Below, piece after piece: positions 1 through 64,000 of a stretch of DNA of 64,000 bases. The translations under genes were made by a program, and so were the position numbers. The stretch is from contig JAIXWR010000036.1 in NCBI GenBank assembly GCA_027491155.1, positions 1 through 64,000 of the forward strand, written 5' to 3'. The notes beneath the pieces are model-generated. The model was not told the DNA's origin and did no database searches. It saw nothing but the letters and a program-made list of their open reading frames with translations. The DNA is from Verrucomicrobiaceae bacterium (GTDB lineage: Bacteria > Verrucomicrobiota > Verrucomicrobiia > Verrucomicrobiales > Akkermansiaceae). Positions within the stretch are counted from its first letter, which is position 1, and each line of letters opens with the position of its first letter.

Positions 1-2
1 AA

Positions 3-188
3 GTGGTTGGACATGATGCAGTAGGAGATCACGCGCAGGCCGCCGAAGCGTTCGTAGGTGCGCATGTATTCGACGAGCTTGTCCTTCTCGTCCTCGCCGA
101 GGACGAAGTCGCGGTTCACTACGCGGGAGACGCAGTGGTAGTAGGCGACGGGGAGGAAGGCGGGAGCTTTGAGGCGTGGCCGGCGCAT
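3..188 (-). mobile_element. RAYT (REP-associated Y1 transposase), N-terminal 62 codons
   Basis: The product from the ATG at 188 has the RAYT start pattern: a basic N-terminus, then YYHCVSRVVNRDF and YCIMSNH immediately before the expected histidine-hydrophobic-histidine site. Such enzymes nick single-stranded DNA through a tyrosine and are linked to dispersed palindromic REP sequences. Several palindromic repeats occur elsewhere in this window (for example near 7.9, 12.7 and 14.3 kb), but a link to this particular enzyme is only a guess. The C-terminal part with the catalytic tyrosine is outside the window. Confidence 0.7.
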
Positions 189-833
189 GGGGGGGAGGAT
201 GGGAAGGTCGGGAGACCGGGGCAAGCTTTCTCTGCAGAGGGACAGGCAGTTTTTTGGACCTCCAGCCGCGAGTTGGGTGCTGCCTACCGCACCAGCTGCA
301 ATTTGTGCCGAGCCTACGGCCCCAACCGCAAGCTGAGTGGTGCCGACAGCGCCGGGCGCGATCTTCGCGGACGTGATTGCGCCATTCGGGACGGTCTGCG
401 CCGTGGCGGCCATCATCGCATACCCTACCGCGGCGATGCGCTGGTCTGGAGTCATCAACTGAAAACCATTCGCACCATCGTTGAACCACACCCGCAGTCT
501 TACATCGGGATTGGCAAAGACCGTTGCGGGAACAGCCGTCATGTTCGGGAGCGTGGCATTACCAAGCAGCACGGAGTAAAGCCCCTTGGCGACGGGGAGC
601 GTGACCGCAGCGGTAGGCTCGCTGCCAGCGACGCTCGTTCCATCGTTACTCCAGAACGTCGTCGTGGCAGTCCCGTCGACGAGGGCGAACTTGAACTGCC
701 CGCTGCCGTCAAAGTTCACCGTGCCCACCGCAACACGGCCTGTGTAGTTGATGAGCTGCGGGACTTGGGCATCCGATAAGTGTGTGAGGACGATCGCCGC
801 GAGCGCGGCTACAAACAGCGTGGGCTTTTTCAT
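3..833 (-). CDS. Secreted GAVG-repeat protein reading in frame into a RAYT transposase (3' end off window)
   Basis: One frame stays open from an ATG at 833 to the left edge. The first ~215 codons begin with a signal peptide (MKKPTLFVAALAAIVLTHLS...). They continue as a secreted protein with an intramolecular-chaperone-like motif (MTPDQRIAAVGYAMMAA) and end in GAVGTTQLAVGAVGSAQIAAG-type repeats, as in tail-fibre or collagen-like surface proteins. The repeat breaks off at AAGG, and about 24 codons of unrelated sequence lead to a second ATG at 188. From there the product reads MRRPRLKAPAFLPVAYYHCV, then FVLGEDEKDKLVEYM and ISYCIMSNH, the N-terminus of a Y1/HUH transposase of the RAYT group. The two ATGs are 645 nt apart, so they share a frame. 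I infer that the transposase inserted into the repeat gene and truncated it. The cut-off HUH motif lies at the edge, so activity cannot be judged. The frame is seen directly; the family names come from motif recognition. Confidence 0.6.
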   Translation of the reverse strand, partial: MKKPTLFVAALAAIVLTHLSDAQVPQLINYTGRVAVGTVNFDGSGQFKFALVDGTATTTFWSNDGTSVAGSEPTAAVTLPVAKGLYSVLLGNATLPNMTAVPATVFANPDVRLRVWFNDGANGFQLMTPDQRIAAVGYAMMAATAQTVPNGAITSAKIAPGAVGTTQLAVGAVGSAQIAAGAVGSTQLAAGGPKNCLSLCRESLPRSPDLPILPPMRRPRLKAPAFLPVAYYHCVSRVVNRDFVLGEDEKDKLVEYMRTYERFGGLRVISYCIMSNH

Positions 834-873
834 GGAGGTGCCGGTTTCTGGTTCAGTGATTCAGTGAATCGGG

Positions 874-893
874 TCAGTTCTATCGGATTCACA
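874..893 (+). repeat. 20-bp direct repeat, copy A
   Basis: TCAGTTCTATCGGATTCACA here matches the copy at 3766-3785 at 19 of 20 positions and in the same orientation. The two copies bracket the HicB-like, methyltransferase and ParB-like genes. This copy lies 41-60 nt upstream of the start codon at 833. It could be an attachment or insertion footprint, or simply a dispersed intergenic repeat. Confidence 0.6.
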
Positions 894-957
894 TTTTTTG
901 GAGAAAGGTATCCAGGGCTGGCGTCCGCTGATGGTGGGGAGGCTGGCCAAGGCGAGA

Positions 958-1167
958 TCATGGGACGGCAACCTCGAGGAGACGGGTTCCTAAGGTGAGG
1001 GGCGGGCCCCTTTCTGCGCGGACTTTCAAACAGCCGCGAATGGCCTCGTGGATGTTCGCCGCAGCATCGTCCTTTGCTTCGCTCTGGCTGATGCAACCGG
1101 ACATAGACGCACATTCGGCGGTCCCAACGCCATCTTCGTCGTGTTTCAAGGTGATCACGAATTTCAT
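958..1167 (-). CDS. HicB-family antitoxin-like protein (solitary)
   Basis: This small protein of about 69 residues starts MKFVITLKHDEDGVGTAE and continues SMSGCISQ, DDAAANIHEAIRGCL. That is the HicB pattern: two strands with a DEDG turn, then xLPGCxSQ, then a helix containing NIxEAI. HicB proteins are the antitoxin partners of HicA mRNA interferases, and some are solitary. I chose the start at 1167 because the HicB fold begins there; an ATG at 1206 would add 13 unrelated residues. No HicA-sized basic ORF is next to it, and the C-terminus is short with no obvious ribbon-helix-helix or HTH domain. It lies 60 nt beyond the methyltransferase stop on the same strand, so it may be the last gene of that unit. 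The family call is good; partner and function are unknown. Confidence 0.6.
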   Translation of the reverse strand: MKFVITLKHDEDGVGTAECASMSGCISQSEAKDDAAANIHEAIRGCLKVRAERGPPLTLGTRLLEVAVP

Positions 1168-1227
1168 GGGGGAACTTTGGCAGCTTGATGGCGCTTTGTC
1201 ATTCATTTCAGTTACAGATGGCTGTGC

Positions 1228-2094
1228 TCAAACAATCTTCAGCGAGCCTCCCATCTTCGGGAGCTTTAGACCACTTGGGGAAATCAGCACCTCGCCGCCC
1301 TTCCGCTTTTCATAGGCTGAATACATCAGGCCGAAGTCCTGGCACTTGGCCCACTCATACAGGGTCCGGATTTCAGGCACGTCGTCGTAGGTCATGATCC
1401 AAGAAAAGCCGGTGCAGCCTCGCACGTGGGCGGCCAGCGCAGCGTGGTCGGCGTGTGTGAAATGGTTCATGTAAAGCCGCGACCCCTTCACGTAGTACGG
1501 CGGATCGAGGTAAACGAACGCTGGATCCTTTCCAGCGATGGCCGGAACCCGGTCGATGAATTCCTTCGCATCCTCGCAGGACACCTCGATGCGATCGCGG
1601 TAGTCTGCCACACGGCTGATCCTTTCCACAAGTCTGGTGCGATCGAATCGGGCATCCAGCTTCCAGTTGCCAGTCTGTTGCTTTCCTCCGATCGGGCCTC
1701 CATTCACCATAATCCCGGAGCGGTTGCACCGATTCAAGTAGAAGGCGGCGAATCCGAGCCTCAGTAGTGACTTTCCATTCGGGTTGAGGTAAATATGCCT
1801 CTGGCGTTCCCACTCGACGATCGTCAACGGAGTAGTCTCGATCAGGGATATGAAGCGCTTGGTGTTTTCCAACGCGGACTTCCAGAAAGCGAAAACCCGT
1901 GGGTCCGCATCGTTAATGGCGATCCGATCCACATGGCCTCCGACCAACAGGCCAATCGCAGCACCTGCGCCTCCTGCAAACGGCTCGGCGTAAAGGCCAC
2001 CTGAAAGGCTATTGATTGAAAGTAATCTGGCGAAGAAATCGGTGAAGGCGGCCTTTCCCCCGGGGTAACGAAGCGGGCTCAGTGTCGGTGTCAT
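1228..2094 (-). CDS. D12-class DNA adenine N6-methyltransferase (Dam-like)
   Basis: At 288 aa it is the usual length for the D12 class. Motif order is RYPGGK at residues 9-14 and AEPFAGGAGAAIGLL at 36-50 (S-adenosylmethionine binding), then DPPY at 197-200, the catalytic motif IV that flips and methylates adenine. The enzyme should transfer a methyl group from SAM to N6 of adenine in a short DNA site; the target sequence cannot be read from the protein. It starts 22 nt after the ParB-like gene on the same strand, which points to co-transcription. No restriction endonuclease of recognisable type is adjacent, so it is either an orphan methylase or the modification arm of an unrecognised system. 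Base composition is visibly less GC-rich than the core genes to the right, consistent with transfer. Confidence 0.9.
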   Translation of the reverse strand: MTPTLSPLRYPGGKAAFTDFFARLLSINSLSGGLYAEPFAGGAGAAIGLLVGGHVDRIAINDADPRVFAFWKSALENTKRFISLIETTPLTIVEWERQRHIYLNPNGKSLLRLGFAAFYLNRCNRSGIMVNGGPIGGKQQTGNWKLDARFDRTRLVERISRVADYRDRIEVSCEDAKEFIDRVPAIAGKDPAFVYLDPPYYVKGSRLYMNHFTHADHAALAAHVRGCTGFSWIMTYDDVPEIRTLYEWAKCQDFGLMYSAYEKRKGGEVLISPSGLKLPKMGGSLKIV

Positions 2095-2116
2095 GCAGAG
2101 CTTCTAGCAGGCAGCT

Positions 2117-3538
2117 TTAGGGCTTCGCCATGAGCAGGGTGATCAAAGGCGTAAGGCTGGTCGCCCGTACCCGGACATCAATACCGGCCGCAGGACACCA
2201 GTTGCTGTGAACCCACCCATTCAGCGATTCGAGGGTTGCCACAGAGTCGGCACCACTAAGAAGTGAGTTTAGAATCCTTTCGATGTTCTTCTCGAATGGG
2301 AACGGTTTCGTTTCGTGAAGCCATTGAATTCGGGTTTTGAGCGTATCACCTCTACCGCGAAGCCATTGCTTGTAGATTCCGATGAGCTGTCGCTCGTGGA
2401 AAGCCACCTCTACCGCGAGTTCCAGCACGCAACGCAACATCACCCCGCCGGTATTCGGATTCCTGCCGACATCGATTCCTTCCACCTCTTTCAGAACGGT
2501 AGCTAGTCTTGGAGCGTGGTACTCGATTACCAAAGATTCAGGGAAGACCTTGGACTTTCGGCGATCGACATGTGCTTTAGGGCGTACCGGGCTGATCGAC
2601 TCGCCGCCCGCGGAATCCTTCGGCGAATCGCGCGTTACATCAAGAGCTTGGATCTGGGCTGAAAGCCTATATGTCTTGCCACCCTTCGGTTTATAGTTGT
2701 TCGCCTGAATCCACTCCTTGGCCTGGTCGACGGTGTTGAACTCTCGGGTCGCCCGGCCTTCGGCCATTTTCTTGAGCGTTTTCCGGTAAAAGTCAGTGAA
2801 TTCTTGCAGATCGCCTTTGATTTGAATTCCGGTCTTGTCGGCTTTCAAACCCAATTCCACACCGGCTTCCTTGGATAGAAATACCCGCTTCACCGCCTCG
2901 TAAGGAAACTCCCGGAGTGATTCCGACTTCAAACCGCTGCCCGCGTCGCGAGACAAGATCCCGGCGAGACGATAGAGTTCCACCATCGCACGTGCGTCGC
3001 GGACTTCTGCATCCGTCAGTTCGATCTCGACTGCTTCTCCCTTTTCTTTGCGGTCCGCCATTGCGCAATCGACGATAGCCTGCTGGATCTTGGCCCATGG
3101 CCTGAAGAATTTGTCTTCAGCGTGCTTCATGTAGGCGTAAATCTTTGCTTCCGCGAGATCAGGTGCGATGTCGCAGCCGACTCTCGACGGCAGCTCACCG
3201 ATCCCTAGTTCATTTCTGGCTACTGTGACGTGTCCAGCAAGTTTCGCCGGCGCCTTCTCCGGAGCGAGCAGCATCTTGCACACCGCAAGCCTCCGATTTC
3301 CCTCAATCACGATCGGCTTTGTGCCGTCGTAAACCACCACCATGCGCTCGATCGGAGCGTAGCCGTTACGGGCAAATTTCTTCAAAAGCTCACCAAGATC
3401 TTCGGCTTCGGCTAGCGCCGCAATAATGGATTTCTCATCCTTGCCCGCGTCCCTTAGTCTCGGATTGTCCAAATCGAACCTTAGGGTGTTCACGGAAATC
3501 ATCCGGTCCCGTATCCATTGGCTGTAGCGAATTTTCAT
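2117..3538 (-). CDS. ParB/Srx-fold protein with an unassigned C-terminal domain
   Basis: The 473-aa protein has an N-terminal ParB/sulfiredoxin-like domain. The segment VNTLRFDLDNPRL (16-28) is followed by a helical linker and VIEGNRRLAVCKML (77-90), the GxRR-type box of ParB-like folds, which in relatives binds or hydrolyses nucleotides or cuts DNA. The middle is helical and charged. The last ~150 residues (from about YHAPRLATVLKEVEGIDV) contain VMLRCVLELAVEVAF and later SLNGWVHS, a pattern I recall from C-termini of uncharacterised ParB-like and defence-associated proteins, but I cannot name the family. There is no clear DNA-binding HTH typical of chromosome-partition ParB and no parA nearby, so a partition role is unlikely. 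It sits first in a run with the adenine methyltransferase (22-nt gap). I infer a modification-linked nuclease or regulator; this is not shown. Confidence 0.6.
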   Translation of the reverse strand: MKIRYSQWIRDRMISVNTLRFDLDNPRLRDAGKDEKSIIAALAEAEDLGELLKKFARNGYAPIERMVVVYDGTKPIVIEGNRRLAVCKMLLAPEKAPAKLAGHVTVARNELGIGELPSRVGCDIAPDLAEAKIYAYMKHAEDKFFRPWAKIQQAIVDCAMADRKEKGEAVEIELTDAEVRDARAMVELYRLAGILSRDAGSGLKSESLREFPYEAVKRVFLSKEAGVELGLKADKTGIQIKGDLQEFTDFYRKTLKKMAEGRATREFNTVDQAKEWIQANNYKPKGGKTYRLSAQIQALDVTRDSPKDSAGGESISPVRPKAHVDRRKSKVFPESLVIEYHAPRLATVLKEVEGIDVGRNPNTGGVMLRCVLELAVEVAFHERQLIGIYKQWLRGRGDTLKTRIQWLHETKPFPFEKNIERILNSLLSGADSVATLESLNGWVHSNWCPAAGIDVRVRATSLTPLITLLMAKP

Positions 3539-3875
3539 GGCTGACTGGCTGGTCTAGAAGTATCGCCCAGGGCTCTAACCGGCCAGCCCTTTCTCCCTCA
3601 TAACGCGAGCAAGCATGGGAACATCTCTCTTGTGTGACTATTCGGCCGGTCTTTTCGTCGATGCAGCTTTAGCCCTCCGCCTCGGCGGTATCCTGGAACT
3701 GAGCGACGTTGCCGGCCATCTCGCGGAAGTGAATGGGGACGTAGGGACAGGGGCCATGATTGGGTTCAGTTCTATCGGATTTACACTTCTCCGAGGGATG
3801 ATGCCTCCGCGACGCAGCAATGGACCGTCTCGACGAGATCACCGGCCCCGGCAACACCAACCGATCCGCCACTTC
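3539..3875. other. Gene-poor stretch with repeat copy B and a possible gene remnant
   Basis: No full gene is convincing here. On the minus strand, about 3669-3760 reads GPCPYVPIHFREMAGNVAQF and then QDTAEAEG before a TAA, with GC-rich third positions. That looks like the 3' end of a former gene whose start is missing, or a very short unknown ORF. The direct-repeat copy B (3766-3785) lies immediately upstream of it. Next to the ParB-like gene (3540-3640) I see nothing recognisable; it probably holds that gene's promoter. Confidence 0.3.
3766..3785 (+). repeat. 20-bp direct repeat, copy B
   Basis: TCAGTTCTATCGGATTTACA differs from the copy at 874-893 at one position. Both copies are preceded by a run of Gs. 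The spacing between copies is about 2.9 kb and encloses the lower-GC cassette. Confidence 0.6.
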
Positions 3876-5132
3876 TCAGGCGAACAGCTCCCTGATCGGG
3901 CTCGCTTCCTTGCGGACGAGGCGCATCGGGCGGCCTTGGGCGGTGATGACTTCCTTGTTCAGGTCGATGCCGAGCGCGTGGCAGATGGTGGCGTGGAGGT
4001 CGGGCACCTTGACGGGGCGCTCGGCGGGTTCCATGCCGTCGGCGTCGGAGGCGCCGATGATCGAGCCGCCCTTGATGCCGCCGCCGGCCATCAGGCAGCC
4101 GAAGCAGGCCGCCCAGTGGTCGCGGCCGCCGGCGTCGTTGATGCGCGGGGTGCGGCCGAACTCGCTGAGCACGACGACCAGCGTCTTTTCGAGCAGGCCG
4201 TTGGCCTTGAGGTCGGAGATCAGGGACGCGATGCCGGGATCCATGACCGCGCCGTGGTCGCGCATCGCCTGGAAGATGTTGCCGTGGTTGTCGAAGCCGC
4301 CGCGGTTGACCTGGACGAAGCGGACGCCCTTTTCGACGAGGCGGCGGGCGAGCAGGGCGCCGCGGCCGAATTCGGTGTTGCCGTAGCGCTCGATGGTCTG
4401 CGGCGATTCCTCGTCGAGTTCGAAGGCCTTGAGCGCGGGGCTTTCCATCAGGGCGACGGCATCCTTGAGCGCGATCTCGGTGGCCTTCATGTCGTTCGCG
4501 CCGACGCTGCCGGAGGTCCGGGCGTTCATCTTCTCGAGGATCTGCAGGCGCTGCATGCCGCGGGCGTGGCTGATGCCTTCGGGGAAGGCGAGGTAGGGAT
4601 CCTTCTCGCCGGGCCGGCCGACGAAGTAGGCCTCGCATTTCTGGCCGAGGTAGCCGGCGCGGGCGGCCTGGCCGCTGATGCTGACGAAGGCGGGCAGGTC
4701 GCCGAGCGGCTGGCGTTCGGAGACGACGATCGAGCCGAGCCCCGGGTGGAGGATGTTCGGCGTCTGGCCGAAGCCGGTCTGGAGTTCGTACTGGGCGCGG
4801 CCGTGGTCGCCATTGGTGCCGGCGATCGAGCGGATCAGCGCGGCGTGGTGCATCTGCTTGGCGAGTTGCGGGAAGATCTCGGAGATCTCCATGCCGGAGA
4901 CCGAGGTCTTGATCGGCGCGAATTCACCCTGGACCTTGCGGCCGGGCTTCGGGTCCCAGGTGTCGAGGTGGCTCATCCCGCCGCTGTTCCAGAACAGGAT
5001 GACGTGCTCGGCGCGGCCCTTGCCGGGGTTCGCCTGGGCCAGGAGCTGGCTGACCGGCATGCCGAGGATCGACGCGCTGAACATTTTCAGCAGGCGGCGG
5101 CGGGTGATCTGGTAGTCGGTGCAGGCACTCAT
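3876..5132 (-). CDS. DUF1501 sulfatase-like exported protein
   Basis: This 418-aa protein starts with a Tat-type signal (TRRRLLKMFSASILGMPVSQ) and then shows the DUF1501 signature: FWNSGGMSHLDTWDPKPG, the FDNHGNIFQAM segment, and VVVLSEFGRTPRIND near the C-terminus. DUF1501 belongs to the alkaline phosphatase/sulfatase superfold and is abundant in Planctomycetes and Verrucomicrobia. Metal-ligand candidates (D/H in SHLDTWD and GRDHW) are present. It is paired on the same strand with the DUF1549/DUF1553 cytochrome protein upstream, the usual arrangement for these two families, and separated from it by a 186-nt gap holding an inverted repeat. The substrate is unknown; degradation of complex polysaccharide is often suggested from context. 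Family assignment is firm, function is not. Confidence 0.9.
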   Translation of the reverse strand: MSACTDYQITRRRLLKMFSASILGMPVSQLLAQANPGKGRAEHVILFWNSGGMSHLDTWDPKPGRKVQGEFAPIKTSVSGMEISEIFPQLAKQMHHAALIRSIAGTNGDHGRAQYELQTGFGQTPNILHPGLGSIVVSERQPLGDLPAFVSISGQAARAGYLGQKCEAYFVGRPGEKDPYLAFPEGISHARGMQRLQILEKMNARTSGSVGANDMKATEIALKDAVALMESPALKAFELDEESPQTIERYGNTEFGRGALLARRLVEKGVRFVQVNRGGFDNHGNIFQAMRDHGAVMDPGIASLISDLKANGLLEKTLVVVLSEFGRTPRINDAGGRDHWAACFGCLMAGGGIKGGSIIGASDADGMEPAERPVKVPDLHATICHALGIDLNKEVITAQGRPMRLVRKEASPIRELFA

Positions 5133-5167
5133 GGCGGGAAGGTCGATTCAGAAGAATGGGGAAGGCA

Positions 5168-5301
5168 CAACCGCAGATGGACGCAGATGAACGCAGATCA
5201 ACGGGAAATGGGATCGATGGTCGGCTTCACCCTCCGGGCGAATCCGGGAATCTGCGGAAGGCCTTTTAAAATCAGCGTTCATCGCCGTTCATCTGCGGTT
5301 G
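5168..5301. repeat. MITE-like element with ~31-bp terminal inverted repeats
   Basis: The left end (5168-5198) begins CAACCGCAGATGGACGCAGA and the right end (5271-5301) is its inverted copy, with 27 of 31 positions matching. The ~72 nt between are not coding. CGCAGATG also recurs tandemly inside the left arm (three near-copies). It fills the gap between the DUF1501 and DUF1549/1553 genes. The transcript could fold into a long hairpin and partly uncouple expression of the two genes. Confidence 0.7.
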
Positions 5302-5318
5302 GATTGTCTTTTCCAGGA

Positions 5319-7766
5319 TCAGGGCAGGAAGCGGAATTCGTGGCTGTTGAGCAGGGCCCAGCGGAGGTCGGCCATGCCTTCGAAAGGATCGGCCGCCAGC
5401 AGGGCGCGGGCGTCGGCGAGTTCTTCGGAAACGGGGCGGCGGGTGAGGATTTCGAGGTAGGCGTGCTCGATCGCGAGGTCGTGGTCTTTCAGCAGGATCC
5501 GGTGGAGCGGCTCCAGCGGGCCGACCCGGGAGGCCTCGTGGGTCATGCGGCCGTTGAGCATCATGAGCTGCTGGCGGAGCGACGAGGAGGTGTCGCGGAA
5601 CTCGCCGAGCCCGGCGCGTTCCGGCTGGCCGAAGACGCGCAGGAAATGGGCCGGCGGCGCGGGGGTGGCCATGTGCATCGCGCTGTCGAAGCGCGGGTTG
5701 TCGTCGATGGTTTCGGTGACCGTCTCGGTTTTGAAGGTCATCGTGTTGCCCTGCGCGTCGCGGTTCATCGCCGCCATTTTCTCGGCTTCGATCTGCTCGT
5801 CGGACATCGCGCGCATCGACTCCAGTTCGCCCTGTTCCTTCTTGGTGAGCAGGGCGTTGAAATCGAGCTTCAGGGTGGATTCGAGGTCGTAGCCGTCGCC
5901 GCGCATCGCGGGGGATTCCTTCATCGCGGTTTCCTTGCCGTCGGGCGGCGGGGTGGCGGCGGATTCGCCGGTCGGGACCCGGATCTCGCGGGTGATCTCT
6001 TTCGGATTCGCCCCGGCCGGCCATTTGAAATCGGCGAGGTGGCCGGCGGCGACCACGCTGTCGAACAGCACCTCGCCGAGCATCCGGCGGGTGGTGGCGG
6101 CGGAGAAGGCCTTCTCGCTTTCCTCGCGTTGTACGACGGGCGTCGTAGCCGGCAGCGAGGCGCGGCGGTAGGTGTCGGAAAGGGTGATGACCCGGATCAG
6201 GTGGCGGAGGTCGTAGCCGTTGGCGATGAACTCGCGGGACAGGAACTCGAGGGTCGTGGGATGGCGCGGCGGGTTGTAGGCGGAGAAATTGTCGAGCGGA
6301 TCGACGAAGCCGCGGCCGGTCAGCTCGGCCCAGACGCGGTTGACGAAGGCCTGGGCGAAGTGGTCGTTGCGGGGATCGGTGACGAGCCGGGCCAGCTCGG
6401 CGCGGAGTTCGCTGCTGCGGTAGATGTCCGCGTGGACATCGAGGGCCCGGCTTTCCCGCTCCGCTTCCTCCAGCACCGGGTCGCGCGGGGTGCCGGCGGC
6501 GGGTTCGACGGCATCGAGCAGCGCGTCGAGTTCGGCGGCCTCCTTGCCGGAGGTGGCGGCCTGTTGTTCCCCGCGGCGGAGGGCTTCGAGGCGGACGAGG
6601 TGGGCGGGCTTGGTCTTCGATTCCTCGAACTTGAAGGGGAAGCGCGGGGTGACCGGATGCCGGGTCTTGCCGGCGGCCTTGTCCTCGGGCGGCCAGAGCA
6701 CCGCCGACTCGTCGCCTTCGGTGGTGTAAACCATGCCTTCCTGGCGGCCCTGGACCTTGCGGGTTTTCCCGAAGTAGGCGGCGAACTCGTAGAAGTCCTT
6801 CTGGCGCCAGTCGTCGAAAGGATGGTCGTGGCACATCGCGCAGCCGATGCGGACGCCCATGAAGACCTGGGCGGAGGAGGCGGCGAGCTCCATCGGGTTG
6901 ACGTCGTCGCCGAGCAGGTAACCGACCGCGGGGTTCGAGTTGGCGCGGCCGGAAGCGGCGATCAGCTCGCGGACCAGCTCGTCGTAGGGTTTTCCCTGCG
7001 CGATCGAGCCGTGGATGTAGGCCAGCAACTGGTTCCCGCCGGGGATCGCCGAGCGGATCCGCAGCATGTCGGCCATGAAGACGGTCCAGCGGTCGGCGAA
7101 GCGCGGGTGGTCGAGCAGCTTCGCGACCAGCTTTTCGCGGCGGTCGTCGCCCTGGCTTTCATACTCGCGGATCTCCGCCACGGTGGGGATCCGGCCGATC
7201 AGGTCGATGGTGGCGCGGCGGAGGAAAGCGGTGTCGTCCACGGGATCGGTCGTGATCACCGGGGTCCCGGCGTTCTCGCGTTTCAGGATGTCATCGAGCA
7301 TCGCCGCCGCTTCCGCGGGCGAGGCCGGGGCTTTTTCCGGCATGGCGACGCGCTTCGGCGCGGGGGGCGTGCGCTGGGTCAGCGTGAGGCCTTCCGGCCA
7401 AGGGGCGCCGGCGCGGACCCAGGCGTCGAGGAGTTCGACCTGTTCCTTGGTCAGCGCCTGGCCTTCGTCGGGCATCACGCCTTCGTCGATCGGGCGGAGG
7501 TGGACGCGGACCAGCAGCTCGCTTTTGGCGGTGTCGCCGGGGACGACCGCCGCGGCCGTGTCGCCGCCGTCGAGCAGGCCCTTGCGGGTGTCCAGCCGGA
7601 GCCCGCCCTTGTCCTTTTCGCCGTTGTGGCAGCGGACGCAGTTCAGCTCGAGGATCGGCTGGATCTGCGACGCGAAATCCGGGGCCGCGGCGCTGGCGAC
7701 GGCGGCCAATGTGAGACCTCCGGCGAGAAAGGGGATGGCGGGTTTGAGGGGCACGGCGCGAATCAA
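5319..7766 (-). CDS. Planctomycete-type cytochrome c with DUF1549 and DUF1553 domains
   Basis: The 815-aa exported protein has a signal peptide (to about residue 28), then a PSCyt1-type cytochrome c segment with CVRCH at 43-47 and the typical HNGEKDKGGLRLDTRKGLL continuation. DUF1549 follows (FLRRATIDLIGRIP), with a second CxxCH (GCAMCHDHPFDDW). DUF1553 forms the C-terminal half (DPRNDHFAQAFVNRVWAELT; LTRRPVSEELADARALLAAD; ending ALLNSHEFRFLP). Length and order match the family. It is the partner of the DUF1501 gene downstream on the same strand. The two are thought to act together in the periplasm or a compartment on polysaccharide or other complex substrates, but no reaction is established. 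Heme attachment at two sites is inferred from the motifs. Confidence 0.9.
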   Translation of the reverse strand: MIRAVPLKPAIPFLAGGLTLAAVASAAAPDFASQIQPILELNCVRCHNGEKDKGGLRLDTRKGLLDGGDTAAAVVPGDTAKSELLVRVHLRPIDEGVMPDEGQALTKEQVELLDAWVRAGAPWPEGLTLTQRTPPAPKRVAMPEKAPASPAEAAAMLDDILKRENAGTPVITTDPVDDTAFLRRATIDLIGRIPTVAEIREYESQGDDRREKLVAKLLDHPRFADRWTVFMADMLRIRSAIPGGNQLLAYIHGSIAQGKPYDELVRELIAASGRANSNPAVGYLLGDDVNPMELAASSAQVFMGVRIGCAMCHDHPFDDWRQKDFYEFAAYFGKTRKVQGRQEGMVYTTEGDESAVLWPPEDKAAGKTRHPVTPRFPFKFEESKTKPAHLVRLEALRRGEQQAATSGKEAAELDALLDAVEPAAGTPRDPVLEEAERESRALDVHADIYRSSELRAELARLVTDPRNDHFAQAFVNRVWAELTGRGFVDPLDNFSAYNPPRHPTTLEFLSREFIANGYDLRHLIRVITLSDTYRRASLPATTPVVQREESEKAFSAATTRRMLGEVLFDSVVAAGHLADFKWPAGANPKEITREIRVPTGESAATPPPDGKETAMKESPAMRGDGYDLESTLKLDFNALLTKKEQGELESMRAMSDEQIEAEKMAAMNRDAQGNTMTFKTETVTETIDDNPRFDSAMHMATPAPPAHFLRVFGQPERAGLGEFRDTSSSLRQQLMMLNGRMTHEASRVGPLEPLHRILLKDHDLAIEHAYLEILTRRPVSEELADARALLAADPFEGMADLRWALLNSHEFRFLP

Positions 7767-8181
7767 ACGGCTCTTACGTGACCCCGATGGCTATTTGATT
7801 CGGAAATCCGGGAAAAGGGGAAAGTTTCTTCCGGGTGCCGGGGCGTCCGACAAGGGGGTTCGAACACTTCCGCCGATTCCGGTGAAGCCGCACCCGAATG
7901 AAGCGTCCCGTTGGGACGCCGGACAGCGGGCGAGCCTACCCGGCACTGCGTGCCGGGCTTTTATGAATCGTCCCGTTGGGACGCAGACCGTCCAATCCAT
8001 CAAGGCATTGGGCTGAAGGCGGACGAGCCACGGGCGGGGCGGTCATTGAGATGGAGCGGGCTTGAAGGGACCATGCGTCCAGCTGAAGCCGGGACTACGT
8101 ACCACGCGGTTCGGGCTCACACGGGGAACCGGGTCTCCCGGTCGTTCAAAACGAGATGGCCCTGCTTTTCCCTCACGCCGC
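7767..8181. other. 415-nt intergenic region rich in palindromes
   Basis: I find no gene here. The left part upstream of the cytochrome gene probably carries its promoter, but no clear -35/-10 pair is visible. The middle holds the palindromic repeat cluster 7903-7983. The right part, downstream of the HAD gene (8000-8181), shows nothing recognisable. Short frames across this stretch read through the palindromes and look like artefacts. Confidence 0.6.
7903..7983. repeat. REP-like cluster: two CGTCCCGTTGGGACG palindromes flanking a hairpin
   Basis: CGTCCCGTTGGGACG occurs at 7904-7918 and again at 7969-7983 in the same orientation. Between them is a perfect 7-bp hairpin, CCCGGCA-CTGCG-TGCCGGG (7939-7957), followed by CTTTT. 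The spacing and composition resemble REP/BIME elements mobilised by RAYT transposases. The hairpin could also end transcription. Confidence 0.7.
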
Positions 8182-8979
8182 TCAGGTGCCGAAGAAGCGC
8201 TCCAGCGCTTCGACGCAGCCCTCGCTGTGGGCCGCCTGGCAGGCGTGGCCGCCGTGGGCGAGGACGTGGTCGCGGATGTCGGCGACGGCGTTGCCGGGGC
8301 AGGCGAACATCGAGGCGACCGACGGGTGGAGCATTTCGAAATCGTTGTGGCTGTCGCCGATGGCGAAGGTGTGGGCGGGCACCAGGCCGAAGTGGCGGGC
8401 GACTTCCGCCAAACTACTACCTTTCTGGTAGTTCTTGTGGCCGAAGCGCAGCCAGATCGAGTTCCGCTGCCAGCCGAGCATCGGGACGCCGGCGGCGAGT
8501 TCCTCCACGCGGCCGATGATCCAGGCCATTTCCTGCTCGGTGCGGGCGATCAGGCCGGCGGGGTCGCCCGGCTGGTCGATCCAGGTCGCGCCGGTGTGCT
8601 CCTCGACCTCGTGGCGGATGGCGTCGAGCGTGCCGCGGACTTCCTTGAAGAAGCGGGTTTGCTCCTTGTCGCAATCGTGGTTCCACGGCTGGTGGGCGGT
8701 CCAGCGGCCGAGGTGGTTGGGCAGCCAGATCTCGCGTTCGCGGGCGACGACCCAGTCGGGGGCGAAGGGGAAGCGGCTTTCGACGAGGCCCTCGACCACG
8801 TGGGCGATCGAGCGGCCGGTGTTGATGCCCCACAGCGCGCCTTTTTCGCGGCGCAGGCGTTCGAGGGTTTCGAAGAGCCGCGGGCTGACCGGCGGGTCCA
8901 CGGCGGGATTGTGGAGGGTGCCGTCGAAATCGAAGGACAGGATGTGTCCGGGCAGGGCGAGCGGGTCGAGCGGCTTCAC
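8182..8979 (-). CDS. HAD-superfamily (Cof/SPP-like) phosphatase
   Basis: The 265-aa protein has all four HAD motifs: DFDGT near residue 17 (nucleophile and general acid Asp), GINTGRS (motif II), KGSSL in the C-terminal half (motif III Lys) and GDSHND (motif IV). A large cap domain lies between motifs II and III, as in subclass IIB enzymes such as Cof and sucrose/mannosyl-phosphoglycerate phosphatases. It should hydrolyse a small phosphorylated metabolite in the cytoplasm with Mg2+. The substrate is not predictable from sequence. It is transcribed on the same strand as, and 43 nt after, the OmpA-like gene, but the two share no obvious task. Confidence 0.85.
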   Translation of the reverse strand: MKPLDPLALPGHILSFDFDGTLHNPAVDPPVSPRLFETLERLRREKGALWGINTGRSIAHVVEGLVESRFPFAPDWVVAREREIWLPNHLGRWTAHQPWNHDCDKEQTRFFKEVRGTLDAIRHEVEEHTGATWIDQPGDPAGLIARTEQEMAWIIGRVEELAAGVPMLGWQRNSIWLRFGHKNYQKGSSLAEVARHFGLVPAHTFAIGDSHNDFEMLHPSVASMFACPGNAVADIRDHVLAHGGHACQAAHSEGCVEALERFFGT

Positions 8980-9022
8980 GGGACCGGGGATAGTCGCCCT
9001 GACGCCGCGGTCAAGCGGCGCG

Positions 9023-10321
9023 TCACTCGACGGGCTCGGCGCGCAGCGGCTCCTCGGGCACTTCGGCGGCCTTCGGGGCTTCCGGTTCCGCGGGTTCTTC
9101 CAGCGGCACGGCTTTCGGCGCTTCCTCGACCGGGACCGCCTGCGGGGCGGGCTCCGGAACCGGCTCGGCGCGGGGCGGGGGAGGCTCGTCGATCGGCAGG
9201 GCGCGCATCGGCTTCACCAGGACCGGCTTGGCTTTGGGCGGCGCGGGCTCCGGTTCCGGGGCAGGCTGCGGCGGCGGGGGCGGCACCTGCGGTTTGACCA
9301 GCACCGGCTCGTCGGCCGGCGGCGGATCGGGCCGCATGCGGATCTCGACGCGGCGGTTCGGCGCCTGCTCGTCCACCGTGCCGCCGGGCACCAGCGGCTT
9401 GGTCTTGCCGTAGCCCCGCGTGACGATCTTGTCGGCCTTTAGGAAAAGGGAGCCGGAGAGGTAGTTCTTCACCGCGGCGGCGCGGCGCTTGGAGAGCTCG
9501 AGGTTGTATTCGTCGGTGCCGTAGAGGTCGGAGTGGCCCTCGATCCAGCAGTAGAGGTTCGGGTTCCGGTCGATGATCAGCGCGAGCTTCATCATGTCGA
9601 CCCGGGCGCTCTCGCGGAGTTCCGCGCTGTTGTATTCGAAGAGCAGGTCGCTCGGCAGCAGGGTCTTCTTGCCGACCAGCACGTCGGCGGGCAGGCCGAC
9701 CATGTCGTTGAGCGTCACCATGCCATCGAGCGTTCCAGCTTCGACCTGGCCGCTCGCTCCTTTCTTGAGGAGATCCTCGGCGAACTTGTCGAGGGCGCTG
9801 TCGTCCGGGGCCAGGGCACCGGGATCGACGATGGTCTGGGCTTCGGCGGCGAGCGGCAGCGGTTCCTCGGTGCGGCCGATTTCCGGCAGGGCGGTGTCGA
9901 GGTCGAAACCGGCGGACGGGTCGAGCTGCAGGCCGGCGGGATCGCCTTCGATGGCCGGGTTGTTCAGCTTGATCGCGAATTCCGGGTCGTTGAGGTCGGG
10001 GCGGAGCTCGATCTCGGTGTTCTCCGGGAGCGCGGCAAGGATATCGATTTCCTCCAGCAGGCTGGCGGCATCGGGCGGCGGCGGCTCGACCTGTTCGTCC
10101 GGCGGCTGGGATTCGTAGTCGGGCGGCATCACCTCCACCTGCTCGACATTGATCGCCGCGGTCTGGAGTTCCTCGAATTCCTGGAAGCCGAGCGCGACCT
10201 TGATGTGGCCGAGGGCGAAAAAGGCCGCGACGTGGAGGATGACGGCGATGAAGAAGGCCACGGCCGACCACCAGCCGAGGTTGTCCGGACCGGGCAGGCG
10301 CAGCGGGGTCGACTCGCGCAT
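9023..10321 (-). CDS. Inner-membrane-anchored OmpA/MotB-like peptidoglycan-binding protein with Pro/Ala/Glu tail
   Basis: From the ATG at 10321 the protein has 432 residues. It has a short cytoplasmic N-terminus, one membrane helix (about 19-37, WSAVAFFIAVILHVAAFFAL), an acidic Pro/Glu-rich stretch, and then an OmpA_C-like domain (LLFEYNSAELRESARVDMM, WIEGHSDLYG, LSKRRAAAVKNYL, PNRRVEIRM). About 110 residues rich in Pro, Ala and Glu follow. The OmpA fold normally binds diaminopimelate in peptidoglycan. The N-terminal membrane helix followed by a Pro-rich segment also recalls TonB-type proteins. A GTG at 10348 in the same frame could add nine residues; the frame stays open further upstream only because it runs antisense to the next gene. 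It is divergent from the 5'-nucleotidase gene. A role in linking envelope layers is inferred. Confidence 0.75.
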   Translation of the reverse strand: MRESTPLRLPGPDNLGWWSAVAFFIAVILHVAAFFALGHIKVALGFQEFEELQTAAINVEQVEVMPPDYESQPPDEQVEPPPPDAASLLEEIDILAALPENTEIELRPDLNDPEFAIKLNNPAIEGDPAGLQLDPSAGFDLDTALPEIGRTEEPLPLAAEAQTIVDPGALAPDDSALDKFAEDLLKKGASGQVEAGTLDGMVTLNDMVGLPADVLVGKKTLLPSDLLFEYNSAELRESARVDMMKLALIIDRNPNLYCWIEGHSDLYGTDEYNLELSKRRAAAVKNYLSGSLFLKADKIVTRGYGKTKPLVPGGTVDEQAPNRRVEIRMRPDPPPADEPVLVKPQVPPPPPQPAPEPEPAPPKAKPVLVKPMRALPIDEPPPPRAEPVPEPAPQAVPVEEAPKAVPLEEPAEPEAPKAAEVPEEPLRAEPVE

Positions 10322-10459
10322 TTCGCGCCATGAATAGCCATCGTCCACGGCGGGACTATACGCCCCATCCGGGCCCTGACAATCACGGGCTTGCAGGGTC
10401 GCGGCGGCCGCCGGATTCCGCCATTGATCCCGCGGCGAATTCGTGGACCTTCCGTGCCG

Positions 10460-11989
10460 ATGAAAGACCACCGCTTCACCGCCGTCTCGCGCCGCTCCTT
10501 TCTCGCGGCCGGCGGCGCTCTTTTCGGAGCCCCGGTCTTCGCCCGCGCGGCCGCCGTCCGCCGGGGAAAAACGATTTCGATTTTCCACACCACCGACCTG
10601 CACGGGCACATCGTGCCGACGGAGAACTACGACGGGCTGGGCGACCTCGGCGGCTTCGCCCGCTGCGCGACCCAGATCCGGCGCTGGAGGAAAGAGCTGC
10701 CCGATTCGCTGCTGGTGGACATCGGCGATGTCTACCAGGGCACGCCGGAGAGCCTGCAGACCGGCGGCAAGATCATGATCGAGCTGTTCAACCGGCTCGG
10801 CTACGACGCGTGGGTGCTGGGCAACCACGACTTCGACTGGGGCCGGGCGAACACGGAGGCGGCGCTGGAGGTCTCGAAGTGCGAGATCCTGACCGGGAAC
10901 CTCAGGGTCGACGGCAAGCCGCCGGCCGCGGCGGGCGGGGCGTGGCGGAAGGTGCGGCCGTGGAAGATCTGCGAGACCGGCGGTTTCCGCATCGCGCTGG
11001 TGGGTCTGATCACGCCGGGGCTGCCGCATTGGCTCGCGCCCGAGACGCTGGGCGGGATCGAGGCCGCGGATCCGGTCGAGTCGCTGCGCCGCAGCCTGGA
11101 AGAAGTCCGCGTGGAGAAGCCGGACGCGGTGGTGGTGCTCGGCCACATGGGCTGGCGCTTCAGCGACGACTACGCGAACCCGGTGCGCCGTCTGCTCGAA
11201 GAGGTGGACGGGATCGACGTCTATCTCGGCGGCCACAGCCATCAGGACCAGCCGTCGTGGATGAGCGGCAAGGTGCTGTGCAGCCAGGCGAGCTACCACG
11301 GGATCCACTGCGGGCGGATCGACCTCACCTTCGACCGCGACAGCCGCAAGCTGCTCGAGCGGCGTGCCTTCACCGTGCTGATGGACGGTCGCTTCGAGCT
11401 CGATGCCGAGGTGATGGATTTCACCCGGCCGGAGCTCGACAAGGCGGCGGCGGAGATGAAGCGGAAGGTTTGCACGGTGAAGCAGCCGGTCGAGGGCGGC
11501 GGCGGTCGCGACAGCGGGGTTTCTCGGCTCTTTTGCGAGGCCTTTGCCGAAGCCCTCGCAAAGGCCGGCATGCCGGTGGATGGAGTGTTTCACGGGACCT
11601 TCGGCAAGGGGGACATCCCGGCGGGCGACCTGACCGTGGCGGACTGCTGGAAGATGCTGCCTTATGAGAACGGGCTGGTCACCGCGGAGCTGACGGCCGA
11701 GGAGCTTTTGACCATCGTGGCTGAGGACAAAGGCAACCGCAGCTTGTGGCCCTTCGAACTCAAGGAGGACGATGCCGGCACCGTGACGGGCTTTCTCGTC
11801 AAGGGCCAGCCGGTCGATCCGGCGAAGCGCTACCGCATCGCTTTCAACACCTACGACGCCCAGTCCGGCGGCCGGTCACTGCCGTTGCTGCACGAGATCG
11901 TCAACCGCCCCGCCGGCAAGCGAACCCCGACCCCGGTGGCCACGCGGGACGCGCTGATCGTCTTCCTTTCCGCGAAGGGCGAGCTTTGA
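10460..11989 (+). CDS. Exported 5'-nucleotidase / metallophosphatase (UshA-like)
   Basis: The 509-aa product starts MKDHRFTAVSRRSFLAAGGA, a twin-arginine signal. The N-terminal metallophosphoesterase domain shows HTTDLHGH, DIGDVYQGT, LGNHDFDWG, VLGHMGW and GGHSHQDQ, the five dimetal motifs. The C-terminal 5_nucleotid_C domain follows (DLTVADCWKMLPYENGLV; YRIAFNTYDAQSGGRSLPLL), which binds the nucleobase. Such enzymes hydrolyse nucleotides or 2',3'-cyclic nucleotides in the periplasm to salvage phosphate and nucleosides. The upstream open frame to 10391 lacks coding character; the ATG at 10460 fits the signal peptide. A phosphate theme recurs with PhoX at 16-18 kb, but the genes are not linked in an operon. 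Confidence 0.9.
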   Translation: MKDHRFTAVSRRSFLAAGGALFGAPVFARAAAVRRGKTISIFHTTDLHGHIVPTENYDGLGDLGGFARCATQIRRWRKELPDSLLVDIGDVYQGTPESLQTGGKIMIELFNRLGYDAWVLGNHDFDWGRANTEAALEVSKCEILTGNLRVDGKPPAAAGGAWRKVRPWKICETGGFRIALVGLITPGLPHWLAPETLGGIEAADPVESLRRSLEEVRVEKPDAVVVLGHMGWRFSDDYANPVRRLLEEVDGIDVYLGGHSHQDQPSWMSGKVLCSQASYHGIHCGRIDLTFDRDSRKLLERRAFTVLMDGRFELDAEVMDFTRPELDKAAAEMKRKVCTVKQPVEGGGGRDSGVSRLFCEAFAEALAKAGMPVDGVFHGTFGKGDIPAGDLTVADCWKMLPYENGLVTAELTAEELLTIVAEDKGNRSLWPFELKEDDAGTVTGFLVKGQPVDPAKRYRIAFNTYDAQSGGRSLPLLHEIVNRPAGKRTPTPVATRDALIVFLSAKGEL

Positions 11990-12051
11990 CGGTGCTGGAC
12001 GCCGGGCGGGGAATGGTCATGCTCCCGCCGCGCCCCGGAAGGGAGCACGAG

Positions 12052-12136
12052 GCCATCGTGGCGGAATGGTAGACGCCGCGGACTTAAAATCCGTTGCCGG
12101 GCAACCGGCGTGCCGGTTCGAGTCCGGCCGGTGGCA
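12052..12136 (+). tRNA. tRNA-Leu (UAA)
   Basis: A cloverleaf folds from GCCATCG (12052-12058) pairing with CGGTGGC (12129-12135). The anticodon loop ACTTAAAAT carries TAA, a long variable arm (GCCGGGCAACCGGC) marks it as a class II tRNA, and the T arm reads GCCGGTTCGAGTCCGGC. The discriminator is A; CCA is not encoded in full. Confidence 0.93.
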
Positions 12137-12184
12137 CCTTGTGTTCCTTCCAAGGTTTCCCCGCCGCGGATCGTTACCGCCGGG

Positions 12185-12640
12185 ATGAGACGCAAACGCA
12201 TTCACGGGCTGTCCCTCGACGAACCGCAAACCGACGTGTCCTCGCTGGTCGACGTGTCGTTCCTGCTGCTGATCTTCTTCCTGGTCACTTCGACGATCCT
12301 GAAGCGGGAGAACGACCTGCCGATGACCCTTCCCGTCCCGGGAGTCACCTCCACCATCCCCGCGCTGCCGCTGTGGATCGGGATCGATGCCGATGGCACC
12401 GTGTCGCTGGGCCGGGACGAGGGTGCGATGGTGGTGGCGGATCCTTCGTCGGGTTCCTCCCTCGACGAGTTGACCGTCCACTTGAAAATGGCCCGCGACG
12501 CCGCGCGGCCGGACGCCCTTCCTGTGGTGATGCAGGTGGCCGACCAGGCAGCGCAGCAGCGCTTCATCGACGTCCTCAACTGCCTCGCCGGTGTCGGGGT
12601 CGGGAACGTCACGATGGTGGACGGGGCGGAGGAGTTTTGA
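12185..12640 (+). CDS. ExbD/TolR-family biopolymer transport protein
   Basis: The 151-aa protein has a basic cytoplasmic N-terminus (MRRKRIHGLSL), then a single membrane helix SSLVDVSFLLLIFFLVTSTI with the proton-carrying Asp typical of ExbD/TolR/MotB, then a periplasmic domain ending in MQVADQAAQQRFIDVLNCL. ExbD works with ExbB in the inner membrane to convert proton flow into force for TonB or Tol systems. No ExbB gene is adjacent, so the partner must be elsewhere. The ATG at 12185 gives the normal N-terminus; an upstream in-frame ATG at 12110 would overlap the tRNA gene and is unlikely. The gene follows tRNA-Leu by about 50 nt. Confidence 0.85.
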   Translation: MRRKRIHGLSLDEPQTDVSSLVDVSFLLLIFFLVTSTILKRENDLPMTLPVPGVTSTIPALPLWIGIDADGTVSLGRDEGAMVVADPSSGSSLDELTVHLKMARDAARPDALPVVMQVADQAAQQRFIDVLNCLAGVGVGNVTMVDGAEEF

Positions 12641-12656
12641 TGGGTAGGCTTGGACT

Positions 12657-12803
12657 GCGGCAGCCTGCTGCCGCTTTTCCGGAGCCAGCCTGCTGGCCCG
12701 GGGTGGATGGGTGGGGAAAGGAAAGCCGCTTTCGACGAATCTTTCGCTTCTCACCTGCTCCCCGCAGCAGGCTGCGGGGATGAAGGCGGCAGCAGGCTGC
12801 CGC
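12657..12803. repeat. Cluster of four CAGC(C)TGCTG-core hairpins between convergent genes
   Basis: Palindromic units GCGGCAGCCTGCTGCCGC (12657-12674), GCCAGCCTGCTGGC (12684-12697), CCCCGCAGCAGGCTGCGGGG (12760-12779) and GCGGCAGCAGGCTGCCGC (12786-12803) share one core in both orientations. They fill the gap between exbD (plus) and the cardiolipin synthase (minus). They are likely REP-type elements, and any of them could act as a bidirectional terminator. Confidence 0.8.
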
Positions 12804-12818
12804 GGTCCACGGGGAAAC

Positions 12819-14249
12819 TCACAGCACCGGGGCGGTGAGGCGGGCGGCGCGGCAGGCGAGGCGGAAGGGGAAGGAACGGGCGGTGAAGTCCTCGACGCGG
12901 ACTTCGCGGGAATGCGCGAAGTCGATCTCCAGCATGTGCGCGACCTCGTCGACGAAGCCGGGGTCGGGGGACAAGGCGGAGATTTCGAAATTCAGGCGGA
13001 ACGAGCGGTTGTCGAGGTTGGCGGTGCCGACGCAGGCGAGGCGTTCGTCGACGAGCATGACCTTCTGGTGCAGGAAGCCGCGGGTGTAGCGGTGGATCTT
13101 CACGCCGACCGGAATCGTCTCCTCGAAGTAGGTGAAGGCGGCCAGCCAGACCAGGCGGTGGTCCGGCTTTTCCGGGATGAGGATGCGGACATCGACGCCG
13201 CGGATGGCGGCGGTCTGGAGGGCGGTGAGCACGCCGCCGTCGGGCACGAAGTAGGGCGAGGCGATCCAGAGGCGCTCGCGGGCGGTGTTGGCGGCCTCGG
13301 CGACGACGAGTTGCCAGGAGTCGAGCGGGTCGGCGGGACCGGTCGGGATGATGGCGGCGATCTGGTCGGCGGTCTCGGCCTGGCCGGACCAGTGGAGGTC
13401 CGGGACCTCGTTGGCGGCCCAGTTCCAGTCCTCCAGGAAGACGAGCTGGACGGCCTGGACGGAGGGGCCCTTCAGCTTGAGGTGGGTGTCGCGCCAGGCG
13501 CCGAACTTGCGGTCGCGGCCGAGGTATTCGTCGCCCACGTTGATGCCGCCGATGAAGGCTTCCTTGCCGTCGACCACGACGATCTTGCGGTGGTTGCGGA
13601 AGTTGATCTGGAGGCGCGACCACCAGTGGCGGTTGGCGCCGAAGGAGCGGTGGGCGATGCCGGCGGCGTCGAGTTCCTTCAGATAGGCGCGGGAGAGCTT
13701 GTTGGAGCCGAACTCGTCGTAGAGGAAATAGACGCGGACGCCGGCCTTCGCGCGGTCGATGAGGGCCTGCTGGAAGCGCGCGCCGACGCGGTCGTATTTG
13801 ATGATGTAGAAGTTGATGAGGAGGTAGTGCTCGGCGGATTCGATGGCCTTGAAGATGGATTCGAAGGTTTCCTCGCCGTCGATGAGGAGGGACAATTCGT
13901 TGCCGCGGGTGAAGGGGAGGCCGCCGAGGATTTCGGCGGCGCGGCCGAAGGCGTCGTCGGGCTTGATCTCGTAGTGGCGGAGCCGGCGGTGGAGGTCGTC
14001 GGCAAGTTTGCGGAGTTTCGCGTCCTCGCCGCGGCGGGCGCGGACGTAGCCGGAAAAGCGGCTGCGGCCGGCGATCCAGTAGGCGGGGATGGCGATCCAC
14101 GGGACGGCCAGCAGCGAGACGATCCAGGCGATGGTGCCCTGGGAGGTCCGCACCGTCATGAGGGCGTGGAGGACGTGGGCGATGCCGAGCGCGTGGAGGA
14201 GCAGCAGCTCCGCGGCGATGAGGTAGGGAAGATACTCCGCGCTGGGCAT
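12819..14249 (-). CDS. cls: Cardiolipin synthase (phospholipase D superfamily)
   Basis: The 476-aa membrane protein has two N-terminal membrane helices (about 8-31 and 39-60), the second including the IAWIVSLLAVPWIAIPAYW segment typical of bacterial Cls. It then has two HKD motifs: H220-K222-D227 (NHRKIVVVDG) and H394-K396-D401 (LHQKVMLVDERL). Length and layout match ClsA-type enzymes, which join two phosphatidylglycerol molecules into cardiolipin and release glycerol. The catalytic histidines of both motifs are intact. It faces exbD convergently across a repeat cluster and has no evident operon partner; a repeat-containing gap separates it from the next upstream gene on its right. Confidence 0.93.
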   Translation of the reverse strand: MPSAEYLPYLIAAELLLLHALGIAHVLHALMTVRTSQGTIAWIVSLLAVPWIAIPAYWIAGRSRFSGYVRARRGEDAKLRKLADDLHRRLRHYEIKPDDAFGRAAEILGGLPFTRGNELSLLIDGEETFESIFKAIESAEHYLLINFYIIKYDRVGARFQQALIDRAKAGVRVYFLYDEFGSNKLSRAYLKELDAAGIAHRSFGANRHWWSRLQINFRNHRKIVVVDGKEAFIGGINVGDEYLGRDRKFGAWRDTHLKLKGPSVQAVQLVFLEDWNWAANEVPDLHWSGQAETADQIAAIIPTGPADPLDSWQLVVAEAANTARERLWIASPYFVPDGGVLTALQTAAIRGVDVRILIPEKPDHRLVWLAAFTYFEETIPVGVKIHRYTRGFLHQKVMLVDERLACVGTANLDNRSFRLNFEISALSPDPGFVDEVAHMLEIDFAHSREVRVEDFTARSFPFRLACRAARLTAPVL

Positions 14250-14292
14250 GACACGAAGCTAGCCCGCCGCTGTGGATTGGCCAAGCCCGGGC

Positions 14293-14424
14293 TGTAGCGG
14301 CGGTCTGCGACCGCCGGTGGGATGGAGGGCGGGGCGGGCCGGGTGGGTGGCTTCGTTGACAAAGTGCGGCGGTCGTAGACCCGCCGCTACACGGGATGTA
14401 GAGGCGGTCTGCGACCGCCGGTGG
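14293..14424. repeat. Repeat cluster with GGCGGTCTGCGACCGCC palindromes
   Basis: The unit TGTAG(C/A)GGCGGTCTGCGACCGCCGGTGG occurs at 14293-14320 and 14398-14424. A related inverted copy, GCGGCGGTCGTAGACCCGCC (14366-14385) running on into GCTACA, lies between them. The arrangement (head-tail with a middle inverse) resembles BIMEs. It separates the diheme cytochrome gene from the cardiolipin synthase gene. Confidence 0.75.
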
Positions 14425-14431
14425 AGGGTGG

Positions 14432-16060
14432 CTATTCCGGCCAGTCGAGGAGGATGTTCCACTTGAAGATCCGATCAGGCGGGAGGGTCGGGGTGTTCCC
14501 GTTGTCGATCTTCTCGTAAACGTTGACCGGCGGTGCGAGCACCGGGTCCTTGCCGAAGATGTAGTCCTGGTCCTCGACGATGGTGCGGTAGGCCTTGTTG
14601 AGGGCCAGCGCGCGTTCTTTCGACGGGGTGATCAGGTCGTAGACGTCCCTGGCGGACTTGAGCTTTTCGTGGTCGACCGAGCCGTCGGGACGGAACCAGC
14701 GCGCGGTCATCTCGTCGTTGTTGCGGAACTCGCTGCCGCCGCCGGCGCGGGCGAGGTAGGTGGCGATCTCGCCGAGGCTTTCGCCCTGGTTCGGGGCGTC
14801 GGGCATGCCCTTCAGGTCGAGGTAGCCCCAGCCTTTCGAGCCGTCGATCTTGCGCGGGAAGCTGAAGGTCTTGTCGATGGTGGAGCCGACCGAGTTGTGG
14901 CAGCCCATGCACGAGAAGTTCTCCTCGTAGGTCATCGCGCGGAGGCGGCCCTTGCGGTCCTCGATGAAACCGTGGAGCGCCCACCCGTTGCCGTTGTCGA
15001 GGCCGTGGTGGCCGAGGTCGTAGTAGGCGGGCAGGTTGCCGCGTTCCTTCTCCATCGCCTCGAGCTCGTACTTCCGGGCATACATCGGCTTGGAGTAGGC
15101 CCTGGCCTTCCTCGAATAGCGGACCTCCTTCATGCGGGCGGAGGGTCCGACGGTGCCGTCCTTGCCGATGCCGACGTAGCGGACGGTGTGGAGGAACTCG
15201 GTGCCCTCCGGGTAGAGGTGGGCCTCGAGGTGGATGCCTTGCGCGGCACCGACCCAGGCGTCGGCCTTCGCGATGCGGGTGGCGGTGCCGAGGGTGCCGT
15301 CGCCGTCGAGGTCCGCGCCGATCTTCCCTTCATCGAGCGGCAGCGAGCCGATCGAGGTCACGCCCTTGATGGCGGCTTCGAGGATGGCGAGGTTGGCCTT
15401 GTAGATGTCGGCGGAATGGCGGCCGTCCTTGCCGGTCCGGAAGGCCTCGGGCAGGCGGATCATCACGTCGTCGGTGGAGCCGTTGGTCGGCCAGAAAGTG
15501 CTGGGGAAGGGCTTGTAGTTGAAGGCGACCCAGTGGCTTCCGTCCTTGGCGAAACCGTGCCGGTCGAAGGCGTCCTTTCCGAGGTGGAGGTTCTTCAGAT
15601 CGGGGATCCAGCCCTTGAAGCCGGCCTCGCGGAGACGGGACGGCAGTTCGGAGTAGTTGTCGCCGGCGATGTAGGCGAGGATCTCCTCGTCGGAGATCGC
15701 CTTCACGCGTTCACGGCGGTCTTCGAACAGGTTCTTCCACTGGTTGGTCATGCCGACGTCGCTGAAGCTGTAGGCTTCCTGGAGGTCGGCGTCGTTCATG
15801 ACGTTCTCGCGGCCCTCGATGCCGTCCTGGTGGCAGACGTAGCACGGGTTGTTTTTCACCTCGGTGCGGGTGTAGCACATCGGCGGGACCACCCCTTCGG
15901 CATTGTAGAGCGTGTGCACGGGGGCTGCCGGCGGGAGTTGCGGCAGGACGCTGTCGCCGGATTTCAGCGAATCGAGGATCTGCCGGTAGAGGGGAGTCTC
16001 CGCGGCCGAGGCGGTGGCGATGGTCAGGAAAGAGAACAGGAGCGGGCGGATGGATTTCAT
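14432..16060 (-). CDS. Exported diheme c-type cytochrome of unassigned function
   Basis: The 542-aa protein has a signal peptide (to about residue 20) and two CxxCH heme sites: CYVCH at 73-77 and CMGCH at 384-388. Between them lies a long region with WVAFNYKPFPSTFWPTNGS and a possible calcium-type stretch (DLDGDGTLGTATRI). I do not recognise a named enzyme family. The wide spacing of the hemes is unlike MauG or peroxidases, which have both hemes in a compact pair of domains. It lies on the same strand as, and downstream of, PhoX, with two hairpins in the 129-nt gap, so it may be partly co-expressed. A periplasmic electron-transfer or oxidase role is plausible but unproven. Confidence 0.75.
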   Translation of the reverse strand: MKSIRPLLFSFLTIATASAAETPLYRQILDSLKSGDSVLPQLPPAAPVHTLYNAEGVVPPMCYTRTEVKNNPCYVCHQDGIEGRENVMNDADLQEAYSFSDVGMTNQWKNLFEDRRERVKAISDEEILAYIAGDNYSELPSRLREAGFKGWIPDLKNLHLGKDAFDRHGFAKDGSHWVAFNYKPFPSTFWPTNGSTDDVMIRLPEAFRTGKDGRHSADIYKANLAILEAAIKGVTSIGSLPLDEGKIGADLDGDGTLGTATRIAKADAWVGAAQGIHLEAHLYPEGTEFLHTVRYVGIGKDGTVGPSARMKEVRYSRKARAYSKPMYARKYELEAMEKERGNLPAYYDLGHHGLDNGNGWALHGFIEDRKGRLRAMTYEENFSCMGCHNSVGSTIDKTFSFPRKIDGSKGWGYLDLKGMPDAPNQGESLGEIATYLARAGGGSEFRNNDEMTARWFRPDGSVDHEKLKSARDVYDLITPSKERALALNKAYRTIVEDQDYIFGKDPVLAPPVNVYEKIDNGNTPTLPPDRIFKWNILLDWPE

Positions 16061-16097
16061 GGCGAGGGAACGCTGGGGGCAGAGAGATGGCAGGCGG

Positions 16098-16129
16098 GAA
16101 AGGGCGGACCCTCGCGGATCCGCCCTTTC
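16098..16129. terminator. Hairpin with 11-bp perfect stem in the phoX-cytochrome gap
   Basis: GAAAGGGCGGA (16098-16108) pairs perfectly with TCCGCCCTTTC (16119-16129) around a 10-nt loop. No U-run follows on either strand. It may attenuate transcription entering the cytochrome gene or protect an mRNA end. Confidence 0.5.
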
Positions 16130-16148
16130 ATCGGACGCGGGAAAACAG

Positions 16149-16170
16149 CGGTCCGGAAGCGCCCGGACCG
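16149..16170 (-). terminator. Probable terminator or attenuator of phoX
   Basis: A perfect 8-bp stem (CGGTCCGG at 16149-16156 with CCGGACCG at 16163-16170) lies 19 nt beyond the PhoX stop codon. On the minus strand it is followed by CTGTTTTC. Confidence 0.55.
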
Positions 16171-16189
16171 GTTCCCCGGGGAGGGGAGC

Positions 16190-17710
16190 TTACTGGTTCG
16201 TGTTGCGGTTGCCCTTCTCAAGCGCCTTCACGAAGCCCTTGTTGGGGATGTTGGAGAGGTTGAACATCCACACCGCGTCGCCCAGGCCGTTCGGGACGAC
16301 GGCGAGGTCGGTGCTGGTCGGGTGTTGGACGGCGACGACGAACTCCAGCGGGTTGGCCGGATTGAAGATCATGCCGGTGGATTCCGAGCCGTTGACACGG
16401 ATGCTCATGAAGTGGTCCACGGACTCGGCGACGCCGTCGCTGTTCTTGTCGCGGAAGAACCAGATGTCGCCGCCGGTGGAGGAGCCGTTCGGGGCGTCTT
16501 CGATCACGTAGACATTGCCCTGCGAGTCGAGCGCGATGTTGTCGGGGGAGTTGACGGTGCCGGTGGTCGGTGCGAAGCCGACGTTCTTCGGCGTGGAGTT
16601 GCTGCCGAACACGCGCACCACGGCCTTGCCGGTCGGGGTGACCGAGCTGCTGCTCTTGTTCTCGAGGATCTCGATCGAGATCACGGCGTTCTCGGAAGTG
16701 ACGGCAACGAAGAGCACCTCGCGGCCGTTGGTCAGGCGGCTCACGGACATGTCCTCCGGGCGGCCGTAGGGGGTGCCGCCGGCATCGTCGGCGGCCTTGC
16801 GGCCGGCCAGCGTGGCGGGGCCGGTCGGGCCGTTGACGAAGGGATCGCTGATGCCGGGAAGCGGCACGCCGTCCTTGTCGGTGAGCGGGACCCAGGTCGC
16901 CATGCCGGTGCGGGTGGCGGTGAGGTTGGCGGTCGAGTTCCAGTTGCCGGTAGCGCTGCCGCCGCTGGAGGCGAAGGCGTCCACCGAGAGCACGAAGGTC
17001 TGGCCCTTGGTGTAGTCGCCGGCGGTGCTCATCACGAACTTGTAGATCGAGCCCGAGTTGTATTCGTCGATGAAGTAGATGGTGTCGTCGAACTTCTCGC
17101 TGAAGTTGATTCCTTCGTGGGAGACGTTGGCGATGCTGTTCAGCTCGCGGAACTGGATCTCGTTCGCGGGGGCGAGCGGGTTGAGGATCTCGATCACGCG
17201 GCCCTGGCCGGACCATTCCTCGGCGAGGAAGAGGGTGTTGTTCGGGGTCCAGCGGCTGGGGTCGAAGGCACCGTAGTCCTTGCTCCAGTCGCCGGTCGCG
17301 CCTTTCTGGTCGCCGGCGAAGATCACTTCGGCGTGATTGTCGTAGAGGGCGACGCGGGTGCAGCCGGCGCCGACCGGGGTTTCGTGCGGGATGAAAAGGT
17401 ATTCGCCGGTCGGGTCGTAGGCCAGCATGTCGAACATCGAGGCGCTGGTGCTTGCGCCCGGCACGCGGACGATCGACTGGCCGGGGCTGAGGATCTGGTC
17501 TTCGACCTCGCGGAGGCTGACGATGTTCTTCTGGAAGATGCCTTCCGGGGTGACCCAGGGGGAGGCGAGTTCGCCGAGGGCGTTCGGGGCGACGACGGGA
17601 GCGGACTGGGTCAGCGGGGTGAACCAGACGTCGGTGCCGGCGAAGGCGGACTGGGTGGCGACGAGGCCCGCGGTGAGCAGGAGTTGTTGGCGGATGGCGC
17701 GCGGTTTCAT
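16190..17710 (-). CDS. phoX: PhoX-family alkaline phosphatase (DUF839)
   Basis: The 506-aa exported protein has a signal peptide (to about residue 24). It then shows the DUF839/PhoX repeated propeller with acidic metal ligands: LFLAEEWSGQGRVIEI, NVSHEGINFSEKFDDTIYF, IDEYNSGSIYKF, TPYGRPEDMSVS and SPDNIALDSQGNVYVIEDAP. PhoX enzymes use Fe and Ca to remove phosphate from monoesters in the periplasm. Glu/Asp ligands in EEW, HEG, RPED and DN motifs look preserved. The N-terminus has only one arginine in the n-region context (KPRAIRQ), so a Sec rather than a classical Tat signal is possible. A Pho-box-like pair of half-sites lies 72-89 nt upstream. The diheme cytochrome follows on the same strand. 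Confidence 0.82.
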   Translation of the reverse strand: MKPRAIRQQLLLTAGLVATQSAFAGTDVWFTPLTQSAPVVAPNALGELASPWVTPEGIFQKNIVSLREVEDQILSPGQSIVRVPGASTSASMFDMLAYDPTGEYLFIPHETPVGAGCTRVALYDNHAEVIFAGDQKGATGDWSKDYGAFDPSRWTPNNTLFLAEEWSGQGRVIEILNPLAPANEIQFRELNSIANVSHEGINFSEKFDDTIYFIDEYNSGSIYKFVMSTAGDYTKGQTFVLSVDAFASSGGSATGNWNSTANLTATRTGMATWVPLTDKDGVPLPGISDPFVNGPTGPATLAGRKAADDAGGTPYGRPEDMSVSRLTNGREVLFVAVTSENAVISIEILENKSSSSVTPTGKAVVRVFGSNSTPKNVGFAPTTGTVNSPDNIALDSQGNVYVIEDAPNGSSTGGDIWFFRDKNSDGVAESVDHFMSIRVNGSESTGMIFNPANPLEFVVAVQHPTSTDLAVVPNGLGDAVWMFNLSNIPNKGFVKALEKGNRNTNQ

Positions 17711-17781
17711 GCGATTCGGTGTAGGAGGGGTTCGGTAGCTGCGTGCGGAAGCGAAGGATTCGCCCCGGACGCCGCGGATGC

Positions 17782-17799
17782 TTCACAGCCGGATGACGG
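17782..17799 (-). promoter_or_regulatory. Possible Pho box upstream of phoX
   Basis: On the minus strand the sequence reads CCGTCAT then CCGG then CTGTGAA. That is two half-sites 11 bp apart matching the PhoB consensus CTGTCAT at 6 of 7 and 5 of 7 positions. The location (72-89 nt before the phoX ATG) suits a phosphate-regulated promoter. A -10 element is not clear, so this is tentative. Confidence 0.3.
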
Positions 17800-17922
17800 A
17801 TGCAGCGGCGGGATGGTGGCAATATTCTCACGTGACGATTGCGCCCCCGACGGCGTGGAGGCGGGTGACGGGATCGTTGCGGCGGGCTTGCGGGTGGTCG
17901 CGGTGCCGCCTAGGTTCGCGGC

Positions 17923-19104
17923 ATGCTTTACCTGGATGCCAATGCCACGACGCCGCTGCTGCCGGAGGTGTTAGACGCGATGCTGCCGTGGTTGAAGGAC
18001 GGCTTCCACAATCCGAGCGCCAGTTATGCAGGGGCGAAGGAAGCGCGGCGGGCGATCGAAGGCGCGCGGGAGCAGGTCGCGGCTCTGATCGGCGCGGAGC
18101 CGGACGAGATCGTCTTCACCGGCGGCGGGACGGAGAGCACCAACATGGCGCTGAAATGGCTGGCGCGGCTGGTCGGGCGGAAGACGGGCAAGGTCGTGAC
18201 CAGCGCGATCGAGCACAGCGCGGTGCTGCGGCCGATCGAGACCTTCGCAGACGTCGGCTATCCGGTCGCGCGGGCCGGGGTCGATGGCGGAGGGCGCTTG
18301 TTGTTAGAAGAATTCCGCGCGGCGTGCGAGGCGGCGAAGGAGGGCGGCGGCTTCGCTTCCGTCATGTGGGCGAACAACGAGACCGGGGTGATCCAGCCGA
18401 TCGAGGAGGCTTGCGCGATCGCCCGGGAGTGCGGGCTGGCCTTCCACACCGACGCAATCCAGGCGGCGGGCAAGATCCCGGTGGACGTGCGGGAGGTGCC
18501 GGTGGATTTCCTGTCGCTCTCCGCGCACAAGTTCCACGGGCCGAAAGGGGTCGGCGCGCTCTACATCCGGAGCGGCTGCCGTTTCGAGCCGATGGTCCGC
18601 GGCGGCGGTCAGGAGAAGGACCGGCGGAGCGGCACGGAAAATACGGCAGGCATCGTAGGTCTGGGCAAGGCCGCCGAACTGGCGATGGCGCGGCTGGCGG
18701 CGAACCAGCATCCGGGCGCTGTTAGAGCGGCCTTCGAGGCGAAGGTCGTGGGCGAGGTGGAAGGCGTGACGGTGAACGGCGACCTGCTGCACCGGCTGCC
18801 GGGAACCAGCCATCTGTCGTTCGCCGGTTGCGAGGCGGCGGGGCTGTTGATTCTGTTGGATGATCTCGGTGTCGCCTGCTCGGCGGGATCGGCGTGCATG
18901 ACCGGCAAGCAGCAGCCTTCGCACGTGCAGAAGGCGATGGGCTTCTCCGACGCCAAGGCGAAGAGCAGCCTGCGCTTCGGCTTCTCCTGCCTGAACACGA
19001 TGGACGAGGCGCTGGCCGCGGCGGAGGCGGTGAAGAAGGCGGTGGAAAAGCTGCGGCGGGTCCAGGGCGGCAGCACCGGGCCGGTGGTGGTGTATTCGGC
19101 GTGA
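17923..19104 (+). CDS. Cysteine desulfurase (NifS/IscS-like)
   Basis: The 393-aa PLP enzyme has the class V aminotransferase layout. It starts LYLDANATTPLLPEV, has FTGGGTESTN and the stacking histidine H98 in AIEHSAV, the PLP lysine K203 in SAHKFHGPKG, and the catalytic cysteine C325 in SAGSACMTG followed by PSHV. The extended Cys loop places it with group I (IscS/NifS) enzymes, which move sulfur from cysteine to Fe-S scaffolds or tRNA thiolation enzymes. No iscU, iscA or regulator is next to it, so the sulfur acceptor is unknown. It stands as a single gene divergent from phoX with a 212-nt shared upstream region. Confidence 0.92.
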   Translation: MLYLDANATTPLLPEVLDAMLPWLKDGFHNPSASYAGAKEARRAIEGAREQVAALIGAEPDEIVFTGGGTESTNMALKWLARLVGRKTGKVVTSAIEHSAVLRPIETFADVGYPVARAGVDGGGRLLLEEFRAACEAAKEGGGFASVMWANNETGVIQPIEEACAIARECGLAFHTDAIQAAGKIPVDVREVPVDFLSLSAHKFHGPKGVGALYIRSGCRFEPMVRGGGQEKDRRSGTENTAGIVGLGKAAELAMARLAANQHPGAVRAAFEAKVVGEVEGVTVNGDLLHRLPGTSHLSFAGCEAAGLLILLDDLGVACSAGSACMTGKQQPSHVQKAMGFSDAKAKSSLRFGFSCLNTMDEALAAAEAVKKAVEKLRRVQGGSTGPVVVYSA

Positions 19105-19164
19105 GTGGACCTCCTTGAACTTCACATGAATGGTTATCGCATTCCCTACGTCCCACCGGCTCCC

Positions 19165-19461
19165 ATGAAAACGCTCGCCATCGCCGCTTTCCTTTTCCTG
19201 CAGGCCGCCGTCGCGCAGGCCGCGAACATCGCGATCAAGAACGACACCGGTGCCTCCCAGCGGCTGGTGGTTTATCAGAACGGCCGGGTCGCGGGATACG
19301 TCGACCGCCTGAAGCCGGGCAAGACGCTGCTGGTGAAGGTGGACGACGCGGGATCGAAGCCGATCCTGAGCCTGTATGTCGACGGCCGGCAGGAGTACTT
19401 GTTCCTGCCGCTGAAGACGAAGGCCTACAAGCTGTCGTGGCTGAGGAATCTCTTCTGGTGA
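19165..19461 (+). CDS. Small secreted protein of unknown function
   Basis: The 98-aa product starts with a clear signal peptide (MKTLAIAAFLFLQAAVAQAA). It then forms a small beta-rich domain with alternating polar and hydrophobic residues (IAIKNDTGASQRLVVYQNGR, LLVKVDDAG, YLFLPLKTKAYKLSW). I do not recognise a family. The upstream frame to 19105 lacks coding character, so the ATG at 19165 is preferred. It sits 60 nt after the cysteine desulfurase and 90 nt before the AddB-like gene on the same strand, with no clear functional tie to either. Confidence 0.7.
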   Translation: MKTLAIAAFLFLQAAVAQAANIAIKNDTGASQRLVVYQNGRVAGYVDRLKPGKTLLVKVDDAGSKPILSLYVDGRQEYLFLPLKTKAYKLSWLRNLFW

Positions 19462-19551
19462 GAGCGGGTGGGGTGGGACAAGCGCGGGGTGGGGCTGGAT
19501 TTGCAAACTTTTGCTTTCGCCGGTGCGGGGCGCGAGGCAAGAGATGGGGCC

Positions 19552-22257
19552 ATGGTGGAGCGCGTGTTTCTGGGCTGGGAGCGGCCGTTTCTCGGAGTGC
19601 TGGCGGAGTGGCTGCTGGCGCGGCGCGACGCGCTGCCGGGGCTGCTGGTGGTGGTGCCGACGGCTCAGGCGGGACGGCGGCTGCGCGAGGCCTTGGCGGA
19701 GTCGGCCGGGGCGCTGCTGGCGCCGAAAGTGGTGACGCCGGGGCACTTTCTCCGGACGGAGGATGCGGCTCCGGAGGCGCTGGAACTGCTGGCTTGGGTG
19801 GAGACTTTGGAAGCGATCCAGGACTGGGAGTCCTTCGCGGCAGCCTTTCCGTTGCCACCGGGCGAGGGCGAGCCGGCGGGCTGGGCGCTTGGCCTGGCGC
19901 GGTCGCTGGCCGGGGTGCGGACGAGCTTGCAGGAGAACGGGCTGATGCTGGCCGATGCGGCGCGTCGGCTTTCGGGGACGGTGGAAGCGGAGCGCTGGGA
20001 GGCCTTGGCAAGATTGGAGGTGAAGGTCGAGCAGCGGCTGGCGCTGTGGGGGCTGAAGAGTCGCAGCAGCTTGCTGGCGCGCGGGGAGTTCGCGATTCCT
20101 GCGGGAGTGAAGGGCATCGTGCTCGCCGGCGTGCCGGACATGGCGGCGGCGGCACGGCGGATGATCTTGAATTGCGGCTTGCCGGTGACGGTGCTGGTCG
20201 GCGCGCCGGTCGCGATGGCGGCGGAGTTTGATGAAGCGGGACAGCCGGGCGAGAGGTGGACGGAGCGGCCGATCGGGTGGCCGGATGAAAGCGAGGGCGG
20301 CGTGGCTTTGACCGCCGATCCCCGGCAGCAGGCGGCGGAGGTGGTGGCCAGGGTGGCCATGGAGGCGACCCGCTCGGACGAGCTGGCGCTCGGGTCGGCG
20401 GACGAGGCGACAGCGGGCGAACTGGTCCGGGCCTTCGGGCGCGGCGGTTGGAAGGTTCACGATCCGTCGCAGGTCCCGCCGTCGCCGCTGGCCTCATGGC
20501 TCGGGGCTTGGCGGCAGTATGTCGCACAGCCGGGAGCGGCGGCGGCGATCGATCTGTTAGGCTTTCCCGAGAGCGGCGTGCTGGCCGGCGGCAGGCGGGC
20601 GCAGCGGGTGGTGGCTTTGTCGGCGGCGCGGGACCAGTGGCTGGCGCGGGAGCGGGAGGATGTGGCGCGGGTCGCGAATCTAACGAACCGCGATCCGGAG
20701 GCGCTGAAGCTCGCGGAGGAGACGCTGGAGGCGCTCGACAAGCGGCGGGCGGTCTTTCTGGGCGAAGGATTCCACGCGGGGATGAGGCGCTTGCTGGGGA
20801 TGATCGATCCGCGCGGCGAACAAAGCGCGGCCGTTTCCGAATGGCTGGACGCGACGGCACGGACGGCGGCCGGGGTGAAGCGGGATCCGGGGTTCTGGAT
20901 CGACCTGCTGCGGGCGACCTTGCCGGATGCGGTCGCGGCGGCACCGGAGGACCGGGTGCTCGATGTCCAGGGCTGGCTCGAGCTCTTCCACGAGCCCGGC
21001 CGGCATCTCGTCGTTTGCGGGATGAACGAGGGACTGGTGCCAAGCCGGGCGAGCACGGACGCGTGGCTGCCGGAGGGCTCGCGGCGGTTGTTAGGCCTGT
21101 CGCACGATGCCACCCGGGCGGCGCGCGACGCGTATCTGCTGACGGCGATGATCGAATCACGGCGCGCCGGCGGGCGGGTGGATCTGCTGCTGGCGAAGAC
21201 CGGGTCGGGCGGTGAAGTCCTGCAACCCTCGCGGTTGTTGCTGGCGGCGGACGAGGAAGAGCTTCCCGGCCGGGTGAAGCTGCTGTTCCGCGAGATCGAG
21301 CCGCCGGATTCCTCGCTGGCATGGACGCTCGACGAGGCATGGAAATGGCGGCCGCGGGTGCTCGACAAGGTGCCGCGGATGGGGGTGACCTCGTTTGCCG
21401 ACTACCTCGCCTGTCCCTTCCGCTACTACCTCAAGCACGTCGCCGGGATGAGCTCGCCTGAACCGGAGCGGGTGGAGTGGAATGCCCGGGATTTCGGCAA
21501 TGTCGCGCACATCGTGCTGGAGCGCTGGGCGCTGGACGAGGAGGCGAAGGATTTTTCCAAGACCGAGGCGATCGAGGCCTGGGTGCACGCGGCGCTGGAC
21601 CGGGTGATCGCCGAGCGCTTCGGCGCGAAGGTCCCGCTTGCGGTGCGGATCCAGCGCGAGTCGATGCAGCAGCGGCTGTCCTGGTTCTCGCGGGTGCAGG
21701 CGGTCGAGCGGGCGTCGGGCTGGCGGATCGAGGAGGTGGAGAAGAAGTTCGAGATCGAGATCGACGGGCTGGTGCTGGTCGGCCGGGTGGACCGGATCGA
21801 GCGCCATGACGACGGCCGGCGGCGGGTGCTTGACTACAAGACTGGCGCGGCGGCGGGCGCGGTGGAGGCTGCGCATCGGACGGGCGTCACGGCGAACACG
21901 CGCTTTCCGGCGCATCTGGAGAACGTGCCGGAGATCCTGTGCACGGGAGCGGATGGCAAGTTGAAGCGCTGGAAGAACCTCCAGGTCGCGCTCTATTCGG
22001 TGGCGCTGGGGGATGTCGACGAACTCGGCTACTTCGCGCTCGGTGCGACCGAAGGCGATGTGAAGCTTTCGCTGTGGGAGGATTTCTCGAAAGCCGACCG
22101 CGACTCCGCGGAGGCCTGCGCGCGGTGGGTGATCGGCAAGGTCAAGGAGCGGGTGTTCTGGCCGCCGGCGGAGAAGTCGGAATACGACGACTACGCGGTG
22201 CTGGCTCTCGGGCGCTCGCTGGATGAAACCGTGGCATGGCAGGGAGGTGCGGCATGA
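19552..22257 (+). CDS. AddB-like PD-(D/E)XK nuclease/helicase-like protein
   Basis: From the ATG at 19552 the product has 901 residues. The N-terminus (LLVVVPTAQAGRRLREAL) is the degenerate helicase-like start seen in AddB/RexB proteins and lacks a Walker lysine. The middle has CGMNEGLVPSRASTDAWLPE and ATRAARDAYLLTAM, motifs of inactive UvrD-like C-domains. The C-terminus carries a RecB-type nuclease: FADYLACPFRYYLKHV, D747 in GRVDRIE and D761-K763 in LDYKTG. Partner proteins process double-strand breaks for recombination by cutting and unwinding ends until a Chi site is met. The stop overlaps the start of the AddA-like gene (ATGA), which implies tight translational coupling. An in-frame start at 19468 would add 28 unlikely residues. 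Confidence 0.85.
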   Translation: MVERVFLGWERPFLGVLAEWLLARRDALPGLLVVVPTAQAGRRLREALAESAGALLAPKVVTPGHFLRTEDAAPEALELLAWVETLEAIQDWESFAAAFPLPPGEGEPAGWALGLARSLAGVRTSLQENGLMLADAARRLSGTVEAERWEALARLEVKVEQRLALWGLKSRSSLLARGEFAIPAGVKGIVLAGVPDMAAAARRMILNCGLPVTVLVGAPVAMAAEFDEAGQPGERWTERPIGWPDESEGGVALTADPRQQAAEVVARVAMEATRSDELALGSADEATAGELVRAFGRGGWKVHDPSQVPPSPLASWLGAWRQYVAQPGAAAAIDLLGFPESGVLAGGRRAQRVVALSAARDQWLAREREDVARVANLTNRDPEALKLAEETLEALDKRRAVFLGEGFHAGMRRLLGMIDPRGEQSAAVSEWLDATARTAAGVKRDPGFWIDLLRATLPDAVAAAPEDRVLDVQGWLELFHEPGRHLVVCGMNEGLVPSRASTDAWLPEGSRRLLGLSHDATRAARDAYLLTAMIESRRAGGRVDLLLAKTGSGGEVLQPSRLLLAADEEELPGRVKLLFREIEPPDSSLAWTLDEAWKWRPRVLDKVPRMGVTSFADYLACPFRYYLKHVAGMSSPEPERVEWNARDFGNVAHIVLERWALDEEAKDFSKTEAIEAWVHAALDRVIAERFGAKVPLAVRIQRESMQQRLSWFSRVQAVERASGWRIEEVEKKFEIEIDGLVLVGRVDRIERHDDGRRRVLDYKTGAAAGAVEAAHRTGVTANTRFPAHLENVPEILCTGADGKLKRWKNLQVALYSVALGDVDELGYFALGATEGDVKLSLWEDFSKADRDSAEACARWVIGKVKERVFWPPAEKSEYDDYAVLALGRSLDETVAWQGGAA

Positions 22258-25200
22258 GCGAGCCCGGCATCCTTTCGAAGAACCTCATGATCCTCGCCTC
22301 GGCGGGATCGGGGAAAACCTTCCAGCTCGGCAACCGGGTGATCGGGCTGATCGGTGCGCAGGAGGTCGATCCCGCGCGGATCGTCGCGCTGACCTTCACC
22401 CGCAAGGCGGCGGGCGAGTTCGCGGACTCGGTGCTGTCGAAGCTGGCCGCGTGCGCGGCGGATCCGGCCGAGGCGGAGAAGCTGTGCGCACAAATTGGCG
22501 CGAGCTTTCCGGTGGCACCGGTGTTGGCGCGGGTGGTGCGGGCGCTGCCGACTTTCCAGCTCGGGACGATGGACGGCTTCTTTGCCCGCGTGGTACGAGG
22601 TTTCCAGTACGAGCTGGGGCTGACCGGCGGGACTTTCGAGCTGATCGAGGGCCCGAAGTTCGAAGCGGCGATGGCCGACATCCTCGCGGAGGTGCTGGGC
22701 GACGCGCTGGAGCACGGCGGGGCGGAGGATTTCCTGCAAGCCTTCCGGCGCGCGACGCTGGGCAAGGAGGGGCAGGGGGTGTTGAGGGATCTCGAGAAGT
22801 TCCTCGGGCACTGGCATGGCTGGTGGAAGTCCGGGATCCCGCTGGAAGGCTGGGGCGGTGGGGCTTTGTTCGGGGATTTGCCGGAGGTCGAGGCCTGGGA
22901 AAGCGACAAGCGCGCCTTGCTGGGGCTGCTGCGGCAGGGGGATTGCCCGGACGCGGTGGTGAAGCTGTTAGATTTATTCGAATCGCACACCGTGGGGAGC
23001 GGCCGGATTGCGAAGGCGGGGGCCTTGTTCGACCGCCTGCTCGAAGCATTGCCGGGCGAGGGCGAGATCGAGGTCGCCTACAATCGGAAGACGCTGCGCT
23101 TTTCGCCGGCCGTCTCGGCAAAATGGCGCGAGTTGTTCCGCCTGCTGGCCGGTTGCGAGCTGGCGGCGGCGGTGGCGCGGACCCGGGCGGTGGCGGAGCT
23201 GGTGTCGCACCTCGACGGCGAGTGCGAGCGGCGGCTGCGGCGGAAGGGGCTGTTAGGTTTCGACGACGTCAAGCTGCTGATGGGCCGCTGGACGCGCGAC
23301 GAGGAATCGCGGGTCCGGCGCGAGGCCGTGGATTTCCGCTTGGATGCCCGCTACGACCACTGGTTGCTCGACGAGTTCCAGGATACGAGCCGGGCGGAGT
23401 GGGACGGCATCGTGCCGTTGCTCGACGAGGCGGCGTCGCGCGAGGATGGATCGCTGTTCGTCGTCGGCGACCGCAAGCAGGCGATCTACGGCTGGCGCGG
23501 CGGCGATGTCACCTTGTTCGACGAGGTCGAGCGGCGCTACGGGACCAACGGTCACCTGGCGCTGCGCACGATGCCCGAGTCTTGGCGCTCGTGCCCGGCG
23601 GTGCTGGATCTGGTCAATGCGGTGTGCGGCGATATCGCGACCATCGGCGGGCTGTTCGGCGATGAAATGGCGAAGCGCTGGCCGTGGGAAGAGCATGTCT
23701 CTGCCAGGCCGAAGGTCAGCGGCGAGTCGCGGGTGGAAGTGGTGGCGAAGGACGATCGTGACGAGCGTCTGGTCGCCTTGTTGCGCGAGATCGGGATCGG
23801 CGAGCGGGATCTGACCTGCGGCGTGCTGGTGAGGACGAACGCGCAGGTCCGGGCGGTCGCGTCGCTGCTGCGCGAGCATGGTTTCGACGTGATCGAAGAG
23901 GGTCGCCGCCAGCCGGTGGCCGACAACGCGCCGGGTGTTGCCTTGTTGCACCTGGTGCGCTGGCTGGCGGATCCGGCGGACGCGTTCGCGCGGCAGGTGA
24001 TCGCGATGTCGCCCCTTTCCGCGGTGCTGGAGTCGCGCTTCGGCACGGCGTGGCAGGCGGTCTGGGAAGGGCTGCTGAGAGAGGCGCGCGAGGCGGGCTT
24101 CGCATCCATGGTGGAAGGCTTGATGGAGCCGCTGTGGCCGGCGCTTTCCGACTTCTCCCGCCGCAGGGCAGGCGACGTGATCGCGGCCCTGGCGGAATTC
24201 GACGCCGCCGGCACCGGGACGGCGCGCGAGGCGGCGCGCTGGATTGCTGACCTTGAAATCCCGCAGAGTCCGGGTGCGGCGGCGGTGCAGGTGCTGACGG
24301 TCCACAAGTCGAAGGGCCTGGGCTTCGACGTCGTGGTGCTGCCGGAGATCGAGGACGCGCAGGTGCCGAACCACGGCGACTTCGAGATCGCGCGGGGGAG
24401 TCAGGAGGGGTGCGACTGGCTGTTAGAGCCGCCGCCGGCCTGGGTTCGCGGGATGGTGCCCGCGATCAAAGCGGTGGAGGAGGCGTGGGCGGACGACCAG
24501 CGCTACGAGGCGATGTGCGTGCTCTATGTCGCGCTCACCCGGGCCAAGCGGGGGCTTTACGTGTTGCTTCCCGAGGTGCCGAAGTCGCGCAAGGATCCGG
24601 AGGAGTGGGCCTCGATGGCGAACTGGATCGCAAGGTCTTGTGGATCGACGGGTGAAGCGCCCTTCCAATCCGGCGATCCTTCGTGGTGGCGCGACGTGCC
24701 GGCGCGCGGGGTGGCGACGCGGGAGCCGGTTTCCGGTCTGGCAGCCGCCGTCCCACGCCGGGAGCGGACCACGCCGTCGGGGGCGAAGAAGGAATCGTCG
24801 GGGATCGCTCCGTCGCCGACCGGGATGGCCTTCGGCAGCGCGGTGCACGCGGCATTCGAGGCGGTGGGCTGGCTCGACGAGGCGGTGCCGGCGCTTCCGC
24901 GGAACGAAGCGGGCGCGCTGGTCGGCGAACTACTAGGAATCCCGGAGATCCGCGCGGGGCTGGAGCGCAGCGGCCGGTCGGTGGACCTGTTCCGCGAGCA
25001 GCCGGTCGAGGCGATCATGGACGGGAAATGGCTGAGCGGGATCGTCGACCGCCTGCACGTGATCCGCGACGCCGCGGGGGCGGTGACGGAGGTCGAGGTG
25101 ATCGACTTCAAGACCGATGCCGTGGAAAGCGCGGAGCAACTGGTCGAGCGCTACGGCGGGCAGATGGCGGCTTACCGCGAGGTGATGGCGCGGGCCTACG

Positions 25201-25265
25201 GCGGGGTGCCGGTGAAGTGCCTGCTGCTGTCGACGCGCTTGCGGCGCTGGGTGGCGGTCGGCTGA
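22254..25265 (+). CDS. AddA-like UvrD/RecB-family helicase-nuclease
   Basis: The 1003-aa product (ATG at 22254) has a superfamily 1 helicase core: Walker A ASAGSGKT at 15-22, ALTFTRKAAGEFADS (motif Ia), DEFQDTS at 373-379 (motif II), GDRKQAIYGWRGGD (motif III), VLTVHKSKGLGFDVVVLP (motif V) and YVALTRAKRGLYVLLP (motif VI). The C-terminal RecB nuclease domain holds D951-K953 in VIDFKTD. It pairs with the preceding gene, overlapping by 4 nt, and together they should form the break-resection complex that feeds RecA. Several individual elements differ from Bacillus AddA, and the Chi sequence cannot be inferred. Gene names are withheld only because Bacteroidetes/Verrucomicrobia versions vary. Confidence 0.88.
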   Translation: MSEPGILSKNLMILASAGSGKTFQLGNRVIGLIGAQEVDPARIVALTFTRKAAGEFADSVLSKLAACAADPAEAEKLCAQIGASFPVAPVLARVVRALPTFQLGTMDGFFARVVRGFQYELGLTGGTFELIEGPKFEAAMADILAEVLGDALEHGGAEDFLQAFRRATLGKEGQGVLRDLEKFLGHWHGWWKSGIPLEGWGGGALFGDLPEVEAWESDKRALLGLLRQGDCPDAVVKLLDLFESHTVGSGRIAKAGALFDRLLEALPGEGEIEVAYNRKTLRFSPAVSAKWRELFRLLAGCELAAAVARTRAVAELVSHLDGECERRLRRKGLLGFDDVKLLMGRWTRDEESRVRREAVDFRLDARYDHWLLDEFQDTSRAEWDGIVPLLDEAASREDGSLFVVGDRKQAIYGWRGGDVTLFDEVERRYGTNGHLALRTMPESWRSCPAVLDLVNAVCGDIATIGGLFGDEMAKRWPWEEHVSARPKVSGESRVEVVAKDDRDERLVALLREIGIGERDLTCGVLVRTNAQVRAVASLLREHGFDVIEEGRRQPVADNAPGVALLHLVRWLADPADAFARQVIAMSPLSAVLESRFGTAWQAVWEGLLREAREAGFASMVEGLMEPLWPALSDFSRRRAGDVIAALAEFDAAGTGTAREAARWIADLEIPQSPGAAAVQVLTVHKSKGLGFDVVVLPEIEDAQVPNHGDFEIARGSQEGCDWLLEPPPAWVRGMVPAIKAVEEAWADDQRYEAMCVLYVALTRAKRGLYVLLPEVPKSRKDPEEWASMANWIARSCGSTGEAPFQSGDPSWWRDVPARGVATREPVSGLAAAVPRRERTTPSGAKKESSGIAPSPTGMAFGSAVHAAFEAVGWLDEAVPALPRNEAGALVGELLGIPEIRAGLERSGRSVDLFREQPVEAIMDGKWLSGIVDRLHVIRDAAGAVTEVEVIDFKTDAVESAEQLVERYGGQMAAYREVMARAYGGVPVKCLLLSTRLRRWVAVG

Positions 25266-25287
25266 TGGCCCGGCCCGCCGGGAAAAC

Positions 25288-26133
25288 TCATGGGTCCAAG
25301 GTGGGGACGATGCCGGCGACCGCATCGAGGAAGCAGGGAAAACGGGGTTCCCAGCCGGTGGCGCGGAGTTTCGCGTTGGAGACCTGCTTGTGGGTCCAGC
25401 CGCGCTTGCGGTCGGGATCGCGGGGGCCGGTGGGGGGGAGGGGGCGGTGGAAGGTTTGCGCGAGGCTTTGGTAGGTCTCGAGCTGGCTGAGGGGCAGCGA
25501 GTCGGAGAGGTTGAAGAGAAGCCTATTGTCGATTGTCGATTGTTGATTGCTGATTGTTGATTGAAAAAGCGCGAGATGGAGGATCGCGGCGGCGGCGTCG
25601 TCGCGGTGGATCTGGTTGAGGAAGCGGCGGCCGTCTTCCTCGATGACCGCTTCGCCGGAGAGAAACTTCTTCAGGATCACGCTGCGCCCCGGGCCGTAGA
25701 TGCCGGAGAGGCGGGTGATGATGCCGCCGCGCGAGAGGACGAGTGCCTCGGTCTCGCGAAGGATCGAGCCGGTCTCGCGATCGGGGACGGCGGGGCTTTC
25801 CTCGGTGACCACGGAGCCGTCGGTCTGGGCGTAAACGGAGGTGCTGGAGGTGTAGAGCAGCGGGACGCCGGGGAAGCGGTCGAGCAGGTGGCGGCAGCCG
25901 TCGAGATAGACGGCGCGGTAGGCGTCCGCCCCGCCGCGGCCGGAGGAGGCGCAGTGGACGATGAAGTCGGGCTCGACTTGGAGCGCGGCAACGTCGGACG
26001 CCGAGGAGAGGTCGCAGGCGAGGCTGTCGTCGTCACCGGAGCGGGAAAGCGCGGTGACTTCCCAGCCGGCGGCGAGGAAGTCGCGGGAGATCGCCTGGCC
26101 GAGGTAGCCGTGGCCGCAGAGGAGGAGGTTCAA
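25288..26133 (-). CDS. NAD(P)-dependent epimerase/dehydratase-like SDR with an internal heptamer-repeat insert
   Basis: The protein has the Rossmann start NLLLCGHGYLGQAISRDF (GHGYLG), then FIVHCASSG, PLLYTSSTSVYAQ (SxxY pattern, Ser-Tyr of extended SDRs), ITRLSGIYGPGRS and FLNQIHRDDAAAAI. Homologues of this type (YeeZ-like) are usually ~280 aa and this frame fits at 281 aa if it starts with TTG at 26133. An ATG at 26205 would place heptamer-repeat sequence (LPTINHPPSTINY) at the N-terminus, which looks non-genic. Within the C-terminal half, QSTISNQQSTIDN is encoded by a 7-bp tandem repeat inserted in frame. Substrate unknown. It converges with the AddA-like gene (22-nt gap). Confidence 0.75.
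   Translation of the reverse strand: MNLLLCGHGYLGQAISRDFLAAGWEVTALSRSGDDDSLACDLSSASDVAALQVEPDFIVHCASSGRGGADAYRAVYLDGCRHLLDRFPGVPLLYTSSTSVYAQTDGSVVTEESPAVPDRETGSILRETEALVLSRGGIITRLSGIYGPGRSVILKKFLSGEAVIEEDGRRFLNQIHRDDAAAAILHLALFQSTISNQQSTIDNRLLFNLSDSLPLSQLETYQSLAQTFHRPLPPTGPRDPDRKRGWTHKQVSNAKLRATGWEPRFPCFLDAVAGIVPTLDP
25525..25563. repeat. In-frame heptamer array (ATTGTYG-type, 5-6 units) inside the SDR gene
   Basis: On the plus strand five 7-bp units follow one another: ATTGTCG, ATTGTCG, ATTGTTG, ATTGCTG, ATTGTTG, then a partial ATTGAAA. Their AT-rich composition contrasts sharply with the GC-rich gene around them. They translate on the minus strand as SNQQSTIDN-type residues in the middle of the protein, so the open frame is kept only because 7-bp units combine with flanking bases to stay in phase. 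Confidence 0.85.
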
Positions 26134-26136
26134 GTA

Positions 26137-26227
26137 GTTGATGGTTGATGGTGGATGGTTGATGGTCGGTAAAAGATCCGCCGGAGATCGGTCTCTTACC
26201 ATCAACCATCAACCATAGACTCTCAAC
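26137..26227. repeat. Heptamer arrays in inverted orientation flanking a hairpin
   Basis: Plus-strand units GTTGATG, GTTGATG, GTGGATG, GTTGATG (26137-26164) are mirrored by CATCAAC, CATCAAC, CATAGAC, TCTCAAC (about 26200-26227). Between them GGTAAAAGA pairs imperfectly with TCTCTTACC. The ~90-bp block fills the gap upstream of the SDR gene and downstream of the next gene. It resembles the heptamer array at 25525-25563 in period but not in exact sequence. Confidence 0.8.
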
Positions 26228-26238
26228 TTTCCACCGGC

Positions 26239-27690
26239 TCAGCGCGGGATTTCGTTGAGCGTGTACCAGGCGTCCGGGTGCCAGAGCTTGCCGCCGGCCT
26301 TGGAGGTCACGCCTTTGGCCGCGAGGTGGTGGACGTGGCCCTTGACCAGGCCGTCGACGGTGAGGCGGACCTTCTTGCCATCGGGGGAAACGCTGGCGGC
26401 GGTGATTTTCGGCGTGGCGGGATCGACTTCGGGCGAGCCGTAGCCGGACTGGAGGATGTAGGTCCAGGCGGCCATCGAATAGGACTCCGGCTTGCCGGCG
26501 GTGGCGGGGTCGACGGGCTCGGTGAAGGTCAGCTCGAAGCCGTCCTTGAGGGCGGACATGGTGTGGATTTCGAAGGGTGTCTTGCCGGTCCAGCGGACGC
26601 GCTCGAAGGTGAAGGGCTTGGTGCCGCGGGAGGCCCAGCCGCGGTTGGTGCCGCCGGCGAAGAGGATGCCCGCCTCGTGGTCGAGGCGGACGGGGACGAG
26701 GCCGGCTTCGAAGCCTTCGAGGAAGTGGAAGACGGCGCCCTGGTAGAGGCCGTTGACCTTTTCGAGGGCGACGCGCTGGACCTGCGAGTGGGTTTGTTCG
26801 CCGACGTAGAGCTGGTGGGTCCAGGGGCCGAACTTGCCGTTGCCGGAATCGTAGGCGATGCCGGTGGGGGATTGTCCGACCTTGCCGTGGGGGAACACGA
26901 CGGCGGGCGGGACGAACTCGGGGAAGCGGGCGCGCTCGGTCTCGATGCGGGATTTATCGGCCGGCTGCGGCGGGGCGGGCAGGTTGGCGAGCTTGTGGTA
27001 CTTGTTGCCGGTCGGGTTGCCCTGGAACGAGCCGGGCTTGAGCCACTTGAGCGAGGACGATCCGTTCCAGAGCCCCTGGTTGTCGGTGTAGAACATGTCG
27101 CCGGCGTGATTGGCCCCGATGCCGCCGGGCGAGCGGATCCCGGAGCAGGTGGGGATCATTTCGCCCTTCGGGGTGACGCGGACGCACCAGCCGCGCCAGT
27201 CGGAGGCGGCGCCGCCGGAGCCGGTGAGGCAGAGGACGATCCAGACGTCGCCGTTCTTGTCGGGCTCCGAGCCGAAGGCGTATTCATGGTAGTCGCCGTT
27301 GATGCCCCAGCCGGAGTTGACGGTTTCGAAGAGATCGGCGCGGCCGTCGCCGTCGGAGTCCTTGAGGCGGGAGTGTTCGGGGCGCTGGGTGAGGTAGAGC
27401 CAGCCGTCTTTCCAGAACATGCCGAAGGGCTCGTGGAGGCCTTCGGCGAACTTCTGCCAGGTGACCTTGGAAAGATCGTCGCCGTAGGCTCCGGAGCAGA
27501 TCCAGAGGTCGCCGCGGCGCGAGGTGACGGCGATTTTCTTGTCGGGCATCAGGGCGATGGAGCCGAGCTCCATGATCTCGCCTTTCGGCAGCGGGATTTC
27601 TTCCCGGGTGTAGAAATCGGACTGCTGCTGGGCCTGGGCGGCGGAGAGGATCAAACCGCAGAGGAGCGAGGAAGGAAGCAGGTGACGCAT
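26239..27690 (-). CDS. Exported beta-propeller (glucose/sorbosone dehydrogenase-like) protein
   Basis: The 483-aa protein has a signal peptide (to about residue 21). The propeller body resembles membrane-bound dehydrogenase or PVC-type heme/propeller proteins: EIMELGSIALMPDKKIAVTS, RRGDLWICSGAYGDD, EPFGMFWKDGWLYLTQRPEH, DGDGRADLFETVNSGWG, SGIRSPGGIGANHAGDMFY and DNQGLWNGSS. The C-terminal ~120 residues form an Ig-like domain with TFTEPVDPATAGKPESYSM. It lies on the same strand as, and 74 nt after, a cytochrome c protein, an arrangement typical of electron-transferring pairs where the propeller oxidises a sugar or alcohol. PQQ-type binding is possible, but no cofactor signature is certain. The upstream frame beyond 27690 is antisense noise. 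Confidence 0.75.
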   Translation of the reverse strand: MRHLLPSSLLCGLILSAAQAQQQSDFYTREEIPLPKGEIMELGSIALMPDKKIAVTSRRGDLWICSGAYGDDLSKVTWQKFAEGLHEPFGMFWKDGWLYLTQRPEHSRLKDSDGDGRADLFETVNSGWGINGDYHEYAFGSEPDKNGDVWIVLCLTGSGGAASDWRGWCVRVTPKGEMIPTCSGIRSPGGIGANHAGDMFYTDNQGLWNGSSSLKWLKPGSFQGNPTGNKYHKLANLPAPPQPADKSRIETERARFPEFVPPAVVFPHGKVGQSPTGIAYDSGNGKFGPWTHQLYVGEQTHSQVQRVALEKVNGLYQGAVFHFLEGFEAGLVPVRLDHEAGILFAGGTNRGWASRGTKPFTFERVRWTGKTPFEIHTMSALKDGFELTFTEPVDPATAGKPESYSMAAWTYILQSGYGSPEVDPATPKITAASVSPDGKKVRLTVDGLVKGHVHHLAAKGVTSKAGGKLWHPDAWYTLNEIPR

Positions 27691-27764
27691 GAGAGTGGGA
27701 TTGGCTTGGAACTTGGAACTTTCTTGTCCCCCGCAGCCTCGGCGAAGGGGGATCACTTGGAACT

Positions 27765-29249
27765 TCACTTCCAGCGGTAGGTGAGGGTGGCCGGTTTGCC
27801 GGGGGAGAGCTTGAGGTAGGTCTTGCCGTCGCGGGTTTCGAAGGCGGCGTTTTCGGCCTGGAGCCGGAGTTCGTCGCCGAGTTCGTAGTCCTGATCGCCG
27901 GTCTTCTTCAGCGCGAGTTTCTCGCAGACCAGCAGTTCGACCGGGCTGCCCTGGCCGTTGACGGTGAGGGTGCGGGTCAAGGCGGGCGTGGCGCCGGAGC
28001 CGGCCGGCTTCCAGGCATCGAGCAGGAACTGTTCCCCGAGCTGGACCGAGAAGGTCGGGTTGCCGGCGGGGTCGAGCTTGTAGCCGCGGAAGCGGGCGCC
28101 TTCGGCCAGCGCGCGGGCGCCGGAGAGCTTCACCTGGCGCTCGCCGGCGGGCGGCTGGTTGCCTTGGCCGCGGTCGACCCAGTGGCGTCCGCCGTCCATG
28201 AAATCGCCGGTCCAGAGCAGCTCCGGCGCGAGGTTGTCGGCGCTGTAGGCAAGGTTGACGCCGCCCGGGAAGCCGAAGCCGATGGCGCGGGCGGTGGTGC
28301 CGGCGATGAAGTTGCGGTAGATCACGGCGCGGTCCGGGGTGGGGCGGATCATCAGCGAGGGTTTTTCGGCCGGGACCGGGCTGTCGGAAAGGTTGCGCCA
28401 GCCGGGGATGCCCGGGCCTTTCATGGCGAGGGCGATGGCTTCCTGGCCGCGGAATTCGACGTATTCGATGCGGATCGGGTGGGAGCCGGCGGAGAGCTGG
28501 ATCTGGCCTTGCTTGGCGCGGGAGCCGTTGAGGGGGCCGATGCCGCGGACTTCGGCGACCTTTTTGCCGGCGACGATGACGCGGGCGCAGTCGTCGGCGT
28601 CGAGGCGGAAGGTGAACTTTCCGGCCTTGGGCGCGGTGATCTGGCCTTCCCAGACGAGGCCGACGAGTTCCTTGCGGTCGGCGTGGGAGACGCTGATCAG
28701 GCCGTCGTGTTCTTCCTCGACATTGATCGGCTTGAGCTTGCTGAAGTCCGGCAGGTCCTGCCACTCGCCGGGGTAGATGCGGGAGATCAGGTTGGCGATC
28801 GGCGGGGCGGCGGCGGGAAGCGGGTGGAGCTTGAGGATTTCCGGGGCGGTCCAGGGTTTGTCGCGGCCGGCGGTGGCTTCGCGGGCGGCCTTGATCATGG
28901 CCGGGGTGACGGCGGGGGACGCGTTGTTCCAGGAGGCGCGGACGTAGGTGAGGATCGCGGCGAGCTGGTCATCGGCGATCGCGGCACCTTGCGGCGGCAT
29001 TTCGAGATTGTAGGTGCGGCCGGCGACTTCCACCGGGCCGTTGAGGCCGTGAAGGACGATCTTGATCGCGCGGTCGGGATCGCCCTGCACCCAGGGGCTT
29101 TCGGCGAGCGGCGGGAACTGGCCGCCGGTGGCGCCTTTTCCGTCCGCGCCGTGGCAGGCCGAGCAGTAGGTGGTGTAGAGCTGGCCGCCGTCCTGGGCCA
29201 AGCCGGCCGAGGTCAGGGCGAGAAGAATCGGCAGGGAGCGGAGCATCAT
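27765..29249 (-). CDS. Exported cytochrome c with PA14-like and C-terminal beta domains
   Basis: The 494-aa protein has a signal peptide (to about residue 18), then a class I cytochrome c domain: TYCSACHGADGKGATG with C29, C32, H33, and the distal methionine likely M84 in NLEMPPQGAAI. A middle region (KAGKFTFRLDADDCARVIVA, LSAGSHPIRIEYVEFRGQEA) looks like a PA14 carbohydrate-binding fold. The rest is beta-rich and unassigned. Cytochrome c-PA14 fusions are common in Verrucomicrobia and Planctomycetes near dehydrogenases acting on polysaccharide products. It is immediately upstream of the propeller gene and probably accepts electrons from it. Two adjacent Met codons offer starts at 29249 and 29246. 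Confidence 0.8.
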   Translation of the reverse strand: MMLRSLPILLALTSAGLAQDGGQLYTTYCSACHGADGKGATGGQFPPLAESPWVQGDPDRAIKIVLHGLNGPVEVAGRTYNLEMPPQGAAIADDQLAAILTYVRASWNNASPAVTPAMIKAAREATAGRDKPWTAPEILKLHPLPAAAPPIANLISRIYPGEWQDLPDFSKLKPINVEEEHDGLISVSHADRKELVGLVWEGQITAPKAGKFTFRLDADDCARVIVAGKKVAEVRGIGPLNGSRAKQGQIQLSAGSHPIRIEYVEFRGQEAIALAMKGPGIPGWRNLSDSPVPAEKPSLMIRPTPDRAVIYRNFIAGTTARAIGFGFPGGVNLAYSADNLAPELLWTGDFMDGGRHWVDRGQGNQPPAGERQVKLSGARALAEGARFRGYKLDPAGNPTFSVQLGEQFLLDAWKPAGSGATPALTRTLTVNGQGSPVELLVCEKLALKKTGDQDYELGDELRLQAENAAFETRDGKTYLKLSPGKPATLTYRWK

Positions 29250-29361
29250 GGGCGGGTGTTTTAACTGGGAGCGCGAGGCGACTGAAGCGCGAAGCCGGAT
29301 TAAGACGCAGACGGATGGCGCGGCCTATCCGGGATTGCCGTGAAATGACAGAGTCGCGGAC

Positions 29362-30642
29362 TCAGCGGGAGTTCTCGCGGCTTTCGTAGTGGCGGCGCAG
29401 TCCGTCGGCCGCGGCGTCGGCATATTCGCGGAAGATCGAGGGGCGGAGCTTGCCGGCGACCTCGCGTTCGCCGTCGTAATCGCCGGCCTGGATGCGGGCT
29501 TGGTCCTCGGCCGAATTCATGACGTAGGGCTCGAAGTAGATCACCGGGCACTGGTAGAGCCGGTTGGCGAGGAGGTTGCGGGCTGCCAGGTAAGGGGTGC
29601 CGGCGACGCCGCGGTGGTTCTTTGCAAGAGGATCGTAGCGGTAGGGTGGCATCGGGTTGCGCTCCACGAAGGCGGCCGCGACATGGGCGGAGAGCTGCTT
29701 TTCCTCCTCGTGCACGCCTTGCAGCAGCTTGGAAAGGAGGTCGTGCCGCTGGTCGGCGAGGGCGATCTCGTCGTCGGTGTAGCCGCCGTTGAGGATCATG
29801 TGGAAATGGTTGGCGGGAACGAGGGTCGGCGCCTTCGGGTCGCCCCAGGCGTCGGCATTGAAATGCAGGCAGAGAACGAGGTCGGGCCGGATCGATTCGT
29901 TCACCAACCGGGCCCGGGCGCGGATTTCGGCAGTGCGGTAGAACAGGCGCTCGGCCAGCCTGGCGATGTCGCCGCCGTTGCTGCTGTCCGCCGCCTCCTC
30001 GCGGAGGGACTCCGGGCGCATCGAGGTGACGGGTTCGGTGTCGTCGCGCACCAGGGTGACGATGGCGCCGAGCGCTTCGAGCCGCGGCTTGATGAGGCGG
30101 GCGACTTGCAGTGTCATGTCGCCTTCCTGGACCGGTTGGTGGCCCGGAATCTGGAACCAGCGCTCTTCCATCGTGGCCCAGCGGCCGCCGATGTGGCCGG
30201 GGTCGATGGCGACTTTCAAGCCCTCGAGCGGGCGGTCCGGCGGTGCGGGAGGAAGCTCGGCGGCCGGTCGCCAGAAGCGTGGCGGCGTTTGCTCCAGCCC
30301 GTCCGGGGCGAAACGGAGCCGGAAGTCGGCCTGCGGCTCCGGGGAAGTGCGGATCCGGACTTCCTTTTCGTCGACATGGAACCATTCGCGCCAGGCGGGC
30401 GAGGTCGTGAAGACTTCATCCATCTGCCGCAGGAATTCCGCGCGGGTGACCGTCGACTGGAAGCGGTTGAGGCTCGACCAGTCCGGCGGGCTGCCGAGGT
30501 CGGACAGGGGGCCGGTTTCCCGGGCCGTTGCCGGCGGAGACGGGCTGGTGGCCGGCTCCCGAGCCGGCCGGAATTGCCAGATCAGGAAGACGCAAAGCGC
30601 CAGCAGGAGGCTGAGCCAAAGGGGCAGGGAGCGGCGGGTCAT
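29362..30642 (-). CDS. N-acetylmuramoyl-L-alanine amidase-like protein (Amidase_3)
   Basis: From the ATG at 30642 the 426-aa product has an N-terminal membrane anchor or signal (LPLWLSLLLALCVFLIWQF), then a Pro/Ser-rich linker and an Amidase_3 catalytic domain. VAIDPGHIGG supplies the first zinc histidine, ATMEERWF a candidate zinc glutamate, and LVLCLHFNAD the third ligand. These enzymes cut the amide bond between muramic acid and the stem peptide during cell separation or wall recycling. A long insertion (about HFHMILNGGYTDDEIA onwards) is unlike AmiA/B/C, so regulation by EnvC-type activators is uncertain. The in-frame extension to 31287 overlaps ymdB on the opposite strand and is rejected. 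The gene is divergent from the ymdB-like gene, 99 nt apart. Confidence 0.85.
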   Translation of the reverse strand: MTRRSLPLWLSLLLALCVFLIWQFRPAREPATSPSPPATARETGPLSDLGSPPDWSSLNRFQSTVTRAEFLRQMDEVFTTSPAWREWFHVDEKEVRIRTSPEPQADFRLRFAPDGLEQTPPRFWRPAAELPPAPPDRPLEGLKVAIDPGHIGGRWATMEERWFQIPGHQPVQEGDMTLQVARLIKPRLEALGAIVTLVRDDTEPVTSMRPESLREEAADSSNGGDIARLAERLFYRTAEIRARARLVNESIRPDLVLCLHFNADAWGDPKAPTLVPANHFHMILNGGYTDDEIALADQRHDLLSKLLQGVHEEEKQLSAHVAAAFVERNPMPPYRYDPLAKNHRGVAGTPYLAARNLLANRLYQCPVIYFEPYVMNSAEDQARIQAGDYDGEREVAGKLRPSIFREYADAAADGLRRHYESRENSR

Positions 30643-30741
30643 CGGTGGCGGGGCGGGGGATTTGACTTGGCGGGCCGCTTGCCGGGGGGGTAAGGCTCCC
30701 GCGCCGGGACGCTGCCGTTCCGGCCGGCTTTTACCGCTTTC

Positions 30742-31587
30742 ATGGAGCCTATCCGCATACTTTTTCTCGGGGATATCGTCGGCGAGCCCGGCCGCAAGGC
30801 GGTGATCGAGCATCTGCCCGCACTGCGCAAGGAACTGCAGCTCGATTTCATCGTCGTCAACGGCGAGAACGCCGCAGGAGGCCGGGGAATCACCCCGCGC
30901 ATCGCGATCGACCTGCTCCGCGCCGGTGCCGCGGTGATCACGACCGGCGACCACGTCTGGGACCAGCCCGAAATCATCGATTATTTCCCGACCGAGCCGC
31001 GCCTGCTGCGCCCGATCAACTATCCCGCGGGGACTCCGGGCGGCGGTTCGGTGGTGCTCGAAACGCCGAAGGGCAAGGTGGCGGTGATCCAGGCGCAGGG
31101 CCGTTCGTTCATGCAGCCGCCGCTGGAGAATCCCTTCCTGGCCGTGGAGGAGGAAGCCCGCCGGCTGAGGGCCGACGGCGTGCAGGTGATCTTCGTCGAC
31201 TTCCACGCGGAAACCACCAGCGAGAAGATCGCGCTGGGCTGGGCCCTGGACGGGATGGTCTCGGTCGTGGCCGGCACCCACACCCACGTCCAGACCGCCG
31301 ACGAACGCGTGCTGCCGGGCGGGACCGGGTGCCTCACCGATGCGGGGATGTGCGGGCCCGAGGACTCCGTGCTCGGCCGCGCCACCGAGTCGGTCGTCTG
31401 GCGGTTCCGCACGGGAATGCCGACGCGCTTTCCGATCGCCGCCGGTCCGGTCCGGATGTGCGGCCTCGTGGCCGAGATCGACCCCGCAAGCGGCCGCTGC
31501 CTGTCGATTGTCCGCTTCAACCGGCTGTTGACTTCCCGCGAGGCTCCGGAAACTCCGGCGGAGGGGGATTCGGATCGCTGTAAATAA
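30742..31587 (+). CDS. ymdB: YmdB-family metallophosphoesterase (2',3'-cyclic nucleotide phosphodiesterase-like)
   Basis: The 281-aa protein shows ILFLGDIVGEPGR, VVNGENAAGGRGIT, ITTGDHVWD, FVDFHAETTSEK and VAGTHTHVQTAD, the dimetal-site motifs of the TIGR00282/YmdB family. Bacillus YmdB hydrolyses cyclic nucleotides and affects biofilm and motility gene expression, while the role in Verrucomicrobia is unstudied to my knowledge. Length (260-285 aa) matches. It starts ATGGAGCCTATCCGC with no strong Shine-Dalgarno and ends in an AT-rich hairpin. It stands as a single gene between an oppositely oriented amidase gene and the tRNA-tuf cluster. Confidence 0.9.
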   Translation: MEPIRILFLGDIVGEPGRKAVIEHLPALRKELQLDFIVVNGENAAGGRGITPRIAIDLLRAGAAVITTGDHVWDQPEIIDYFPTEPRLLRPINYPAGTPGGGSVVLETPKGKVAVIQAQGRSFMQPPLENPFLAVEEEARRLRADGVQVIFVDFHAETTSEKIALGWALDGMVSVVAGTHTHVQTADERVLPGGTGCLTDAGMCGPEDSVLGRATESVVWRFRTGMPTRFPIAAGPVRMCGLVAEIDPASGRCLSIVRFNRLLTSREAPETPAEGDSDRCK

Positions 31588-31605
31588 TTGAAATCCAATT
31601 ATTTT
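31582..31605 (+). terminator. AT-rich hairpin overlapping the ymdB stop codon
   Basis: AAATAATTG (31582-31590) pairs perfectly over 9 bp with CAATTATTT (31596-31604) around loop AAATC, and a further T follows. It begins three bases before the stop codon. The stem is all A-T except one pair, unusual in such a GC-rich genome; it may end the ymdB transcript or help open a promoter. Confidence 0.5.
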
Positions 31606-31639
31606 CAGGGTGCTCCCGATAAATCTTCTTCCAACTGAT

Positions 31640-31672
31640 ATTTTTTTTGACAGTCTGAACGGCTTTGTTCAG
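31640..31672 (+). promoter_or_regulatory. Candidate promoter region for tRNA-Thr/tuf
   Basis: An exact TTGACA (31647-31652) follows an eight-base T run. It is followed by CTGAAC-GGCTTT-GTTCAG (31655-31672), a perfect 6-bp inverted repeat. No convincing TATAAT-like -10 box stands at the expected distance, so this is a candidate only. Confidence 0.3.
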
Positions 31673-31786
31673 CTTGCGCCCCGCTTTTCCCGGAACCGGC
31701 CAGGAAATTCGCGGGGGTTGTTCGTCACACGAAGCCCCTCCGGATTTCCCGGTGACCTCCGGGCGAAGCCTCAAAAACGCCGTCAG

Positions 31787-31861
<75 letters not shown>

Positions 31862-31907
31862 GCGGCAACATGACCGGACAGCAGCCACAGCGAAAATCAC
31901 CACCACC

Positions 31908-33092
<1,185 letters not shown>

Positions 33093-33147
33093 TCCTCCGA
33101 CCGAGCCTCAGTCTGTCGCCCCGCGACATCCGGCTGGGACGATTTCC

Positions 33148-33178
33148 GGGGCACTTCGGCTACTTGCCGGGGTGCCCC
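33148..33178. terminator. Weak hairpin after tuf
   Basis: GGGGCAC (33148-33154) pairs with GTGCCCC (33172-33178) over 7 bp with a 17-nt loop. No U-tract follows. It may partly separate the tuf and tRNA-Trp/secE transcripts. Confidence 0.4.
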
Positions 33179-33210
33179 GCCATCGCCTCAACCGGTCACA
33201 AGATTCCAAA

Positions 33211-33286
33211 ACGGAAGTAGCTCAATTGGTAGAGTAGCGGTCTCCAAAACCGTTGGTTGTGGGTTCGAGTCCCACCTTCCGTGCCA
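33211..33286 (+). tRNA. tRNA-Trp (CCA)
   Basis: ACGGAAG (33211-33217) pairs with CTTCCGT (33276-33282). The anticodon loop CTCCAAA carries CCA. The T arm reads GTGGGTTCGAGTCCCAC and CCA is encoded (33284-33286). It sits 27 nt before secE, as in many bacteria. Confidence 0.95.
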
Positions 33287-33313
33287 TTTTTCCAGTCCAG
33301 CCGAACCCCAAGC

Positions 33314-33637
33314 ATGAATTTCCTCGAGTTCTTCAAGATCAGCAACAGCTGGACCGTCACGGGAATCGTCTTCGGCATCCTGGCCATCGCCGGCATCGTC
33401 GCGATCCGCAACGGTGCCCTGGTCTCCCGCTTCGTCGGCGAGGTCAAGGGCGAGCTCCGCAAGGCCAACTGGCCCTGGGAGTCCGATCCGAAAATCAAGG
33501 GCTTCAAGAAATACAAGGAGCTCGTCGATTCCACCATCGTGGTCCTGATCGCCACCATCCTCCTCGCCGGCTTCGTATCGATGTGGGACTTCGTCTGCAT
33601 CTACGTCCTCAATTTCGTCACGTCCTTCGGGAACTGA
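33314..33637 (+). CDS. secE: Preprotein translocase subunit SecE
   Basis: The 107-aa protein has an extra N-terminal hydrophobic segment (about 12-30, VTGIVFGILAIAGIVAI), then VSRFVGEVKGELRKANWP, the conserved amphipathic SecE cytoplasmic helix, and a C-terminal membrane helix (STIVVLIATILLAGF). It clamps SecY in the general secretion channel. Longer frames starting at 33257 or 33253 overlap the tRNA gene and are rejected. Position between tRNA-Trp and nusG is the standard order. Confidence 0.93.
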   Translation: MNFLEFFKISNSWTVTGIVFGILAIAGIVAIRNGALVSRFVGEVKGELRKANWPWESDPKIKGFKKYKELVDSTIVVLIATILLAGFVSMWDFVCIYVLNFVTSFGN

Positions 33638-33678
33638 AGCCCGCCGCCGCTCCGGCACCCCCCTTTTCCATCCCTGTC

Positions 33679-34245
33679 ATGCCCGCCCCGTCTCCAGAGA
33701 ACCAGTGGTACGTCGTCCATGTCCTTTCCGGACAGGAAGGCCGCGTCAAGGAGCGCATCCTCCGCCAGCGCGAGGCCGAGGAGATGGGAGATTACATCTA
33801 CGAGGTGCTCGTCCCCACCGAAATGGTGTCCGAGATCCGCCGCGGCAAGAAGACTTCCACCAAGCGGAAGTTCTTCCCGGGCTACATCATCGTGAACATG
33901 AATCTCCTCACTCCCGACAACCAGCTCGTCGAGAAGACCTGGTATTTCATCAAGGAGATGGAGGGGGTCATCGGATTCGCCGGCACGAAGGACCGTCCGA
34001 TCCCGATGCGCCAAAGCGAAGTGGAAGGCATGCTTTCCCAGATCAAGGAACGCGAGGAAAGCGTGCGTCCCGCCATCACTTTCGAAGTCGGCGACACCGT
34101 GAAGGTGGCCGACGGACCGTTCCAAAGCCAGAACGGCATCGTCGAGGAGATCGACCCCGAGCGCGGCAAGCTCCGCGTCGCGGTCACCATCTTCGGCCGC
34201 TCCACACCCGTGGAACTTGAATACTGGCAGGTCGAACGCGCCTGA
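33679..34245 (+). CDS. nusG: Transcription elongation/antitermination factor NusG
   Basis: The 188-aa protein has the NGN domain (QWYVVHVLSGQEGRVKERI, KKTSTKRKFFPGYIIVNM, GVIGFAGTKDRPIPM) and the C-terminal KOW domain (FEVGDTVKVADGPFQSQNGI, GRSTPVELEYWQVER). It binds the RNA polymerase clamp and links it to Rho and ribosomal S10. The start at 33679 is the first ATG with NusG-like sequence; the 33253 frame reads back into secE in another frame and is an artefact. It lies between secE and rplK in the typical order. Confidence 0.95.
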   Translation: MPAPSPENQWYVVHVLSGQEGRVKERILRQREAEEMGDYIYEVLVPTEMVSEIRRGKKTSTKRKFFPGYIIVNMNLLTPDNQLVEKTWYFIKEMEGVIGFAGTKDRPIPMRQSEVEGMLSQIKEREESVRPAITFEVGDTVKVADGPFQSQNGIVEEIDPERGKLRVAVTIFGRSTPVELEYWQVERA

Positions 34246-34292
34246 TCCCGTCCCGCTCTCAAACACCCCGTCACCGCTAGCACTCCAACACC

Positions 34293-34721
34293 ATGGCCAA
34301 GGAAGTCGTCAAAGTCATCAAGCTCCAGATCCCCGCAGGGGCCGCCAACCCGTCCCCGCCCGTCGGTCCCGCCCTCGGTCAGGCCGGTGTGAACATCATG
34401 GGCTTCTGCAAGGAGTTCAACGCCTCCACCCAGAGCCAGGCCGGCGACATCCTCCCGGTCGTGATCTCCGTCTACAAGGACAAGAGCTTCACCTTCATCA
34501 CCAAGAAGCCCCCCGCGGGCAACCTGCTCAAGAAGGCGGCCGGCCTCGCTTCCGGCTCGAAGGAAGCCAACAAGGTCAAGGTCGGCAAGATCTCCAAGGA
34601 GAAGCTGATGGAAGTCGTCGCCATCAAGATGCCCGACCTCAACACCAAGGACCCGGAAGCCGCCGCCCGCATCCTGGCCGGCACCGCCCGCCAGATGGGC
34701 CTCGAGATCGAGGGTATGTGA
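34293..34721 (+). CDS. rplK: 50S ribosomal protein L11
   Basis: The 142-aa protein matches L11 throughout: [40 protein letters not shown] and the C-terminal RNA-binding helix bundle ending [21 protein letters not shown]11 binds the GTPase-associated centre of 23S rRNA and is the target of thiostrepton-like antibiotics and of RelA activation. The two prolines of the N-terminal linker used by thiostrepton are present (PSPPV). Gene order is nusG-rplK-rplA. Confidence 0.97.
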
Positions 34722-34809
34722 TTTTCCATCCCCGCCTCCGGGCCGGGGATCCGAAACCGCAGGAGGGTCCGTCATCCGGACGGGCCCGCCAGCACTGCAA
34801 ACGAACAAC

Positions 34810-35511
34810 ATGAAGAACCGCAGCAAGCGCTACGAAAAAGCCGCCGCCCTCGTGCCGGCCGGCAAATCCTACGGCTTGGAAGAAGCTGTCGGCACCGTGA
34901 AGAAATTCCCGGCTCCGAAGTTCGACCCCACCGTCACCGTTTCCTTCCACCTCGGGGTGGATCCCCGCAAGAGCGACCAGATGGTCCGCGGATCCTGCCC
35001 GCTGCCCCACGGCTCCGGCAAGAATGTCCGCGTCGCCGTCTTCGCCGCCGGTGCCGCCGCCGAAGCGGCCGAGGCCGCCGGTGCGGAGTTCGTCGGCTTC
35101 GAGGAACTCATCAAGAAGGTCCAGGCCGGCTTCACCGACTTCGATGTCGCGATCGCCACCCCGGACGCCATGACCGAAGTCCGCAAGATCGCCCGTGTCC
35201 TCGGTCCCCGCGGCCTGATGCCCAACCCGAAGACCGGCACCGTGACCGACGACACCGCGAAGGCGGTGAAGGAAGTCAAGGCCGGCCGTATCGACTACAA
35301 GCTCGACAAGAACGGCAACATCTCCGGCGCCGTCGGCAAGGCCTCGTTCTCCGAGCAGGCCCTGGTCGAAAACGCCCGCGCCTTCATCGACAGCGTGGTC
35401 CGCGCCAAGCCCGCGTCCGCCAAGGGCAACTACGTCCGCAGCGTGACCGTCGCCGCCTCCATGTGCCCCGGCCTCCCGCTGGAGTCCGGCGTTTACACCA
35501 AGTCCGTCTAA
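34810..35511 (+). CDS. rplA: 50S ribosomal protein L1
   Basis: The 233-aa protein shows KKFPAPKFDPTVTVSFHLGV, DPRKSDQMVRGSCPLPHGSG, VLGPRGLMPNPKTGTV (the L1 signature) and IDYKLDKNGNISGAVGK. L1 forms the mobile stalk at the E site and in many bacteria represses its own rplKA message through a mimic of its rRNA site. An 88-nt gap from rplK is long enough to hold such an element, though I do not see an obvious mimic. Confidence 0.97.
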   Translation: MKNRSKRYEKAAALVPAGKSYGLEEAVGTVKKFPAPKFDPTVTVSFHLGVDPRKSDQMVRGSCPLPHGSGKNVRVAVFAAGAAAEAAEAAGAEFVGFEELIKKVQAGFTDFDVAIATPDAMTEVRKIARVLGPRGLMPNPKTGTVTDDTAKAVKEVKAGRIDYKLDKNGNISGAVGKASFSEQALVENARAFIDSVVRAKPASAKGNYVRSVTVAASMCPGLPLESGVYTKSV

Positions 35512-35525
35512 CCTTTCCCACGACC

Positions 35526-36032
35526 ATGAATCCCGACAAGAAAGTCATCATCGACGAATTGCTCGACCGGGTGAACGCCTCGCCCTACGTGCTCGTGGTG
35601 GATTACACCGGCATGACCGTCCCGCAGTTCTCCGAGCTGCGCAACCGCCTCGGCGCGGCCGGAGCCCAGTGCCACGTCGCCAAGAACACCTACATGCGCA
35701 AGGCGCTCGCCGAAGCCGGCCTGCCGGACATCGGCGAAGGCCTGGTCGGCCAGACCGCCTTCGTCACCGGGGACTGCGAAGTCTTCGCCGCCGCCAAGGC
35801 CATCAAGAACTTCGAGAAGGAGTTCAAGAAGCCCGAGATGAAGATCGGCATTCTGGGCGATGCCGTCCTCGACGCCGACAAGCTCAAGGCGATCGCCGAC
35901 ATCCCGTCCCGCGAAGCCGTCCTCTCGCAGCTTCTGGCGACCATCCTCGAGCCCTCCACCCGGATCGCACGGGTCATCCAGAAGAAATTCAACCCCGACG
36001 CGGACTCCGCCACGGCGGAACCCGAAGCCTGA
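35526..36032 (+). CDS. rplJ: 50S ribosomal protein L10
   Basis: The 168-aa protein begins MNPDKKVIIDELLDRVNAS and has LVVDYTGMTVPQFSELRN, CHVAKNTYMRKALAEAG and the C-terminal helix that carries L7/L12 dimers. L10 anchors the stalk to 23S rRNA. It starts only 14 nt after rplA, so no separate rplJ leader is available. The longer frame from 35463 overlaps rplA and is rejected. Confidence 0.96.
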   Translation: MNPDKKVIIDELLDRVNASPYVLVVDYTGMTVPQFSELRNRLGAAGAQCHVAKNTYMRKALAEAGLPDIGEGLVGQTAFVTGDCEVFAAAKAIKNFEKEFKKPEMKIGILGDAVLDADKLKAIADIPSREAVLSQLLATILEPSTRIARVIQKKFNPDADSATAEPEA

Positions 36033-36099
36033 ACAATCTGAACTGAAGGCGATGGCGTCTCCGCGCCGCCGCCCGAACCCACAATGGTTCCTCGTCGGT

Positions 36100-36159
36100 C
36101 CCGCAGCTGCGGGGCTGAAATGTCCGGAGGCTTCCGGGCGCGACGATACCGCAAAGGAG
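36100..36159 (+). promoter_or_regulatory. rplJ-rplL intergenic hairpins and strong Shine-Dalgarno of rplL
   Basis: The 134-nt gap holds a 14-nt perfect palindrome CCCGCAGCTGCGGG (36100-36113) and CCGGA-GGCT-TCCGG (36124-36137). It ends in AAGGAG (36154-36159), placed 7 nt before the rplL ATG, the clearest ribosome site in the window. This suits the need to make several L7/L12 copies per L10. Confidence 0.6.
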
Positions 36160-36166
36160 AAACACA

Positions 36167-36541
36167 ATGGCCAATATCGAACAACTCGTTGAAGAACTCG
36201 GCAAGCTTACCGTCCTGGAAGCCGCCGACCTCGTGAAAAAGCTGGAAGAGACCTGGGGCGTTTCCGCCGCGGCTCCCGTGGGCGTCGCCGTCGCTGTCGC
36301 CGGTCCCGCCGAAGCGGTCGAAGAGAAGACCGAATTCGACGTCGTCATCACCGATGGCGGTGCGAACAAGATCGCCGTCATCAAGGCGGTCCGCGAAGTC
36401 TCGCCGGGCCTCGGCCTTGCGGACGCGAAGAAGCTCGTCGAAAGCGCTCCTGCCAAGGTGCTCGAAGGTGTCGCCAAGGACGCCGCCGAAGCCGCCAAGA
36501 AGAAGCTCGAAGAAGCGGGCGCCAAGATCGAACTCAAGTAA
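36167..36541 (+). CDS. rplL: 50S ribosomal protein L7/L12
   Basis: The 124-aa protein has an N-terminal dimerisation helix pair ([19 protein letters not shown]), an Ala-rich hinge ([19 protein letters not shown]) and the globular C-terminal domain ([39 protein letters not shown]) that contacts EF-Tu and EF-G. Length is normal. It is followed by a 183-nt gap with a strong hairpin before rpoB. Confidence 0.97.
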
Positions 36542-36556
36542 TCCAGTACCGGATTT

Positions 36557-36587
36557 GCTTCGCGGCCGGCGACCCCGGCCGCGAAGC
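36557..36587 (+). promoter_or_regulatory. Perfect 13-bp hairpin between rplL and rpoB (attenuator or processing site)
   Basis: GCTTCGCGGCCGG (36557-36569) pairs without mismatch with CCGGCCGCGAAGC (36575-36587) around a 5-nt loop, CGACC. There is no U-run afterwards. In E. coli this gap holds the partial terminator and RNase III site that lower rpoBC expression relative to ribosomal proteins. The place and strength fit the same role here. Confidence 0.75.
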
Positions 36588-36724
36588 CTTGTCCCGGAAC
36601 CGGCGGAAGCCGTCCAACCTCAAGACCGTTTCCGCCGATCCCGGAACCTCTCACCAGTCCCTGAATCTCAATCGCCCGGTGCCGTTCGCGGTCCGGGCTC
36701 AACTTGCAAGCACCACCTACTGCC

Positions 36725-40609
<3,885 letters not shown>

Positions 40610-40651
40610 GCCCCGCACCACGAACCGATACCCTAACAAGCATTCGACATC

Positions 40652-44809
<4,158 letters not shown>

Positions 44810-44830
44810 TCCACGGTCAGAACGATTCCA

Positions 44831-44864
44831 AGCCCGGCCCCGCGAAAGCGCGGCCGGGCTTTTT
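44831..44864 (+). terminator. Intrinsic terminator of the rpoBC operon
   Basis: AGCCCGGCC (44831-44839) pairs with GGCCGGGCT (44852-44860) around an inner CGC-GAAA-GCG mini-stem, and TTTT completes a five-T run with the stem's last base. This is the clearest rho-independent terminator in the window. Confidence 0.92.
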
Positions 44865-44947
44865 CGTGAAGGCTTGCCGTGTGTCCGCCGCCAAGGCCCG
44901 CCGGCCGCCGCGTTGACACCCGCGTCCGGCGGCGGTATGGGAGTCCC

Positions 44948-45118
44948 ATGATGTTTCATCGCCTGCATGTCCTTTGCCTGGCAGCCGGTCTCCTCTCCTC
45001 GCTGGCATGCGGTGGCTGTGTCAAGCAGCGGACGGTCACCGAGAACGGCCGCGTGGTGTCCGAGAACCTGGTCGTGGACCGGCCGATCCGCGACGCGATC
45101 CGGGAAAGCCGCGATTGA
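44948..45118 (+). CDS. Small putative lipoprotein
   Basis: The 56-aa product MMFHRLHVLCLAAGLLSSLA followed by CGGCVKQRT has a hydrophobic signal and cysteines in a lipobox-like setting. The mature part (TENGRVVSENLVVDRPIRDA) is short and polar. Similar tiny lipoproteins occur in Verrucomicrobia as far as I recall, without known function. It follows the rpoC terminator by 84 nt. The lipobox is imperfect, so secretion mode is uncertain. Confidence 0.6.
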   Translation: MMFHRLHVLCLAAGLLSSLACGGCVKQRTVTENGRVVSENLVVDRPIRDAIRESRD

Positions 45119-45224
45119 GAGGGTTGGAATCGCCGCGGCATTTCCGGGCCGGGCGGGTCTTTCCTTGCGCCGTCGGTAGCCCGGGCTCGACTCGCAAGGC
45201 CGGATGGTATCGCCTGAGCGCCCG

Positions 45225-46424
45225 ATGGACCATCCCGCGAATCCCCCCGCGACCGCCCCGGCCGATCTCGAGATCAAGGACGCCCACCTGATCTTCCACC
45301 GGGTCTGGCGCGATCTCGAGATGGAGGTCGGTCGCGAGAACCTGCACTTCCCCAAGGAGCTCATCCTGCTCGGCGGTGCGCCCGGGGCGGGCAAGGGGAC
45401 GAACACCGACTTCATCCGCAAGGTCCGCGGGATCACCGCGCGGCCGATCGTCATCAGCGAGCTGCTGGACTCGCCGGAGGCCCGCAAGATCAAGGCGGGC
45501 GGAGGCATGGTGGGCGACGAGGAGGTGCTGCGCCTGCTGCTGCGGGAACTGCTGAAGCCGGAGTTCCGCGACAGCACGGTGCTCGACGGCTTCCCCCGCA
45601 CCAAGGTGCAGGTCGAGTGCCTCAAGATGCTCTACGACCAGATGATCCAGCTTCGCCGCGAGTTCTCCCACACGCCCGAGGCTCATCATTTCCGCCAGCC
45701 GACCTTCCACATCATGGTGCTCTTCGTCGACGAGGCGGAAAGCATCGCCCGCCAGCTCAAGCGCGGCCGCGAGACGCTGGAGCACAACGCGGAAGTCCGG
45801 CAGTCGGGCGTCGGCGAGCTGTGGGAAGAACGCGCCACCGACTTCGACCCCGAACTCGCCCGCAACCGCTACCGGACCTTCAAGGAGAAGACCTACGACG
45901 CGCTCGTCTCGCTCAAGCAGATCTTCCACTACCACTTCATCAACGCCCAGGCACCGATCGATGTCGTCCAGCGGAACATCATCCGCGAACTGGAATACCA
46001 GAGCTCGCTCGAGCTCGATCCCCGCACCTACGACGCGCTGCGGCACATTCCGCTGGCCGCGGAGATCGTCCAGAACGCGCGCCAGGAACTGGTCAACCGG
46101 CTCGACGGCTACCAGGTGGAGCAGCCGGGGCTCTTCAAGTCGGTGGTCGATTTCATCCAGGAAAAGACGATGCCGATCATCAAGCGCTACGCCGTCAGCG
46201 GGCGGGCGATGATCAACACCGAGGATCCCTTGTTCGAGAATCCGCAGGCCTTGGCGATGCTGATCGACGTGTTCTCCGAGCGCGGCTTCAAGGCCAGCGT
46301 GGACATCCACCAGCAGGAGATCCCGGAGCGCTTCGACCCGGCCACCGGCTTGATCGAGACGCGGAAGAAGCGCGTTTACCGGATCATGATTCTCTTCACC
46401 GGCTCGACCATCCGCCGCGGTTGA
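45225..46424 (+). CDS. Adenylate-kinase-like P-loop protein with a long C-terminal extension
   Basis: The N-terminal ~230 residues form a nucleoside monophosphate kinase fold: P-loop GAPGAGKGTN at 51-60, VGDEEVLRLLLRELL, and VLDGFPRTKVQVECLKML, the DGFPRT NMP-binding signature. The LID part (GELWEERATDFDPELARNRY) lacks the zinc cysteines and keeps a DxxxxRxxYR-like pattern. About 170 further residues (QAPIDVVQRNIIRELEYQSS onward) are not part of standard adenylate kinase; they contain QEKTMPIIKRYAVSGRAMI and end KRVYRIMILFTGSTIRRG. The enzyme may phosphorylate AMP or a related nucleotide. An ATG at 45204 would add seven residues. It converges with the beta-helix gene 12 nt away. Confidence 0.8.
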   Translation: MDHPANPPATAPADLEIKDAHLIFHRVWRDLEMEVGRENLHFPKELILLGGAPGAGKGTNTDFIRKVRGITARPIVISELLDSPEARKIKAGGGMVGDEEVLRLLLRELLKPEFRDSTVLDGFPRTKVQVECLKMLYDQMIQLRREFSHTPEAHHFRQPTFHIMVLFVDEAESIARQLKRGRETLEHNAEVRQSGVGELWEERATDFDPELARNRYRTFKEKTYDALVSLKQIFHYHFINAQAPIDVVQRNIIRELEYQSSLELDPRTYDALRHIPLAAEIVQNARQELVNRLDGYQVEQPGLFKSVVDFIQEKTMPIIKRYAVSGRAMINTEDPLFENPQALAMLIDVFSERGFKASVDIHQQEIPERFDPATGLIETRKKRVYRIMILFTGSTIRRG

Positions 46425-46436
46425 ACGCGGGCCCGC

Positions 46437-49355
46437 CTATTTGCGGAGGCGGAAGAACTCCCGTCCGCCCGCCGGTTGGAGCGGCACCGGGCTGGAAGCA
46501 CCGGGCGCTGAAGTCCAGTTGGTGAGGTTGAGGGATTTCTCCAAGGTAGCCGCGGGGTCGAACCAGTAGAGCAGCGGCTGGCCGCCGATGCGGTCGAAGT
46601 GGAGCTCCAGCGGGATCGGGTAGGTGGCGAGCAGTTCGCAATCGAGGAAGATGTCGCTCGAAGTCACGCTGGTCTGGTGCAGCTCGATCGCGAGGATGTT
46701 CTCGCCCGGAACGAGCTTGGACGGCGGGATGCTGAAGCTGAAGTAGCTGTTGCTATCCGTGGAGTTCGGCGCGAGGGAGGAATAGGTGTAGGGGCCGTTG
46801 AAGGTGCCGGAGGCGGAGACGACGGTGGGGGTGGCGTCGTTGTTGAGCCAGAGCACGACGGCGTCGTCGCGGCGGACGTTGAAGCTGAGCGCGGTGATCG
46901 CGGAAGGATCCGCGAGGTTGAATTTACGACGGAAGTAGTAGGTCCGCGTGCGGTCGCCGGTGGGTCCGGAATCGACCGTGGTGGCGGGGGTGCCGATGCC
47001 GAATCCTGCGGGCAGTGTGCAGGGCAGCCATTCGGTGGCGGCCGGGCTGCTGTCGTCGAAGGCGGGGGATTTCCAATTCGCGGGCGGCTCGCTGCGGGCC
47101 TGGCGGTAGCGCCAGCCGGAGGAGCCGCGGGCGACGAGGTTCGGGTCGGCGGTGTCCGGCGTGCTGAAGTACCACGCCTCGCCGGTGACCTCGGCGTTGA
47201 CCGGATTCCCGAGCGCGACGCGGAGGATGTCGTAGCCGGCAGGTGAGGCGACCGCCGGGGTGATGGTCTTGATCATTTCACCCGGGGCGAAGGACAGCGA
47301 TCCGGCGGCGAGTTCGCTTTCGGTGTCGCCGGATTTCCCGATGACCGACCAGGCGACGGAGACGGGCTTCGACGAGAAGGTGCTGAGCCGCACGGTGAAG
47401 CTGCCGGGGAAGGCCGAAGTGGGCGACTGGGAGGGTGAATAGGAGCTGATGGCCACGCCGACCGCGGAGCCGGGGACCGGCATGAAGGGTTCGACCAGCG
47501 GGCCGTGGAGCTGCGGGTCCCACGGCAAGCTGGCCGGATGGTTCAGCGGGTCCGGCTGCGACAGGCGGTTGTTCTGGAGGTTGAAATAGGGCCTGCCGAA
47601 GCTGTTGAGCGCCGTGGTCTGGTAGATCCAGCCGGTGGCCTGGGTGGGGTGCCACTGGCCGCTGAAGGCGTCCCGGAAATGGTTGTGGAGGATGAGGCAG
47701 TCCCGCACTTCGAAGGCGCCGTTGTAGTTGTAGCCCGATCCGTAGTTGTCGCCCCAGCGGACGCCGACCATGTTGCCGGCAAAGAGGCAGCCGTCGGCGA
47801 GTGCGTTCGGGCCGTTGCTGGTGCCGGAGTTGCTGTAGCCGGCTTCCACGCCCTGGCCGCAGTTCAGGAAAATGCAGCCGGTGTGGGCGACCTCGCGGGT
47901 TCCCGAGAGCGAGTTCGCCTCGTGATAGATGCCCTCGAACCAGTTGTTGGTCGAAACGAAGGGCGTGATGTCGGCGGCCGCGGTGAAGGGGTTGTCGCCG
48001 CCGCTGCCGCCGGAGTCGATGCCGTCGTCCTTGGCGAACGCGAAGACCGTGTTGGAGATCTCCAGGTCGCCGTTCGTCAGGTAGAGCCCGTCGTTGTCGG
48101 CATCGGAGAAGTCCCCGGTTTCCGCGGGGAACTCGAGGAAGGCGGAGCGGTCGATCCGGACGCGGCAGCCGTTGAGCTGGCCTCCCGAGACGGCCCGCTG
48201 GAGCAGGCAGCGGGTGAGGTTGAAGCCGGTGTTGGTCTTGCTGGTGGCGAGCGTGCCGAGGTCGAAAAAGTAGCAGTCCGAGAGATCGACCCGCGCGCCG
48301 ACGGCGGTGCCGGACGCGCTGCCGCCGAGGAGGAAGAGGGACTGCTGGGCCTTGTGGTAGGAATAGCCGCTGTTGTTGGCGAACCAGTTGGAGTCTTCGC
48401 CCGAGCCGGTGAAGATCGCGTGGCTGGCGGTGACGAGCGAGGTGGTGGCGGGCAGTTCGATGCCGCCCCATTTTCCGCCGGCGGTGTCGGGGGCGAAGAC
48501 GACCGGGTGGGTCGCGGTTCCGTTGATCTGGAGCGTGCCGTTGACCACGATCTCCGCGGCGCTGCCGGCGGTTCCGTTGCCGCCGTAAACGGTGACGATG
48601 GATCCTTCGCCGACGGTCAGCGTGGCGGCCGCCGCGATGGTGAGCGCGCCGGTCACGCGGATCCGCGAGTTGGCGGGCCAGCTGGTGTTGGAGGAAATGG
48701 TGCCGGAGACATCGGTGAACACCGGTGCGGCTTCGATGGTGATCGAAGGGTTGTCGGCGAGCCCGGCGAGTTGTCCCTGGAGTTGGATCGTGCCGGCAGC
48801 GGCGGGCGGGAGCAGGGCGGAGCCCCAGCCGCGGCGCATCTGAAGGGTGCTCGACGGAAAGCCGCCGAAAGTCACGGTGCCGTTCAGGCGGAGCGGATCG
48901 TTGGCCGGGGTGCGGAGGATCGTGGCGACCGGGATGGGCAGGCCGGCGGGCCAGGCCGCAGGGGCGATGATGTCGAAGGTCGCTCCGGCGAAGGCGGAGG
49001 GCGCGTCGTTGACGCTGCGGTAGGGAGTGAAAGTGGGGATGCCGTCTTCCGATCCGCCGCGGGCGGAGTTGGTGACAATGAAGCGCACGGTTCTCGAGTC
49101 GACCAGGAGGTTGGAGGCATCCCGGCTTTCCATCTTCAATTCGTGGTAGCGGACGGAGGTCACGGTCACGCCGCTGCCAACCGCGACCGGCGAGCCGTTG
49201 AGGGTCGCGGTGGTGACCACGGCAGCCGGGTCCGCGGTGATGGTGAAGGTCACCGTGTTGGTGTACTTGGTCTTGTCGGTCACGCCGCTGATGCCGATGG
49301 CGGCGTGGGCGGCGGGTGACAGGGCGAGCAGCAGCGGGAGAAGCCGTGGACTCAT
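46437..49355 (-). CDS. Secreted right-handed beta-helix protein
   Basis: The 972-aa protein has a signal peptide (MSPRLLPLLLALSPAAHAA). It then has a repeated beta-rich body with parallel beta-helix signs: LTIAAAATLTVGEGSIVTVY, EIVVNGTLQINGTATHPVVF, GLYLTNGDLEISNTVFAFAK, DDGIDSGGSGGDNPF and GCIFLNCGQGVEAGYSNSGT. Two Ig-like or jelly-roll segments follow (YYFRRKFNLADPSAITALSF; FSIPPSKLVPGENILAIELH), and the C-terminus (FRLRK) resembles other verrucomicrobial exoproteins. It starts 8 nt after the stop of the CotH/lamin-tail giant on the same strand and is probably translated from one mRNA. The role is likely polysaccharide binding or cell-surface structure. The frame open upstream of 49355 overlaps the giant gene in another frame and is rejected. 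Confidence 0.8.
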   Translation of the reverse strand: MSPRLLPLLLALSPAAHAAIGISGVTDKTKYTNTVTFTITADPAAVVTTATLNGSPVAVGSGVTVTSVRYHELKMESRDASNLLVDSRTVRFIVTNSARGGSEDGIPTFTPYRSVNDAPSAFAGATFDIIAPAAWPAGLPIPVATILRTPANDPLRLNGTVTFGGFPSSTLQMRRGWGSALLPPAAAGTIQLQGQLAGLADNPSITIEAAPVFTDVSGTISSNTSWPANSRIRVTGALTIAAAATLTVGEGSIVTVYGGNGTAGSAAEIVVNGTLQINGTATHPVVFAPDTAGGKWGGIELPATTSLVTASHAIFTGSGEDSNWFANNSGYSYHKAQQSLFLLGGSASGTAVGARVDLSDCYFFDLGTLATSKTNTGFNLTRCLLQRAVSGGQLNGCRVRIDRSAFLEFPAETGDFSDADNDGLYLTNGDLEISNTVFAFAKDDGIDSGGSGGDNPFTAAADITPFVSTNNWFEGIYHEANSLSGTREVAHTGCIFLNCGQGVEAGYSNSGTSNGPNALADGCLFAGNMVGVRWGDNYGSGYNYNGAFEVRDCLILHNHFRDAFSGQWHPTQATGWIYQTTALNSFGRPYFNLQNNRLSQPDPLNHPASLPWDPQLHGPLVEPFMPVPGSAVGVAISSYSPSQSPTSAFPGSFTVRLSTFSSKPVSVAWSVIGKSGDTESELAAGSLSFAPGEMIKTITPAVASPAGYDILRVALGNPVNAEVTGEAWYFSTPDTADPNLVARGSSGWRYRQARSEPPANWKSPAFDDSSPAATEWLPCTLPAGFGIGTPATTVDSGPTGDRTRTYYFRRKFNLADPSAITALSFNVRRDDAVVLWLNNDATPTVVSASGTFNGPYTYSSLAPNSTDSNSYFSFSIPPSKLVPGENILAIELHQTSVTSSDIFLDCELLATYPIPLELHFDRIGGQPLLYWFDPAATLEKSLNLTNWTSAPGASSPVPLQPAGGREFFRLRK

Positions 49356-49363
49356 GGTCGGAA

Positions 49364-52300
49364 TCAGGGTTGGGCGGGTGTGAGGATGCGGTAGAAACGT
49401 CGGCTCTCCGCCGCCGAGGCGGGATCGGCGACCGCGATCTCGACATCGGACGGCTGCGGGGCGATGTCGGCGAGCTTGTGCCATGTTCCGAGGGAATCGG
49501 AGTATTGCACGGTGTAGCTGCGGCCGGCCCTGGCCAGGAAGCGGACGGTCGGCACGTCGCCGGTGAAAGTCAGCGCGCCGGTGAAGCGGCTGGCCTGGTT
49601 GCGGGGATCGGTGCCCGCCTGGTATTCGGAAAGATTGTTCATGCCGTCGTGGTCGGCATCGAGCAGCGCGTCGGCGGGGGAAGCGGGAGAAAGGCCGTTG
49701 GCGGATTCCCAGGCATCGGGCATCCCGTCGCCGTCGCTGTCCGGTTCGGGCAAGGCGTTGAGGGCGCCCGGGGTGGGAACCATCGCCAGAATCGGAACCG
49801 CGCCGTCCGGGAAACGTCCCTGCGTGACGCCGCCGGCCTGGTTCGCGAACGCGAGCGCATCGACCTGGAAGCCCGCCGCCGTGAAGAGGCCGAGTTCTTC
49901 CCCGACGGTGGCCAGCGAGAAGTTGACGTGGCCGGGCAGCGCCGCGTTGCCGTCCGCGATGAACTGGAGCCAGCGGCCGCTGCCGTTGCCGCCCAGGAAG
50001 CTGAGGGGCGGGATGAGGCTCTTCGTCTTGTCGGCGAGGGAGTCGGTCAGGTAGTTGCCGCCCAGCGCGACCGGCAAGGGGCCCGGGTTGAAGAGTTCGA
50101 ACCAGTCGGGGCCCGCGGCCGGATTGGCCAGCCATTCGTTGATCTTCACCTGGCTTAGCGGGCCGGTCGCGGCGGCGGTGTTCAGCGCCCCGCGGGTCGG
50201 CAGGTTGAGCATGAAGGCTCCGCTGCCGTCGGGCACGCGGCCGACCGAAAGGTCCGGCAACTGGTTGCCCCAGGTCACCGAGTCGCGGAGTCCGCCGCCG
50301 ATCGCGAGGGTGTGGTGGAGATAAAGTCCGCCACCGGCCGGGTTCAGCCCGAAGCCGGTGTTGGTGGCGGAAGCGGGAAGCGCGGGATTGCACTGGATCA
50401 CCAGGTGGCCTCCGGCGGGAACGACCGTGCCGGGCGGCGCGATCCAGGCGCGCGGGGCGGCGGGTGAAACGCCGAGGCTCATGTCCGCGATATCGGCCGG
50501 GGTGCCGGAAGGGTTGTGGAGTTCGATCCATCCCGCCAGCGAGGCGTCGGGATTCGGCAGGCCCTCGTTCTTCACCAGCACCTCGTTGATCAGGACCTGG
50601 GTCGCGGGGACGGTGCTGGTGATCTCGGCGTCGAGCTTCAGGCCGAAGACCACGTCGCTGCTGGTCTGGGTGGTTCCGGTGAAATACTGGTGGACCTCCA
50701 CCGCGATGACGTTCTCGCCTTCGACCAGCAATTCCGCCGGCAGGGTGATGAATTCCTCGCCCGCATCCGAATTGGAAATGGCGATCGCGCTGGCCGCGGT
50801 GTTGAAGTTGACCGGCCCGCCCGGCATGCGCATCCGCAGGGCTTCCTGGCCGTTGAGGTAGATCACCGCGCCGTCGTCGATCATGGTGATGCCCTTCAGC
50901 ACGACGTTGGCGGTCGGGCCGGTCCAGTTGAAACGCTTGCGGAAGTAGGTGGTGGTGAAGGGGCGCCCCGAGTTGCCGGCGTTTCCGGGCAGCGTGGTGG
51001 TTTTGACGAAGCCCGACGCGGAATTGAGCGTGCTGCTGTCGATGTAAAGCATCTGCCCCCCGGTGGCCCAGGTGGAGTCGTTGAAGCCGGGCTGATGGAA
51101 GGTGGCGCTGAAGTCCGTGCTGGTGGAACGGTAGCTCCATGACGAGTTGACGGGGATCAGGTTCACCGTGGTGGTGCCGGAGACCACGGTGCTGCCGGGG
51201 TTCGGGCCTCCTGCCGAGGGTTGGTTGAAGAGCACGATGGCGCCACCGCCGTTCGGCGAGCGGCCCTGCGAGACGTCGGTGGATTGCGGGCCGTAAACGA
51301 CCGAGTCGATCAAGGACAGGTCCGCGTCGAAAAGCCCGATCTCGCCTTGGAGGGCGGAGAGCTTGAAGGAGAGGTGATCGGCGCCCTGGCCGGCATCGCC
51401 GTCCGCCTTGAACAGGAGATAGGAACCCGCGCCGATGAAGCTCAGCGGGGCGATCCGGTGGCGGTCCGGCCATTCGACGGGATTGTCGGTCAGGTAGCCG
51501 TTGCCGATGTTCACCGGCAGCGTGCCGGGGTTGAAGAGTTCGATGAAATCCGTGGCGCTCAGCGCACCGGCGCTCGCCAGCCATTCGTTGATGAGCAGTT
51601 GCCGGGCTTCGCCCCGGGCGGTGAGGAGGTTTGCCGTGCCGAAGGTCGGACGACAGAGGTCCCATTCCCCGTCGCCGGCCCTGCGGCCGATGGAGCGGTC
51701 GGCAAGCTGGTTGCCGAACGTCACCGAGTCCACGATGCCGCCGCCCGCGTTCAGGGGGCGGGAAAGGATCAACGTTTCGCCCTCGTCCTTCAGCCCGAAG
51801 CCCGTCTTGGGTCCCGGGACCGAGGCGGAGCCCGATGCCCGCACGACGAGATAGGCCCCGGGTGCCAGGTTGAAGCCGAGAGGGAACTGGTACTTGTAGG
51901 GCAGCGCGGGATCGTCGCTGAGTCCCCATCCGCGCAGCGAGGCGGAGTCGGTGCCCGCGTTGTGAAGCTCGATGAGATCGGGGAAGACCCCGGAGTAGCC
52001 GATGGTTTCCACGTTGCTGGCGAGCACCTCGTTGATCCGGATCACGGCGGCAGCGGCCGGAGGCACGTGGCCGGGATCGACGGTCCAACGGAAGCTCGCC
52101 AAGGTGGCGGCCGGGCCGAGTTCCGGATCGTCCTGCCAGGTCCCGGCGTCGTTCTTCCCGGCGACCTCGACGGTGTGCTGGCCCGGGGCCAGGCCGCTCA
52201 GGGCGATTGGCGTGGCGATCGGGATCTGCGCGCTCCACGCGCCGCCATCGAGGCGCCAGCGGTAATGCGTGTGGCCGGAGGGCCAGGAGGGGATCGCGGA

Positions 52301-55300
52301 AATGGCGGGACCGACGACGATCGACGCGGTGGTCAGGTTGGTGAGCGCCGGGACATTGGCCGAAAGGCAGACGCCGAAAGGAATCACGCCGCCGAGGTCG
52401 CGGCCGTTCGGTCCGGCGTTGCGGGCGGGGGAGCCGTCCTTCAGGGAGAGCCATTGCTTCATCACCCGGGCTTCCTTCCAGGAGCCGAAATCCGTTTCCG
52501 CCAGCTCCGGCAGGTGCTCGAAGAGCGGTTCGCCCGCGGTGTTTCCCGAGCCGGGCCCGCTCCAGGCGAGTTCCGTCAGGTTGTTCACCAGCGTGACCTC
52601 GCTTGCGGCGGCGCTGTAGTTCCGCACGAGTTGGTCGCAGTCCTCGAAGATGTTCGCTTCGGCATACACTCCGGCACCGTAGGTGGTGGCGGGGAGGGGG
52701 ATCGCGTCCTGGAGGTTGAGGATCCCGCCTTCGACGTCGGTGCCGCCCGCGACGGTCTGCCGCACGACGGTGTTATTACGGAAAACGTAGTAATTCCCCT
52801 GCTTCGCGGTGACCGCGTGGTCCACGTCGTAGAAGAGGTTGCCGACGATGGTGATCTCGCTGGTATTCCCCCCGTCGTCGCCGCCGCTGATCGCGGAGGC
52901 GGAGTCCGGTGCGCCGTTCTTGTGGCAGTGGAGGAAGATGTTGCCTTCGATCCAGGCGTCGGTGCCGTCGAGGTCGAGGATGTCGTCCCCGCTCCCGGCG
53001 AAGGCGCAGTCGATGACCTGGAGGACGGGACCCGGCCGCTGGCCGCCGGTGAAGTCCAGCGCGTCGTTGTATCCGGTCACCTTGCCGAACCAGCATTGCC
53101 GGAAGATGCCGCGCCCGCCGGCCTTCACGCCCAGGGTGCCGTGGACCGGTTCGAAGCCCGCGGTGGTGGCCGGGAACTCGCAGTTCGAGACCAGGAAGGA
53201 AGCTCCGTCGAGGGAGAGGTACTGTTTCGTGGTGTTGGCGAATCCGAGGTGGTCGAGCACCACGTCGGCCCCGTTGACATCGAGCGCGGTGCCCGAGTTC
53301 CCGCCGAAGCGGGCGTGGCGGATCCTCGATTCCGGGGAACCGGCGCTGCCGTTGATGACCATGCCGGTCCAGGTCGCGCCGCTGCCGGGTGCGACGTCGA
53401 AGCGGACGGGAGCGGTCTCGGTGCCTTCCGCCAGCAGGCGGCCGCCGGCAGCGATGCTGAAGGTGGCTCCGCCCGAGGCGTAAACGGTGGTGCCGGGCTC
53501 GATGGTGAGCGTGGCGCCGCTGGCGACCGCTACCGGTGCCGTGATCTGCCACGGGCCGCCCGCCGCGGTCCACGTGGTGTTGGCGGTGATGTCGGAGGAA
53601 ATGGTGACCACGCTGCCGTCATCCCGCCAGACGTCGTAAGAGAAACGCTCGGTCTCCGCGCCGTCGGCACCGAATGACTGGATCAGTACGCGGTTGATGC
53701 CGGGTTGGAGGGCCACGCCGCTGGCGGTCCAATTCGCGCTCCATGCGGTCCAGTTCGCGGCCACGCCGTTGACCTTGACGGAGCGGGTGGTGACCGCGTT
53801 GGCCCTTCCTCCCAGCGTGACGGTGGCGGAAGTGGTCCGCGGGTAGCCGCTGACGACGGCCGGGGCGGTGGTGACGGAAATCGTGAGCGGGATCTGCCCG
53901 GCGACGTAACTGCTCCGCGCGGCATTGAAGGCCTTCATCGAATCGATCACCGACGGGGCGACCAGTCCGCCGAGGGTCTGCTGCGCCAGGGCGGCGAAAT
54001 TCGAAGGCTTGTAGATCCCGTCCAGCAGTTTGAGGAGCTCGGCGTAGTAAACCGGTGCGAAGTTCGGGTGCTTCATGAACGCGTTCATCGGGGTGGCCGC
54101 GCCGCTGCCGCGGGCGATCATCCGGAACAGTCCCGCCGTGGCCGATCCGGCGGAATCGCCGCCACCGAGGATGGTGTCGAGGTCGTAGGGCATCAGCCGC
54201 GCCCGCGGGTCGGCCTGGCCGAAGTAGAAGTTGAAGTCGTCGCCGTCGCCGTTGGAGAGGTTGGTTTCGCTGTTGTCGACCAGCGTGTTGATGGCGAACC
54301 AGCGCATCCATTCGTCGACATCGGCGACGGCGCGGACGGCGCTGGCGTAGTCGGCGTCGTGGGTTACGGGGTCGGTCGCCTGCGCACCGCTGCGGCCCTT
54401 CGCCAGCGCTTCGGTTAAGGCGATGAGGTCGCTCCAGTTGTCCTCCGAGCTGTTGGTCTGCTTCTTGTAGTTCAGCTTGTAGAGGTCGACCAGCGACAGG
54501 GTCTCCGAAGGCCCGGGCACGATGCGGGAGAAATCGGCGCCGTTGGGGATCGAGGTGCCGCCGGCGGTGGTGCCTTCGAACAGGCGGACGGCGCGGTAGA
54601 GGTTGCCCGAGGAATCGTTGGCGAAGCGGTTGTCGACGAGGTCGGAGTTCCACGCCTCGTTGCAGGCGTAGAAGCCGTAGGCAGGCGAGCCCGGCGAGGC
54701 GGGGTTGGCGCCGTTCCAGCGGACTTGGACCGCACGCGACTGCGGTGCGGGAACGCCGGCCTTGGCGAAAAGGGCGGCACCGAAGACCTGCCAGGGCGTG
54801 TACTGCGAGTTCAGGTTGAACTGGGTGACTCCTTTCCACGGGTCGTCGTTCGGGAACATCAGGTTCAGGCCCTGCGGTTGCTTCGAGCGCGAGCCGTTGC
54901 CGCGGTTGCGGATGCCGACCCGGTAGCGCAACTCGGTGCCGGTGCCGTCCACGCTGACGAAGCTCGCGTTGAAGCGGGCATGGCTCTTGGTCTGGTCGTT
55001 GCTTTCGCCGTCGTAATACGGATAGGGACGGGTGCCGGAGTTGGTGTTGATGTTGGTCAGTTGCTGCTTGTCCGCCGCCTTCATGATCAGGCGGTAGACC
55101 GGCATCGCCCCCGCGATCACCGAGTCGTCCACCTGGTAGAGGCAGTTCGCAGTCTGCGCCGGGCTCAATGCGGGGTCGTCGCCCGCCACCGGAGCCGGCC
55201 AGGTGCGGCCGAGCGGGCCGTCGTTGGCCGAGACGTAGAATTCCACCACGGTGCCGGCCGGTTGCACCGGCAGCGAGGCGCCGAAGATCCCGTCGCCGGC

Positions 55301-56131
55301 CAGCGTGTCGCCGTGCTGGCCGTCGTCGAACATCGGTTCGGCGGAGAAGGACGCGGCCCCGTCGGTCCGCCAGTGGACGGTGGCGGCCGGGCCGGTCCCG
55401 TGGTCGTCGGTGACCCGGGCGACGACGAAGACCGGTTCGGACGATTTCGGAACCACGGGGAAATGCGAGACGTCGCGGATCACCGGCGCGATGTCCGCGG
55501 CGGCGACCGAGTTGGCGGCCCCCGGGGTGCCGCCGGCATTCAGGCTGGCCAGCCAGTTCTGGCCGGTCGAGTTGTCGAACGCGGCCTGGACGAGCTCGAG
55601 CGAGCGGTCCTTGTCGAACACGTCGCCCGGCGCGTTCGAATAGGGTGCTTCATCGTTGCCGCCGTCCGCACCGCTGTCCCAGGAGAAACCCTTGTGGCCG
55701 AACTGGCTCCACCAGTCCTTGCGCCGGATGCCCCAGTCCCCGTCGTCGCTGTAATCGACCTCGTCGACCGGGTTTCCCGCGGCATCCACCAGGGTGATCG
55801 TGTTCGAGCTGTTGGAGAGGCGGCCTTGCCAGCCGGCGACGAAGTTGCCGACGGCGGGATGCTTCGCGGCGAAGGCGGCGGCATCCGCGGCCACGACCAG
55901 CCGCCCGCCGGCAGGGATGCTCGTCGCCGGCGGGATGGTGAACGAAATGCCGCTGGTGAAAGAGAAGCCCGAGACGTTGGCGGCGGCGGTGCCGGTGTTG
56001 TGGAGTTCGATGAACTCCTCGGCGATGTTCTCGGATGCCGGGTGATACATGATCTCGCTGATCACCACGTCGGCGGGGACGGGCTGCAGCAGAAGAAATC
56101 CGGCGAGAAGCCGGAAGGAGAAGGTTTTCAT
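49364..56131 (-). CDS. Giant exoprotein with five lamin-tail domains, CotH kinase domain and beta-helix
   Basis: From the ATG at 56131 the 2255-aa product has a signal peptide (MKTFSFRLLAGFLLLQPVPA). Order seen: a lamin-tail domain (VVISEIMYHPASENIAEEFI), a CotH-kinase-like domain (PVYRLIMKAADKQQLTNINT; AYGFYACNEAWNSDLVDNRF; LMPYDLDTILGGGDSAGS), Ig-like segments, a parallel beta-helix (TLTIEPGTTVYASGGATFSI), then four more lamin-tail units (INEVLASNVETIGYSG; LLINEWLASAGALS; VLINEVLVKNEGLP; VKINEWLANPAAGPDW). The C-terminus has calcium-type repeats (DSDGDGMPDAWE; DADHDGMNNLSEY). CotH enzymes phosphorylate proteins in spore coats; here extracellular. It heads a two-gene unit with the beta-helix protein. 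Function beyond surface structure or adhesion is unknown. Confidence 0.85.
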   Translation of the reverse strand: MKTFSFRLLAGFLLLQPVPADVVISEIMYHPASENIAEEFIELHNTGTAAANVSGFSFTSGISFTIPPATSIPAGGRLVVAADAAAFAAKHPAVGNFVAGWQGRLSNSSNTITLVDAAGNPVDEVDYSDDGDWGIRRKDWWSQFGHKGFSWDSGADGGNDEAPYSNAPGDVFDKDRSLELVQAAFDNSTGQNWLASLNAGGTPGAANSVAAADIAPVIRDVSHFPVVPKSSEPVFVVARVTDDHGTGPAATVHWRTDGAASFSAEPMFDDGQHGDTLAGDGIFGASLPVQPAGTVVEFYVSANDGPLGRTWPAPVAGDDPALSPAQTANCLYQVDDSVIAGAMPVYRLIMKAADKQQLTNINTNSGTRPYPYYDGESNDQTKSHARFNASFVSVDGTGTELRYRVGIRNRGNGSRSKQPQGLNLMFPNDDPWKGVTQFNLNSQYTPWQVFGAALFAKAGVPAPQSRAVQVRWNGANPASPGSPAYGFYACNEAWNSDLVDNRFANDSSGNLYRAVRLFEGTTAGGTSIPNGADFSRIVPGPSETLSLVDLYKLNYKKQTNSSEDNWSDLIALTEALAKGRSGAQATDPVTHDADYASAVRAVADVDEWMRWFAINTLVDNSETNLSNGDGDDFNFYFGQADPRARLMPYDLDTILGGGDSAGSATAGLFRMIARGSGAATPMNAFMKHPNFAPVYYAELLKLLDGIYKPSNFAALAQQTLGGLVAPSVIDSMKAFNAARSSYVAGQIPLTISVTTAPAVVSGYPRTTSATVTLGGRANAVTTRSVKVNGVAANWTAWSANWTASGVALQPGINRVLIQSFGADGAETERFSYDVWRDDGSVVTISSDITANTTWTAAGGPWQITAPVAVASGATLTIEPGTTVYASGGATFSIAAGGRLLAEGTETAPVRFDVAPGSGATWTGMVINGSAGSPESRIRHARFGGNSGTALDVNGADVVLDHLGFANTTKQYLSLDGASFLVSNCEFPATTAGFEPVHGTLGVKAGGRGIFRQCWFGKVTGYNDALDFTGGQRPGPVLQVIDCAFAGSGDDILDLDGTDAWIEGNIFLHCHKNGAPDSASAISGGDDGGNTSEITIVGNLFYDVDHAVTAKQGNYYVFRNNTVVRQTVAGGTDVEGGILNLQDAIPLPATTYGAGVYAEANIFEDCDQLVRNYSAAASEVTLVNNLTELAWSGPGSGNTAGEPLFEHLPELAETDFGSWKEARVMKQWLSLKDGSPARNAGPNGRDLGGVIPFGVCLSANVPALTNLTTASIVVGPAISAIPSWPSGHTHYRWRLDGGAWSAQIPIATPIALSGLAPGQHTVEVAGKNDAGTWQDDPELGPAATLASFRWTVDPGHVPPAAAAVIRINEVLASNVETIGYSGVFPDLIELHNAGTDSASLRGWGLSDDPALPYKYQFPLGFNLAPGAYLVVRASGSASVPGPKTGFGLKDEGETLILSRPLNAGGGIVDSVTFGNQLADRSIGRRAGDGEWDLCRPTFGTANLLTARGEARQLLINEWLASAGALSATDFIELFNPGTLPVNIGNGYLTDNPVEWPDRHRIAPLSFIGAGSYLLFKADGDAGQGADHLSFKLSALQGEIGLFDADLSLIDSVVYGPQSTDVSQGRSPNGGGAIVLFNQPSAGGPNPGSTVVSGTTTVNLIPVNSSWSYRSTSTDFSATFHQPGFNDSTWATGGQMLYIDSSTLNSASGFVKTTTLPGNAGNSGRPFTTTYFRKRFNWTGPTANVVLKGITMIDDGAVIYLNGQEALRMRMPGGPVNFNTAASAIAISNSDAGEEFITLPAELLVEGENVIAVEVHQYFTGTTQTSSDVVFGLKLDAEITSTVPATQVLINEVLVKNEGLPNPDASLAGWIELHNPSGTPADIADMSLGVSPAAPRAWIAPPGTVVPAGGHLVIQCNPALPASATNTGFGLNPAGGGLYLHHTLAIGGGLRDSVTWGNQLPDLSVGRVPDGSGAFMLNLPTRGALNTAAATGPLSQVKINEWLANPAAGPDWFELFNPGPLPVALGGNYLTDSLADKTKSLIPPLSFLGGNGSGRWLQFIADGNAALPGHVNFSLATVGEELGLFTAAGFQVDALAFANQAGGVTQGRFPDGAVPILAMVPTPGALNALPEPDSDGDGMPDAWESANGLSPASPADALLDADHDGMNNLSEYQAGTDPRNQASRFTGALTFTGDVPTVRFLARAGRSYTVQYSDSLGTWHKLADIAPQPSDVEIAVADPASAAESRRFYRILTPAQP

Positions 56132-56415
56132 GGAAAGGGTCGTAAAATGCCTGGATCGGGTCGGGAATCGAAGTTGGAAGTTCCCGGAATCCCGTCCAGG
56201 CGAGCCGGTTGGTGTCGCTTGGAGACGGGAATTCCCTCGTTTCCTGAGCGCAAACAGCACGTGGACGGGCTTCAAGCTTTGCTTCGTAACAGGTTGTTGC
56301 CCGGCTGTCCCCCTCCGATTTCGGGCGGGCCACCGGTTGCCGATTTCGGGAGGTTTGGAGATTGCCGTCCGAGGTGGGGACCGTCCATCTTATCGAGGAA
56401 ACCAAAGATCCGATC

Positions 56416-57267
56416 ATGCGCTGGGAAGGACGACGTCAGAGCGAGAACGTGGAAGACCGGCGCGGCCAGGGCGGGCGCGGCGGGGTGGCGGTGGGCGGCG
56501 GACTCGGGATGCTGGTGCTGGTCCTGATCGTCTGGATGCTCGGCGGCGACCCGATGGCGCTGATCGAGCAGACGGGCGGGACCGGAGGCAGTCCGGCCGG
56601 GCAGGTGCAGTCGACGCCCGAGGAAGAGCGCACCGTGGCTTTCGTCAAAACCGTGCTCGCCGATACCGAGGACGTCTGGGCGGAGGAGTTCGCGCGGATG
56701 GGCAGGACTTACGAGGAGCCCAAGCTCATCATCTTCCGCGACACCGTGCAAAGCGGCTGCGGTTTCGCCGGGGCGCAGATGGGTCCTTTCTACTGCCCGG
56801 CGGACCGCACCGTTTACATCGACCTTTCGTTCTTCCGCGAGCTGCACGTGAAGTTCGGCGCGCCCGGCGACTTCGCCCAGGCCTACGTGATCGCCCACGA
56901 GGTCGGCCACCATGTGCAAAACCTGCTGGGCATCTCCGGCAAGGTCCAGCAGGCGCGCCAGCGGGCCGGCGAGGTCGAGGCGAACCAGCTCTCCGTCCGC
57001 CTCGAACTGCAGGCCGATTTCCTCGCCGGGATGTGGGCGCGCAAGGGACAGCAGAAGTTCGACTTCCTGGAGCCCGGCGACCTCGAGGAGGCCCTCCGCG
57101 CAGCGAACCGGATCGGCGACGATACCTTGCAACGCCAGGCCCGGGGTCACGTGGTGCCGGACTCCTTCACCCACGGCAGCTCGGAGCAGCGGATGCGCTG
57201 GTTCAAGAAAGGGTTGCAGAGCGACCGCTTCGATCCCAACAACACCTTCCAGACCGACGACCTCTGA
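56416..57267 (+). CDS. YpfJ-family neutral zinc metalloprotease
   Basis: The 283-aa protein has a short N-terminus, a glycine-rich membrane helix (about 23-43, VAVGGGLGMLVLVLIVWMLG), then a periplasmic domain with CGFAGAQMGPFYCPADRTVY and the zinc site HEVGHH at 161-166 (H161, E162, H165). Later it has LELQADFLAGMWA, supplying a further ligand, and FTHGSSEQRMRWFKKGL. These match the YpfJ/KPN_02809 family, whose substrates are unknown. The start at 56416 begins the family motif MRWEGRRQSENVEDRRG; an upstream in-frame start at 56362 adds unrelated sequence. The oxidoreductase gene follows after 4 nt on the same strand, so the two are probably co-transcribed. Confidence 0.92.
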   Translation: MRWEGRRQSENVEDRRGQGGRGGVAVGGGLGMLVLVLIVWMLGGDPMALIEQTGGTGGSPAGQVQSTPEEERTVAFVKTVLADTEDVWAEEFARMGRTYEEPKLIIFRDTVQSGCGFAGAQMGPFYCPADRTVYIDLSFFRELHVKFGAPGDFAQAYVIAHEVGHHVQNLLGISGKVQQARQRAGEVEANQLSVRLELQADFLAGMWARKGQQKFDFLEPGDLEEALRAANRIGDDTLQRQARGHVVPDSFTHGSSEQRMRWFKKGLQSDRFDPNNTFQTDDL

Positions 57268-57271
57268 CCCC

Positions 57272-58360
57272 ATGCAACGCCGCCCCTTCCTCGCCACCCT
57301 CGGCGCCACCGCCGCCGCCCTCACCACCGGAGCCCGCGCCCAGGAACCGGCCGGCAAGAAACTCGGATGGGCGCTGGTCGGGCTCGGGTCCCTCAGCACG
57401 AACCAGATCGCGCCCGCCCTCGCCAAGACGAAGCATTGCAAGCTGTCCGCCATCGTGACTGGCACTCCGGCCAAGGCGGAGGCATGGAAGAAGCAGCACG
57501 GCATCCCGGACAGCCACGTCTACAACTACGAGACCTTCGACCGGATCGCCGACAATCCCGATGTCGACGTGATCTACATCGTGCTGCCGAACTCGATGCA
57601 CGAGGAGTACGTGATCCGCGCCGCCAAGGCCGGCAAGCATGTCTTCTGCGAGAAGCCGATGGCCAACAGCGCGGAGGAATGCCGGCGGATGATCGCCGCG
57701 GTGAAGGCCGCCGGGAAACAGCTCGGCATCGGCTACCGTTGCCAGTTCGAGCCGCATCACCGCGAGTGCATCCGGCTGGCGCGGGAGAAGGTCTTCGGCC
57801 CGCTGAAGTTCCTCGAAGCCGGCTTCGGTTTCCAGATCGGCGATCCCACCCAGTGGCGGCTGCGCAAGAATCTCGCCGGCGGCGGCGCGTTGATGGACGT
57901 CGGCATCTACGCCCTGCAGGCCTGCCGCTACCTGACCGGCGAGGAGCCGGTGGAAATCGTCGCGCAGGAAACCAAGACCGACCCGGTGAAGTTTGCCGAG
58001 GTGGACGAGACCATCACCTGGTCGATGAAGTTCCCGTCCGGTGTCGCCGCCTCGCTGATGACGACCTACGGGTTCAACGGGAAGAACTTCTTCAGCGCGA
58101 CCTGCCAGCGCGGCCGCTTCGGCCTCGATCCCGCCTTCAACTACGACGGCATCAAGGGCTGGACCTCGCGGCCCGACGTGAAGATCCAGTTCCCGGCGGT
58201 CGACCACTTCCAGGCGGAAATGGACGCCTTCGCCGATGCGATCCTCAACAACAAGCCCTTCACACCGGGCGGCGAGGAAGGCCTGCGCGACCTGCTGGCG
58301 ATCGAGGCGATCTACCGCTCGATCCGGGAAGGCAAGGCGGTGAAGGTGGAGGCGCCGTGA
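57272..58360 (+). CDS. Exported Gfo/Idh/MocA-family oxidoreductase
   Basis: The 362-aa protein starts with an RR-containing signal (MQRRPFLATLGATAAALTTG), suggesting Tat export with bound NADP, as in glucose-fructose oxidoreductase. The Rossmann domain has WALVGLGSLSTNQIAPALAK, then YIVLPNSMHEEYVIRAAKAG and KHVFCEKPMAN with the family EKP lysine. The C-terminal domain has LDVGIYALQACRYLTG-like sequence (GGGALMDVGIYALQACRYLT) and DHFQAEMDAFADAILNNKPF. It probably interconverts sugars or sugar acids in the periplasm. It follows the YpfJ gene by 4 nt. Confidence 0.9.
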   Translation: MQRRPFLATLGATAAALTTGARAQEPAGKKLGWALVGLGSLSTNQIAPALAKTKHCKLSAIVTGTPAKAEAWKKQHGIPDSHVYNYETFDRIADNPDVDVIYIVLPNSMHEEYVIRAAKAGKHVFCEKPMANSAEECRRMIAAVKAAGKQLGIGYRCQFEPHHRECIRLAREKVFGPLKFLEAGFGFQIGDPTQWRLRKNLAGGGALMDVGIYALQACRYLTGEEPVEIVAQETKTDPVKFAEVDETITWSMKFPSGVAASLMTTYGFNGKNFFSATCQRGRFGLDPAFNYDGIKGWTSRPDVKIQFPAVDHFQAEMDAFADAILNNKPFTPGGEEGLRDLLAIEAIYRSIREGKAVKVEAP

Positions 58361-58467
58361 TGCGAGTTGGCCTCTACCCGCTGGAATCGCAACCCGAACC
58401 GCGGGCCGCCATTCACAACTACAACACCCAGCTTTCCGCCTTGATCGCCTTGGCCGCGGCGCTTTGA
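58360..58467 (+). CDS. Possible 35-aa ORF coupled to the oxidoreductase
   Basis: ATG overlaps the last base of the oxidoreductase stop (TGATG) and opens a 35-codon frame, MRVGLYPLESQPEPRAAIHN with a hydrophobic end (LSALIALAAAL). I recognise no family. The overlap suggests translational coupling, but the frame is short and may be chance, or the stub of a former gene. Confidence 0.3.
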   Translation: MRVGLYPLESQPEPRAAIHNYNTQLSALIALAAAL

Positions 58468-58540
58468 CAGATTTGGGAAGAATCCGGTGTTGAGGTGGGC
58501 GAACGTTTAGCTGTGCCAGCGGCGGAATCGGAGGTTGGAT

Positions 58541-58999
58541 TTAAAGAACAGGGTTGTCGCCGCTTGCCACAAGCGGCTTGTGGTTTAATTGCCGCAAGAT
58601 ACGCCGCTTCCGAAATCCACGAAAGGTAAGAAGCGCACCGGCGGTTACGATCCAGGCTGGAAGCAGCATGTAGTGGGGAAGATAAAGTGTATGCCCTACG
58701 CCGGGTGTGTAGTCCGAACGGTCGACCTCAATGAATCTCGTCCAGACAAAGTGATCCGGATCTCGATCATCCACGCGGAATTCGGGTGGATCAGTGGTAG
58801 TTCGCCCAGTCCAGAATCCAATCGCTAGCGCACTACGATTGTTCAGTGCCCAAATGCCAGTCGATCCTCCAGTTGAGATCTCGGTGCGATGATATCGGGA
58901 GTCTATCCAAGCCCACAGAATGGCGACTGCTCCAAACAAACTCGTCCAGAACGCGAGCGAGCGATACCATGGACGCAGGAGCGGAACGTGAGAGTGCAT
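58541..58999 (-). CDS. Small membrane protein of unknown function, lower GC
   Basis: The 152-aa protein has an N-terminal membrane helix after a short basic start (LRPWYRSLAFWTSLFGAVAI, LWAW), a polar middle with FRVDDRDPDHFVWTRFIEVD, a second membrane helix (HYMLLPAWIVTAGALLTFRG) and a basic end. I recall similar RPWYRS-type two-helix proteins as paralogues in Luteolibacter-like genomes, function unknown. The ATG at 58999 starts the conserved part; an ATG at 59053 in frame would add 18 residues. The gene is visibly less GC-rich than its neighbours, which fits recent arrival. It converges with the oxidoreductase unit. Confidence 0.6.
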   Translation of the reverse strand: MHSHVPLLRPWYRSLAFWTSLFGAVAILWAWIDSRYHRTEISTGGSTGIWALNNRSALAIGFWTGRTTTDPPEFRVDDRDPDHFVWTRFIEVDRSDYTPGVGHTLYLPHYMLLPAWIVTAGALLTFRGFRKRRILRQLNHKPLVASGDNPVL

Positions 59000-59355
59000 C
59001 GATCTTGCAGAACAGCCCTTGTTAGTGCCGGGCCAAGGAGGGATATCCGACATCCTCTCCCAAGACACCATGGCTCGGGAATCCCCGATCTGACAAGGGA
59101 TTCTTGGGGATCCGCGTTTGGATCCGGTGTTTTCGTCGGGCGAGGGAGAGCGGGGGATTCCGGGGTGGATATCGGAACGTTCCAATGCGGATGGGCCAGG
59201 GTGAGGAGGAAGGGGAGCCGCGAGTTCGAGTGGGTTTGGAGGCAACGGGACGAGGCCGCCACGCAAGCCGAGGGAAAAAGTCCGGCTGGCAAGGAACCGC
59301 TTGCAACGGGTGGCGGTCGGGTTTCCATTGGAGGGGAATCCCAATCCCCGTTCCC
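59000..59355. other. 356-nt intergenic region without recognisable genes
   Basis: Frames open on both strands here but none shows family motifs or a plausible start. It probably holds the promoters for the divergent small membrane gene (left) and the 116-aa gene (right). I see no clear -35/-10 pair, repeat or terminator. Confidence 0.5.
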
Positions 59356-59706
59356 ATGAACTTGAACTCCCTCCAAGACAGTCGCGCCACCGGTCTCCTT
59401 TCCCGCGTCCGCGAGGACATTGCCTTGCTCCGGCAGGACGTGGGCAATCTGGCACGCCATGCCACCTTCCACACGCTGCCGGAAGGCGCCCGCGAAATTG
59501 CCGGCCAGGCCCGGCAGCAGCTGGCCGCCGGCGGTTCCTATGCGGCCTCCCGGCTGCGTTCGCTGAGGGCGAGTCCGCCGCGGCAGGCGATCGGGGTGAT
59601 CGGCGGCGCGATCCTGATCGGCGCGCTGGCCGCCGGCATTTATGCGATCTGCCGCAGCGACTCTTGCGCCGCCCGGAGACAGGAAGCGGCCGCGGACGAC
59701 GACTGA
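59356..59706 (+). CDS. DUF883-like small membrane-anchored protein
   Basis: The 116-aa product has a helical, amphipathic N-terminus (LSRVREDIALLRQDVGNLA), an Ala/Gln-rich middle (AGQARQQLAAGGSYAASRLR) and one C-terminal membrane helix (AIGVIGGAILIGALAAGIYA). This layout matches DUF883/ElaB-type proteins, which can bind membranes or ribosomes, though the match is by architecture rather than a clear signature. The ATG at 59356 is preferred; frames open to 59104 lack coding character. It precedes the radical SAM gene by 71 nt on the same strand. Confidence 0.65.
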   Translation: MNLNSLQDSRATGLLSRVREDIALLRQDVGNLARHATFHTLPEGAREIAGQARQQLAAGGSYAASRLRSLRASPPRQAIGVIGGAILIGALAAGIYAICRSDSCAARRQEAAADDD

Positions 59707-59777
59707 GCGCCCGGTGGCGGGGTCGTGAGTTTTTCCTCGCGCGACCGTTCGTTTGAACTAGTGTTCGGACGAACCGA

Positions 59778-61016
59778 ATGGACCTCGACCAGAAGCTCGC
59801 CATCCTTGCCGACGCCGCGAAATACGACGCCTCCTGCGCGAGTTCCGGGGCGCAGCGGCGGGATTCGCGGGGCGGCAAGGGCGTGGGCTCGGCCGGCGGG
59901 GCGGGGATCTGCCACAGCTACGCGCCGGACGGCCGCTGCATCTCGCTGCTCAAGATCCTGCTGACCAACCGCTGCCTCTACGACTGCCACTACTGCATCA
60001 ACCGCCGTTCGAGCAACGTCCACCGCGCCGCTTTCACGCCGGAGGAGGCGATCGCGCTGACGCTCGATTTCTACAAGCGGAACTACATCGAGGGTCTCTT
60101 CCTGAGCTCCGGGATCGTGCGCAGCGCCGACCACACGATGGAGCAGGTGGTGCAAGTCGCGCGCACCTTGCGGGAAGTGCACGATTTCCGCGGCTACATC
60201 CATCTCAAGACCATCCCGGAGGCCTCGCCGGAACTCATCGAGCAGGCCGCCCGCTACGCCGACCGGATCAGCATCAACCTGGAACTGCCGAGCCAGCAGA
60301 GCCTCGACCGGCTGGCACCGGAAAAGAACCTGGGCCGGACGAAGCAGGCGATGGGGAGGATCCGCGTGAAGCTGGACGACGCCGCGGACCGGCGGAAGAC
60401 CGGCGATCGCAAGCTGCGGCACGCGACCGGGCAAAGCACGCAGGTGATCGTCGGCGCGGACGCCTCCACCGACGCCGATTTCCTGGCCCGGGCGGACGAA
60501 CTCTACCGCGACTACAAGCTGCGCCGCGTCTATTACTCCGCCTTCAGCCCGATCCCCGAGCCGTCGGCCGTGCTGCCGCTCGCCGCGCCGCCGCTGGTGC
60601 GGGAGCACCGGCTCTACCAGGCGGACTGGCTGATGAGAAACTACGGCTTTCGTACTTCCGAGATCCTGCCGCCGGAAGCGCCTAACCTGGACCTGCGGAT
60701 CGACCCGAAGCTGGCGTGGGCGCTGCGCAACCGGCAGGACTTCCCGGTGGACCTGGAGCGGGCCCCGCGCGAGCGGCTGCTGCGGGTGCCGGGGCTCGGG
60801 GTGAAGAACGTCGACCGCCTGATCGCGATCCGCCGCCACACGAGGATCCGCCTGCAGGACCTGGCGCGACTGCGGATCTCGCTGCCGAAAGTGCGGCCCT
60901 TCATCATCACCGCCGACCACCATCCGGCGCGCGAGGGGCTGGACAGCGAGCGGCTGCTGGCCCGGCTGGCACCGAAGCCCCTGCAACTCGATCTGTTCCT
61001 CGATGCGCTGCGTTGA
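59778..61016 (+). CDS. Radical SAM protein of the putative DNA modification/repair family (TIGR03916)
   Basis: The 412-aa protein has the radical-SAM cluster CxxxCxxC at C66, C70, C73 (CLYDCHYC). Before it are GAGICHSYAPDGRCISLLKI, and after it INRRSSNVHRAAFTPEEAI, hallmarks of TIGR03916. The C-terminus has a helix-hairpin-helix DNA-binding segment (RLLRVPGLGVKNVDRLIAIR). It should cleave SAM to a radical on a DNA-linked substrate, but no reaction is established. It overlaps the start of the next gene by 14 nt, and these two families are commonly neighbours, so they likely act together. Confidence 0.9.
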   Translation: MDLDQKLAILADAAKYDASCASSGAQRRDSRGGKGVGSAGGAGICHSYAPDGRCISLLKILLTNRCLYDCHYCINRRSSNVHRAAFTPEEAIALTLDFYKRNYIEGLFLSSGIVRSADHTMEQVVQVARTLREVHDFRGYIHLKTIPEASPELIEQAARYADRISINLELPSQQSLDRLAPEKNLGRTKQAMGRIRVKLDDAADRRKTGDRKLRHATGQSTQVIVGADASTDADFLARADELYRDYKLRRVYYSAFSPIPEPSAVLPLAAPPLVREHRLYQADWLMRNYGFRTSEILPPEAPNLDLRIDPKLAWALRNRQDFPVDLERAPRERLLRVPGLGVKNVDRLIAIRRHTRIRLQDLARLRISLPKVRPFIITADHHPAREGLDSERLLARLAPKPLQLDLFLDALR

Positions 61017-61848
61017 TCCGGGCGACGACTTCGATTCGTGGCGCCAGGCCGCGCGCGGACTGCTGGCCGAGGGTGTGCCGCCGGGCGAGGTGATCTGGGA
61101 GCCGCGCGACGGCGGCGGGCTTTTCGAGTGCCATGAAGCGCCGCGCGAGGCCCGGCCGGTGCCCGTGGTGCCGCCGGTCTTCCTCGAGCTCGCGCGGAAT
61201 GTCGCCTGCCACGCCGACCCACGGCGATGGGGCCTGCTTTACCGGCTGCTGTGGCGGGTGGCAGTGTTGGGGAATCGCGGGCTGTTGGAGATCGCCAGCG
61301 ATCCCGACGTGATGAAGGCGCGCACGATGGAGAAGAACGTGCGGCGGGAGATCCACAAGATGCACGCCTTCGTCCGCTTCCGGAAAACCGGCGAAACGGA
61401 GGAGGGGCGCGAGCGCTTCGTCGCGTGGTTCGAGCCGGAGCACCACATCGTCGGGGTCGCCTCGCCGTTCTTCCGCAAGCGCTTCGCGAACATGGACTGG
61501 TCGATCTTCACCCCGAAGGGCTGCGCGCACTGGATCGGCGGCGAGTTCCGGCTGGGCCCCGGGGTGGCCGCGGATCCCTGCGGCGATGCCGACGCGCTGG
61601 AAGAGATCTGGCGCACCTACTACCGCAGCATTTTCAATCCCGCGCGGCTCAAGCTGAAGGCGATGCAATCCGAGATGCCGAAGCGCTACTGGAAGAACCT
61701 GCCCGAAGCCGGCCTGATCGAGGAGCTGAGCCGCGGGAGCACGACCCGGGTGGAGGGCATGCTGGCCGAGCCCGCGCGGGAAGTGCGGCCGCTGCCGAAG
61801 AATGCCTACCTGGAGAGCTTGAGAAAGCTCCCGGAGTCCGGCGGGTAG
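61003..61848 (+). CDS. TIGR03915-type DNA metabolism protein (DUF4130)
   Basis: The 281-aa protein contains the DUF4130 pattern: MEKNVRREIHKMHAFVRFRK, VAWFEPEHHIVGVASPFFRK, RFANMDWSIFTPKGCAHW and MPKRYWKNLPEAGLIEEL. In other genomes this domain stands alone beside the TIGR03916 radical SAM gene or is fused to a uracil-DNA glycosylase (UdgX-like). Here it stands alone, with its start inside the end of the radical SAM gene, implying translational coupling. Function in DNA repair or modification is predicted only from this association. No glycosylase domain follows. Confidence 0.88.
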   Translation: MRCVDPGDDFDSWRQAARGLLAEGVPPGEVIWEPRDGGGLFECHEAPREARPVPVVPPVFLELARNVACHADPRRWGLLYRLLWRVAVLGNRGLLEIASDPDVMKARTMEKNVRREIHKMHAFVRFRKTGETEEGRERFVAWFEPEHHIVGVASPFFRKRFANMDWSIFTPKGCAHWIGGEFRLGPGVAADPCGDADALEEIWRTYYRSIFNPARLKLKAMQSEMPKRYWKNLPEAGLIEELSRGSTTRVEGMLAEPAREVRPLPKNAYLESLRKLPESGG

Positions 61849-61939
61849 GCGGGTCGCTTGCGGCGGGTTCCTGTTCCGCGTGGAAGAGCCTTGGGGCGAC
61901 GGTCCTTGCCTTCGCGTTCCGGGTTGTTAAAGGACCGGG

Positions 61940-64000
61940 ATGAATGCCGCTTCCCTTCCGCCCGTCCGCTGGATTCGCTTGGCCCTGATGACGGCGGCGC
62001 TTCACGGGATCGCGATGGCGGAGCTGGTCCCGCTGGACTTGCGGGGCGACGGTCTCGTCGGCGGGGCGGTCGTTTCCTCGCAGCCGCGGCTGTCCTGGCG
62101 GGTCGAGTCGGAACAGCGGGCGCAAGCGCAGACGGCCTGGCAGGTCCTGGTGGCAAGCAGCGCCGAAGTCCTGGCCAAGGACCAGGGCGATCTGTGGGAC
62201 TCCGGCAAGCAGGCCGCGCCGCGCTCGCCCTCGGCGACCTATGGCGGAAAGGCGCTGGAAGCGGGCAAGCGCTACCATTGGAAAGTCCGCTGCTGGGACC
62301 GCGCGGGGCAGGCGTCGGCATGGAGCCAGCCGGCGCTGCTGGAGATCGCGCCGATGTCGCCGGCCGACTGGCAGGGCGCGCGCTGGATCGACGATGGCCT
62401 CGACAATCCGCTGAAGGACGAGGATTTCTACCGGCCCGACCCTGCGCCCTTGTTGAGGCGGGAATTCACGCTGGCCAAGCCGGTCGTGCGGGCGCGGCTC
62501 CATGTCGCGGGGCCGGGTTACGTGCGGACCAGCCTGAACGGTGAACGGCTCGCCGACGAGGCGCTCGACCCGCCGTGGACGGCCTTCGACAAGCGCATCC
62601 TCTTCCGCAGCCACGATGTGACCGCTGCCGTGAAAGAGGGCGCGAATTGCCTCGGGCTCTCGCTCGGGAACGGCTGGTTCAACCCGCTGCCGCTGCGGAT
62701 GTGGGGTCATCGCAACATCCGCGGCAGCTTGGTCACCGGCCGGCCGCGGGCGATCGCCTGCCTGGTCGTCGAGCACCCCGACGGCACGAGCACCACGGTC
62801 ACCACCGGCCCGGGCTGGAAGGTCGCGCCGGGCCCGACGCTGAGGAACAGCATCTTCCTTGGAGAAGAGCGCGATGCCCGGCTCGCGATCGCTGGCTGGG
62901 ACAAGGCCGGCTTCGATGCCTCCGCGTGGAAGGCCGTTCGTGTCAGCGATGCACCGCTGGAACCGCTGAAGCCGATCCTCGACATGCCGCCGGTGCGTGC
63001 CACGGAGACGATCCGGCCGGTGGCGGTCAACTCGCCGGCGAAGGGCGTGTTCATCGTGGACTTCGGCACGAATTTCACCGGCATCCCCGAGATCGATCTC
63101 GAGGTTCCGGCGGGCGACCGCATCGTGCTTCGCTACGGCGAGATCCTGAACCCCGACGGCACGCTGAACCCGATGACCAGCGTCTGCGGGCAGATCAAGG
63201 GGATGCGCAAGGACAAGCAGGGCGTGGAGAGCCCGATCGGCGGACCCGGTGCGCCGGCCATCGCGTGGCAACAGGACGTTTTCACCGCGGGCGGCGGCGG
63301 CAAGGAGACCTATCGGCCGGACTTCACCTTCCACGCGTTCCGTTACATGGAGATCACCGGGCTGTTAGAGGCACCGGCCTTGGAAAGCATCCGGGGCATC
63401 CGGCTGCATTCGGAGCTGCCCGATGCCGGTTCCTTCTCCTGCTCGAACGAGCTCTTCAACCGGATCCAGAAGATCACCCGCAACACCTTCCTCAACAACG
63501 TCGTCAGCGTGCAGTCCGACTGTCCGCACCGCGAGCGCTTCGGCTACGGCGGCGACATCGCGGTGACCAGCGAGGCGTATCTGATGAACTTCGACATGGC
63601 CGGCTTTTACGCCAAGACCGTGCGCGACTGGGCGGACGGCGCGCGTCCGGACGGGAACTTCACCGACACGGCACCTTTCGTCGGCGTGCAGTACTGCGGC
63701 GTCGGCTGGGCGATGGTGCATCCGCTTTTGTTAGAGCAGCTCCACCAGCACTACGGTGACAAGGCGCTGATCGCGGAGCAGCTCCCGGCGGCGATCCGGT
63801 GGTTCGATCTCGAGGCGTCGAAGCGCAAGGACGGGCTGGTGACTTCGGGTCTTGGCGACCACGAGGCCTTGAAAAGGATCGCCGGCCCGGTGCTGACCAC
63901 GCCGATGTTCATCGACACCGCGCGGCGGTTGGCCCGGCTGTCGCGGATCATCGGCGGCGAGAGCGACGCCGTGCGCTTCGGGAAGATGGCGGACGAGTCC
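61940..64000 (+). CDS. Alpha-L-rhamnosidase (GH78 type), 3' end off window
   Basis: The open frame covers 687 codons to the right edge. After a signal peptide (MNAASLPPVRWIRLALMTAA, LHGIAMA) it has a fibronectin-like N-domain (PRLSWRVESEQRAQAQTAWQ) and the rhamnosidase N-domain with LLRREFTLAKPVVRARLHVA, VRTSLNGERLADEALDPPWT and LGLSLGNGWFN. It then has SVQSDCPHRERFGYGGDIAV, the GH78 acidic motif with the DxxHRERFGYGGD pattern, before the barrel. It hydrolyses terminal alpha-L-rhamnose from plant or bacterial polysaccharides. GAAAGGACCGGG before the ATG gives a fair Shine-Dalgarno. It starts 91 nt after the DUF4130 gene; function seems unrelated. Confidence 0.85.
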   Translation, partial: MNAASLPPVRWIRLALMTAALHGIAMAELVPLDLRGDGLVGGAVVSSQPRLSWRVESEQRAQAQTAWQVLVASSAEVLAKDQGDLWDSGKQAAPRSPSATYGGKALEAGKRYHWKVRCWDRAGQASAWSQPALLEIAPMSPADWQGARWIDDGLDNPLKDEDFYRPDPAPLLRREFTLAKPVVRARLHVAGPGYVRTSLNGERLADEALDPPWTAFDKRILFRSHDVTAAVKEGANCLGLSLGNGWFNPLPLRMWGHRNIRGSLVTGRPRAIACLVVEHPDGTSTTVTTGPGWKVAPGPTLRNSIFLGEERDARLAIAGWDKAGFDASAWKAVRVSDAPLEPLKPILDMPPVRATETIRPVAVNSPAKGVFIVDFGTNFTGIPEIDLEVPAGDRIVLRYGEILNPDGTLNPMTSVCGQIKGMRKDKQGVESPIGGPGAPAIAWQQDVFTAGGGGKETYRPDFTFHAFRYMEITGLLEAPALESIRGIRLHSELPDAGSFSCSNELFNRIQKITRNTFLNNVVSVQSDCPHRERFGYGGDIAVTSEAYLMNFDMAGFYAKTVRDWADGARPDGNFTDTAPFVGVQYCGVGWAMVHPLLLEQLHQHYGDKALIAEQLPAAIRWFDLEASKRKDGLVTSGLGDHEALKRIAGPVLTTPMFIDTARRLARLSRIIGGESDAVRFGKMADES

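Follow-up and report, generated by a model that had tools for sequence, protein, structure and literature searches.

What do a ParB-like protein, an adenine methyltransferase and a HicB-like protein do side by side in a bacterial genome? The question is raised by a locus near the start of the window, our term for the whole 64,000-nucleotide stretch of Verrucomicrobiaceae DNA analysed here, where three genes follow one another on the minus strand: gene A (2117-3538; 473 aa), gene B (1228-2094; 288 aa) and a HicB-like gene (958-1206 as annotated; 82 aa). The first-pass annotation described three closely spaced, same-strand genes in low-GC DNA, and this was confirmed: the gaps are 22 nt between A and B and, as annotated, 21 nt between B and the HicB-like gene, and GC content is 0.555 at 865-3795 compared with 0.661 over the whole window. 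When stretches of that same length were taken window-wide at a step of 100 bases, the six lowest in GC (0.556-0.561) all overlapped 865-3795.

Genes A and B each match a component of one defence system in PADLOC. The PD-Lambda-5_A model PDLC04007 matches A (E = 7.2e-36) at residues 13-467 of 473, on profile positions 5-443 of 454, and the PD-Lambda-5_B model PDLC04018 matches B (E = 6.1e-108) at residues 1-281 of 288. B had been called a D12-class adenine DNA methyltransferase, with which both its match to PF02086 (E = 1e-16) and its EPFAGGAG and DPPY motifs agree. Judged by these sequence matches, A and B together are a member of the known anti-phage system PD-λ-5 (Vassallo 2022), and an undescribed system was rejected on the same grounds; the earlier suggestion of an undescribed modification-linked defence thus stands as to defence, by family, and falls as to novelty. 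The window's pair shares with PD-λ-5 both components, their order, strand and tight spacing, and the methylase motifs of B, but its sequences are distant, it occupies a repeat-bordered slot and it has an extra orphan HicB downstream. The cassette is therefore one further, distant PD-λ-5 member. PMC9519451 reports that the E. coli member has anti-phage activity, that PD-λ-5 changed plating or plaque size in all but one of ten phages and that the host was mrr-deleted, and its authors describe the system as apparently a compacted form of RM+Abi; several other papers mention PD-λ-5 simply as a label, and one more repeats the RM/Abi remark. Our literature search, in which subscription journals were thinly covered, found no PD-λ-5 mechanism beyond ‘RM+Abi’ and no ParB-HEPN-methylase system outside PMC9519451, PMC3710099 and PMC12839542.

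The N-terminal half of A was examined through a full-length structural model (pLDDT 82.8); Pfam gave no match to A above cut-off, and a PDB sequence search with A gave none. The model supports the ParB/Srx-type fold that had been claimed for A, at residues 10-144 (3107-3511, minus strand), with matches to 7bnr (Z = 9.6; 95 aligned; rmsd 2.0), 5k5d (Z = 9.4; 197 aligned) and KorB 8qa9 (Z = 8.8; 193 aligned; rmsd 5.4). The A family profile also matches ParB chain 4umk (E = 3e-4), and Foldseek matches to the ParB part were weak (best E = 0.006). The predicted fold carries the motif E79-G-N-R-R83 together with H139. We counted conservation in 72 sequences, namely the 71 unique among 73 ORFs of at least 380 aa with a C-domain match, plus the window's own: E79, G80 and H139 were present in 72/72, N81 and R83 in 71/72 and R82 in 70/72. 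The ParB motif is GERR, with a catalytic Glu, and the corresponding residue of A is Asn (GNRR). A would thus resemble the ParB/KorB/Noc CTPase clamps in the predicted fold of residues 10-287 and in its GxRR motif, and differ from them in GNRR and in its HEPN-like tail; the N-terminal half probably binds a nucleotide.

That tail is the C-terminal domain that the first-pass annotation had noted and left unassigned. The domain is present (residues 332-473; 2120-2545, minus strand), and its model (pLDDT 91) is a helical bundle that appears HEPN-like. The first 11 of the 28 structural matches listed are HEPN-superfamily entries with Z of 6.0-8.5, the next standing at 4.1; by title these 11 amount to about four distinct proteins, with the matched chains of complexes assumed to be the HEPN partner, and Z below about 13 may reflect an arrangement common in helical bundles, since helical folds inflate Z. 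The full-length model also matches the toxin LsoA (Z = 5.3; 115 aligned; rmsd 4.0), which was missing from the matches of the C-domain alone (193 chains compared). Foldseek gave E of 2.6 or worse for the domain, and none of the 14 PDB matches of a C-domain profile (E ≤ 10; best E = 0.006) is a HEPN protein. Pfam searches of 21 C-domains found DUF4145 in one (E = 0.0045) and DUF5677 in two (best E = 0.05), other matches being scattered. E351, R369, E/D373 and H444 are invariant (72/72), as measured inside a selection for C-domain match, and identity of family members to the window's domain is 13-22%. The canonical HEPN motif Rx4-6H occurs in 6/72 selected C-domains and is absent from the window's A, and ribonuclease activity of A is therefore not assured. 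In comparison with HEPN ribonuclease toxins (HepT, LsoA/RnlA), A shares the predicted fold of its C-terminal domain, but its family does without Rx4-6H in 66/72, the domain is fused to a ParB-type half, and no separate antitoxin was seen. In the table of PMC3710099, several HEPN families lack Rx4-6H partly or wholly, and the same 2013 paper lists ParB-HEPN fusions and a HEPN family that shares an operon with genes for ParB and a DNA methylase.

We surveyed the linkage of A and B, a co-occurrence check proposed with the first-pass annotation, in two sets of loci. Out of 338 relatives confirmed in a B-led scan, the genome set takes the 80 most similar to the query and is thus non-random; the viral set likewise takes the best 80 of 124 confirmed in an A-led, alignment-based scan, near-copies included. 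Full-type A lay within 3.5 kb of B in 53/80 genome loci (best 80 of 338), two of which have A as split reading frames (L181, L228), and in 53/53 of these the genes were on the same strand, A upstream of B, at most 100 nt apart. Among viral loci with full-type A (best 80 of 124), B was present in 24/24 and this layout, spacing included, in 23/24. With A immediately preceding B on the same strand, 22 nt apart, the window has the family layout; the two genes are commonly found together, and their matches are to a defence system and not to a partition set, so neither refuting outcome named with the first-pass annotation arose. In 11/80 genome loci B had no A in the surveyed DNA, and four of these adjoin an AAA ATPase gene. 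Identity of A to the compared relatives is 17-28%, with a single exception (L150) at 57%. Alignment A4 held 22 viral A proteins, leaving out L033, L038 and L083 as near-copies and L060 as split; alignment A5 dropped L063 and L098, whose C-termini differ. When the single A protein was the query, the viral scan yielded no confirmed relative; tblastn with A hit one plasmid and one phage.

From gene content, order, co-occurrence, modelled folds and invariant residues we arrive at the following reading, with a probability of roughly 0.55 for the whole: A and B constitute a PD-λ-5 system of two genes, acquired as a low-GC cassette adjoining a DUF1501 gene, in which B marks self DNA and A senses unmarked phage DNA. 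B would add a methyl group to adenine at a site in the DNA of its own cell, the self-protective role that had been suggested for it and that appears the likely logic. A would scan DNA through its ParB-type half and middle domain, probably with use of a nucleotide, and on meeting unmarked DNA would release the HEPN-like domain; this domain may then cut RNA, halting phage growth at the sacrifice of the infected cell. More broadly, the analysis yields a model of PD-λ-5 that can be tested, concerning the residues whose loss should kill activity, the DNA-sensing half and the need for the methylase.

A related arrangement separates these parts. A', an A without the C-domain, is matched by PADLOC PD-Lambda-5_A and by the candidate PDC-M38A, and is accompanied by T (phrog_14650/phrog_3984), a separate, nuclease-like gene; all 70 T loci found pair with C-less A'. 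T residues D199 and D203 are invariant (counted in 64 of 69 ORFs, those unique and 280-400 aa long), and a match of T to Mrr-like proteins is weak at most (E = 0.14, in one of five tested). A C5-type methylase is present in 24/25 viral A'/T loci without B, and both effector types surround one methylase in 7/80 genome loci (best 80 of 338). We regard A' and T as a sister module with swappable methylases; it shares with the window's pair the ParB-type half and often the D12 methylase family, but its effector is the separate gene T and its methylase may be of C5 type. The single methylase with both effectors, together with C5 replacing D12, fits a shared self-mark. Tentatively, the family could be a modular methylation-sensing platform, in which a ParB-type clamp reads the mark and drives interchangeable effectors, either a HEPN-like RNase with E-R-E-H instead of Rx4-6H or T, some bacteria running both from one methylase. 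If so, the double-effector bacteria would use restriction with suicide as a back-up, and the ParB nucleotide switch would serve as an immune sensor; the A'/T module and the seven double-effector loci offer natural comparisons that separate sensor from effector. Not every locus falls into these types: four long A proteins beside B have neither T nor a C-domain match (L063, L098, L206, L225), four viral loci have C-less A and B with no T match (L063, L074, L088, L098), and three (L035, L040, L087) have an A truncated where the contig ends and lack both B and T.

The sister module also bears on an unlikely alternative that deserves consideration, a compact restriction-modification system in which the ParB/Srx half of A would itself be the nuclease, cutting or nicking DNA that lacks methylation, and the C-terminal domain would serve only to regulate or dimerise it. 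Members of the ParB/Srx superfamily catalyse single-strand DNA nicking, according to PMC12839542, and the pairing of C-less A' with the nuclease-like T ties the ParB-type half to an attack on DNA. However, that all T loci found come with C-less A' would fit a ParB half that is not itself the nuclease, and the C-domain keeps its four invariant polar residues at 13-22% identity, beyond the needs of a scaffold. In comparison with type II restriction-modification, which includes a restriction endonuclease gene, Pfam detected an endonuclease domain in none of the three proteins, and A may yet nick DNA through its ParB/Srx part.

The borders of the cassette raise the issue of whether the PD-λ-5 pair still works in this host. 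A 39-nt direct repeat lies on either side, at 865-903 and at 3757-3795 (79% identity), the right copy just beyond the 3' end of the DUF1501 gene, and its 19-nt core occurs genome-wide in only these two places (at most one mismatch). In genome G391 a different cassette at this site is bordered by the same repeat. The contig starts at window base 1, so DNA further left is out of view. Rfam gave no match in window positions 1-5000, promoter and terminator scans were at chance level, and by-eye inspection of the first 8 kb revealed no phage gene. A transposase-gene fragment was also seen near the cassette. Decay of the system would accord with these rearranged borders, including the repeats, the nearby transposase-gene fragment and a likely truncated hicA, but A and B are open over their full length and A retains the residues invariant in its family, and we consider a defunct system quite improbable.

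It is very unlikely that the locus is a partition or regulatory island, in which A would be a standard ParB-like factor for segregation or transcription and B an orphan methylase with a regulatory role. The alignment of A's ParB-type fold to KorB over 193 residues would suit such a role, as would the weak match of a related A' (L036) to phage ParB-like partition families (E = 1e-7) and the match of B to orphan-methylase models, far weaker than that to PD-Lambda-5_B (E = 6e-16 versus 6e-108). In contrast, A matches two families over nearly its whole length, one of defence proteins and the other a phage family of unknown function, and its C-terminal domain is HEPN-like by model.

Joint action of all three genes, in which HicB would counteract A as an antitoxin or regulate it, draws on their shared strand and the short B-HicB gap (21 nt annotated, 60 nt from an internal Met) but can be practically dismissed, and HicB was rejected as a third component, because none of 160 A or B loci has a HicB homologue (phmmer, E up to 1), the pair in the closest A+B relative, L150 (A 57%, B 67% identical), is followed by a gene for a HipA-like kinase, and three HicB relatives (L108, L109, L111) are followed by hicA (HicA PF07927, E = 5e-15 or better), of which a remnant is likely here. 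The first-pass annotation was right about HicB similarity (phrog_497, E = 0.001; Pfam E = 0.002, below cut-off). Relatives begin at the internal Met, so the gene, open from 1206, is more likely 958-1167 (minus strand). It lies outside PD-λ-5 and looks like the leftover of an unrelated toxin-antitoxin pair, resembling HicAB in its HicB-like protein and differing in that no intact hicA lies beside it. From the sequence, hicA seems cut to about 11 codons (918-950, minus strand; a probable remnant), ending short of the repeat at 865-903. Picked after the site had been seen, its 10-aa hicA-like stretch ranked 2 of 110,424 window frames against two HicA N-termini, and it stands at the expected place.

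The window holds three minus-strand ORFs in close succession: A (2117-3538; 473 aa), B (1228-2094; 288 aa) and a HicB-like gene (958-1206; 82 aa). Upstream of this cassette lie a DUF1501 gene (3876-5132; Pfam E 8.5e-107) and a further ORF (5319-7766). The first-pass annotation had taken the cassette for an undescribed system, possibly for defence. The claim of novelty falls, since PADLOC assigns A to PD-Lambda-5_A (E 7.2e-36, a nearly full-length match) and B to PD-Lambda-5_B (E 6.1e-108); the defence idea stands, as both genes match an anti-phage system. PD-λ-5 is described as having been discovered by functional selection in E. coli (PMC9519451). Pfam finds a D12 methyltransferase domain in B, and A had no significant match in Pfam or NCBIfam. 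We put the probability that A and B are PD-λ-5 at roughly 0.95, and the cassette is a new and distant member of this known kind of system. The best A profile matched once in the window's own genome; of 387 genomes from the phylum, 13 had a match, own genome included, and in 11 of these only part of the profile was covered.

The linkage of a ParB-like protein with a D12 methylase, also proposed earlier, was borne out. We scanned viral contigs starting from A (best 80 of 124 relatives kept) and bacterial genomes starting from B (best 80 of 338), calling A full-type when it, whole or as a split piece, matched A5, a profile of its C-terminal domain. Full-type A occurred in 24 of the best 80 viral loci, all 24 with B; in 23 of these, A preceded B on the same strand at a distance of up to 100 nt, and in the remaining viral locus, L076, B lay on the opposite strand. 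Among the best 80 genome loci, 53 had full-type A (two as split frames), and all 53 showed the A-then-B layout. Another 14 held only A', a relative of A without the C-terminal domain, with a neighboring gene T; two had a long A with neither a C-domain match nor T; and 11 had B without A in the DNA examined, some near a contig end. In four A-less loci (L166, L190, L224 and L226) an AAA_15/AAA_21 ATPase gene sat directly upstream of B, possibly another methylase-linked pair. Titles of the best 80 genome loci included Verrucomicrobia, Planctomycetes, Proteobacteria, Chloroflexi, Bacteroidetes, Actinobacteria and Nitrospira, and a Vibrio plasmid and Marinobacter phage AS1 also carry the A/B pair. 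The nearest relative, locus L150 of a Verrucomicrobiaceae MAG, has adjacent genes for A (57% identical) and B (67%), with a HipA-like kinase gene downstream of the pair.

An AlphaFold2 model of A, built from 23 sequences (mean pLDDT 82.8), resembled ParB-type proteins over residues 10-287, with structural matches to 7bnr (Z 9.6, 95 aligned, rmsd 2.0), 5k5d (Z 9.4, 197 aligned, rmsd 4.4) and KorB 8qa9 (Z 8.8, 193 aligned, rmsd 5.4); the best Foldseek E was 0.006. The A family profile matched ParB chain 4umk (E 3e-4), and at E up to 0.1 ParB_N was recognised in 4 of 23 family members, which did not include the window's A. For the C-terminal domain modelled alone (pLDDT 91), HEPN-superfamily entries filled the first 11 of 28 matches listed (Z 6.0-8.5). 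These represent about four distinct proteins, namely the 2q00/2jpu protein, two HepT-type toxins (eight entries) and MtlR, where for entries from complexes the matched chain was assumed to be the HEPN partner; the twelfth match was a designed protein (Z 4.1). Both 2q00 and MtlR are listed as HEPN in PMC3710099. Because Foldseek E values were 2.6 or worse, the HEPN-like fold is a supported prediction, short of proof. Across 72 selected full-type proteins, E351, R369 and H444 were invariant and position 373 was E in 66 of them and D in the other 6; the Rx4-6H motif occurred in 6; in the N-terminal half, E79, G80, H139 and W148 were present in all 72, N81, R83 and R218 in 71, and R82 in 70.

C-less A' relatives, as a rule 357-411 aa, are followed by T (about 300-355 aa; for example L036 7096-8115 and L067 7046-7975, with further viral and genome loci; phrog_14650/phrog_3984). 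T was found in 70 of the 160 best viral and genome loci, each time with C-less A. D199, D203 and R292 were conserved in 64 of 64 T proteins and Q226 in 63. Among five tested, one matched Mrr_cat weakly (E 0.14) and another gave an unrelated weak match; T may be a nuclease, a restriction-type partner. In PADLOC, four of the five T proteins went unmatched, the fifth gave two hits, both to unrelated models (E 0.006-0.007), and two more were without a match at 0.001. The N-half of A' matches PD-Lambda-5_A, and A' also matches the PADLOC candidate PDC-M38A and, weakly, ParB-like partition families in PHROGs. In 24 of 25 viral A'/T loci lacking B, an ORF carrying a C5-methyltransferase motif lay within 2 kb. 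In L016, L073, L079, L167 and further C-less loci, the methylase gene precedes A' rather than following it. Full-type A, B, A' and T occur together in seven of the best 80 genome loci (L182, L196, L201, L207, L210, L211 and L214), which suggests that one methylase mark serves two effector types there.

We give about even odds to a mechanism in which B would mark self DNA, and the ParB-type half of A would sense unmarked DNA and thereupon free a HEPN-like RNase. This reading draws on the family identity, the A/B linkage, the fold, the invariant residues, the shared-methylase loci and published associations: PMC3710099 lists ParB-HEPN fusions such as Saro_3948, places MAE_28990-type HEPN genes in operons with genes for a ParB nuclease and DNA methylase, and puts forward that neutralised restriction leads to RNase release. 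It is weakened by the missing canonical HEPN motif, the weak Foldseek E values and four long A proteins without a C-domain match.

The HicB-like gene, previously counted as part of the system, does not belong to it: phmmer (E up to 1) found no homologue in the 160 A/B loci, and the three relatives read adjoin hicA. HicB-like matches occurred in 10 of 38 related genomes, own genome counted, and in all three loci read (L108, L109 and L111) a HicA gene (PF07927 E 1.3e-17, 1.3e-17 and 5.1e-15) came after the HicB relative. Downstream of HicB in the window, the reading frame gives ASLPTISGRQ and continues into a repeat at 865-903. When compared with two HicA N-termini, this stretch has the second-best score among 110,424 frames, a match that is suggestive only, as the stretch was picked after seeing the site. 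Together, these results point to HicB as, most likely, the surviving antitoxin of a broken hicBA pair.

GC content is 0.555 across 865-3795 versus 0.661 for the whole window, and the minimum among equal-length stretches (0.556; step 100 bases) overlaps this region. The region is bordered by a 39-nt direct repeat (865-903 and 3757-3795; copies 79% identical), whose 19-nt core has no further copy anywhere in the genome, even with one mismatch allowed. At up to two mismatches, 5 of 18 congeneric genomes contained the repeat, among them genome G389 with ten copies (loci L136, L139 and L142-L149); its reversed control gave no match in the same search. The DUF1501 protein of genome G391 is 96% identical to the window's. 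At the same place there, one repeat is accompanied by two small overlapping ORFs of 87 and 163 aa, judged by eye to resemble a toxin-antitoxin pair; the site also contains a 365-nt segment that matches the DUF1501 3' end (window 3761-4125) at 89% identity, and another repeat. Next to the same DUF1501 gene, two genomes carry different small cassettes of defence type, each bordered by this dispersed repeat. The repeat, of the TGTGAATCCGATAGAACTGACCC type (the window copies, L116/L137 and the G389 loci), looks like a mobile one that marks an exchange slot. To the left the sequence is cut, since the contig begins at window base 1; positions 1-187, truncated by that contig start, resemble transposase-gene copies (Y1_Tnp) elsewhere in the same genome (L009-L011).
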